NCBI GenBank assembly: GCA_019749835.1
Contig: JAIEPJ010000275.1
Coordinates: forward strand, 1 to 35,513
From: Phreatobacter sp.
Lineage (GTDB): Bacteria; Pseudomonadota; Alphaproteobacteria; Rhizobiales; Phreatobacteraceae
Direction: 5' to 3'
DNA length: 35,513 nucleotides
The translations under genes and the position numbers were made by a program. Of this stretch, positions 1-35,513 are shown one piece after another. Each line of letters starts with the position of its first letter. Position 1 is the stretch's first letter. Under the pieces are notes generated by a model. It ran no database searches. It was not told the origin of the DNA and worked only from the letters and a program-made list of their open reading frames with translations.

Positions 1-1
1 G

Positions 2-121
2 CGGCGGGCGGCTGTCGGACTGGCGCGCGAGGGCCGGCTTGTCATCCTGCGCAAGGGCAAGCCGGTCGATCCCAATGACTTCCGCGGCGTCTACCGCCTC
101 ACGGTGCCGCGCCAGGACTGA
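2..121 (+). CDS. C-terminal end of a DUF3253-like protein (partial)
   Basis: Only the last 39 codons are inside the window; the frame is open from base 2 to the TGA at 119-121. The visible peptide runs through GRLVILRKGKPVDPNDFRG and ends in LTVPRQD. The pattern of an arginine/lysine-rich strand, then PVDP, then a short RG-x-Y/I-R-L tail resembles the C-terminus of small DUF3253 proteins, whose function is not known. The assignment rests on this short tail and is tentative. It is convergent with the YdcF-family gene, whose stop lies 3 bases away. Confidence 0.5.
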   Translation, partial: RRAAVGLAREGRLVILRKGKPVDPNDFRGVYRLTVPRQD

Positions 122-123
122 CC

Positions 124-960
124 TCACGGCCCCGGCAGCAGGGCGTCGCTGCGGCCGCCCAGCCGATAGGCGACAAGCCCCAGCCATTCCCGCACCATGC
201 GGTCGACGAGATCAAGGCCGCGGCTGACCGGCAGGATCGGCCCCCAGAGCTCGCCTGGCCGTCCCCGCGTCTCGAAATCGGTGGGATAGGCGATCACGGT
301 CCAGCCAGCCTTGCGGAAGATGCCGAAGGAGCGCGGCATGTGCCAGGCCGAGGTCACCAGGAGCCAGGTCTCGCCCGGCCGGGGCTGCACGAGCGCCCTG
401 GTCAACACGGCGTTCTCGTAGGTGTTGCGGCTGTCGCGCTCCAGCGTGAGCCGGGCAGGATCGATGCCGATCTGGCGGAACAGCGCCTCCGCCGCCCCCG
501 CCTCGTCCAGCGCTTCTCCGCGGAACACCGCGGCAGAGCCGCCGGTGAAGACGAGCCGCGCGGTGGGAAAGCGCCGCGCCAGCGCCACCGCCTCGGTGAT
601 GCGGCCGGGAGCCGACCCCATGGTCGGCTGTCCCCGCGCCGCCGTGGTCAGCGGGTCCATCGAACCGCCGAGGACGATAATGCCCGTCGGCGCCGCCATG
701 TCCGGCCCCGGGATCGGGAAGCGGTTCTCCAGCGGTGCGGCGAGCCAGAGACCGAGCGGCGAGAGGCCGCAGACGGCGAGGCCGAGCGCCCCGGTGACGA
801 CGAGGCGCCGCCCTCCCCGGCTCCAGCGGGTGAAGATCAGCACGGCGCCGACCAGCACGAGGGCCGTCAGCACGTTGGAGGGCGCCGCGAACCACCAGAG
901 GATCTTGGAGAGGTAGAAGAAGACGTGGTTGGCGAGGGTCACGGGCGCTCCCGGCGGCAC
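124..960 (-). CDS. YdcF/ElyC family (DUF218) membrane-anchored protein
   Basis: The protein has 278 residues from a GTG start; a second GTG at 942 (VTLANHV) is also possible. Two hydrophobic segments near residues 28-44 and 52-74 anchor it in the inner membrane. The DUF218 domain follows, with the signature GIIVLGGSMDP and then VFTGGSA, DSRNTYENA and LLVTSAWHMPRS. These four blocks are diagnostic of the YdcF/SanA/ElyC family. Members act in envelope biology (ElyC affects peptidoglycan and lipid-carrier metabolism, SanA affects vancomycin permeability), but the reaction is not settled. The stop almost touches the convergent partial gene at the window edge. The family call is firm; the exact role is unknown. 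Confidence 0.85.
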   Translation of the reverse strand: MPPGAPVTLANHVFFYLSKILWWFAAPSNVLTALVLVGAVLIFTRWSRGGRRLVVTGALGLAVCGLSPLGLWLAAPLENRFPIPGPDMAAPTGIIVLGGSMDPLTTAARGQPTMGSAPGRITEAVALARRFPTARLVFTGGSAAVFRGEALDEAGAAEALFRQIGIDPARLTLERDSRNTYENAVLTRALVQPRPGETWLLVTSAWHMPRSFGIFRKAGWTVIAYPTDFETRGRPGELWGPILPVSRGLDLVDRMVREWLGLVAYRLGGRSDALLPGP

Positions 961-1002
961 GGAACAGGAGGGCCCCGGACGAGCCCCGGGACAGGAACCG
1001 CC

Positions 1003-2175
1003 TCACATCGTCTTGTTGAACAGTTCGCGCCCGATCAGCATGCGGCGGATCTCGCTCGTGCCTGCGCCGATCTCGTAGAGCTTGGCATCGCGCAGCAGCC
1101 GTCCCGTGGGATAATCGTTGATATAGCCGTTGCCGCCGAGGAGCTGGATGGCGTCGAGCGCCATTTTCGTCGCGTTCTCCGCGGCATAGAGGATGGCGCC
1201 GGCAGCGTCCTCGCGCGTCGTCTGACCGCGGTCGCAGGCCTTGGCCACCGCATAGACATAGGCGCGGGCGGCGTTCATCGACACATACATGTCGGCGATC
1301 TTGCCCTGGACCAGTTGGAATTCCCCGATCGCCTGGCCGAACTGCTTGCGCTCGTGGACATAGGGCATGACCACGTCCATGCAGGCCTGCATGATGCCGA
1401 TCGGCCCGGCTGCCAGCACGGCACGCTCATAGTCGAGGCCGCTCATCAGCACGTTGACGCCGCGACCGACCTGGCCGAGCACGTTTTCCTCCGGCACCTC
1501 GCAATCCTCGAACACGAGTTCGCCGGTGTGCGAGCCGCGCATGCCGAGCTTGTCCAGCTTCTGGGCGCAGGAAAAGCCCTTGAAGCCCTTCTCGATGAGG
1601 AAGGCCGTCATGCCGCGGGCACCGGCCGCGGGATCGGTCTTGGCATAGACGACGAGGACATCGGCATCGGGACCATTGGTGATCCACATCTTGGTGCCGT
1701 TGAGAATGTAGCGATCGCCCTTCTTCTCCGCCTTCAGCTTCATCGAGACGACGTCGGAGCCGGCACCGGGCTCCGACATGGCGAGGGCGCCGACATGGGC
1801 GCCGCTGATCAGCTTCGGCAGGTAGCGCCGCTTCTGGTCTTCCGAGCCGTTCTTGCGGATCTGGTTGACGCAGAGGTTGGAATGGGCGCCGTAGGACAGC
1901 CCGACCGAGGCCGAGGCGCGCGAGATCTCCTCCATGGCGATGCAATGCTCGAGATAGCCGAGCCCGCTGCCGCCATGCTCCTCCTCGACGGTGACGCCGA
2001 GCAGGCCGAGGCCGCCGAACTTCTCCCACAGGTCCATGGGGAACTGATCGGTCTTGTCGATCTCGGCGGCACGCGGCGCGATCTCCGCCTGCGCGAAGGC
2101 GAAGACCGTGTCGCGCAGCATGTCGGCGGTCTCGCCGAGGTCGAAATCGAAGGGACGCGGCATATTCCTCAGCAT
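1003..2175 (-). CDS. ivd: Isovaleryl-CoA dehydrogenase
   Basis: The 390-residue enzyme is the normal length for the acyl-CoA dehydrogenase family. It oxidises isovaleryl-CoA to 3-methylcrotonyl-CoA in leucine catabolism, using FAD and passing electrons to ETF. Visible marks are [12 protein letters not shown] (about 129-141) and [10 protein letters not shown] (164-173) around the flavin, [14 protein letters not shown], and the C-terminal QLLGGNGY and [14 protein letters not shown]. Glu250 in [13 protein letters not shown] matches the unusual helix-G catalytic base typical of isovaleryl-CoA dehydrogenase, which separates it from short/medium-chain relatives. ATG at 2175 is chosen because GAGGA lies 7 bases upstream; ATG 2163 is too close to its own purine run. 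The frame stays open much further upstream but that part is not protein-like. It is divergent from the methyltransferase gene. Confidence 0.92.
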
Positions 2176-2277
2176 GGCATGGTCCTCGGCGGTACAGGCT
2201 TCGTGCGGCGGCCTCGGGAAGGTTATAGAAGCGGTATGCCGGGCTGTCATGATCGGCCTTGCGGCAGGGAGACCAGA

Positions 2278-2760
2278 ATGACAGGGACGCCCGATAACCC
2301 CTATGCCGACCGCCCCAACCGCTTTCCGCTGCCACCGCTCATCTTCGCCGGTGCGCTGGCGCTCGGCTACGGCCTCAACTGGCTGGCACCGGTGGCGCTG
2401 CCGCTGGCGATCGTCTTCAAGGCCGCCGGCGCCCTCGCCCTGGGCGCGGGACTGGCGCTGATTCTGTGGGCCTCCTCCACCCTGTCGCGCGCCGGAACCG
2501 CCATCCTGCCGCATCACGCCGCACGGCGGCTCGTCACGGCCGGCCCCTTCGCCTGGAGCCGCAATCCGATCTATCTCGGCGAGGCTCTGATCATCGGCGG
2601 CTTCGGCGGGGTCGAGGGGGCGCTCGGTTATCTCGTGGCGGCGGCGGTCTTCGTGATGGCGATGACGCATTTCGCCGTGGTGCGGGAAGAGGCGCATCTG
2701 GCTGCCCGCTTCGGCGCCGACTGGCAGGCCTACGCGGCAAGGGTCCGGCGCTGGGTGTGA
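2278..2760 (+). CDS. Isoprenylcysteine carboxylmethyltransferase / PEMT-like membrane methyltransferase
   Basis: A 160-residue integral membrane protein with hydrophobic segments near 20-37, 40-66 and 103-130. The C-terminal half carries the ICMT/phospholipid-methyltransferase signature: [10 protein letters not shown] (95-104), then [18 protein letters not shown] (135-152) and RVRRWV at the end. Short bacterial members of this family bind SAM through this region and methylate lipids or small hydrophobic substrates; the true substrate is not predictable here. It is transcribed divergently from ivd, with a 102-base shared upstream region in which I see no clear operator. There is no obvious terminator before the convergent lysozyme gene. 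Confidence 0.85.
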
Positions 2761-2807
2761 CCGCGATCAGCCGCGCACCACGCCGCTGAGGCAGAGCGCC
2801 GCGCCCT

Positions 2808-3779
2808 CTAGAACCGCGGCCGCGAGGCCGGCAAAGGCGCAGTCGTCATGGCCGGCGTATCGGCGGCGGGAACAGCGGCGGCGGGCACCGAGGTCGTCGC
2901 CGTCGGGACCTGGGCAGGAGCCGTCTCGGCTGCGGCGAAAGCGACAGGCTGGGCCACGGCTGCCGGAGCCGCCGCCACCGCCGTCACCGGCTGGCCGCGG
3001 TAGCGGAATCCCGTTTGGGCAATCTGCTGCCATTGCTGGGGCGTGCCGGCGAAGACGTTGCGGTCGACGGGGGTGTTGATACCGGCAACCCGGCCCGTGG
3101 CGGTGATCTGCCAGAAGGCCCAGCGGCGGCCGGGATAGCGCTCGTGCGGCACCGCCGCCACCGAGCGGACCCAGAACGGATATTCTGCGAACTCGTTGCT
3201 CGCCAGGACCTCGCGGTGGAACTTGATGTCGGCATAGATGATCGGCTTCTTGCCGTAATGGCGCTCCATCGCGTGAAGGAACTCACGCATCTTCGCCTGG
3301 GCGACGGCCACCGGAACGCGCCGCGGACAGGTTGGCGACTGGAAGTTCCATTCGACGTCGAGCACCGGCGGCAGGGCATCAGGCTCGACCGGGACATTGC
3401 GCTTGAACCAGGCGATCTGGTCGGCCATCGGCCGGCACCAATAGGTGAAGTGATAGGCGCCGCGCGGAATGCCGGCCCGGCGGGACGCCTCCCAGTTCTC
3501 GCGGAAACGGGTGTCGAGGAGATCGCCGCCTTCGGTCGCCTTGATGAAGGCGAAGGACACGCCTGCCGCCCTCACCTGCTCCCAGTCGATCCGCCCCTGA
3601 TATTTCGACACATCGATGCCATGCACCGGATGGGCATGATGGCCGACCGTATGGGTGATGGTCGGGAAGGGATGGCCGCTGGTCTGCGGCGCGGCGACGT
3701 CCGTCGGCACGCTGCCGCAGCCGGCGAGCATCAACCCCATCAGGGTCACGGCGGTGAAGGCGATGGAGCGTCGGTTCAT
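2808..3779 (-). CDS. Glycoside hydrolase family 25 lysozyme, lipoprotein
   Basis: 323 residues. The N-terminus is a lipoprotein signal with lipobox LAGC (Cys21), so the mature enzyme should be lipid-anchored in the envelope. The GH25 domain spans about 50-240. It starts with GIDVSKYQGRIDW (Asp56), continues with FAFIKATEGGD and GAYHF, and contains PPVLDVEW with Asp141 and Glu143, the expected catalytic acidic residues. GH25 enzymes cleave the MurNAc-GlcNAc bond of peptidoglycan. The last 70 residues are an Ala/Pro/Thr-rich low-complexity tail, possibly a spacer or wall contact. ATG 3779 is chosen because it gives the signal peptide; an upstream in-frame start only adds residues ahead of it. 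It follows the RraA-like gene by 54 bases and could be cotranscribed. Confidence 0.9.
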   Translation of the reverse strand: MNRRSIAFTAVTLMGLMLAGCGSVPTDVAAPQTSGHPFPTITHTVGHHAHPVHGIDVSKYQGRIDWEQVRAAGVSFAFIKATEGGDLLDTRFRENWEASRRAGIPRGAYHFTYWCRPMADQIAWFKRNVPVEPDALPPVLDVEWNFQSPTCPRRVPVAVAQAKMREFLHAMERHYGKKPIIYADIKFHREVLASNEFAEYPFWVRSVAAVPHERYPGRRWAFWQITATGRVAGINTPVDRNVFAGTPQQWQQIAQTGFRYRGQPVTAVAAAPAAVAQPVAFAAAETAPAQVPTATTSVPAAAVPAADTPAMTTAPLPASRPRF

Positions 3780-3833
3780 GGTCAGGATGTGGCCAAGGAT
3801 TGCGGCTGCGAAATGGCAGCCCTGTCTCATTCC

Positions 3834-4553
3834 TTATGCTTTACGACCCGTTTCCTTTTCGTAACGGGCCTTGGTCTCCGCATTCGGCGGATAGAGACCC
3901 GGCAGCGGCACGCCCTTGTCGATCTCCCCCATCAGCCAGCCCTCGAGATGCTCCTGCGCCTCGGCGGCCTCCAGCACGGCGTCGACCATGTCCTGGGGGA
4001 TGAGAACAGCGCCGTCGCCGTCACAGACGACGATGTCGTTCGGGAAGACAGCCACGCCGCCGCAGCCGATCGGCTCCTGCCAGTTGATGAAGGTCAGCGC
4101 GGCAACGGAAGCCGGGGCCGCGGCGCCCGAGCACCAGACCGGCAGACCGGTGCCGCGCACACCGTCGGCATCGCGAACCACGCCGTCGGTGACCAGGGCG
4201 GCGACACCGCGCTTGGCCATGCGGGCGCAGAGGATGTCGCCGAAAATGCCGGCATCCTTCGAGCCCATGGCGTCGACCACAGCGATGACCCCCGCTGGCA
4301 TGGCCTCGATGGCACCGCGGGTCGAGATCGGGTGCGACCAGCTCGCCGGCGTCGCAAGGTCCTCGCGCGCGGGCACGAAGCGCAGCGTGAACGCCCGCCC
4401 GACCGTGCGCTTGCCGGCATGGCAGAAGGGCTGCGTGCCGGCCATCCAGATCTTCCGCAGGCCCTTCTTGAGCAGGACCGTCGTCAGCGTCGCGGTGGTG
4501 ATCGTCTCGAGCTTCGCCTTGATGGCGGGATCGAGGGGCAGGACGTCAGTCAT
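3834..4553 (-). CDS. RraA-family protein (HMG/CHA aldolase or RNase E regulator-like)
   Basis: 239 residues with the RraA/MenG fold. The family motif is clear: GDILCARMAKRGVAALVTDG followed by VVRDADG, the glycine-rich entry and the Arg-Asp pair that binds divalent metal and pyruvate enolate in 4-hydroxy-4-methyl-2-oxoglutarate aldolases. PNDIVVCDGDGAVLIPQ near 180 is also typical. Many proteins of this type are labelled as ribonuclease regulators by homology to E. coli RraA, but the longer alphaproteobacterial versions are more often metabolic lyases. The neighbours give no pathway clue. ATG 4553 fits the conserved N-terminus; the ribosome site before it is weak. Confidence 0.85.
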   Translation of the reverse strand: MTDVLPLDPAIKAKLETITTATLTTVLLKKGLRKIWMAGTQPFCHAGKRTVGRAFTLRFVPAREDLATPASWSHPISTRGAIEAMPAGVIAVVDAMGSKDAGIFGDILCARMAKRGVAALVTDGVVRDADGVRGTGLPVWCSGAAAPASVAALTFINWQEPIGCGGVAVFPNDIVVCDGDGAVLIPQDMVDAVLEAAEAQEHLEGWLMGEIDKGVPLPGLYPPNAETKARYEKETGRKA

Positions 4554-4645
4554 GGCAGGGGTCCGTCGGAAGGCTGAAAGAAGGCCGCGACCCTGCCCGA
4601 GGTCGGCGGCGCTGTCGAGGACACAAAACGCCGGACAGCCCATTC

Positions 4646-4975
4646 TCAACCGGCTCCCGCGAGGATGTCCCTGGCGCGGTGAGCCGGGTCGACACCGTTG
4701 ATCAGGAAGACGGCGCCACTGGAATGGTCGCGCCGCAGCGGCAGGATTGCCTGGTAGGCCGGCGAGCCGTACCAGGCGAGGGCTTTGGCATGGTCAGGGA
4801 AGGCAATGACGATGAGATCACCCGACCAGGCTCCTTCGAGAACCTCGGGAGGCCCGCCGTGGATGACGAAGCGTCCGCCGAAGGGCGCGAGCGTGGCATC
4901 GATCGCACCGAGATAGGCGGTGATGGCAGGGCCCATCTCGACGGAGGTGAGGTGGGCGACGGCATAGGCAGTCAT
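4646..4975 (-). CDS. DUF1330 domain protein
   Basis: 109 residues covering almost exactly one DUF1330 domain, a dimeric alpha/beta-barrel (ferredoxin-like) fold. Typical features are the N-terminal MTAYAVAHL strand, FVIHGGPPEVLEG, and DHAKALAWYGSPAYQAI, with RRDHSSGAVFLINGV closing the fold. No catalytic role is established for the family; related folds act as small monooxygenases or stress proteins. A strong ribosome site (GAGGAG, 8 bases upstream) supports ATG 4975. It lies 149 bases downstream of mgtE and 92 bases upstream of the RraA-like gene, all on the minus strand. Confidence 0.85.
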   Translation of the reverse strand: MTAYAVAHLTSVEMGPAITAYLGAIDATLAPFGGRFVIHGGPPEVLEGAWSGDLIVIAFPDHAKALAWYGSPAYQAILPLRRDHSSGAVFLINGVDPAHRARDILAGAG

Positions 4976-5124
4976 GGGGAAACTCCTCGCGCAGTTGATG
5001 CGAGGCAGTCTGGCGGAGAAGGACCCGTTGCGCGATGACCTCCGGGGTCATGGCATGGCGCCGGCGGCCTCTCTCGCGACGCGTTTTTCCGATCCCGATC
5101 AAGGGGTCGGGCGAGCAGGCGGAT

Positions 5125-6537
5125 TCAAATTCTGAACCACCACGTCGCGATCATCAGGAAACTGAAGAACCCGGTCACGTCGGTGACCGTCGTCACGAAG
5201 GGGCCAGAGGCGATCGCCGGGTCGACCTTCAGCCGGTCGAGCGCAAGAGGCACGAGCACGCCGCCGAGCGAGCCGGCCACCAGATTGCAGACGAGGGCAA
5301 GCCCGATCACCATGCCGATGCCGGCACTGGTGAACCAGAAACTCGCCACCGTCCCGGTGATGACGGCGAAGGCAAGGCCATTGAACAGGCCGACCAGAAC
5401 CTCGCGGCGGACGACGCGCCAGGCATTGCGTGGGCCGAGCTCGCGCGTCGCCAGCGCCCGGACAGCGACGGTCATGGTCTGTGTCGCCGCGCTGCCGCCC
5501 TGGCTCGCCACAATGGGGGCGAGGATGGCGAGAGCCACCATGGCCTCCAACTGGTGCTCAAAGGATTTCAGCACCGTGGTGGCGAGGAAGGCGGTGACGA
5601 GATTGATCATCAGCCAGCGGAAGCGGCTCTTGGCCGTGGTCCAGACGCTGTCGGAGATCTCCTCGTCCGCCTTGACGCCGCCCAGCGCCTTGATGTCCTC
5701 GTCCGCCTCTTCTTCGATGACGTCGACGATATCGTCGACCGTCAGCACGCCGACGAGGCGGTTGGCCTCGTCCACCACCGGCGCGGAGAGGAGGTTGTAC
5801 CGCTCGAACAGAAGAGCCGCGTCCTCCTGGTCCTCGCTCGCGCCGACCGTATGCATCTCCTCCTCGAGAATGTCGGTCACCGGGACCGGCCGCTTCGTCC
5901 GCAGCAGGCGATCGAGACGGATATGGCCCTGAAGGTGGAAGCCGGGATCGACCACGAAGACTTCGGTGAAATCGTCCGGCAGGTCGGCCGCCTCGCGCAG
6001 GTGGTCGATGACCTGCCCCACCGTCCAGAACGGCGGCACGGCGATAAACTCGTCCTTCATGCGCCGGCCGGCCGAGCCCTCCGGATAGTCGAGCGCGCGC
6101 CGCAGGGCAAAGCTGTCAGCCGGAGAGAGCTTGTCGAGGATGGCTGAGCGCTCGTCCTCGTCCATGTCCTCGAGAATGGCGACGGCGTCGTCGGTTTCGA
6201 GCGTCGCGATGCCCTCGGCGACCACCGCCGGCGCCATGTCCTCGAGGATCTCGCTGCGGATCGTCTCGTCGACCTCGTTGAGCGCGTTGAAATCGAAGGC
6301 GGCGCCGAGCAGGGACACGACCCTGCTGCGGTCCTCCGCGTCGAGTTGGGCGAGCAAGGCGCCGAGATCGGCCTCGTGAGCCTCAGAGACGAGGCTCTTC
6401 AGGCTGTCACTGTCATCCGCACGCAGGATCGACTGGACCAGATGGACAATGGCCGGCAGCAATTCGCCATCTTCGTCGCGCCAGTCCTTGTCACGCCATT
6501 CTTCGGCCATGGCGGCGGGCGACGTGGTGACGGCCAT
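5125..6537 (-). CDS. mgtE: Magnesium transporter MgtE
   Basis: 470 residues, the usual MgtE length. The cytosolic MgtE N domain (about 35-140) has the helical repeats with EDMAPAVVAEG and LEDMDEDERSAILDKL. Tandem CBS domains follow (about 150-270, with GVLTVDDIVDVIEEEADED), then five transmembrane helices in the last 180 residues. The transport domain shows PIVASQGGSAATQTM and NLVAGSLGGVLVPL. MgtE is a homodimeric Mg2+ channel gated by Mg2+ bound between the N and CBS domains. ATG 6537 has GGAGG 5 bases upstream. It is divergent from the polysaccharide deacetylase. The 124-base upstream region is too short for an M-box riboswitch plus promoter and shows none. Confidence 0.95.
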   Translation of the reverse strand: MAVTTSPAAMAEEWRDKDWRDEDGELLPAIVHLVQSILRADDSDSLKSLVSEAHEADLGALLAQLDAEDRSRVVSLLGAAFDFNALNEVDETIRSEILEDMAPAVVAEGIATLETDDAVAILEDMDEDERSAILDKLSPADSFALRRALDYPEGSAGRRMKDEFIAVPPFWTVGQVIDHLREAADLPDDFTEVFVVDPGFHLQGHIRLDRLLRTKRPVPVTDILEEEMHTVGASEDQEDAALLFERYNLLSAPVVDEANRLVGVLTVDDIVDVIEEEADEDIKALGGVKADEEISDSVWTTAKSRFRWLMINLVTAFLATTVLKSFEHQLEAMVALAILAPIVASQGGSAATQTMTVAVRALATRELGPRNAWRVVRREVLVGLFNGLAFAVITGTVASFWFTSAGIGMVIGLALVCNLVAGSLGGVLVPLALDRLKVDPAIASGPFVTTVTDVTGFFSFLMIATWWFRI

Positions 6538-6661
6538 GGGGCCTCCAGGCGAAGCGCAGCTCTCGGATCAGGGATCGGACGTTCTTGGATGCACCGCAAC
6601 GATTTGGCAAGGTGACGTGGCGCATGGCCGCCGACAGTGCCTGCAGAAGGATGGCGACGCC

Positions 6662-7432
6662 ATGACGTCCGCTCACTCACCCTCGCGCCGCGCCCTTCTC
6701 GGCGCCCTGTCGCTGACGCTCGTGCCGGTGGCCGCCGACGCGGCTTCCTGCGGGCCGGGCCGGCTCGGCACAACGCGTGTGCTGCAGGTCTCCACCGCAA
6801 GTGGCCTGCGTGTCGGTCGCCGGAGCTATCCGCGCACCCTCCCCCTCGAGGCCGGCGAGGTGCTGCTGACCTTCGACGACGGTCCACATCCGGGCACGAC
6901 CGAACCGATCCTCGCAGCGCTGGCGGAGGAATGCGTCAAGGCCACCTTCTTCATGATCGGCCGCCAGGCGGCCGCCCATCCTGCCCTCGCCCGCCGTGTC
7001 CTGGCGGAGGGCCATACGGTCGGCCACCATTCGAACACCCATCCGATGACGCTGGCGCAACTGCCACAGGCCGCAGCCGAGGCCGATATCGAGGCCGGCT
7101 TCGCCGCCGTCGATCAGGCGCATTACGGGCGCTATATGGGCCGGCCGCGGACCCCGTTCTTCCGCTATCCAGGCTTCGGCGATTCAGAGCCGCTCAACCA
7201 GGGACTGGCGGCCAGGCGCATCGGCATTTTCGGCGCCGATCTCTGGGCGAGCGACTGGAACGACATGGCGCCGGACGCCCAGCTCGGCCTTGTCATGAGG
7301 CGCCTGCGGCAGACGCGCGGCGGCATCCTGCTGTTCCACGACACGCGGCCGCAGACGGCGGTTATGCTGCCGGCCTTCCTGCAGGCCATGCGGCAGGAAG
7401 GCTTCAGGGCGGTCAACATCGTCCCGGCATGA
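6662..7432 (+). CDS. NodB-type polysaccharide deacetylase, secreted
   Basis: 256 residues. An RR-containing N-terminus and hydrophobic stretch (10-28, ending ADAAS) look like an export signal, possibly Tat. The NodB homology domain has all five motifs: TFDDGP (70-75, Asp72/Asp73), HSNTH (123-127, metal histidines), RYPGFG (168-173), the SDWND region (Asp198/Trp199) and LLFHDT (223-228, His226). Members remove N- or O-acetyl groups from chitin oligomers, peptidoglycan or exopolysaccharide; the substrate cannot be told from sequence. ATG 6662 is preceded by AGAAGGA. The gene stands alone, divergent from mgtE, and ends at a GC-rich hairpin shared with the convergent solute-binding protein gene. 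Confidence 0.9.
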   Translation: MTSAHSPSRRALLGALSLTLVPVAADAASCGPGRLGTTRVLQVSTASGLRVGRRSYPRTLPLEAGEVLLTFDDGPHPGTTEPILAALAEECVKATFFMIGRQAAAHPALARRVLAEGHTVGHHSNTHPMTLAQLPQAAAEADIEAGFAAVDQAHYGRYMGRPRTPFFRYPGFGDSEPLNQGLAARRIGIFGADLWASDWNDMAPDAQLGLVMRRLRQTRGGILLFHDTRPQTAVMLPAFLQAMRQEGFRAVNIVPA

Positions 7433-7457
7433 GGACGGGCGGCATCACCGCCCGTCC
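7433..7457. terminator. Bidirectional GC-rich hairpin between convergent genes
   Basis: A perfect 10-bp inverted repeat, GGACGGGCGG (7433-7442) and CCGCCCGTCC (7448-7457), has a 5-base loop. It begins at the base after the deacetylase stop and lies 11 bases beyond the solute-binding protein stop. There is no T-tract on either side, so it may act as an RNA 3'-end stabiliser rather than a strict intrinsic terminator. Confidence 0.6.
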
Positions 7458-7468
7458 CTGTCGGGCCG

Positions 7469-9061
7469 TCAGGCCCTGCGTTCGATGTTCCAGATTACCG
7501 GGAAGCCGAAGTCGATCACGCCCGAGAGCTCGCTGCGCCACACCGCCGGGCTCTGGAACTGGCCGGCAATGGGGAAGGTCGCATTCTCCAGCGCGAATTT
7601 CTGGATCTCCTCGGCAATGGCCTTGCGCTTCATCGGGTCGCTCTCTGCCTCGAAACGCTCGATCGCCGGCACCATCGGCTGCACGCAATAGCCCCAGGGC
7701 TGGTTGCCGGTGCAGTTGAAGCCGACGCCGAGATTGGACAGCGGGTCCGACATGTCGAAGCCGGTATAGACGACCGGGATGACGCTCCAGCCGCCCTGGT
7801 CGAGCGGATTCTTCTGCACCCAGCGCTGGGCAATGGCCGACCATTCCAGGCCCTGGACGTCGACATTGAACCCGGCCCGCTTCATCCGGTCGATCAGCAC
7901 GGCGCCGAAGGGATTGAGCAGCGGGCTGTCCAGCGGATGAAGGATGACGATCTTCTCGTTCTTGTAACCGGCCTCGGCCAGCAATGCCTTGGCCCTGTCG
8001 ATGCTGGGATTGGCGATCATGTCGCTGCCACCCTTGTTCTCGTAGGGCGCGCCGCACATGAACATGGACGTGCAGTCCGGCTTGCCGAGTTCGCCGCCGA
8101 AGCCGGCGCCGGCCAGAACCTCGCCGCGATCCAGGCATTGCTGGATCGCCCGCCGCACCAGGACATTGTCCATCGGCGCCTGGAAGTGGTTGATCGACAC
8201 CGCATACATGAGGTTGGCCCGGCCGCTCGCCTGGGCGAAGGTGAGGTTGCGGTCGCGGCGCATGCGCGGAATGAGGTCCACCGGCGCATATTCGAGATAG
8301 TCCACCTCGCCGCGCGTCAGCGCCGCATAGCGCAGCGCGATATCCGGCATGGTCAGCATTTCGACGCGTTCGATCTTGGCGATCTTGCCCCCGGCCAGAC
8401 CGTCCGCCGCCTCGTTCCGCGGCACGTATCTGTCGAACTTGCGGAAGGTGGCGCGGTCGCCCGGGATCCACTCGCTGCGCTGGAAGGCATAGGGACCGGA
8501 GCCGACAATCTCGGACACCTGCTGCGTCGGCGGCGTCGCCGAGGCGATCCGCGCCGGCATGATCATCGGCACATGGACCGAGGGCTTGCCGAGCGCGTCG
8601 ATGACGCCGCCGAAGGGCCGCGACAGTTTCAGCGTGAAGGCATCGGGGCCGTCGGCAGTCAGTTCGGCGGTGGCCGCCATCAGGCGCCGGCCGATGGAAT
8701 CGCGGCTGCCCCAGCGCCTCAGTGAGGCGATGACGTCCTCGGAGGTGACCTTGGCCCCGTCATGGAACATCAGGCCGCCGCGCAGCTTGAATTTCCAGGT
8801 CAGGCGGTCGGCGCTGACGTCCCAGCCCTCCAGCATCTGCGGCTTGTATTCGCCCTTTCCGTCGAGCGAGACGAGCGTGTCGAAGACCAGATAGCCGAAA
8901 TTGCGCGTCACGAAGGACGGCGAGGCGATCGGGTCGAGATTCTGCAGTCCGACATTGACGACGAAGCGCAGCGGTCGGTCCTGGCCCTGGGCGAAACCGA
9001 CCCTCGGCGCGGCAATGAGCGCGGCGGCTGCGACAAGGCCCTGGCGGCGGGTAATGCGCAT
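7469..9061 (-). CDS. ABC transporter substrate-binding protein, family 5 (peptide/nickel-type), Tat-exported
   Basis: 530 residues. The N-terminus has a twin-arginine signal (ITRRQGLVAAAAL, cleavage likely after GFAQ), so it should be exported folded to the periplasm. The mature part is an SBP_bac_5 (DppA/OppA-like) protein: LRFVVNVGLQNLDPIASPSF, then GWDVSADRLTWKFKLRGGLMFHDG, VGSGPYAF and a C-terminal lobe with NHFQAPMDNVLVRRAI. Family 5 proteins feed peptides, glutathione, nickel chelates or opines to an ABC importer. No permease or ATPase genes lie beside it. ATG 9061 has a GAGGGAG ribosome site and starts the signal exactly; a longer frame to 9184 exists but lacks support. It is a paralogue of the protein at 32740-34317. 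Confidence 0.9.
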   Translation of the reverse strand: MRITRRQGLVAAAALIAAPRVGFAQGQDRPLRFVVNVGLQNLDPIASPSFVTRNFGYLVFDTLVSLDGKGEYKPQMLEGWDVSADRLTWKFKLRGGLMFHDGAKVTSEDVIASLRRWGSRDSIGRRLMAATAELTADGPDAFTLKLSRPFGGVIDALGKPSVHVPMIMPARIASATPPTQQVSEIVGSGPYAFQRSEWIPGDRATFRKFDRYVPRNEAADGLAGGKIAKIERVEMLTMPDIALRYAALTRGEVDYLEYAPVDLIPRMRRDRNLTFAQASGRANLMYAVSINHFQAPMDNVLVRRAIQQCLDRGEVLAGAGFGGELGKPDCTSMFMCGAPYENKGGSDMIANPSIDRAKALLAEAGYKNEKIVILHPLDSPLLNPFGAVLIDRMKRAGFNVDVQGLEWSAIAQRWVQKNPLDQGGWSVIPVVYTGFDMSDPLSNLGVGFNCTGNQPWGYCVQPMVPAIERFEAESDPMKRKAIAEEIQKFALENATFPIAGQFQSPAVWRSELSGVIDFGFPVIWNIERRA

Positions 9062-9418
9062 GGAAGGCTCCCTCTCGTCGGGTCTTCGGGGATTGTTCAG
9101 GCCGCCCTCCCCGACAGAAGATGCGGCCCTTGACCCGTCGAGCCTATGAAACTTAGCCCCCCGCCAGACATGCGAAGTTGGCAAGACTGATGATCAGGAA
9201 CGACACAGCACTATCGCTCAGCGATACGAGCGATGTTGAGATCCCGCGCGTGCCGGGTCTCCACGCGCGCCATCCTCATCACGCGGGGCTGACGGGGAAA
9301 CTGATCGCCTGACGCTTGGTTGGTGCCCCATGCATCGATGCGGTGAGAGACGGCGGCCCCGCCCGCCGCGGAGAACCCGACCGCCGCCGCGGCAGGAGCG
9401 TTGCCCGCTGCGCACAGC
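9062..9418. other. Non-coding gap upstream of the solute-binding protein gene
   Basis: About 360 bases between the solute-binding protein start and the tRNA-Leu terminator. No convincing gene is present. It holds the purine-rich ribosome site of the solute-binding protein gene and one perfect short palindrome at 9212-9226. Open frames that cross this stretch run into the tRNA and are not protein-like. Confidence 0.6.
9212..9226. promoter_or_regulatory. Candidate operator palindrome upstream of the solute-binding protein
   Basis: TATCGCT-C-AGCGATA is a perfect 7+1+7 inverted repeat about 150 bases before the solute-binding protein start. Its size fits a dimeric helix-turn-helix regulator. The regulator is not in the window and no promoter boxes could be fixed, so the assignment is tentative. 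Confidence 0.35.
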
Positions 9419-9454
9419 AAAAAGCCCCGGCGGACCTTTGTCCACCGGGGCTTT
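9419..9454 (-). terminator. Rho-independent terminator of tRNA-Leu
   Basis: Inverted repeat AAAGCCCCGG (9421-9430) with CCGGGGCTTT (9445-9454), extended inward by GGA/TCC. Read on the minus strand it is a strong GC stem followed by five U residues, starting 6 bases after the tRNA CCA end. Confidence 0.85.
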
Positions 9455-9459
9455 GAAAT

Positions 9460-9544
9460 TGGTGCGGTCGAGAGGACTCGAACCTCCACTCGGTTAAGAA
9501 CTACCACCTCAAGGTAGCGCGTCTACCAGTTCCGCCACGACCGC
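9460..9544 (-). tRNA. tRNA-Leu (anticodon GAG)
   Basis: An 85-nt tRNA including an encoded CCA. The acceptor GCGGTCG pairs with CGACCGC, with A as discriminator. The D region is GGCGGAACTGGTAGACGCG. The anticodon stem CTACC/GGTAG encloses the loop TTGAGGT, giving anticodon GAG, which reads CUC and CUU. A long variable arm is present, as expected for class II tRNA-Leu, and the T loop is TTCGAGT. It stands alone between pccA and the solute-binding protein gene with its own candidate promoter and terminator. Confidence 0.97.
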
Positions 9545-9572
9545 AGCGCCAGATTTCTCCGACGAGGCGCGC

Positions 9573-9601
9573 TGTCTAGCAGAGCGTTTCCGTCGCCGCA
9601 A
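9573..9601 (-). promoter_or_regulatory. Candidate sigma-70-type promoter of tRNA-Leu
   Basis: On the minus strand, TTGCGG (-35, plus coordinates 9596-9601) and TAGACA (-10, 9573-9578) are separated by 17 bases. The -10 ends about 29 bases before the tRNA 5' end, a normal leader for a tRNA gene. The boxes are imperfect, so support is moderate. Confidence 0.45.
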
Positions 9602-9627
9602 GGCTCAAAGAACGCCCGCTGGCAGCC

Positions 9628-11649
<2,022 letters not shown>

Positions 11650-11804
11650 GCGGGAAGTCTTTCGGGCAGCACGCAAAATGGAGCAGTTCGGACGGGTTCT
11701 AGAGCCAAGGTTGCCCGGACGTCCACTCAGCTAATGGGATGACGACCCGGCCGCGCTGGCCGGATCGTCCGTTCCCATGCAAATCGCCTGCCGAAAGAAG
11801 ACGC

Positions 11805-12371
11805 TCAGGTCCGCAGCGGCTTCAGGGCGCCGGCCCACTTGACGAGTTCGTCGAGGACCTCCTTGGCGCTCGTCGCCATCAGGTCGTTCGGCTTGAAGGT
11901 CGCATCCGGGCCGAGGAAGGAGCCGAAGCCGGGCACGGCCACCGCCTGCGGGATCGGCATCATCTTGAGCGTCGTCAGCGTCGGCTTGATCTGCTGTACG
12001 GCACGCAGGCCACCGGAGACGCCGCCATAGCCGACGAAGCCCACCGGCTTGTAGGCCCATTCACCGGCGAGGAAGGTCAGTGCATTGTAGAGCGCCGGCG
12101 ATACTCCGTAATTGTATTCCGGCGTGACGAAAACGAAGGCATCGGCCGCCTTGACGCTCTCCGCCCAGGCCTTGGTATGGGCCTTCTCGTATTTCGCCAT
12201 GCGCGGATGGTTGGGCTCGTCAAAGACCGGCAGATTGAAGCTGGCGAGATCGACCAGTTCGGCCGAAAAGCCGCCATGGGCGACCGCGACGTCATTGAAC
12301 CACTTGCCGACCTGGGGGCCGACACGTCCCGGCCGCGTGCTGGTGACGATCGTATGGAGCTTGAGGCTCAT
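11805..12371 (-). CDS. NADPH-dependent FMN reductase (flavodoxin-fold oxidoreductase)
   Basis: 188 residues with the FMN_red flavodoxin-like fold. The N-terminal phosphate-binding loop is TSTRPGRVG. The FMN-contact segment is FVTPEYNYGVSPALYNALTF, the hallmark of this family, followed by VGFVGYGGVSGGLRAVQQ. Such enzymes reduce FMN, quinones, azo dyes or chromate with NAD(P)H in the cytosol. AGGAG 7 bases upstream supports ATG 12371. An imperfect palindrome about 50 bases upstream suggests dedicated repression, a common arrangement for redox-responsive reductases. It lies downstream of ppx but is separated from it by 177 bases. Confidence 0.9.
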   Translation of the reverse strand: MSLKLHTIVTSTRPGRVGPQVGKWFNDVAVAHGGFSAELVDLASFNLPVFDEPNHPRMAKYEKAHTKAWAESVKAADAFVFVTPEYNYGVSPALYNALTFLAGEWAYKPVGFVGYGGVSGGLRAVQQIKPTLTTLKMMPIPQAVAVPGFGSFLGPDATFKPNDLMATSAKEVLDELVKWAGALKPLRT

Positions 12372-12421
12372 GCTGTTCTCCTGGGCGGAGCCGCTACCGG
12401 CATCCGCGAAACCGAATTCTT

Positions 12422-12438
12422 GGTCACTCTTTGTAACC
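12422..12438. promoter_or_regulatory. Candidate operator upstream of the FMN reductase
   Basis: Read on the minus strand, GGTTAC-AAAGA-GTGACC is a 6+5+6 inverted repeat with one mismatch, located 51 to 67 bases before the reductase start. Size and place fit a repressor site (HxlR or MarR type are common for such reductases). No regulator gene is adjacent. Confidence 0.4.
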
Positions 12439-12548
12439 GGGGGTAGTCTGGTAATTCATGTTGCATCGCGCAAGCTGCCCTGGGCAGAAAGCAGGGAACA
12501 AGGACGTGACCGGGCCCGAGAAAGCCCGAGCCTCCGTCGGCGGCCCGC

Positions 12549-14129
12549 TCAGGGAATGACGCGCAATTCGCTCTCGCGGCTGACCAGCCGTCCGAGCGTG
12601 CGCAGCCGGTTCGACAGCCGGTCACCGGCGAGGCCGGCGAGGTCGCCGGCCAGCGTCAGAACCAGCCGGCGGTCCTCGACACCGAGCGGCGCGCGCGGCA
12701 GCGCCCCGGGCATGGCGGCGGAGACAAGATAGGCGACCCGCATCGCCGCACCGAGAATGCGGGCGCGATCGAGAAGCCTGACGCCCACCAGTTCGCGGAT
12801 CCGCGGCGACATGAACTCGTCGAGCAGGCCCTCGTGCCGGTAGAAGCTGGCCAGCGCCAGATAGGCGCGGCCCGGATGGTCGACCCCGACGAAATTGGCA
12901 TGGGCGATGATGTTGAGGCTCTGCTCGCCGCGATAGTCCGGATGGGCGCGCCAGCCGATATCGGCGAGCAGACAGGCGGCATGGCGCAGCCTTTTCTCCT
13001 CAGCGCTTTCCTCGAGATGGGCGACCTCCATGAAGCGGTCGGTCCAGGCGATCAGTTCCTCGCCGTGGCGCGGCGATCGCGATCTGAGCAGACAGAGCTC
13101 GCGCGCCGCCGCGATCAGCGGATCGGCCGCCCTCTCCTCCGGGTCGAGCAACGAGTAGAGCAACCCCTCGCGCACACCGGTGACGGAGATCACCACCCGC
13201 TCGATGCGCGCGGTGCGGACCACCGCCTCCAGCACCAGGGCGCCATAAGCCAGAAGCGGCCGCCGGCTCTCAGCGACTACGTCGATGCGGGAAATGGTAT
13301 CGGTCGGCTGCCGGCTGACGAGATAGCAGAAGTCCGCGACCTCCCGGCCGGTCAGGGCATAGCCGTGCATCACGTTGAGGGGATAGCCGCGCTGGGCCAT
13401 GTGCAGCTTGGCGAGCGATCGCCAGGTGCCGCCAACCGCATAGAAGGTCTGGCTCCGGCTCTTCTTGAGAAGGTCAACCTTGCCGACCAGCTTGGCGGCG
13501 ATGCGTTCGGCCTTCTTCACCGACTGTCCGGACGTGTCCTGCAGCGCGAGGCCGCCGAGCGGCAGCGTCACACCGGTGCCGATGGCACCGCCATTGATGT
13601 CGACGAGTTCGAGCGACCCCCCGCCGAGATCCCCGACGAGGCCGTGCGGCCGATACATGCCGGAGACGACCCCGAGCGCGGCAAAGGCCGCCTCGTCCCG
13701 GCCTGAGAGGAGTTGCAGCGGCACGCCGCAGATCGCCTCGCAGGCGGCAACGAAATCCGGGCCGTTCTTGGCATCGCGGACAGCCGCCGTTGCGAGGATG
13801 TGGAGTTCGCCCACCCGCAGCTGCGTGCAGAGCGCCCGGAACCGGCGGATCGAGGCCAGCGCCCGCACCACCGCGTCATCGGCCAGCCGTCCGGAGGTCT
13901 GCACGTTGCGGCCGAGGCCGCAGAGGGTCTTCTCGTTGAAGATCGGAGTCGGGGACCGCGTCAGCGCCTCGTAGACGACGAGACGGACCGAATTTGATCC
14001 GATGTCGATGACGCCGATGGTCGGGCCGAGCTGCAGCCGGCCCGGGGCGATCTCGAATACGTCACTCGTCAACCCGCTCGGCCCTGCTGGCAAAGCGGCG
14101 GGGAGACGATTCTTTGAGCGATTTTCCAC
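12549..14129 (-). CDS. ppx: Exopolyphosphatase / pppGpp phosphatase (Ppx/GppA family)
   Basis: Up to 526 residues. The actin-like ATPase fold opens with [16 protein letters not shown] (about 39-54), then the [12 protein letters not shown] loop, the second phosphate loop [13 protein letters not shown] and [12 protein letters not shown]. The C-terminal half is the helical HD-like region usual for long Ppx. It degrades polyphosphate, or pppGpp in some members. The first in-frame start, a GTG at 14129, makes it overlap the end of ppk by 68 bases. A TTG at 14072 would leave an 11-base overlap; neither has a strong ribosome site. Overlap with ppk argues for translational coupling of polyphosphate synthesis and breakdown. 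Confidence 0.9.
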
Positions 14130-16332
14130 GTCCGGACAGACTCGGATTGGTCATGAAGTATTTGTGGGCGTTGAAGGCCTCTTCGCCCTTGGCCGGCTTG
14201 ATACGCTCCGAGGTCCCGTCGGGCAAGAGACGCCAGCTCTGCTCGTTGTCCTTGAGGTTGGCGATCATGATCTGGTCGAGCACCTGTTCATGCACCGTCG
14301 GGTTGACCAGCGGGCACAGGACCTCGACGCGGCGGTCGAGGTTGCGCGGCATCAGGTCGGCCGATGAGATATAGACCTTGGCCTTGGCGTGAGGCAGGCC
14401 GTGGCCGCTGCCGAAGGCATAGATGCGGCTGTGTTCGAGGAAGCGGCCGACGATGGACTTGGCGTGGATATTGTCCGACAGGCCGGGCACCCCAGGCCTG
14501 AGACAGCAGATGCCGCGCACGACGAGATCGACGCGTACGCCGGCCTGACTGGCGTCATAGAGCGCATCGATGATCATCGGGTCGACGAGCGAGTTCATCT
14601 TCAGCCAGATGGCAGCCGGCTTGCCCGCCTTGGCGAAGGCGATCTCCTCGGCGATGTGCTCGAGCAGCTTCTTCTTGAGGCTGAGCGGCGAGATCGCCAT
14701 GGCCTCGAGCTCCTGCGGCTCGGCATAGCCGGTGATGAAGTTGAAGATGCGGGCGACGTCGCGACCGATCACCGGGTCGTCGGTAAAATAGGACAGGTCG
14801 GTGTAAATGCGGGCCGTGATCGGGTGATAATTGCCGGTGCCGACATGGCAGTAGGTGACGAGGTTCTCTCCCTCGCGGCGGATCACCATGGACAGCTTGG
14901 CATGGGTCTTCAGCTCGATGAAGCCGAAGACGACCTGTACGCCGGCGCGCTCAAGGTCGCGGGCCCAGCGGATATTGGCCTCCTCGTCGAAGCGCGCCTT
15001 GAGCTCGACGAGGGCCGTGACCGACTTGCCGGCCTCGGCCGCCTCGGCCAGGGCCTTGACGATCGGCGAGTCCGAGGAGGTGCGGTACAGCGTCTGCTTG
15101 ATGGCGACGACATTGGGATCGCGCGCCGCCTGGTTGAGGAACTGCACCACCACGTCGAAGCTCTCGTAGGGGTGGTGGACGACCAGATCCTTCTGCCGGA
15201 TCGAGGCGAAGCAGTCGCCGCCCTGGTCGCGGATACGCTCGGGATAGCGCGGTGCATAGGGCACGAACTTGAGGTCCGGCCGCTCCAGCGAGACGAGTTG
15301 GGACAATTCGTTCAGCGCAAGGACACCCTCGACCCGGAAAATCTCGTCGTCGACGACGCCGAGCGCTCCCGCGATGAAATGGCGGAGGTCATCGGGCATC
15401 GACGCCTCGGCCTCCAGGCGGATGACCGAGCCGCGCCGCCGCCGCTTCAGGGCGGATTCGAAGTGGCGGACGAGATCCTCGGCCTCTTCCTCGATTTCGA
15501 GGTCGCTGTCGCGGATGATGCGGAAGGCGCCCTGCCCCTTCACGTCATAGCCGGGAAAGAGGCGGTTGATGAACAGGCCGACCGTCTGTTCCAGCGTGAC
15601 GAAGCGCCGGGCACCCGTCTCGGCGAGATCGGGCAGCTTGATGAACCGGTCGATCTTGGCGGGGACACGGATGAGCGCGCGCATCGGGCGGCCGTCGGCG
15701 ATGCGCTGCAATGCCAGCGCGACGGTGAAACCGAGATTGGGGATGAAGGGAAAGGGATGGGCCGGGTCGATGGCGAGCGGCGTCAAGACCGGGAAGACAT
15801 GGCCGAGGAAATGGTCCTCGAGCCAGGCGCGCTCGGCCTTGGTGACGTCAGGGGCATCGACCAGCACGATGCCCTCGTGGAGGACCTCCTCGCGCAGTTC
15901 GCGCCAGCGCTTCTGCTGGTCGGAGGCAAGGCTCGCCACCGCCTCGGAGATCTTGGCGAGCTGCTCGGCGGGAGTGAGACCGTCCGGCGACACCGTGCCG
16001 ACGCCCTGCAGCACCTGACCGCGCAGACCGGCGACGCGGACCATGAAGAATTCGTCGAGGTTGTTCGCCGAAATCGACAGGAAACGCAGCTGTTCGAGCA
16101 GCGGGTGGTTGCGGTTGGAGGCCTCCTCCATGACGCGGCGGTTGAACTGCAGCCAGGAGAGCTCGCGGTTGATGAAGCGCTCGGGCTTGTCGCGCAGGTC
16201 GCTCGTCGCAACCGCCTGCGCCACTTCGCGCACCGCGGAGGCCGCCGCCGCCGCCTGGCTGCGGCCGAAGCCCTTGACCTCGGCAGCCACCCGGGCTGTC
16301 GCATCCTTCTTGGTCTCGCCAGCGGTCATCAT
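14062..16332 (-). CDS. ppk1: Polyphosphate kinase 1
   Basis: 756 residues from ATG 16332; a GTG at 16356 adds 8 residues and has a fair AGG site. The four PPK1 domains are evident: N domain [20 protein letters not shown], head domain with [17 protein letters not shown], and two phospholipase D-like C domains. The catalytic histidine region [20 protein letters not shown] and the second histidine region [14 protein letters not shown] followed by [18 protein letters not shown] are intact. The enzyme polymerises ATP gamma-phosphate into polyphosphate reversibly. It lies between hdaA and ppx on the same strand, an order conserved in rhizobia-related genomes. The Ala-rich N-terminal 40 residues are probably disordered. 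Confidence 0.95.
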
Positions 16333-16418
16333 GCCCCCAAGGGTGAACAGCGCCACCCATCACCTGCCATCATGACGTGACTGTGACGGCCGTCAAAGAG
16401 GGCGTGCGCCGCTCTGGT

Positions 16419-17120
16419 TCAGATCAGGGTCGGTTGCATGATGCGGTCGAGAACCTGCGCCGCCAGGGGCCGTGTCAGCCGGCGTCCGGTTTCCAGCGCC
16501 TCGCGATCGAGCGCGGCGACGAGGCGGCGGGCGGCATCGAGCGAGCGCTCCATCCGGCGGGCGAGAAATTCCACCACCTCAGCCTCGACGACGAGTTGGC
16601 GATCGGCGAAGAGCTTCACCAGCACGGCCCGCAGGAGCCCGTCCTCCGGCTCCGCGAGGGCAACAGCCGGCAGGGCCCGCAGCCGTGAGGCCAGGTCCTT
16701 CAGGCCGACACCCCAGGAAACCGGTGCCTCGCGCGCCGTCATCAGGACGAAGGCGTCCTCCTCCCGCGCGCTGTTGAGGAGGTGAAACAGGGCAACTTCC
16801 GACGTTTTCGGCCCCGCATCCTCGAGCAGCAGGGCGCCGGTTGCCAGCGCATCGCCAGGAGCGGTGCCCGCAAGATCACGGGCCGCCAGGCGCCTCGCAC
16901 CCGCCAGGTCCGCCCAGATGGCGCCGAGATGGCTCTTCCCCGCCCCCGGCGGCCCGACGAGTGCCATGACCCGGGCCGGCCAGTCCGGCCAGGAGTCGAC
17001 GAGTTCGAGCGCCGTCACGTTGCAGGGCGCGGCGAGGAAATCGTCCCGCGACAGGCTTTCTGGCAGGGCGAGATCCAGCGCCATCTGGCGCGGTCCTGCC
17101 TGCGGTGCTGTGGCAACCAT
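16419..17120 (-). CDS. hdaA: HdaA, DnaA-related regulator of replication initiation
   Basis: 233 residues: a DnaA domain III-like AAA+ module without the DNA-binding domain IV. The N-terminus holds a clamp-binding-like motif QMALDLAL, as in Hda proteins that dock on the beta sliding clamp. Walker A is GPPGAGKS; Walker B is the degenerate LLLEDAG; the C-terminal sensor II region is RSLDAARRLVAALDREAL. Hda/HdaA stimulates ATP hydrolysis by DnaA after replication starts. ATG 17120 lies one base after the perM stop (TGAGATG) with GGAG 8 bases before it, so the two genes are coupled; a longer start inside perM is less likely. Confidence 0.9.
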   Translation of the reverse strand: MVATAPQAGPRQMALDLALPESLSRDDFLAAPCNVTALELVDSWPDWPARVMALVGPPGAGKSHLGAIWADLAGARRLAARDLAGTAPGDALATGALLLEDAGPKTSEVALFHLLNSAREEDAFVLMTAREAPVSWGVGLKDLASRLRALPAVALAEPEDGLLRAVLVKLFADRQLVVEAEVVEFLARRMERSLDAARRLVAALDREALETGRRLTRPLAAQVLDRIMQPTLI

Positions 17121-17121
17121 C

Positions 17122-18267
17122 TCAATTCTCCGGCCGGGCCGGACCCTCATGCGGCCGCGGCCGCGCCACGCCCGTGTAGAGCGGGCTGGCGAGGTACTGC
17201 CGGATCGCGAACCGCGTCAAGACGCCGACCGAGGCCGCCAGCGGAACCGCCAGCATCAGGCCGGCAAACCCGAACAGGGCACCGAAGGAAAACAGCGCGA
17301 ACATCAGCCAGACCGGATGAAGACCGACGGATTCGCCGACAAGGTTGGGATAGAGGACGTAGGATTCGAAAAAGATCCCGATGGCGAAGATCGAGAGAAT
17401 GACGAGGACCATGGTCCAGTCCGGCCAGAACTGGACGATGGCGACGCCGACCGCGAGTGTCAGGCCAATGATCGAGCCGACATAGGGGATGAAGCTGAGG
17501 AACCCGGTTCCCAGACCGATCAACAGGCCGAAATTGAGGCCCGCCCCGGTCAGCGCCATGCCGTAATAGATCATCAGGACGAGACAGACGGTCGCCTGTC
17601 CGCGCACGAAGCCGGCCATGGCAACGTTCATCTCGCGCATCAGGCCGAGGATCGTCTCGCGGTGCTGGAGCGGAAGCCAGGAATCGACCTTGTCCATCAT
17701 GTGCGGCCAGTCCTTCAGCAGATAGAAGGCGACCACGGGCGTAATAATAAACAGACTGAATATGTAAATAAACGTCGCCCCGCCCGTCCACAGGCTCTGC
17801 TGGACGAAGCCGGCGATCCAGCCGGTCGACTGGGTGACGAGGTCGGCGACACTGCGCGACACGTCCGGCAACTGGTCGCCGAGAACGCGCTGCAGCCATT
17901 CGCGGTTCTGTTCGGTGGCCAGCGCCTGCAGCTGGACGACATAGCTTGGCAGCCGCGCCACGAAGGCCGTCAGCTGATTGGCGAGTATAGGAACGATGAC
18001 CACCGTCAGCATGATGAAAATGACGACGAAGGTGCCGATGACCGCCAGCGCGCCGATCGCCCGCGGAACCCTGATCGCGGCCAGCCGGCTGACGATGGGA
18101 TCGAGAAAGTAGGCCAGCGCCAGCCCTGCAACGAAGGGTAGGAGGATACCGCGCAGCACGTAGAGCGACAGCGCCAGCACGGCGAGCCCGCCGATCCAGA
18201 AGCCGACCTGTCTCTGCAACGTCAAGGGCGGCACCTTTCCCGGTCGAGGCGGCGCATAAGCCGCCAT
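17122..18267 (-). CDS. AI-2E family transporter (PerM-like)
   Basis: 381 residues with about eight transmembrane segments. The family pattern is clear: paired N-terminal helices (WIGGLAVLALSLYVLRGILL), a soluble middle region with the amphipathic stretch near 90-160, then VAFYLLKDWPHMM and the C-terminal core GLGTGFLSFIPYVGSIIGL with FESYVLYPNLVGESVGLHP. The family was named for E. coli TqsA (AI-2 export), but members also act as Na+/H+ antiporters, so the substrate is open. ATG 18267 is preferred over a TTG 17 codons upstream; both ribosome sites are weak. It is coupled to hdaA by a 1-base gap. Confidence 0.88.
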   Translation of the reverse strand: MAAYAPPRPGKVPPLTLQRQVGFWIGGLAVLALSLYVLRGILLPFVAGLALAYFLDPIVSRLAAIRVPRAIGALAVIGTFVVIFIMLTVVIVPILANQLTAFVARLPSYVVQLQALATEQNREWLQRVLGDQLPDVSRSVADLVTQSTGWIAGFVQQSLWTGGATFIYIFSLFIITPVVAFYLLKDWPHMMDKVDSWLPLQHRETILGLMREMNVAMAGFVRGQATVCLVLMIYYGMALTGAGLNFGLLIGLGTGFLSFIPYVGSIIGLTLAVGVAIVQFWPDWTMVLVILSIFAIGIFFESYVLYPNLVGESVGLHPVWLMFALFSFGALFGFAGLMLAVPLAASVGVLTRFAIRQYLASPLYTGVARPRPHEGPARPEN

Positions 18268-18337
18268 AGCGGCACCGTCGCAAGGCGGGGGCCGGCTTTC
18301 AAGCGGCGATTCGTCCAACGCGCCAGGGCCAGCGGAC

Positions 18338-18868
18338 TCAATTGGACATATGGCGCGTCCAGCTGACCAGATAGGCGCCGGCGGACGCGAGGGTGAGCGC
18401 CGCCACGGCCCACATGCAGACGACGATCGCCCAGTCGAGATTGATCTCCAGCCCCTTGGCCGCCAGGACCAGGGCGGCGAAGACGATCTGCGCCACCGTG
18501 TTGGCCTTTGAGACCATCAGCGGCTGGATGGCCAGCGGCCTCTCCATCAGGGTCGACAGCACCACAGCGCCGACGATCATGATGTCGCGCGAGACGACGA
18601 GGATGGCGACCCAGGGCGGAATAAAGCCGAAAATCGCCAGTGAAACATAGATCGAGACGATCAGCGTCTTGTCGGCGAGCGGATCCAGATAGGCACCGAG
18701 TTCCGTCTGCTGATCGAAATGCTTGGCGATATAGCCGTCCACCGCATCGGTGATCCCGGCGATCACGAAGGCGGCCAGGGCAATTGCCATCTGCCCCTGG
18801 GAGATGGCCCATACCACGACCGGCACCAGCAGGATGCGCAACAGGGTCAGGAGATTGGGAATGTTCAC
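18338..18868 (-). CDS. CDP-alcohol phosphatidyltransferase (PgsA-like)
   Basis: 176 residues from a GTG start, with about six transmembrane helices. It belongs to the CDP-alcohol phosphatidyltransferase family, which joins CDP-diacylglycerol and an alcohol such as glycerol-3-phosphate in the inner membrane. The catalytic motif reads DAVDGYIAKHF...GAYLDPLAD. All four aspartates and both glycines fit the consensus, but the usual Arg after Ala is Lys here. That is a conservative change at a conserved residue. It starts NIPNLLTLLRILLVPVVVW like PgsA. It lies 70 bases upstream of the AI-2E gene and probably shares its transcript. Confidence 0.87.
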   Translation of the reverse strand: MNIPNLLTLLRILLVPVVVWAISQGQMAIALAAFVIAGITDAVDGYIAKHFDQQTELGAYLDPLADKTLIVSIYVSLAIFGFIPPWVAILVVSRDIMIVGAVVLSTLMERPLAIQPLMVSKANTVAQIVFAALVLAAKGLEINLDWAIVVCMWAVAALTLASAGAYLVSWTRHMSN

Positions 18869-18968
18869 TGTTGCGCAGTCGCGATGGCCACGGGACCGAG
18901 ACTTTAGTGTGCCGGCCGGGGGCTGCCAAGACAGTGACGGGGATAAGCCCGGACAGCAGGAGAGCGAC

Positions 18969-19850
18969 TCACGCGGCTTCGGCGCGCCGAATGAAGGTCT
19001 GGATCCGACCGATGGAGGCGGTGTCGGTCAGCAGCGGCGCATGGCCCTGGCCGGGCACCGTCAGCACGTCGAGATCGGGCCGTCGGTCGGCCATGGCCCC
19101 GACGGTCGCCGCACTGAGGATGTCGGAATGCTCGCCGCGGATGACCATGACGGGCACACCCGCCAGCCCGTCGAATTGGGGCCATAGTGTCGGCATGGGG
19201 CGATCGAAACTGACGCTGTCCAGGGTCTTGGTGAGCGATGGATCGAAGGCGGCCACCAGCCGGCCCTCCCGCTCCAGCCAGATGCTGCCTGCCTGGCCGC
19301 GCCAGTCGGCATCGGTGAGGACCGGAAAGCGTGACTGGCCGATGCTCTTCAGCAGCGCCACCGCCTCGTCCCAGTTCGCCGGCGCCGGCAACCGGCCGAG
19401 ATAGCTCTTGATCCGCGCCAGCCCCGCCCCCTCGATCACCGGGCCGATGTCGTTGAGGATCGCGCCGGCGAGCAGCGAGGGCCTCACAGCGCTCGTCATC
19501 ATGGTCAGGAGCCCGCCGCGAGACGTGCCGAGAAAGACCGCACGGGCAACGCCGAGGACGGTCGTCACCGTCAGCATGTCGTCGAGCTCCACCGGCAGGG
19601 CATAGTTCCGCCAGTCCGGGTCGGAGGCCGACAGACCCCGCCCCCGGTAGTCGAGGGCGATCACCTGGCGCTCGGGCGCGAGCGCGCGCGCGATGACGTC
19701 GAAATCCCCGGAATTGCGCGACAGACCGGCCAGGCAGAGGACAGGCAGCCGACCGGCGACCGGGCGCCCGTAGAGACGGGCGTGGAGCCTCAACCCGTCG
19801 CTGGCCGTGACGAAACGGCTCTCGAAGGCGCCCTCGCCCGCATCCACCAT
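18969..19850 (-). CDS. Alpha/beta hydrolase
   Basis: 293 residues with a complete alpha/beta-hydrolase fold. The oxyanion region is LCLAGLSRNSGDFD, and the strand-turn VIALDYRGRGLSASDPD is typical. The nucleophile elbow is GTSRGG (Ser110), the acid is Asp243 in RGEHSDILS, and the histidine is His270 in PGQGHAPLL. The substrate is unknown; esterase, lactonase or haloperoxidase-like activities all occur in this group. ATG 19850 overlaps the aspS stop by one base (TGATG), so its translation is probably coupled to aspS. Confidence 0.9.
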   Translation of the reverse strand: MVDAGEGAFESRFVTASDGLRLHARLYGRPVAGRLPVLCLAGLSRNSGDFDVIARALAPERQVIALDYRGRGLSASDPDWRNYALPVELDDMLTVTTVLGVARAVFLGTSRGGLLTMMTSAVRPSLLAGAILNDIGPVIEGAGLARIKSYLGRLPAPANWDEAVALLKSIGQSRFPVLTDADWRGQAGSIWLEREGRLVAAFDPSLTKTLDSVSFDRPMPTLWPQFDGLAGVPVMVIRGEHSDILSAATVGAMADRRPDLDVLTVPGQGHAPLLTDTASIGRIQTFIRRAEAA

Positions 19851-21727
19851 CACGGCTTCTTCGGGTCGACGGCGATACGGATCGAGAGTTCGCGCAGCTG
19901 CTTCGGGCTCGCCTCGTTGGGCGCCCCCATCAGCAAGTCCTCGGCGCGCTGGTTCATCGGGAACAGCGAGATCTCGCGCAGGTTCTGCGTGCCGCAGATC
20001 AGCATGACGATCCGGTCGACGCCCGCCGCCATGCCGCCATGGGGCGGCGCGCCGTAATGGAAGGCGCGATACATGCCGCCGAACCGCTCGATCACCGTCG
20101 CCTCGTCATAGCCGGCGAGCTCGAAGGCCTTCACCATGGCCTCAGGGCGATGGTTGCGGATACCACCCGAGGCGATCTCGTAGCCGTTGCAGGTGATGTC
20201 GTACTGGAACGCCTTGATCGACAGCGGCTCCTGCGTCTTCAGGGCCTCGAGGCCGCCCTGCGGCATGGAGAAGGGGTTGTGCGAGAAGTCGACCTTCTTC
20301 TCGTCCTCGTTCCACTCGTAGAAGGGGAAATCGACGATCCAGGCGAGCTCGAACCGGTCCTTGTCGATGAGGTTGAGCTCCTCGCCGACCTTGGTCCGGG
20401 CCATGCCGGCGAATTTCACGAACTTCTCGGGATCGCCGGCGACGAAGAAGGCGGCATCGCCAGCTTTGAGGCCGAGCTGCTGCCGAATGGCTTCCGTTCG
20501 TTCCGGGCCGATATTGTTGGCGAGCGGGCCAGCGCCAACCACACCTGGCTCAACGTGAACCCCATCGCCCGCTCCAGATCCCCTGGATTTCTCCAGAACC
20601 TCTTTGATGATCTTTTCGCCATCCGCGACGGTGTCCGCCGAAAGCTCACGCCACATGATGTAACCGAGGCCCGGCTGGCCCTCGCCCTGCGCCCAGGCGT
20701 TCATCCGGTCGCAGAAGGCCCTGGAGCCGCCCGACGGCCCCGGGATCGCCCAGACCTGATTCTTCGGATCCTCCAGCATGCGGGCGAAGACCTTGAAGCC
20801 CGACCCGCGGAAATGTTCGGAGACATCCTGCATGACGAGGGGATTGCGCAGGTCCGGCTTGTCGGACCCGTATTTGCGCATGGATTCGGCATAGGGGATG
20901 CGCGGGAAGCGCTGCGTCACCGGCTTGCCCCCGGCGAAATCCTCGAAGACGCCGCGGATCACCGGTTCCACAGCCGCGAAGACGTCCTCCTGCTCGACGA
21001 AGCTCATTTCCAGGTCGAGCTGGTAGAATTCGCCCGGCAACCGGTCGGCGCGCGGGTCCTCGTCGCGGAAACAGGGCGCGATCTGGAAATAGCGGTCGAA
21101 GCCGCTCATCATGATGAGCTGCTTGTACTGCTGGGGCGCCTGCGGCAGGGCGTAGAACTTGCCGGGATGGATCCGGCTCGGCACCAGGAAGTCGCGCGCG
21201 CCCTCAGGGCTCGACGCGGTGAGGATCGGCGTCTGGAACTCGAAGAAGCCCTGCCCCTTCATGCGGCGGCGGATCGAATCCACCACCTCGCCGCGCGTCA
21301 TGATGTTCTTGTGCAGCTTCTCACGGCGCAGGTCGAGGAAGCGGTATTTCAGCCGCGTCTCCTCCGGATAGTCCTGCTCGCCGAAGACCTGCAGCGGCAG
21401 TTCGTCGGCCTTGCCGAGCACTTCGAGCTCGGTGATGAAGACCTCGACGTCGCCGGTGCCGATCTTCGGGTTCTTCAGCCCCTCGTCGCGCGCCTTGACG
21501 CGGCCGTCGATGCGGATCACCCATTCGGCCCGGCAGGCCTCCAGCGCCTTGAAGGCCGGCGAATCCGGATCGGCCAGGCACTGGGTGATGCCGTAATGGT
21601 CGCGCAGGTCGACGAAAAGAATGCCGCCGTGATCACGGATGCGGTGGCACCAGCCGGACAGGCGCACGGTCTCGCCCACATGGGCCGAACGCAGCTCGCC
21701 GCAGGTTTTCGAGCGATAGCGGTGCAT
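19850..21727 (-). CDS. aspS: Aspartyl-tRNA synthetase, apparently non-discriminating type
   Basis: 625 residues: an anticodon-binding OB domain (1-110), class II catalytic core, and an inserted GAD domain typical of bacterial AspRS. Motif 2 is seen in [20 protein letters not shown] and motif 3 in [13 protein letters not shown]. His33 and the following Gly in RDHGG match the pair seen in non-discriminating AspRS, which also charges tRNA-Asn before GatCAB amidation. An extra segment of about 35 residues (near 361-395) lies between GYIMWRE and GAGPLANN, where relatives usually have a short loop; it explains the length above the usual 590. GAGG precedes ATG 21727. Confidence 0.95.
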
Positions 21728-21862
21728 ATTAGCCTCGGAGGTCTCGCAGGCGGCGCGGAGGGCGCGGCCGAAAAATTCGAACGTGCGTCCCTTTAGCGGA
21801 TGGATGCGCTCGCTTCAAACGGAAGCCGCGCAAATGCAAGCGTCGGAGGGAGCGGCGAAAAT

Positions 21863-21886
21863 CCGCCCCGCCCGCAGTCGGGGCGG
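21863..21886 (-). terminator. Terminator of the OmpA/BON gene
   Basis: An 8-bp perfect stem, CCGCCCCG (21863-21870) and CGGGGCGG (21879-21886), with an 8-base loop. It lies 5 bases past the OmpA-family stop and is followed on the minus strand by ATTTT. Confidence 0.65.
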
Positions 21887-21891
21887 CGCCG

Positions 21892-23520
21892 TCAGCGGGC
21901 GATGATCTCGATGCGGCGGTTGCGCGCCTTGTTGGCCGGCGAATCGTTCGCCACCAGCGGCCGGCTCGCGCCGTGCCCCTCGGAGAGAAGGCGGCTCGCC
22001 TCGACACCCTGGCGGACCAGAAGAGCGACCACGGCCTGGGCACGGCGGTGGCTGAGATCGACGTTCTGGGCGGGATTGCCGTCGGAATCGGTATGGCCCT
22101 CCACCGAGAAGCGCACGGTCGGACATTGTGCCATCAGTGCCGCGATCCGCCGGAGACGGGCCTGGCTCTCGGGGCGCATCACGTCGCGGCCGAACTGGAA
22201 CACGATGCCGCCGGCAGCCATTTCCTGCGTGATCTGTCCGCTGCAAGCGGCCGTGGAGGGCGCGGCCGCTGAGGGTGCGGCCACGGGCGGCACAGCCGTC
22301 GGCGCAGCGATGGCCGGCGCGGCGATCGTATGGGCCACGGTGAAGCCGAAAGGCGCCGACCCCTCGATGGCGGCACGGGCGGCCAGGGCGGCGGTCGGCG
22401 AAGCAACCTCCCCCGTCACGATCAGACGCGAATCCTGCAACGTCGCCCGGCCGCGGTCGAGCAGGACCAGTTGGCCCATGGCGGCGACGGCGGCCTCGAC
22501 GAAGCCCTGTGGCGCCCCGGCTGCCATTTCCTGCGCTTCGGTCACAGCCAGCGGCGCGAAAAGGGCCTCGGCGGCGGCGCGGATCTCCGCCCTTGCCGCC
22601 TCGGTGGGCACATAGCCCTGCAGGCGCACGCCCTCGGGTCGCTTCTCGGCGAACCAGCCATAGGGCGAGATGACGGGCGCCGTGATCGTCGCACCGGCCA
22701 GCGTCAGACCAGCCGGCAGGGACGCCGCGCGCAAGGCGAGGTTGACCGCGACAAAACCCGCGCGGTCGGCGGCCTGCCCCTCCACGGTCAGTGCCCGATC
22801 GGCGATGGACGCGGTCCCCGTCGACAGGCGCGTGACCTGCGTCAGGGCAAAACGCGCCGCCGCCAGCCGGTCGAACCCGTCGGGCGCTCCCGCGGCAACG
22901 ACCAGACGGTCGGTGACCGGCCCGAGCCCGAGTGACGCTGCGAAGGCGACGAGGGCCGCCTTGTCCTCCACCGCGGCAACGACACCCGACATCACCACCC
23001 CCTCCCCGCTGCGAGCCACCGACCACAGGAAGGGACGCACCAGCGGCGGCGACAGCGCCTGCCGCTGCAGGCGGAAACCCTCCGGAAGCGCGGCAAGCGC
23101 GGCGGTGGCAGCCGCCTGTCCCGCGAGCCCGTCGGGCCGCCCTTCGAGGCTGATGGCAGTGCCCGACAGCAGGACCGCGCCGGGCTTCAGCCGGGCGGTG
23201 AGCCCGGCCGCGAAGGTCGCGGCCAGAGCGAAACCTGCCGGCGCCCCCTCTGCAACAGCCGTCATGTCGATGACGGAGGTGTCGGCGGCAGCGGCCCGGA
23301 TGGCGGAGAGCACCGCTTCGCGCACCGCTTCGCTCGGCACCGAACCGCCGAGAACGACGAGGTCGCCCTCGCGCACCAGGGAGAGCTGATAGGGTTCGGC
23401 CACCGTCTGGGCGCGGGCGAGGCCGGATCCGGCGAGAACGAGGAGCGCGACCAGAAACGCCAGACCGAAGACGGGGCGTCGGGCCCGATGAATCATGTCA
23501 TCCCGGCGGATCGTCACCAT
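21892..23520 (-). CDS. OmpA-family outer-membrane/periplasmic protein with three tandem BON-like units
   Basis: 542 residues. A signal peptide (hydrophobic 18-33, cleavage near LARAQ) exports it. Residues 43-400 form three repeats of about 120 residues, starting at about 43, 163 and 286. Each has a BON-like half (for example EGDLVVLGGSVPSEAVREAV, EGVVMSGVVAAVEDKAAL, EGVRLQGYVPTEAARAEI) and a second half marked by A-x-GAP-x-GF. An Ala/Pro linker (400-425) leads to an OmpA peptidoglycan-binding domain (428-542) with SVEGHTDSDG and NRRIEIIAR. It resembles the BON-plus-OmpA plan of mycobacterial ArfA. AAGGAGA, 7 bases upstream, fixes ATG 23520. It probably links the outer membrane to peptidoglycan. 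Confidence 0.88.
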   Translation of the reverse strand: MVTIRRDDMIHRARRPVFGLAFLVALLVLAGSGLARAQTVAEPYQLSLVREGDLVVLGGSVPSEAVREAVLSAIRAAAADTSVIDMTAVAEGAPAGFALAATFAAGLTARLKPGAVLLSGTAISLEGRPDGLAGQAAATAALAALPEGFRLQRQALSPPLVRPFLWSVARSGEGVVMSGVVAAVEDKAALVAFAASLGLGPVTDRLVVAAGAPDGFDRLAAARFALTQVTRLSTGTASIADRALTVEGQAADRAGFVAVNLALRAASLPAGLTLAGATITAPVISPYGWFAEKRPEGVRLQGYVPTEAARAEIRAAAEALFAPLAVTEAQEMAAGAPQGFVEAAVAAMGQLVLLDRGRATLQDSRLIVTGEVASPTAALAARAAIEGSAPFGFTVAHTIAAPAIAAPTAVPPVAAPSAAAPSTAACSGQITQEMAAGGIVFQFGRDVMRPESQARLRRIAALMAQCPTVRFSVEGHTDSDGNPAQNVDLSHRRAQAVVALLVRQGVEASRLLSEGHGASRPLVANDSPANKARNRRIEIIAR

Positions 23521-23854
23521 CCCCGTCTCTCCTTGCCGCCCACGCCTTGCTGCCGGCGCGGACACCCGCGAATCCCCGTTGCAGACTAGCGCCTCGCATG
23601 CCGCCGGGCCATGCATCGCGCAAGGGTGGCGGCCTGGCAGCAAACCACAAAACCGTTGAAAATAAACCAGCAAACCTATGATAGAGAACGCATATTGGCC
23701 CGTAAACAGGCTCCGCCCGAAACTGTCCACAAAGGGCTGGGACGACATGGGCAGGCCAGCGACGGCGCGCCGCTCCGGAGCCATCACCAGTGCAACAGCA
23801 CCGCGATCGTCCCGGCTCCCGGCGGGGGAAGGCTCATCGCCTCCGACCGGACGC
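23521..23854. other. Non-coding gap between the OmpA gene and the first porin
   Basis: About 330 bases without a supported gene. It contains the ribosome site and candidate promoter of the OmpA-family gene and a relatively AT-rich centre (23650-23700). The rest shows no clear signal. The upstream extension of the OmpA reading frame through it contains no family sequence. Confidence 0.6.
23678..23706 (-). promoter_or_regulatory. Candidate promoter of the OmpA/BON gene
   Basis: On the minus strand TTTACG (-35, 23701-23706) and TATCAT (-10, 23678-23683) are separated by exactly 17 bases; they match 4/6 and 5/6 of the sigma-70 consensus. The leader would be about 150 bases to ATG 23520. Confidence 0.45.
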
Positions 23855-23890
23855 AAAAAAGAACCCCGGCGGTTTCCCGCCGGGGTCTTT
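23855..23890 (-). terminator. Terminator of the first porin
   Basis: Perfect 9-bp stem CCCCGGCGG (23864-23872) and CCGCCGGGG (23877-23885). On the minus strand the loop is GAAA, a GNRA tetraloop, followed by TTCTTTTTT. The same hairpin ends the second porin at 27324-27355. Confidence 0.9.
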
Positions 23891-23974
23891 GAGACTGGAA
23901 CCGGTCTGGGACCGGACCCGATCAGAAGTTGCGCTGGACGCGGAACATGCCCGACCAGGCGTTGGCATTGCCGA
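23858..23974 (-). repeat. 3' inverted-repeat arm shared by the two porin genes
   Basis: 117 bases covering the last codons, stop and terminator of the first porin. They match 27239-27355 in opposite orientation with a single mismatch (opposite 27304). The match stops just after the terminator T-run, where the first copy has three extra T residues. Confidence 0.85.
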
Positions 23975-25268
23975 TGGTCGTGCCGTTGGCGACGCCACCG
24001 TTGAGGTTGTTGCGGGTCGTGAGGTTCGAGTAGACGACCTCAACACCGAGGTCGAGGTTACGAACCGGCGACCAGATGGTGTTCACGCCAACCTGCCAGA
24101 AACGGAAGTCGTTCAGGTTGTTGGCGAGAGCGGCAGCAGTGCCCGGGGCGTCGACGTTGACGTACTTACCCCAGATGGCGGAGCGGAGAGCCGGGGTCCA
24201 GAAGTGGCGGAAACCACCGTGGATGGACCAGGCCTTCGACTTCACGAGACCGGTGCCGGCAGCGTTCGACACGCCATCAGCGTAGGTGGAGGTCAGGAGA
24301 CCAACGCCAACCGTCTGACGGGTCTGAACCAGACCGTCCGAGTTATCGTTCGTGAAGGCATAGGCGAGAGCGCCGTCCGTGTAGGCCGCCTGCAACCAGA
24401 GCACGTCGCCGCGGGCGAGCATGTCGAGGTTCAGACGGACGCCACCGCCGACGGCCCAGCCGGTCGAGGAGCGGCCGATGCCACCGAGGGTCGAGCGAAC
24501 CTCGTGGAAGGCAGCCATGACCTGAGCGGAGCCCCAGCCCTGGTCGACGCGGAGGTTACCGACGACGTCCGGGATACCCTGGCCGTTGTAGACGACGCCG
24601 TTGGCGGCGGCCGGAGCAGTGAACGTACCGGCAGCAGCGCTGAAGGTCGTCAGCGCGCCGATGCGGCGGAACTGCGGATCCTCAACCGAAACCGTGGCCG
24701 AGAAGCCCGAACCGAACGACGCCGTGTAGGCGATGAGGTTCGACGAGTTGCGCGACGGGTCCATGGCGGCGCCCGACGAAGCAACGAACTGGAGGTCGCC
24801 CTGGTAGAAGTTGAAGAACGACGCCGAGTTACCGAACGTGAAGCCAGCGAACTGGATGAACGCGCGGGACATGTAGGCAGCCGAGGCCTGGCCAAGAGTG
24901 CCTGCGCCTGTTCCGGCGATGCCAGTGGGGAGGGTCTGATTGAGCGGGCCACGCTGGATCAAGAACTCACCGAAAGCGCGAAGCAGGCCATACTCGGTGT
25001 TCGAGCGGGCGTCGAAGTTCAGAAGCAGGCGGGTACGAGTGGAGTACGCGCCGGTCTGCGCTCCGAACGTCTGAGCAACATAGGCATCCATGCGGACGTA
25101 GCCGCCGATGCGAAGGCAGGTGTCGGTGCCCGGGATGAAGAAGAAGCCAGCGCCGTAGGTGTCGCAGATGCGCACGTACTCGGCGGGAGCTGCCTTGCCC
25201 GGGAGATCCGCTGCCTGAGCGCCGGTGAGGGCAACGAAGCCCGCCGCAGCGCCGAGAAGAAGGCTCTT
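23922..25268 (-). CDS. Omp2/Porin_2-type porin, intact body without a start codon in this orientation
   Basis: The frame encodes 448 residues from KSLLLGAAAGFVALTGAQAA (signal peptide from its fifth codon on) to MFRVQRNF, the C-terminal Phe typical of outer-membrane barrels. It is homologous over its whole length to the porin at 25891-27291, and the first 469 bases match that gene with one mismatch. The first four codons, ribosome site and promoter are absent. Upstream of codon AAG 25268 the DNA is unrelated, and there is no in-frame ATG, GTG or TTG until GTG 25175, which would delete the signal peptide. An ATG at 25273 is out of frame by one base. It is either a decapitated pseudogene or the silent partner of an invertible start cassette. 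No premature stop is present. Confidence 0.85.
   Translation of the reverse strand, partial: KSLLLGAAAGFVALTGAQAADLPGKAAPAEYVRICDTYGAGFFFIPGTDTCLRIGGYVRMDAYVAQTFGAQTGAYSTRTRLLLNFDARSNTEYGLLRAFGEFLIQRGPLNQTLPTGIAGTGAGTLGQASAAYMSRAFIQFAGFTFGNSASFFNFYQGDLQFVASSGAAMDPSRNSSNLIAYTASFGSGFSATVSVEDPQFRRIGALTTFSAAAGTFTAPAAANGVVYNGQGIPDVVGNLRVDQGWGSAQVMAAFHEVRSTLGGIGRSSTGWAVGGGVRLNLDMLARGDVLWLQAAYTDGALAYAFTNDNSDGLVQTRQTVGVGLLTSTYADGVSNAAGTGLVKSKAWSIHGGFRHFWTPALRSAIWGKYVNVDAPGTAAALANNLNDFRFWQVGVNTIWSPVRNLDLGVEVVYSNLTTRNNLNGGVANGTTIGNANAWSGMFRVQRNF
24800..25268 (-). repeat. 5' inverted-repeat arm, first porin copy
   Basis: 469 bases that match 25903-26371 in opposite orientation with one difference (opposite 25962). 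Homology begins abruptly at AAGAGCCTT in the signal peptide and ends abruptly after CTTCTACCAGG. Confidence 0.95.
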
Positions 25269-25902
25269 CGCATCCCCGTGACCCTGGCCTCGCGAGGGGC
25301 GAATCCGGTCGGGCGGCCCTTTGCGCCGAGTCGCGTGGGTCCCTGGCGCCGGCCTCGCGCCGGGTTGGGCTTGGCGCGGCTTTGCAGCCGATTCGGGGCC
25401 CTTTCCAGGGAAACCGGGTCCCTCAGAGGCTGATTATGTGGCTTTCCGCCTGAACCATGTCTCCCGGGGCAGGAACCGCTGCGCCATCGCCCGGCGGGCC
25501 CGGCCGGGCCCCTGCGGCCCGCGGCGCGGGACGGGACAATTAACGCCCTCACGCCGCCGTGACTGGTGAAAGTCCGTTTTTTTTCATAAACTTGTCCTCA
25601 ATTTCCGCGAGCACGATGTGGTTAAGAGGCGCGTGTCCTTCCTGCAACAGTTCCTCCCAAAGCCGGCCCGGGACCGGTCTGGAGCCGTTCTTTCCATTGA
25701 TCAGCGCGGGGGCATCGGTAATGGTGACCTTGCGACGAAGGGGGGCACCCCGGTCGCACCGCCCTTCCTGGGGTCGAACGGCAGATTGCCACGACAGCAG
25801 TAAAGGCGGCCACACGGGGAATATCGGAACCAAAGCCGTCAAAGGCGCGGAACCAGGCTCCCTCAGGAGAAACATTTGGAGGTCTACACAATGAAGACGG
25901 TT
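25269..25902. other. 634-bp spacer between the inverted porin arms (possible invertible segment)
   Basis: Bounded exactly by the two 469-bp arms. The right end carries the only porin start: GGAGG, ATG 25891 and four codons. The left end carries GC-rich sequence with no usable start. Inside are a run of eight T at 25577-25584, a hairpin TGCGAC/GTCGCA at 25731-25758, and a minus-strand open stretch ending at 25549 that looks like the C-terminus of an unidentified protein. The promoter of the second porin should lie here, but I could not fix its -35 and -10 boxes. No complete gene is supported. Confidence 0.6.
25549..25740 (-). pseudogene. Possible C-terminal remnant of an unidentified gene
   Basis: About 63 in-frame codons end in TGA at 25549-25551. 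The peptide looks protein-like: VTITDAPALINGKNG, then GRLWEELLQEGHAPLNH and IVLAEIEDKFMKKNG. Unlike the shadow frames around it, it is not rich in Arg, Ala or Pro, and its codons are less GC-biased. No in-frame start precedes it; upstream it runs into the antisense of the second porin. I do not recognise the family. It could be a broken gene left by the rearrangement, or chance. Confidence 0.3.
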
Positions 25903-27291
25903 AAGAGCCTTCTTCTCGGCGCTGCGGCGGGCTTCGTTGCCCTCACCGGCGCTCAGGCAGCTGATCTCCCGGGCAAGGCAGCTCCCGCCGAGTACGTGCG
26001 CATCTGCGACACCTACGGCGCTGGCTTCTTCTTCATCCCGGGCACCGACACCTGCCTTCGCATCGGCGGCTACGTCCGCATGGATGCCTATGTTGCTCAG
26101 ACGTTCGGAGCGCAGACCGGCGCGTACTCCACTCGTACCCGCCTGCTTCTGAACTTCGACGCCCGCTCGAACACCGAGTATGGCCTGCTTCGCGCTTTCG
26201 GTGAGTTCTTGATCCAGCGTGGCCCGCTCAATCAGACCCTCCCCACTGGCATCGCCGGAACAGGCGCAGGCACTCTTGGCCAGGCCTCGGCTGCCTACAT
26301 GTCCCGCGCGTTCATCCAGTTCGCTGGCTTCACGTTCGGTAACTCGGCGTCGTTCTTCAACTTCTACCAGGCAGACGTCCAGATGGTCGCGGGCGGTGGT
26401 GCTGCTCTCGACCCGTCCAGAACCTCTTCGAACCTCATCGCCTACACAGCGTCGTTCGGTTCGGGCTTCTCGGCCACGGTTTCGATCGAGGATCCGCAGT
26501 TCCGCCGCATCGGCGCTCTTGGTAACTTCATTGGCGGCACTGGCACGCTCTTGGCTGCAAGCCCGGTCGATGGCGTGATCTACAATGGCCAGAGCCTTCC
26601 CGACGTCGTCGCCAATCTCCGCGTCGACCAGGGCTGGGGTTCCGCGCAGGTCATGGCCGCATTCCATGAGGTTCGTGGAAACGTGGCAGTTGCAGTTGCT
26701 CCTGCAGTCGCTCCCCGTATCGGCGTCTCGTCTACCGGTTGGGCTGTTGGCGGTGGCGTCCGTCTGAACCTCGACATGATCGCTCGCGGCGACGTGCTAT
26801 GGTTGCAGGCGGTCTACACGGACGGCGCTCTGGGCTATGCATTCACGAACGATAACTCGGATGGTCTTCAGCAGACCCGCCAGAACGTGCAGGTTGGTCT
26901 GCTCAATGCATTTTATGCCGACGGTGTACAGACCGCTACCGGAGCAATCGTGAAGTCGAAGGCTTGGTCCATCCATGGTGGTTTCCGTCACTTCTGGACC
27001 CCGGCCCTTCGCTCCGCCATCTGGGGCAAGTATGTGAACATCGACGCGCCGTCTATCGCGGGCCGCTCGGTGTCTGACATCCGCTACTGGGCTGTTGGCG
27101 TCAACACGTTCTGGTCGCCGGTTCGCAATCTCGACCTTGGCGTCGAGATCGTTTACCAGGACCTCCGTTCGCGGGACAATGGCAGCGGTGCAACGGTTGG
27201 TTCCCCGTCGTTTTCGGCGGCTACTGCCCGTGGCAATCTCGGCAATGCCAACGCCTGGTCGGGCATGTTCCGCGTCCAGCGCAACTTCTGA
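25891..27291 (+). CDS. Omp2/Porin_2-type outer-membrane porin
   Basis: 466 residues. The signal peptide MKTVKSLLLGAAAGFVALTG ends at AQA-A, and the mature protein begins DLPGKAAPAEYVRICD, as in alphaproteobacterial Porin_2 proteins (Brucella Omp2a/b relatives). Conserved segments include YGAGFFFIPGTDTCLRIGGY near the N-terminus, GFRHFWTPALRSAIWGKY, and the C-terminal Phe needed for barrel assembly. It should form a trimeric 16-strand general diffusion channel. GGAGG 8 bases before ATG 25891 is a strong ribosome site. Codons lean to T-ending forms unlike nearby genes, as in highly expressed porins. It is head to head with its homologue at 23922-25268, from which it differs mainly in putative loop regions. 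Confidence 0.95.
   Translation: MKTVKSLLLGAAAGFVALTGAQAADLPGKAAPAEYVRICDTYGAGFFFIPGTDTCLRIGGYVRMDAYVAQTFGAQTGAYSTRTRLLLNFDARSNTEYGLLRAFGEFLIQRGPLNQTLPTGIAGTGAGTLGQASAAYMSRAFIQFAGFTFGNSASFFNFYQADVQMVAGGGAALDPSRTSSNLIAYTASFGSGFSATVSIEDPQFRRIGALGNFIGGTGTLLAASPVDGVIYNGQSLPDVVANLRVDQGWGSAQVMAAFHEVRGNVAVAVAPAVAPRIGVSSTGWAVGGGVRLNLDMIARGDVLWLQAVYTDGALGYAFTNDNSDGLQQTRQNVQVGLLNAFYADGVQTATGAIVKSKAWSIHGGFRHFWTPALRSAIWGKYVNIDAPSIAGRSVSDIRYWAVGVNTFWSPVRNLDLGVEIVYQDLRSRDNGSGATVGSPSFSAATARGNLGNANAWSGMFRVQRNF
25903..26371 (+). repeat. 5' inverted-repeat arm, second porin copy
   Basis: 469 bases from codon 5 of the porin, identical but for one base to the reverse complement of 24800-25268. Beyond 26371 the two genes differ at many synonymous and non-synonymous positions. 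Confidence 0.95.
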
Positions 27292-27355
27292 TCGGGTCCG
27301 GTCTCAGACCGGTTCCAGTCTCAAAGACCCCGGCGGGAAACCGCCGGGGTTCTTT
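27239..27355 (+). repeat. 3' inverted-repeat arm, second porin copy
   Basis: 117 bases from the final codons through the terminator, matching 23858-23974 inverted with one mismatch at 27304. Confidence 0.85.
27324..27355 (+). terminator. Terminator of the second porin
   Basis: CCCCGGCGG (27328-27336), GAAA tetraloop, CCGCCGGGG (27341-27349), then TTCTTT. It lies 36 bases after the stop and is the same hairpin as at 23864-23885. Confidence 0.9.
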
Positions 27356-27398
27356 GCGTCTGGAGCATTGTGAAATCATGCGTCGCCCCCTCCCCGCC

Positions 27399-28730
27399 TC
27401 AGGTCGGCGGGCGGATTTTCTCCAGGGACTCGGCCATCATGGCGATGGACACCGACCCGTAGCGGCGCGACGTCGTCGCCTGCGCATGGCCGACAATGGC
27501 ATCGGTGATCTTCTCCGGCACACCTTCGGCGAAGGCCTGCTCCTTGAACCAGTGACGCCACGCATGGTTCGGATCGACTTTCGCGTCCCGGCCGATGCCC
27601 AGATCCAGCGAATGGAGCCAGTCGCTCAGCCGTCGGAGTGTGCTGCGGGCCGGATGATAGACCGATGGCCCGATTTCCACGGTGATCACCGGCTGCAATC
27701 CGTTCACCGCGAGGGGCTTTTCGATGAAAAGCCGCTCCCTTTCGGTCTTCTCGACGAAGGCCAGGAAGCCCCGCGCCAGGATCGCCGAGTGAATCGGCAC
27801 CAGCCGCTCCGAAGCGGCGGTCTTGATCGGTCCCGCCTGGCGGCTAATCCTGACACACCAGATGCCCTCGACCTGGACGACGTCCTGCTTGCGCAGATTG
27901 GCGATGGCCGCCACCCGGCTGCCGGTCAGTGCCGTCAGCCAGGGGATCCAGCGGCGCGCGGCGAGCGTCTGCCGGTCGGCCGCGGCCAGAATGCCCCGCG
28001 CCTGAACGGGCGAAAACGCCTTCATCGATTGGGTCGCGGCCAGCCTTTCCGGCTTGAAGCGGATTCCGCTCGTCGGATTGCCGGTCACGAACTCGTTTTC
28101 CACGGCGAACTGAAACAGCGCGCGGAGCGCAGCAAAGTCGGAATGGCGCGCCGTTCGCAGCCGCCGCCCCGTCGCGATGAGATGATCGCGATAGGCCCGG
28201 ATGTCGTGGGGAGTGACGTCCTGCGGCCGGTCATGCCCCAGAAAAACGACGAACCGCTGGACGAGAACGCGCCAGTAGGGCGGCGTGGTCGGCGCTCCGC
28301 CCGACTGCACATGCTGGAGTGCCCAGGCCTCGAACAACTCCGCGAAGGTCCGTTTCTGCTGGTCGGCGCATCCGGCATCACCGCGCGCCTCGGCAACGAT
28401 GCCGGGGCCCGGCATCGCGTTCAGATTCGCATGCGGCGCCTGACGGCTATCGCGCACCGCGATACCTACGCCTTGAGCGCTTCGCTCTAGTTCCAGAAGA
28501 CGAACAACCACCTGGTTGGCGACAACCGACACCGCACTGCGGGCATCGTCGAAGGATCTGCTCGCAAGCGGCAAGGCCACCTCGTCATCGACATCAACAC
28601 AGAACCGGAAACAGTCATAGACGACGTCGACCGCAAGGTTCCGATACTTCCTGACAACCGTCGTCGGCAGCGGGATCGCGAAGAAAACGCGTCCCTCCCG
28701 ATCGATGCGGATATCAAGACCTTGCTGCAT
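27399..28730 (-). CDS. Tyrosine recombinase / phage-type integrase
   Basis: 443 residues. An N-terminal region of about 125 residues of no recognised type is followed by a SAM-like core-binding domain (about 126-215, FAELFEAWALQHVQ to ALFQFAVENEF) and the catalytic domain. All catalytic residues are present: Arg272 (ALTGSRVAAI), Lys303 (IKTAASERLVPIH), His389 and Arg392 (NHAWRHWF), His415 (IVGHAQATTSRRYG) and Tyr424. It should cut and rejoin DNA through a 3'-phosphotyrosine. ATG 28730 has AGGA 8 bases upstream; a GTG at 28751 is in frame but without a site. It is convergent with the second porin. No excisionase, phage gene, tRNA target or second integrase is nearby, so its partner DNA is not obvious. 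The N-terminal part is less GC-rich than its surroundings, suggesting transfer. Confidence 0.9.
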   Translation of the reverse strand: MQQGLDIRIDREGRVFFAIPLPTTVVRKYRNLAVDVVYDCFRFCVDVDDEVALPLASRSFDDARSAVSVVANQVVVRLLELERSAQGVGIAVRDSRQAPHANLNAMPGPGIVAEARGDAGCADQQKRTFAELFEAWALQHVQSGGAPTTPPYWRVLVQRFVVFLGHDRPQDVTPHDIRAYRDHLIATGRRLRTARHSDFAALRALFQFAVENEFVTGNPTSGIRFKPERLAATQSMKAFSPVQARGILAAADRQTLAARRWIPWLTALTGSRVAAIANLRKQDVVQVEGIWCVRISRQAGPIKTAASERLVPIHSAILARGFLAFVEKTERERLFIEKPLAVNGLQPVITVEIGPSVYHPARSTLRRLSDWLHSLDLGIGRDAKVDPNHAWRHWFKEQAFAEGVPEKITDAIVGHAQATTSRRYGSVSIAMMAESLEKIRPPT

Positions 28731-29186
28731 TGATATTTTTCCTACCAACACATGAACTCGAAAGATTAGGATCGCAACATCGACGCATTTTCAAGGCGCT
28801 CCGTGAAACAGGAGAATCACCGGGAGCGCAATGAGCTGCAGCAATGCCCGCTATCGATGTTTTTAATTTACTTTTCGGAGCGATTATAGGTCTTTATGAC
28901 CGTTTTGCAACGAATTTCGAATGCTAATCACATCATTTACGGCACCAATGATGCGCGATTACTGGCATTTTTTCTTAATTCACAATAGAATGAACGTCTT
29001 TGCGGGCATTTTGGCGCGCTGTGCAGCGCATGCGGGCATTTTCATGAATTTTGCGCGCATGAGGCAAACAAATGATGGAAGAGCCGCGATGAAGACGATC
29101 AATGCAGGATCCTTAAGCAACCATTGGGATCATTTTGTACGCGATGCTACCCATTATCGGCCAGGAACATCGTCCTATTTTGCCCT
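28731..29186. other. AT-rich non-coding region upstream of the integrase
   Basis: 456 bases with much lower GC than the rest of the window. It lies between the integrase start and the Lrp-type gene stop, both on the minus strand. It contains three copies of GGCATTTT and a 14-base palindrome (listed separately). Open frames here are short and overlap the regulator gene; none has a convincing start or family. The composition suggests imported DNA or an integrase attachment/control region. Confidence 0.6.
28964..29042. repeat. Direct repeats TGCGGGCATTTT flanking a palindrome
   Basis: TGCGGGCATTTT occurs at 29001-29012 and 29031-29042, a 30-base period, with the core GGCATTTT again at 28964-28971. 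The palindrome GCGCTG-TG-CAGCGC sits exactly between the two full copies at 29016-29029. The layout resembles protein-binding arrays such as recombinase arm sites or an operator. Confidence 0.6.
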
Positions 29187-29654
29187 TCACGCCTTGGCCG
29201 CGACCGGCACCTCGTAGGCCGTGGTCGACTTGATTCGCTCCATCGCGAAGCGCGAGGTGACGTTCTTCAGCGGGATGGTATCGATCAGCCGCTTGTAGAA
29301 GGCGTCATAGGCGGCCATGTCGGTCACGACCACGCGCAGCATGTAGTCGACATCGCCGGCCATCCGGTAGAATTCCATCACCTCCGACATGCCCGAAACC
29401 GTCTCGGCGAAGCGCGCGAGCCATTCCCGGGAATGATCGGAGGTCTCGATGGACACGAAGACCGTCAGGCCGAGCCCGAGCTTTTCCGGAGAGACCAGCG
29501 CGACGCGCTTGATGATATATCCCGCCGCCTCGAGCTTCTGGATACGTTTCCAGCAAGGGGTCTGGGACAGGTTGATGCGGGAGGCGAGCTCGGCGATCGA
29601 GATCGCCGCATCGTCCTGCAGGAAGGTGAGGATCTTCCGGTCGATGGCATCCAT
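29187..29654 (-). CDS. Lrp/AsnC-family transcriptional regulator
   Basis: 155 residues, the standard Lrp/AsnC size. The N-terminal helix-turn-helix (1-60) is MDAIDRKILTFLQDDAAISI, then ELASRINLSQTPCWKRIQKL; the Lrp hallmark SxTPCWKRIxKLExAGxI is intact. The RAM effector/oligomerisation domain (about 65-150) contains VMEFYRMAGDVDYMLRVVV. These proteins form octamers that bind amino acids and bend DNA. It is divergent from the leader ORF and short-chain dehydrogenase, the usual layout when the regulator controls the neighbour. ATG 29654 starts the conserved MDxIDRKIL. Confidence 0.93.
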   Translation of the reverse strand: MDAIDRKILTFLQDDAAISIAELASRINLSQTPCWKRIQKLEAAGYIIKRVALVSPEKLGLGLTVFVSIETSDHSREWLARFAETVSGMSEVMEFYRMAGDVDYMLRVVVTDMAAYDAFYKRLIDTIPLKNVTSRFAMERIKSTTAYEVPVAAKA

Positions 29655-29894
29655 GGTCTTGCCCCTGGTGACGCCGGGCTCGGTGCGGCCCGCAAAAGAA
29701 AATTGTCGCTTCTTACCGCAGTCTTTCGGCTCCCTCACGCAATATTTTTTCTCCTGCCGCAACGATAGTCGCGGTCTCCACCACAGCGTGACGCGACGCT
29801 GCACGTCAGGTCCTGCAGCGATGGGCCCCTTGCATCGGCGCGAGCCTGCCAGCACTTTGGCGCCAGCGGCCATCCGCCCAAGACCGCAGAGGAA
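29655..29894. promoter_or_regulatory. Divergent regulatory region between the Lrp gene and the dehydrogenase operon
   Basis: About 240 bases with a notably AT-rich patch (29693-29752, including AAAGAAAATTG and CAATATTTTTTC) in GC-rich surroundings. Lrp proteins favour AT-rich, bendable DNA, so this is the likely control region for both directions. No exact operator or promoter boxes could be defined. Confidence 0.4.
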
Positions 29895-29900
29895 ATGACC

Positions 29901-29978
29901 ATGTCCACCGTTACGGCCGGCCCGCCCCGGCGCCTCCCCTTCATCGACGTTCCCGCCGCGGGGAGGCTCGCGCGATGA
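29901..29978 (+). CDS. Short leader ORF coupled to the dehydrogenase
   Basis: 25 codons, MSTVTAGPPRRLPFIDVPAA then GRLAR, ending in TGA that overlaps the dehydrogenase start as ATGA (29975-29978). AGAGGA at 29888-29893 lies 7 bases before ATG 29901, a better ribosome site than the dehydrogenase has by itself. An in-frame ATG at 29895 is too close to it. The peptide matches nothing I know. It may serve to load ribosomes onto the dehydrogenase, or be the head of a gene whose body was deleted. Confidence 0.5.
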   Translation: MSTVTAGPPRRLPFIDVPAAGRLAR

Positions 29979-30748
29979 GCCAGCCCTCGACATCCCTGTC
30001 CCTCGCCGGGCTCAATGCCCTCGTCATCGGCGGCTCCAGCGGCATCGGCGAGGCCATCGCCCATGGCTATGCCGAGGCCGGAGCCCGCGTCGCCATCGCC
30101 GCTCGCAGCCCGGACAAGCTGCAGGAGGCCGCCGCGCGCCTCGCCGCCGCCTATCCCGGGTCGAAGGGCTATGTCGCTGACGTCACCGATGCGGGCCAGC
30201 TGGAGGAACTCGCCGCCACGGTGGCGCGCGACTTCGGGCCGGTGGACATCCTCGTACCGTGCCAGGGCACAACGATCATCAAGCCGACGCTGGATTTCAC
30301 CCCGGCGGAGATCGACCTGATTTTCCGCACCAACCAGACGAGCGTGTTCTTTTCCTGCACCACCTTCGGCCGGGCCATGGTCGCGCGCGGCAGCGGCGCC
30401 ATCATCAACATCGCCTCGCTCTCGGCCCATCGCGGCTGGCCCAAGGCCTGCCCCTATGCCATGACCAAACATGCCGTCGTCGGCCTGACGCAGACCCTGG
30501 CGTCGGAGTGGGCACCGCAGGGCGTCAGGGTCAACGCCATCTCGCCGGGCTTCTTCATGACCGAACTGAACGCCGCGAAGATGCCGGCGGACCGCAAGGA
30601 GAACGCCTTGCGCCGCACCCCGATGGGCCGCTGGGGCCAGACACGGGAACTGGTGGGCGCCGCGGTCTATCTCGCGTCACCGGCCGCCAGCTTCGTCACC
30701 GGAACCGTCATCGCGGTCGACGGCGGCTATCTCGCTTCCGGAATCTAA
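29975..30748 (+). CDS. Short-chain dehydrogenase/reductase
   Basis: 257 residues of a classical SDR. The cofactor loop is GGSSGIG (19-25), with Arg44 after the second strand, in AARS, favouring NADP(H). The catalytic set is Asn120, Ser148 (NIASLSAHRG), Tyr161 and Lys165 (YAMTK). The C-terminal SPGFFMTELN and ITGT-like VTGTVIAVDGGY are typical of the FabG/gluconate-dehydrogenase-like group. The substrate is unknown. It starts within the stop of the upstream leader ORF and is divergent from the Lrp-type regulator, its likely controller. Confidence 0.92.
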   Translation: MSQPSTSLSLAGLNALVIGGSSGIGEAIAHGYAEAGARVAIAARSPDKLQEAAARLAAAYPGSKGYVADVTDAGQLEELAATVARDFGPVDILVPCQGTTIIKPTLDFTPAEIDLIFRTNQTSVFFSCTTFGRAMVARGSGAIINIASLSAHRGWPKACPYAMTKHAVVGLTQTLASEWAPQGVRVNAISPGFFMTELNAAKMPADRKENALRRTPMGRWGQTRELVGAAVYLASPAASFVTGTVIAVDGGYLASGI

Positions 30749-30806
30749 ACCCACGTTTCCGCGTGATTCCGGCCGGTTCCCTGGCGGGGAATGTTGTCTC
30801 GCCGGG
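30738..30806 (+). terminator. Hairpins at the end of the dehydrogenase gene
   Basis: CCGGAATC (30738-30745) and GATTCCGG (30765-30772) form an 8-bp inverted repeat that straddles the dehydrogenase stop. A second stem, CCTGGCG/CGCCGGG, lies at 30780-30806. Neither has a T-tract, so termination or attenuation is only possible. Confidence 0.35.
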
Positions 30807-30883
30807 GAGCAGTCCCCATAATGGTTGGACCGGCGCCCGCCGCCCGGTTCCCAGCCATGATGTTCGAGGACGAAGGCCGCCCG

Positions 30884-32722
30884 ATGCCGCACGACACCCC
30901 GTTGATCGCCACCATCGTCGCCGGTCTCGGGCTCGCCTTCATCCTCGGTCTCATCGCCAATCGTCTGAAACTGCCGACCCTCGTCGGCTACCTGCTCGCC
31001 GGCATTCTCATCGGGCCGCATACGCCGGGATACGTCGCCGACCAGAAGCTCGGCACCGAACTCGCCGAGATGGGCGTCATCCTGCTGATGTTCGGTGTTG
31101 GCCTGCATTTCTCGCTCAAGGACCTGCTGTCCGTGCGCGCCATCGCGGTTCCCGGCGCCGTCGTGCAGATGGCGACGGCGACGCTGTTGGGCATGGGACT
31201 GGCCTGGCTGCTCGGCTGGCCGATGGGAGCCGGAATCGTCTTTGGCCTCGCCCTGTCGGTCGCCAGCACCGTGGTCCTGCTCAGGGCGCTGCAGGAGCGC
31301 CGCATCATCGAGACCGAGCGTGGCCGCATCGCAGTCGGATGGCTCATTGTCGAGGACATTGCCATGGTCCTGGCGCTGGTCCTGCTGCCGGCGCTGGCGG
31401 GCGTGCTGGGCGGGGCGACCCAGACGAGTGCCGCGAGCGATCCCCTGGTGCAATGGCTCGGCCTCGGCGTCGGCGGGGTCATCCTCGTCACCCTGCTGAA
31501 GGTGCTCGGTTTCGTCGCGGTGATGCTGGGGCTCGGCCGGAAGGTCATCCCCTGGCTGCTGCACTATGTCGCCCATACCGGGTCGCGCGAACTGTTCCGC
31601 CTTGCCGTGCTCGCCATCGCGCTCGGCGTCGCCTTCGGTGCTGCCAAGCTCTTCGGCGTCTCCTTCGCGCTCGGCGCCTTCTTCGCCGGCATGATCATGA
31701 GCGAATCCGAACTCAGCCACCGCGCCGCGGAAGAATCGCTGCCGCTGCGCGACGCCTTCTCGGTGCTGTTCTTCGTCTCTGTCGGCATGCTGTTCAACCC
31801 CTGGACTTTGCTGACCGCCACCTGGCCGATCCTGGCAACGCTCTTCATCATCATCATCGGCAAGTCGCTGGCCGCCTTCCTGATCGTCGTCGCCTTCCGC
31901 TACCCCGCCGGAACCGCCCTGACGATCTCCGCATCACTGGCCCAGATCGGCGAGTTCTCGTTCATTCTCGCCGAGCTGGGCGTCGGGCTGAAGCTCCTGC
32001 CGCCCGAGGGCCGCGACCTGATCCTCGCCGGCGCCATCCTGTCCATCATGCTGAACCCTGCCGTCTTCGCCGGCATCGGCTGGCTCAAGCGGCGGTTCGA
32101 CCTGAATGCCGCACAGCCCTCCGAAGCGGCCGCGCGCGGAGAGGCACCCGCGCCGCCCCCTGCGGCAGCCCCCGTCGCGGACGACGAGACGCCGCAGAGC
32201 ACGGGGCTCTCCGGACATACGATCCTCGTCGGCTATGGGCGGGTGGGCAGCCTCGTCGGCGAGGGCCTCCGCGCCAAGGGCCTGCCCTATCTCGTCATCG
32301 AGGATGCGACCCGGCCACAGGCTCGCCTGCGCCATGAGGGAGTCGAGACCATCACGGGCAACGCCGTCCAGGAGGACATCCTTGCCAGCGCCAACATCGC
32401 CGGCGCCAAGCGCCTGATCGTCGCTATTCCCAATGCCTTCGAGGCCGGCCAGATCATCGAGACGGCGAAAGCGGCCAATCCGGGCCTGGACATCATCGCA
32501 CGGGCCCATTCGGACGCCGAGGTCGATCACCTGAAGGGCCTCGGCGCCGGCGTGGTCATCATGGGTGAAAGGGAAATCGCGCGCGGCATCATCGCCGAGA
32601 TTCCCGGGTTGACGCGGCAGGGAGCGGCGGCTGGCACCGCCCATCCCCACGACCTTCCCTTCGTCGCGCTGGACGAGCCGGGGGCGCCAGCGTCCGCCGC
32701 TGATCCCAAGCCCGCGACCTGA
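30884..32722 (+). CDS. ybaL: CPA2-family cation:proton antiporter, YbaL type
   Basis: 612 residues. About twelve transmembrane helices (residues 7-400) form the Na+/H+ exchanger domain, beginning PHDTPLIATIVAGLGLAFIL with LVGYLLAGILIGPHTPG and LLMFGVGLHFSLKDLLSV, very close to E. coli YbaL. ALGAFFAGMIMSESELSHRA is the conserved exchange-site region. After an Ala/Pro linker, a TrkA-N/RCK domain (about 440-570) has the Rossmann motif ILVGYGRVGSLVGEGL for nucleotide binding. It probably exports K+ or Na+ in exchange for H+. ATG 30884 has GAAGG 7 bases upstream and aligns with the family start; earlier in-frame ATGs add unrelated residues. Confidence 0.93.
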   Translation: MPHDTPLIATIVAGLGLAFILGLIANRLKLPTLVGYLLAGILIGPHTPGYVADQKLGTELAEMGVILLMFGVGLHFSLKDLLSVRAIAVPGAVVQMATATLLGMGLAWLLGWPMGAGIVFGLALSVASTVVLLRALQERRIIETERGRIAVGWLIVEDIAMVLALVLLPALAGVLGGATQTSAASDPLVQWLGLGVGGVILVTLLKVLGFVAVMLGLGRKVIPWLLHYVAHTGSRELFRLAVLAIALGVAFGAAKLFGVSFALGAFFAGMIMSESELSHRAAEESLPLRDAFSVLFFVSVGMLFNPWTLLTATWPILATLFIIIIGKSLAAFLIVVAFRYPAGTALTISASLAQIGEFSFILAELGVGLKLLPPEGRDLILAGAILSIMLNPAVFAGIGWLKRRFDLNAAQPSEAAARGEAPAPPPAAAPVADDETPQSTGLSGHTILVGYGRVGSLVGEGLRAKGLPYLVIEDATRPQARLRHEGVETITGNAVQEDILASANIAGAKRLIVAIPNAFEAGQIIETAKAANPGLDIIARAHSDAEVDHLKGLGAGVVIMGEREIARGIIAEIPGLTRQGAAAGTAHPHDLPFVALDEPGAPASAADPKPAT

Positions 32723-32739
32723 AGGCCCGATCGGGAGCC

Positions 32740-34317
32740 TCAGGCGCGCTTGAGGCTCCACGGATAGGGCGCCGAGCCGTGGGCCATGCCGGTGAGCGTC
32801 TTGCGATAGGCCGTACGCAGGGTGAACTGGCCGAGCGGCACCGTCGCCACCTCGTCGAGCGCCAGACGGCCGAGTTCCTTGGCGGCCTTCTGCTGGCCCG
32901 CCGTATCGGAGGCGTAGAGCCATTCCTCGGTCAGCGCCTCGGCCTTCGGACTGTCCCACCAGCCGAACCAGCCGCGTGCGCCCTGCCCGCGCACCAGCAG
33001 CGATGTGGCGGGCGTGCCCCAGCCGGACGCCGGGCCCGTCGTGTGGAAGATGCTCCAGCCGCCCTTGTCGGTCGCCTCGCGACTGCCGCGGCGCTGGATG
33101 ACGGTGCCCCAGTCGGTCTCGGCCAGTTCCACGCTCATGCCGATCTTCTGCAGGATATCGGCGGTCACCTGCCCAAGCGGACCGATATCCGGAAAATCGG
33201 TCGGGTTGATGATGACGACCTTTTCACCGGCATAGCCCGAAGCCTGAAGGGCCGCCTTGGCCTTGTCGATCGACTGCGGCATCAGGTCCTCCTGCTCGCC
33301 GCTATAATAGGGCGTGCCCTGCGGCCAGAGGCTCCGGCAGAGCGTCCAGGCCGAGGTGTCGTTGCCCTGCGACCCCCGCATATAGTCTTCCTGCAGCGCC
33401 GCCATCCTCACGGCTTGGCGAACCTTCACATTGTTGAACGGGGCCTGCAGGTGGTTGAGCCGCATGATGGCCAGGCGGCCGGAGGGATCGGTGACCTCGC
33501 GGGTGATGTCGCGCGAACGTGCGAGCAGCGGCTGCAGGTCGGCGGGCGGGCGTTCCCACCAGTCCATCTCGCCGCGGACGATCGCATTGGCGGCCGTCGA
33601 GGGGTCGGGGAGGATGTGCCACTCGATACGCGGGAAATGGGCGACCTTGGCGCCTGCTCCGCGGCTCGCAGCCTCCTGGCGCGGCACGTAGCCGTCGAAC
33701 TTCTCGTAGACCACGCGGCTGCCGGAATTGTACTCGCCGGCGACGAAGCGGTAGGGGCCCGAGCCAATCATCTCGGTGACCTGACGGGTGGCTTCCGTCT
33801 TGGCGTGGCGCTCGGGCATGATGAAGGCTGGCGTGTCGGGTTTGCCGAGCGCGTCGAGCAGCAGAGGGAAGGGCCGCTTCAGCTTCAGGTCGAACGTGCG
33901 GTCGTCGACCACCTGCCAGCTGTCGATGACCCGCGCGACCAACTGGCCGAAGGAATCGCGCTGCGTCCAGCGCATGATGGAGGTGATGCAATCGACGGGA
34001 CGGACCGGTTCGCCGTCATGGAACTTCAGGCCGGCGCGCAGCTGGAACCGCCAGCGGAGCCCGTTGTCGAGAACCTCGTGGCCCTCGGCCATCTGCGGCC
34101 GCGCGACGAAGTCCATGTCGGCGGCATAGAGCGTGTCATAGACATAGTAGCCGTGGTTGTTGGTGACGGTCGCGGTCGTCCAGATCGGGTCGAGCGAGGA
34201 CAGGTTCGCCTGTGGAATGAAGCGCATGGTGGAGGCGCGCCAGTCCTGCGCCAGGGCCGGTGCCGCCACCAGCGAGACGGCAGCCGCCTTCAGCAGCGAA
34301 CGTCGATCGATACCCAT
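32740..34317 (-). CDS. ABC transporter substrate-binding protein, family 5, Tat-exported
   Basis: 525 residues with a twin-arginine signal, DRRSLLKAAAVSLVAAPALA, cleaved before QDW. The mature protein is SBP_bac_5 type: STMRFIPQANLSSLDPIWTT, then RWRFQLRAGLKFHDGEPV, MIGSGPYRFVAGEY and LNHLQAPFNNVKVRQAVRMA. It should bind peptides or similar small ligands in the periplasm. GGGGAG 8 bases upstream supports ATG 34317. It follows the amidase gene by 101 bases on the same strand, so the ligand may be an amide or peptide that the amidase then hydrolyses. No permease genes are seen before the window edge. It is related to the protein at 7469-9061. Confidence 0.9.
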   Translation of the reverse strand: MGIDRRSLLKAAAVSLVAAPALAQDWRASTMRFIPQANLSSLDPIWTTATVTNNHGYYVYDTLYAADMDFVARPQMAEGHEVLDNGLRWRFQLRAGLKFHDGEPVRPVDCITSIMRWTQRDSFGQLVARVIDSWQVVDDRTFDLKLKRPFPLLLDALGKPDTPAFIMPERHAKTEATRQVTEMIGSGPYRFVAGEYNSGSRVVYEKFDGYVPRQEAASRGAGAKVAHFPRIEWHILPDPSTAANAIVRGEMDWWERPPADLQPLLARSRDITREVTDPSGRLAIMRLNHLQAPFNNVKVRQAVRMAALQEDYMRGSQGNDTSAWTLCRSLWPQGTPYYSGEQEDLMPQSIDKAKAALQASGYAGEKVVIINPTDFPDIGPLGQVTADILQKIGMSVELAETDWGTVIQRRGSREATDKGGWSIFHTTGPASGWGTPATSLLVRGQGARGWFGWWDSPKAEALTEEWLYASDTAGQQKAAKELGRLALDEVATVPLGQFTLRTAYRKTLTGMAHGSAPYPWSLKRA

Positions 34318-34418
34318 GGACACGTCTCCCCTTGCGGTAGGCGCATCCTTCCTGCGGGCGCGCCCTGCGGCATCGTGGCGCGGCCGGAGGCACCTGGCAA
34401 TCCCGGCCGCGCGGCTCG

Positions 34419-35513
34419 TCAATCGAAGCCGAGGAAACCCGGCATGGCGCTGATCGGCGGCGCGGCCGCCAGCCTGGCGAGATCGGGAACCGGACGGGCG
34501 GTTCTGGCATCGCCGGCCAGTTCGCGCTCAAGCGCCGCCGCCACGGCGAGCACCTTGGCGTCACCGCCGCGCGGCCCGACGATCTGCAGCCCGAAGGGCA
34601 TGCCGGCATGGTCGAGGCCGACCGGCAGCGACAGGGCGGGATGGCCGACATTGGTCACCGCATAGGCATTGGCGAGCCAGTGGAAATAGCTGCGCGTCGG
34701 CTGGCCGTCGATCTCGGCAGGATAGAGTTCCGACCAGGGCCGCGGGCTCAGCGTCACGGCGGGAGACAGGATCACGTCATAGCGATCAAAGAACCGCTGC
34801 CAGCTCTTGTAGAGGACCGTCTGCTGCTTCAGCGCCCGCGTCACGTCGAGTGCCGAATAGGTCAGGCCCTCCTCGACATTGGTACGCACATTGGGGCCGA
34901 CGAGTTCGGGCGTGTCGCGCACCCGCTCATACATGCCGGCCATGAAGGCAACCGACCGCAGCACTTCGAAGGTCTCGTCCGTGCCGGTGCAGTCCGGCGT
35001 CGCCTCGTCGACCCCGGCGAAGAGGTGGCCGAAGAGCGCGACCTTCTCGGCGAAGACGGCGCGGATGTGTTTCTCGGTGGGGCTGAAGCCGAAATCGGGC
35101 GTCACCGCGACCCGCAACCCCGCGAGGTCAATCTCCGCCGGCATGGCGAAGTCCTCGGCCCGGCGCACGGCGCGGCCATGGATGGTCGTCGCCAGCGGGT
35201 CGCAGGCATCGTCCGAGACCATGGTGGACAGCAGCAGGCAGAGATCCGGCACCGTGCGGGCCATCGGCCCGAGCACGCTGAGCGGGTTCCAGCCGAGCGG
35301 TCGCTTGTCGCTCGGCACGAGCCCCGGCGACGGGCGGAAGCCGACAATGCCGTTGAAGGCGGCGGGATTGCGCAGCGAGCCGCCGGTATCCGATCCCGTG
35401 GCGATCGGCACCATGCCGCAGGCGAGCGCCACGCCGGAACCGCCGGAGGAACCGGCCGCCGACCGGGTGGGATCGAAGGGGTTGCCGGTCGCGCCATAGA
35501 CGGAATTGCGGGT
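34419..35513 (-). CDS. Amidase (amidase-signature family), 5' end beyond the window
   Basis: The last 364 codons are visible; the frame is open to base 35513. The amidase signature is intact: GSSGGSGVALACG holds the cis-serine and GSDTGGSLRNPAAFNG holds the nucleophilic serine (DTGGS). The catalytic lysine lies upstream, outside the window. The C-terminal part has the usual DRYDVILSPAVTLSPRP and LSLPVGLDHAGMPFGLQIVG. Enzymes of this family hydrolyse amides to acid and ammonia; some are GatA subunits, but the C-terminal region here looks like a stand-alone amidase. It is the upstream gene of a probable unit with the solute-binding protein. Confidence 0.92.
   Translation of the reverse strand, partial: TRNSVYGATGNPFDPTRSAAGSSGGSGVALACGMVPIATGSDTGGSLRNPAAFNGIVGFRPSPGLVPSDKRPLGWNPLSVLGPMARTVPDLCLLLSTMVSDDACDPLATTIHGRAVRRAEDFAMPAEIDLAGLRVAVTPDFGFSPTEKHIRAVFAEKVALFGHLFAGVDEATPDCTGTDETFEVLRSVAFMAGMYERVRDTPELVGPNVRTNVEEGLTYSALDVTRALKQQTVLYKSWQRFFDRYDVILSPAVTLSPRPWSELYPAEIDGQPTRSYFHWLANAYAVTNVGHPALSLPVGLDHAGMPFGLQIVGPRGGDAKVLAVAAALERELAGDARTARPVPDLARLAAAPPISAMPGFLGFD

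Follow-up and report, generated by a model that had tools for sequence, protein, structure and literature searches.

Two Omp2-type porin genes lie head to head in a 35,513-nt stretch of DNA from Phreatobacter sp. (GenBank assembly GCA_019749835.1, contig JAIEPJ010000275.1), the whole of which was analysed here and is designated the window. Porin body A (positions 23922-25268, minus strand) contains 448 codons from codon 5 to the stop and has no start codon, while porin B (25891-27291, plus strand) starts with an ATG at 25891 and encodes 466 amino acids. Both ORFs matched PF02530 (E = 4.5e-57 and 6.4e-56; a further profile search gave 3.2e-57), and a structure prediction gave a barrel model with a pLDDT of 72, of which the best PDB match was DcaP (6eus). 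The first 469 bp of the two bodies are inverted arms, 24800-25268 (minus) and 25903-26371 (plus), with exactly one mismatch at position 60, followed by further mismatches at 470, 471, 475, 481, 483, 486 and 489 (a repeat search gave 488 nt at 99%). The arms flank a 634-bp spacer (25269-25902), and the ATG, the ribosome site and the first four codons exist only on the plus side of it. Upstream of the minus-strand gene, the frame stays open for 55 codons with no ATG, GTG or TTG. The 3' ends of the two genes are also alike, with one mismatch in 117 bp (23858-23974, minus, including a terminator-like site, and 27239-27355, plus). This arrangement cannot be given by chance, and the sequence-only reading, which had described the inverted arms and the single start, was confirmed to the base.

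Conservation of the locus in the genus

To investigate whether this anatomy is conserved, 12 genomes of the genus were compared (genomes are designated by G numbers). In all 12 genomes one porin has the start, just before the 16-mer GAGCCTTCTTCTCGGC, and in nine of them a second, headless porin begins at that same 16-mer. In the window, the 16-mer is found at 25251-25266 (minus) at the headless junction and at 25905-25920 (plus) at the headed junction, and we propose these as the crossover sites. Among porins that carry the 16-mer, exactly one copy is headed in 12 of 12 genomes, when the overlap in G009 described below is counted once; G009 has a further, separate porin with its own start and no 16-mer. 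A second 16-mer in G004 is unrelated to porins. Conservation of the 16-mer is a weakened argument, because it lies in coding sequence that is similar in other genera, in the porins of which AAGAGCCTT is common. The 16-mer is not palindromic. In a scan of 91 loci from other genera for inverted or opposite-strand porins, L033 and L100 (the latter from genome G059) have porins on opposite strands, but in both the matches of both genes reach residue 1 and neither was counted, although 19 of the 91 loci hold only about 1.5 kb on each side, so that neighbours could be missed.

The region from 25617 to 25902 (plus), which contains the presumed promoter and leader, the ribosome site, the ATG and the first four codons, is designated the head. 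Its counterparts matched by blastn in 66 of 66 pairs of the 12 headed copies, whereas none of nine headless upstream regions matched those of headed porins. The head is called a promoter region from this conservation only, as a search for the sigma-70 consensus gave 0 promoter-like sites in 23800-27450, and an Rfam search gave no family over its gathering score and one chance match. On the other hand, 8 of 10 headless copies (all but those of the window and G006) have some in-frame start codon further upstream; the GTG at -3 in G008 has a GGAGG nearby, and by eye the last 40 bases before it resemble a degraded leader.

Orientation of the segment

To gain information on whether the spacer inverts, the window was aligned with its relatives. 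The headless porin A of the window is 93% identical to the headed, syntenic porin A of G002 and 90% identical to the headed porin A of G004, and the spacer is reversed relative to the conserved flanks; the counterpart of the segment is reversed in G001, G002 and G008. Similarly, the headless porin A of G011 is 92% identical to the headed porin A of G005. Furthermore, the contig of G009 overlaps its own end, and the overlap repeats the locus with a 5.2-kb segment inverted. The left 18 kb of the overlap gave 17,975 matches, 12 mismatches and 90 indel bases, and the right 2.57 kb gave 0 mismatches and 6 indel bases, but the segment between the porin sites matched only when inverted (5,113 of 5,201). 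Base 1 of the arms is exchanged reciprocally, and body A in the tail keeps the A base at the other 191 of 192 diagnostic positions (these include up to 200 bp beyond the gene), so the crossover lies in the first 175 bp. The tail of G009 is error-rich, with frameshifts in both porins, and 28 of 192 diagnostic positions in tail body B carry the A base in a scattered manner, probably by consensus mixing. These results show flipping and support the interpretation of the sequence-only reading that inversion of the spacer joins the same start to either porin.

An assembly or binning artefact of the inverted repeat is a remote possibility. The window, G001, G003 and G006 come from fragmented assemblies, and contigs break in the arms in G001, G003 and G006. 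However, the single-contig genomes G007, G008 and G009 have the same anatomy, and the length of G007 equals that of the published PacBio HGAP chromosome of Phreatobacter sp. NMCR1094 (PMC6742797).

To examine whether the headless copies are maintained, their reading frames and dN/dS values were analysed, leaving out the error-rich tail copies of G009. Seven of seven fully assembled headless bodies are intact and open to the stop, and dN/dS was 0.10-0.29 in the five compared pairs that include one. In G007, the off and on signal peptides differ by 4 synonymous and 0 nonsynonymous codons. An alternative is that there is no switch and that the headless copy is a silent donor for gene conversion or a decaying duplicate. 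The homogenised arms and 3' ends within genomes suggest gene conversion besides inversion, and dN/dS of the window's porin A (off) against its on orthologues (0.29 and 0.26) is about twice that of the two on copies with each other (0.14), so some relaxation is possible; in G008, the on and off signal peptides differ by 3 nonsynonymous codons besides 4 synonymous ones. Nevertheless, the opposite orientations between relatives and within G009, together with the intact bodies and the full-length constraint in the pairs compared, make this alternative very unlikely. The differences between A and B lie mostly outside the predicted barrel strands.

A neighbouring recombinase gene

A tyrosine recombinase gene (27399-28751, minus strand; 450 aa), which was missed in the sequence-only reading, lies tail to tail with porin B at a distance of 107 bp. 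The product has the expected catalytic residues (R279, K310, H396-x-x-R399, H422 and Y431), which were assigned by eye and are invariant in seven orthologues. Its profile matches were not conclusive: it scored just under the Pfam cut-off for PF00589 (25.5 versus 27.1 bits), matched the XerA and XerD models with E values of 4e-10 and 3e-9, below their cut-offs, and matched XerA (5hxy) with an E value of 1e-5 in a PDB profile search, while its structure model was too poor to use (pLDDT 50). Homologues at E<=1e-55 were found in 7 of 397 genomes of the order, all in the genus, and in all seven a copy lies beside a porin, 97-159 bp from its stop. The three single-porin genomes lack a close homologue. 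dN/dS was 0.19 and 0.12 in two pairs, indicating purifying selection. An Lrp/AsnC-family regulator is encoded at 29187-29993 (minus); its homologue lies inside the segment in G003, G007 and G009, and it is, speculatively, a possible accessory factor.

It is also possible, though unlikely, that the segment inverts by general homologous recombination between the long arms, and that the recombinase is a passenger left by an integrated element. The arms are long and near-identical (469 bp in the window, 175 identical bp in G009), and G003 and G006 have two sites but no recombinase or complete pair in the assembly. Conversely, the recombinase is constrained, is adjacent to a porin in 7 of 7 carriers and has no close homologue in 3 of 3 single-porin genomes. 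In addition, from the K codon 23 nt match fully in G008 and but for one base in G001, and then differences between the on and off copies start at once, as expected if exchange stays at the site. The adjacent recombinase and the fixed 16-bp boundary make site-specific inversion likelier than plain arm-to-arm recombination.

Discussion

The best explanation of these results, to which we assign a probability of about 0.8, is a two-state surface-protein switch. One presumed promoter, leader, ribosome site, ATG and first four codons sit on an invertible segment between two porin bodies that face away from each other. Recombination between inverted sites in the first codons (core GAGCCTTCTTCTCGGC) flips the segment, so that the same head joins in frame to body A or body B, and the other body is left without a start. 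The neighbouring tyrosine recombinase most probably catalyses the flip. Without read, RNA or protein data, it is inferred that transcription follows the head, that the recombinase acts at the 16-mer and that the pore surface changes as a result, and the purpose (phage, predator or solute adaptation) is likewise an inference. A wider reading, somewhat less certain but still likely, is that the recombinase drives a genus-wide switch in environmental Alphaproteobacteria, in which most variable loops of a porin are exchanged at a 16-bp site inside the signal-peptide codons while its signal peptide, promoter and barrel stay, and that in one sublineage the segment has taken in an NMT1-type ABC transporter and an Lrp regulator, so that transporter orientation flips together with the porin.

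Surface switches of this kind may mostly be discussed as immune evasion by parasites, and one conserved through a genus of environmental bacteria, in a porin, points to other pressures such as phages, predators or changing solutes. A cultured isolate appears to carry it. As porins probably set solute uptake and can serve as phage receptors, one culture may be a mixture of two permeability types. A 2018 survey found inversion signatures in 0 of 4 alphaproteobacterial samples (PMC5903667), and we found no description of porin inversion in Phreatobacter, in a literature search that did not reach most subscription papers.

Several known systems can be compared with this locus. The sequence-only reading likened it to the omp2a/omp2b pair of Brucella, probably an inverted porin pair with gene conversion, and to the sap inversion of Campylobacter fetus, in which one promoter appears to be inverted between homologues with conserved 5' ends; the sap inversion was reported to occur without RecA (a title cited in PMC5634654), and its products are S-layer proteins, not porins. 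In Dichelobacter nodosus, a pathogen, a multiple-inversion model describes site-specific inversion controlling the outer-membrane protein Omp1. In Lactobacillus acidophilus, inversion of a chromosomal slp segment interchanges the active and silent surface-protein genes slpA and slpB (PMC6176008), again of the S-layer. The Vpma switch of Mycoplasma agalactiae has one promoter, silent homologues and a nearby tyrosine recombinase (Xer1), but its recombination site is in the 5' untranslated region, so that the silent genes presumably keep their starts. In the mba locus of Ureaplasma, the 5' region of one gene is fused to either of two ORFs by DNA inversion at short sequences (PMC3047005), but the products are membrane-anchored repeat antigens and the head includes the signal peptide and anchor. 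The Phreatobacter locus works like the Vsa switch of Mycoplasma pulmonis, in which inversion moves the promoter, ribosome site and 5' coding part in front of a previously silent 3' gene, and a tyrosine recombinase gene (HvsR) lies near the locus (PMC2268961; PMC4534519). It is not assigned to the Vsa/HvsR family by descent, because the proteins here are Porin_2 barrels, although no direct comparison with Vsa was made. Vsa has 714 nt of coding head and several silent genes for surface proteins of a wall-less pathogen, whereas here four codons of head serve two bodies of beta-barrel porins in an environmental alphaproteobacterium, at an unrelated locus.

Anatomy of the porin locus in the genus

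The window is the whole of contig C310 in a 4.43-Mb, 326-contig genome, which is assigned by inference to Phreatobacter (Phreatobacteraceae, Hyphomicrobiales). Two Porin_2 genes in it face away from each other. From codon 5, their first 469 bp are identical but for one base, and then they diverge. The 634-bp spacer between them holds the only ATG, with its ribosome site and four codons, on the side of the plus-strand gene. Upstream of the minus-strand gene, the frame is open for 55 codons without any ATG, GTG or TTG.

To investigate whether this anatomy is conserved, 12 genomes of the genus (designated G numbers below), including that of the window, were searched. The 16-mer GAGCCTTCTTCTCGGC occurs in all 12, once or twice per genome, except for four times in G009, whose contig overlaps itself, and 23 of the 24 places are porin genes. 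Among these, every genome has exactly one headed copy, i.e., one with the start, beginning ATGAAGACGGT, with the G009 overlap counted once. Nine genomes also have a headless copy, while G004, G005 and G010 have a single, headed porin. G009 has one further porin elsewhere, with its own ATG and no 16-mer. In all ten headless rows from the nine genomes, the shared core starts at the first G of the 16-mer, and the two bases before it are AA, as in headed copies, in three rows and AC, CA, CC or GC in seven. Upstream of the headed copies, about 275 bp are conserved, with a blastn match in 66 of 66 pairs of 12. Within this region, a block around GACGAAGGGGGGCACCCCGGTCGCACCGCC (window 25700-25800) is nearly invariant in the 12 headed copies and may be a leader RNA element, although no Rfam match was obtained. 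On the other hand, none of 9 headless upstream regions matches a headed one at E 1e-3, though by eye the last 40 bases in G008 look like a degraded leader.

The segment between the two sites is 634 bp in the window, 578-606 bp in G001, G002 and G008, 3.9 kb in G007, 5.2 kb in G009 and 5.6 kb in G003. The longer segments of G007 and G009 carry an NMT1-type ABC transporter and, with G003, an Lrp/AsnC gene; in G007 and G009, the transporter and the Lrp/AsnC gene would be flipped together with the head. An Lrp/AsnC regulator is also found in the window (29187-29993), and is a conserved neighbour of the head in several genomes. In G006 and G010, the head points away from the left flank, and in G006 a headless arm faces it from the right flank. 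This suggests convergent bodies flipped under a fixed promoter, although the bodies are missing from the assembly.

Inversion of the segment between and within genomes

To examine whether the segment flips, its orientation was compared among species relative to the same flanking genes. The head points to body B in the window, but to body A in G002, G008 and G001 (for G001, from the right flank only), and also in G007 and the start of the G009 contig with their longer segments. The headless body A of the window is 93% identical to the headed body A of G002 and 90% identical to the single headed porin of G004. Similarly, the headless porin A of G011 is 92% identical to the headed porin of G005, though in G011 headless porin A and headed porin B with the recombinase lie on different contigs (535 kb and 93 kb), so a big rearrangement may have separated the pair.

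Both orientations were also observed within one assembly. The single 7.35-Mb contig of G009 was not closed, perhaps because the segment is inverted in the two ends, and its last 29 kb repeat its first 29 kb. The left flank agrees over 18 kb with 12 mismatches and 90 indel bases, the pattern of an unpolished contig end, and the right flank agrees over 2.57 kb with no mismatch and 6 indel bases. In contrast, the 5.2-kb segment between the porin sites agrees only when inverted, at 5,113 of 5,201 positions (16 mismatches), against 2,336 in the same direction. Of 192 ungapped positions that tell body A from body B (up to 200 bp beyond the genes included), the first is exchanged reciprocally. The next lies 176 bp on, and from there tail body A carries only A bases, so the crossover fell in the first 175 bp. 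Tail body B carries 160 B, 28 scattered A and 3 other calls at the remaining 191 positions. We interpret these as consensus mixing in a low-coverage end, but a second lineage is not excluded. The overlap does not show the frequency of switching, and whether the G009 sample was a pure culture is unknown.

Maintenance of the headless bodies

All seven headless bodies assembled in full (G000, G001, G002, G007, G008, the G009 start and G011) are open to the stop. The G009 tail copies, with frameshifts that we take for sequencing errors, were left out. The dN/dS value was 0.26-0.29 for three pairs of a headless body with a presumed counterpart in another species, 0.29 between the two bodies of the window itself, 0.10 between the two headless bodies of G001 and G008, and 0.14 for the headed pair G002/G004; the off copy of the window may therefore be under somewhat looser selection than its on orthologues. 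The signal-peptide codons of the off and on copies were compared in five genomes. No difference was detected in G000, G002 and G009, whereas 4 synonymous and 0 nonsynonymous differences were found in G007, and 4 synonymous and 3 nonsynonymous in G008. A permanently silent copy would not be expected to stay intact and keep a signal peptide.

To see which part of the porin would change, the A/B differences after the arm were placed on a predicted barrel model (mean pLDDT 72; best PDB match the DcaP channel, 6eus). The differences hit 23 of 156 strand residues and 67 of 149 others (Fisher p = 9e-9), so a flip would change mainly loops, although loops within the arm are not exchanged in the window.

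The likely enzyme

A 450-aa ORF on the minus strand (27399-28751) ends 107 bp from the stop of porin B. It matches the phage-integrase family just below the cut-off of Pfam (25.5 versus 27.1 bits), and XerA/XerD models weakly. The residues expected for catalysis (R279, K310, H396-x-x-R399, H422 and Y431) are invariant in seven orthologues, and dN/dS is 0.19 and 0.12 in two pairs. At E<=1e-55, it occurs in 7 of 397 genomes of the order, all in this genus (G002 has one further, weaker copy on another contig), and in all seven a copy lies tail to tail with a porin, 97-159 bp apart. The three single-porin genomes have no close homologue: none was found in G004, and the best E values were 1.7e-24, on another contig, in G005 and 4e-4 in G010. 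G003 and G006 have two sites but no recombinase; in these assemblies the contigs end in the arms and porin bodies are missing too, so these two neither support nor refute the association. In another family of the order, head-to-head porins (G059, contig C72, 8208-13647; 85% inverted identity over whole genes, both with starts) lie beside an integrase-like ORF, tail to tail, as in the window, which is possibly an independent porin/recombinase pairing.

Homologous recombination between the arms stays possible as an alternative and may act as well, since arms and 3' ends are homogenised within genomes. From the K codon, however, 23 nt match fully in G008 and but for one base in G001, and differences between the on and off copies begin right after, as expected if exchange stays at the site. 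With the dN/dS values and the leader-like bases in G008 taken into account, we put the probability of a porin inversion switch, with this recombinase as the likely enzyme, at roughly 0.82; that expression follows the head and that the recombinase acts on the sites are inferred.

Comparison with known inversion systems

We found no report of a porin switched this way in Phreatobacter in the open-licence full texts searched. The C. fetus sap, L. acidophilus slp and D. nodosus Omp1 systems appear to be relatives in logic. The logic of the locus is that of Mycoplasma pulmonis Vsa, where inversion puts promoter, ribosome site and 5' coding region in front of a silent gene, with a tyrosine recombinase gene nearby (PMC2268961), and of the Ureaplasma mba locus (PMC3047005), although we do not regard it as a member of any of these systems by descent.
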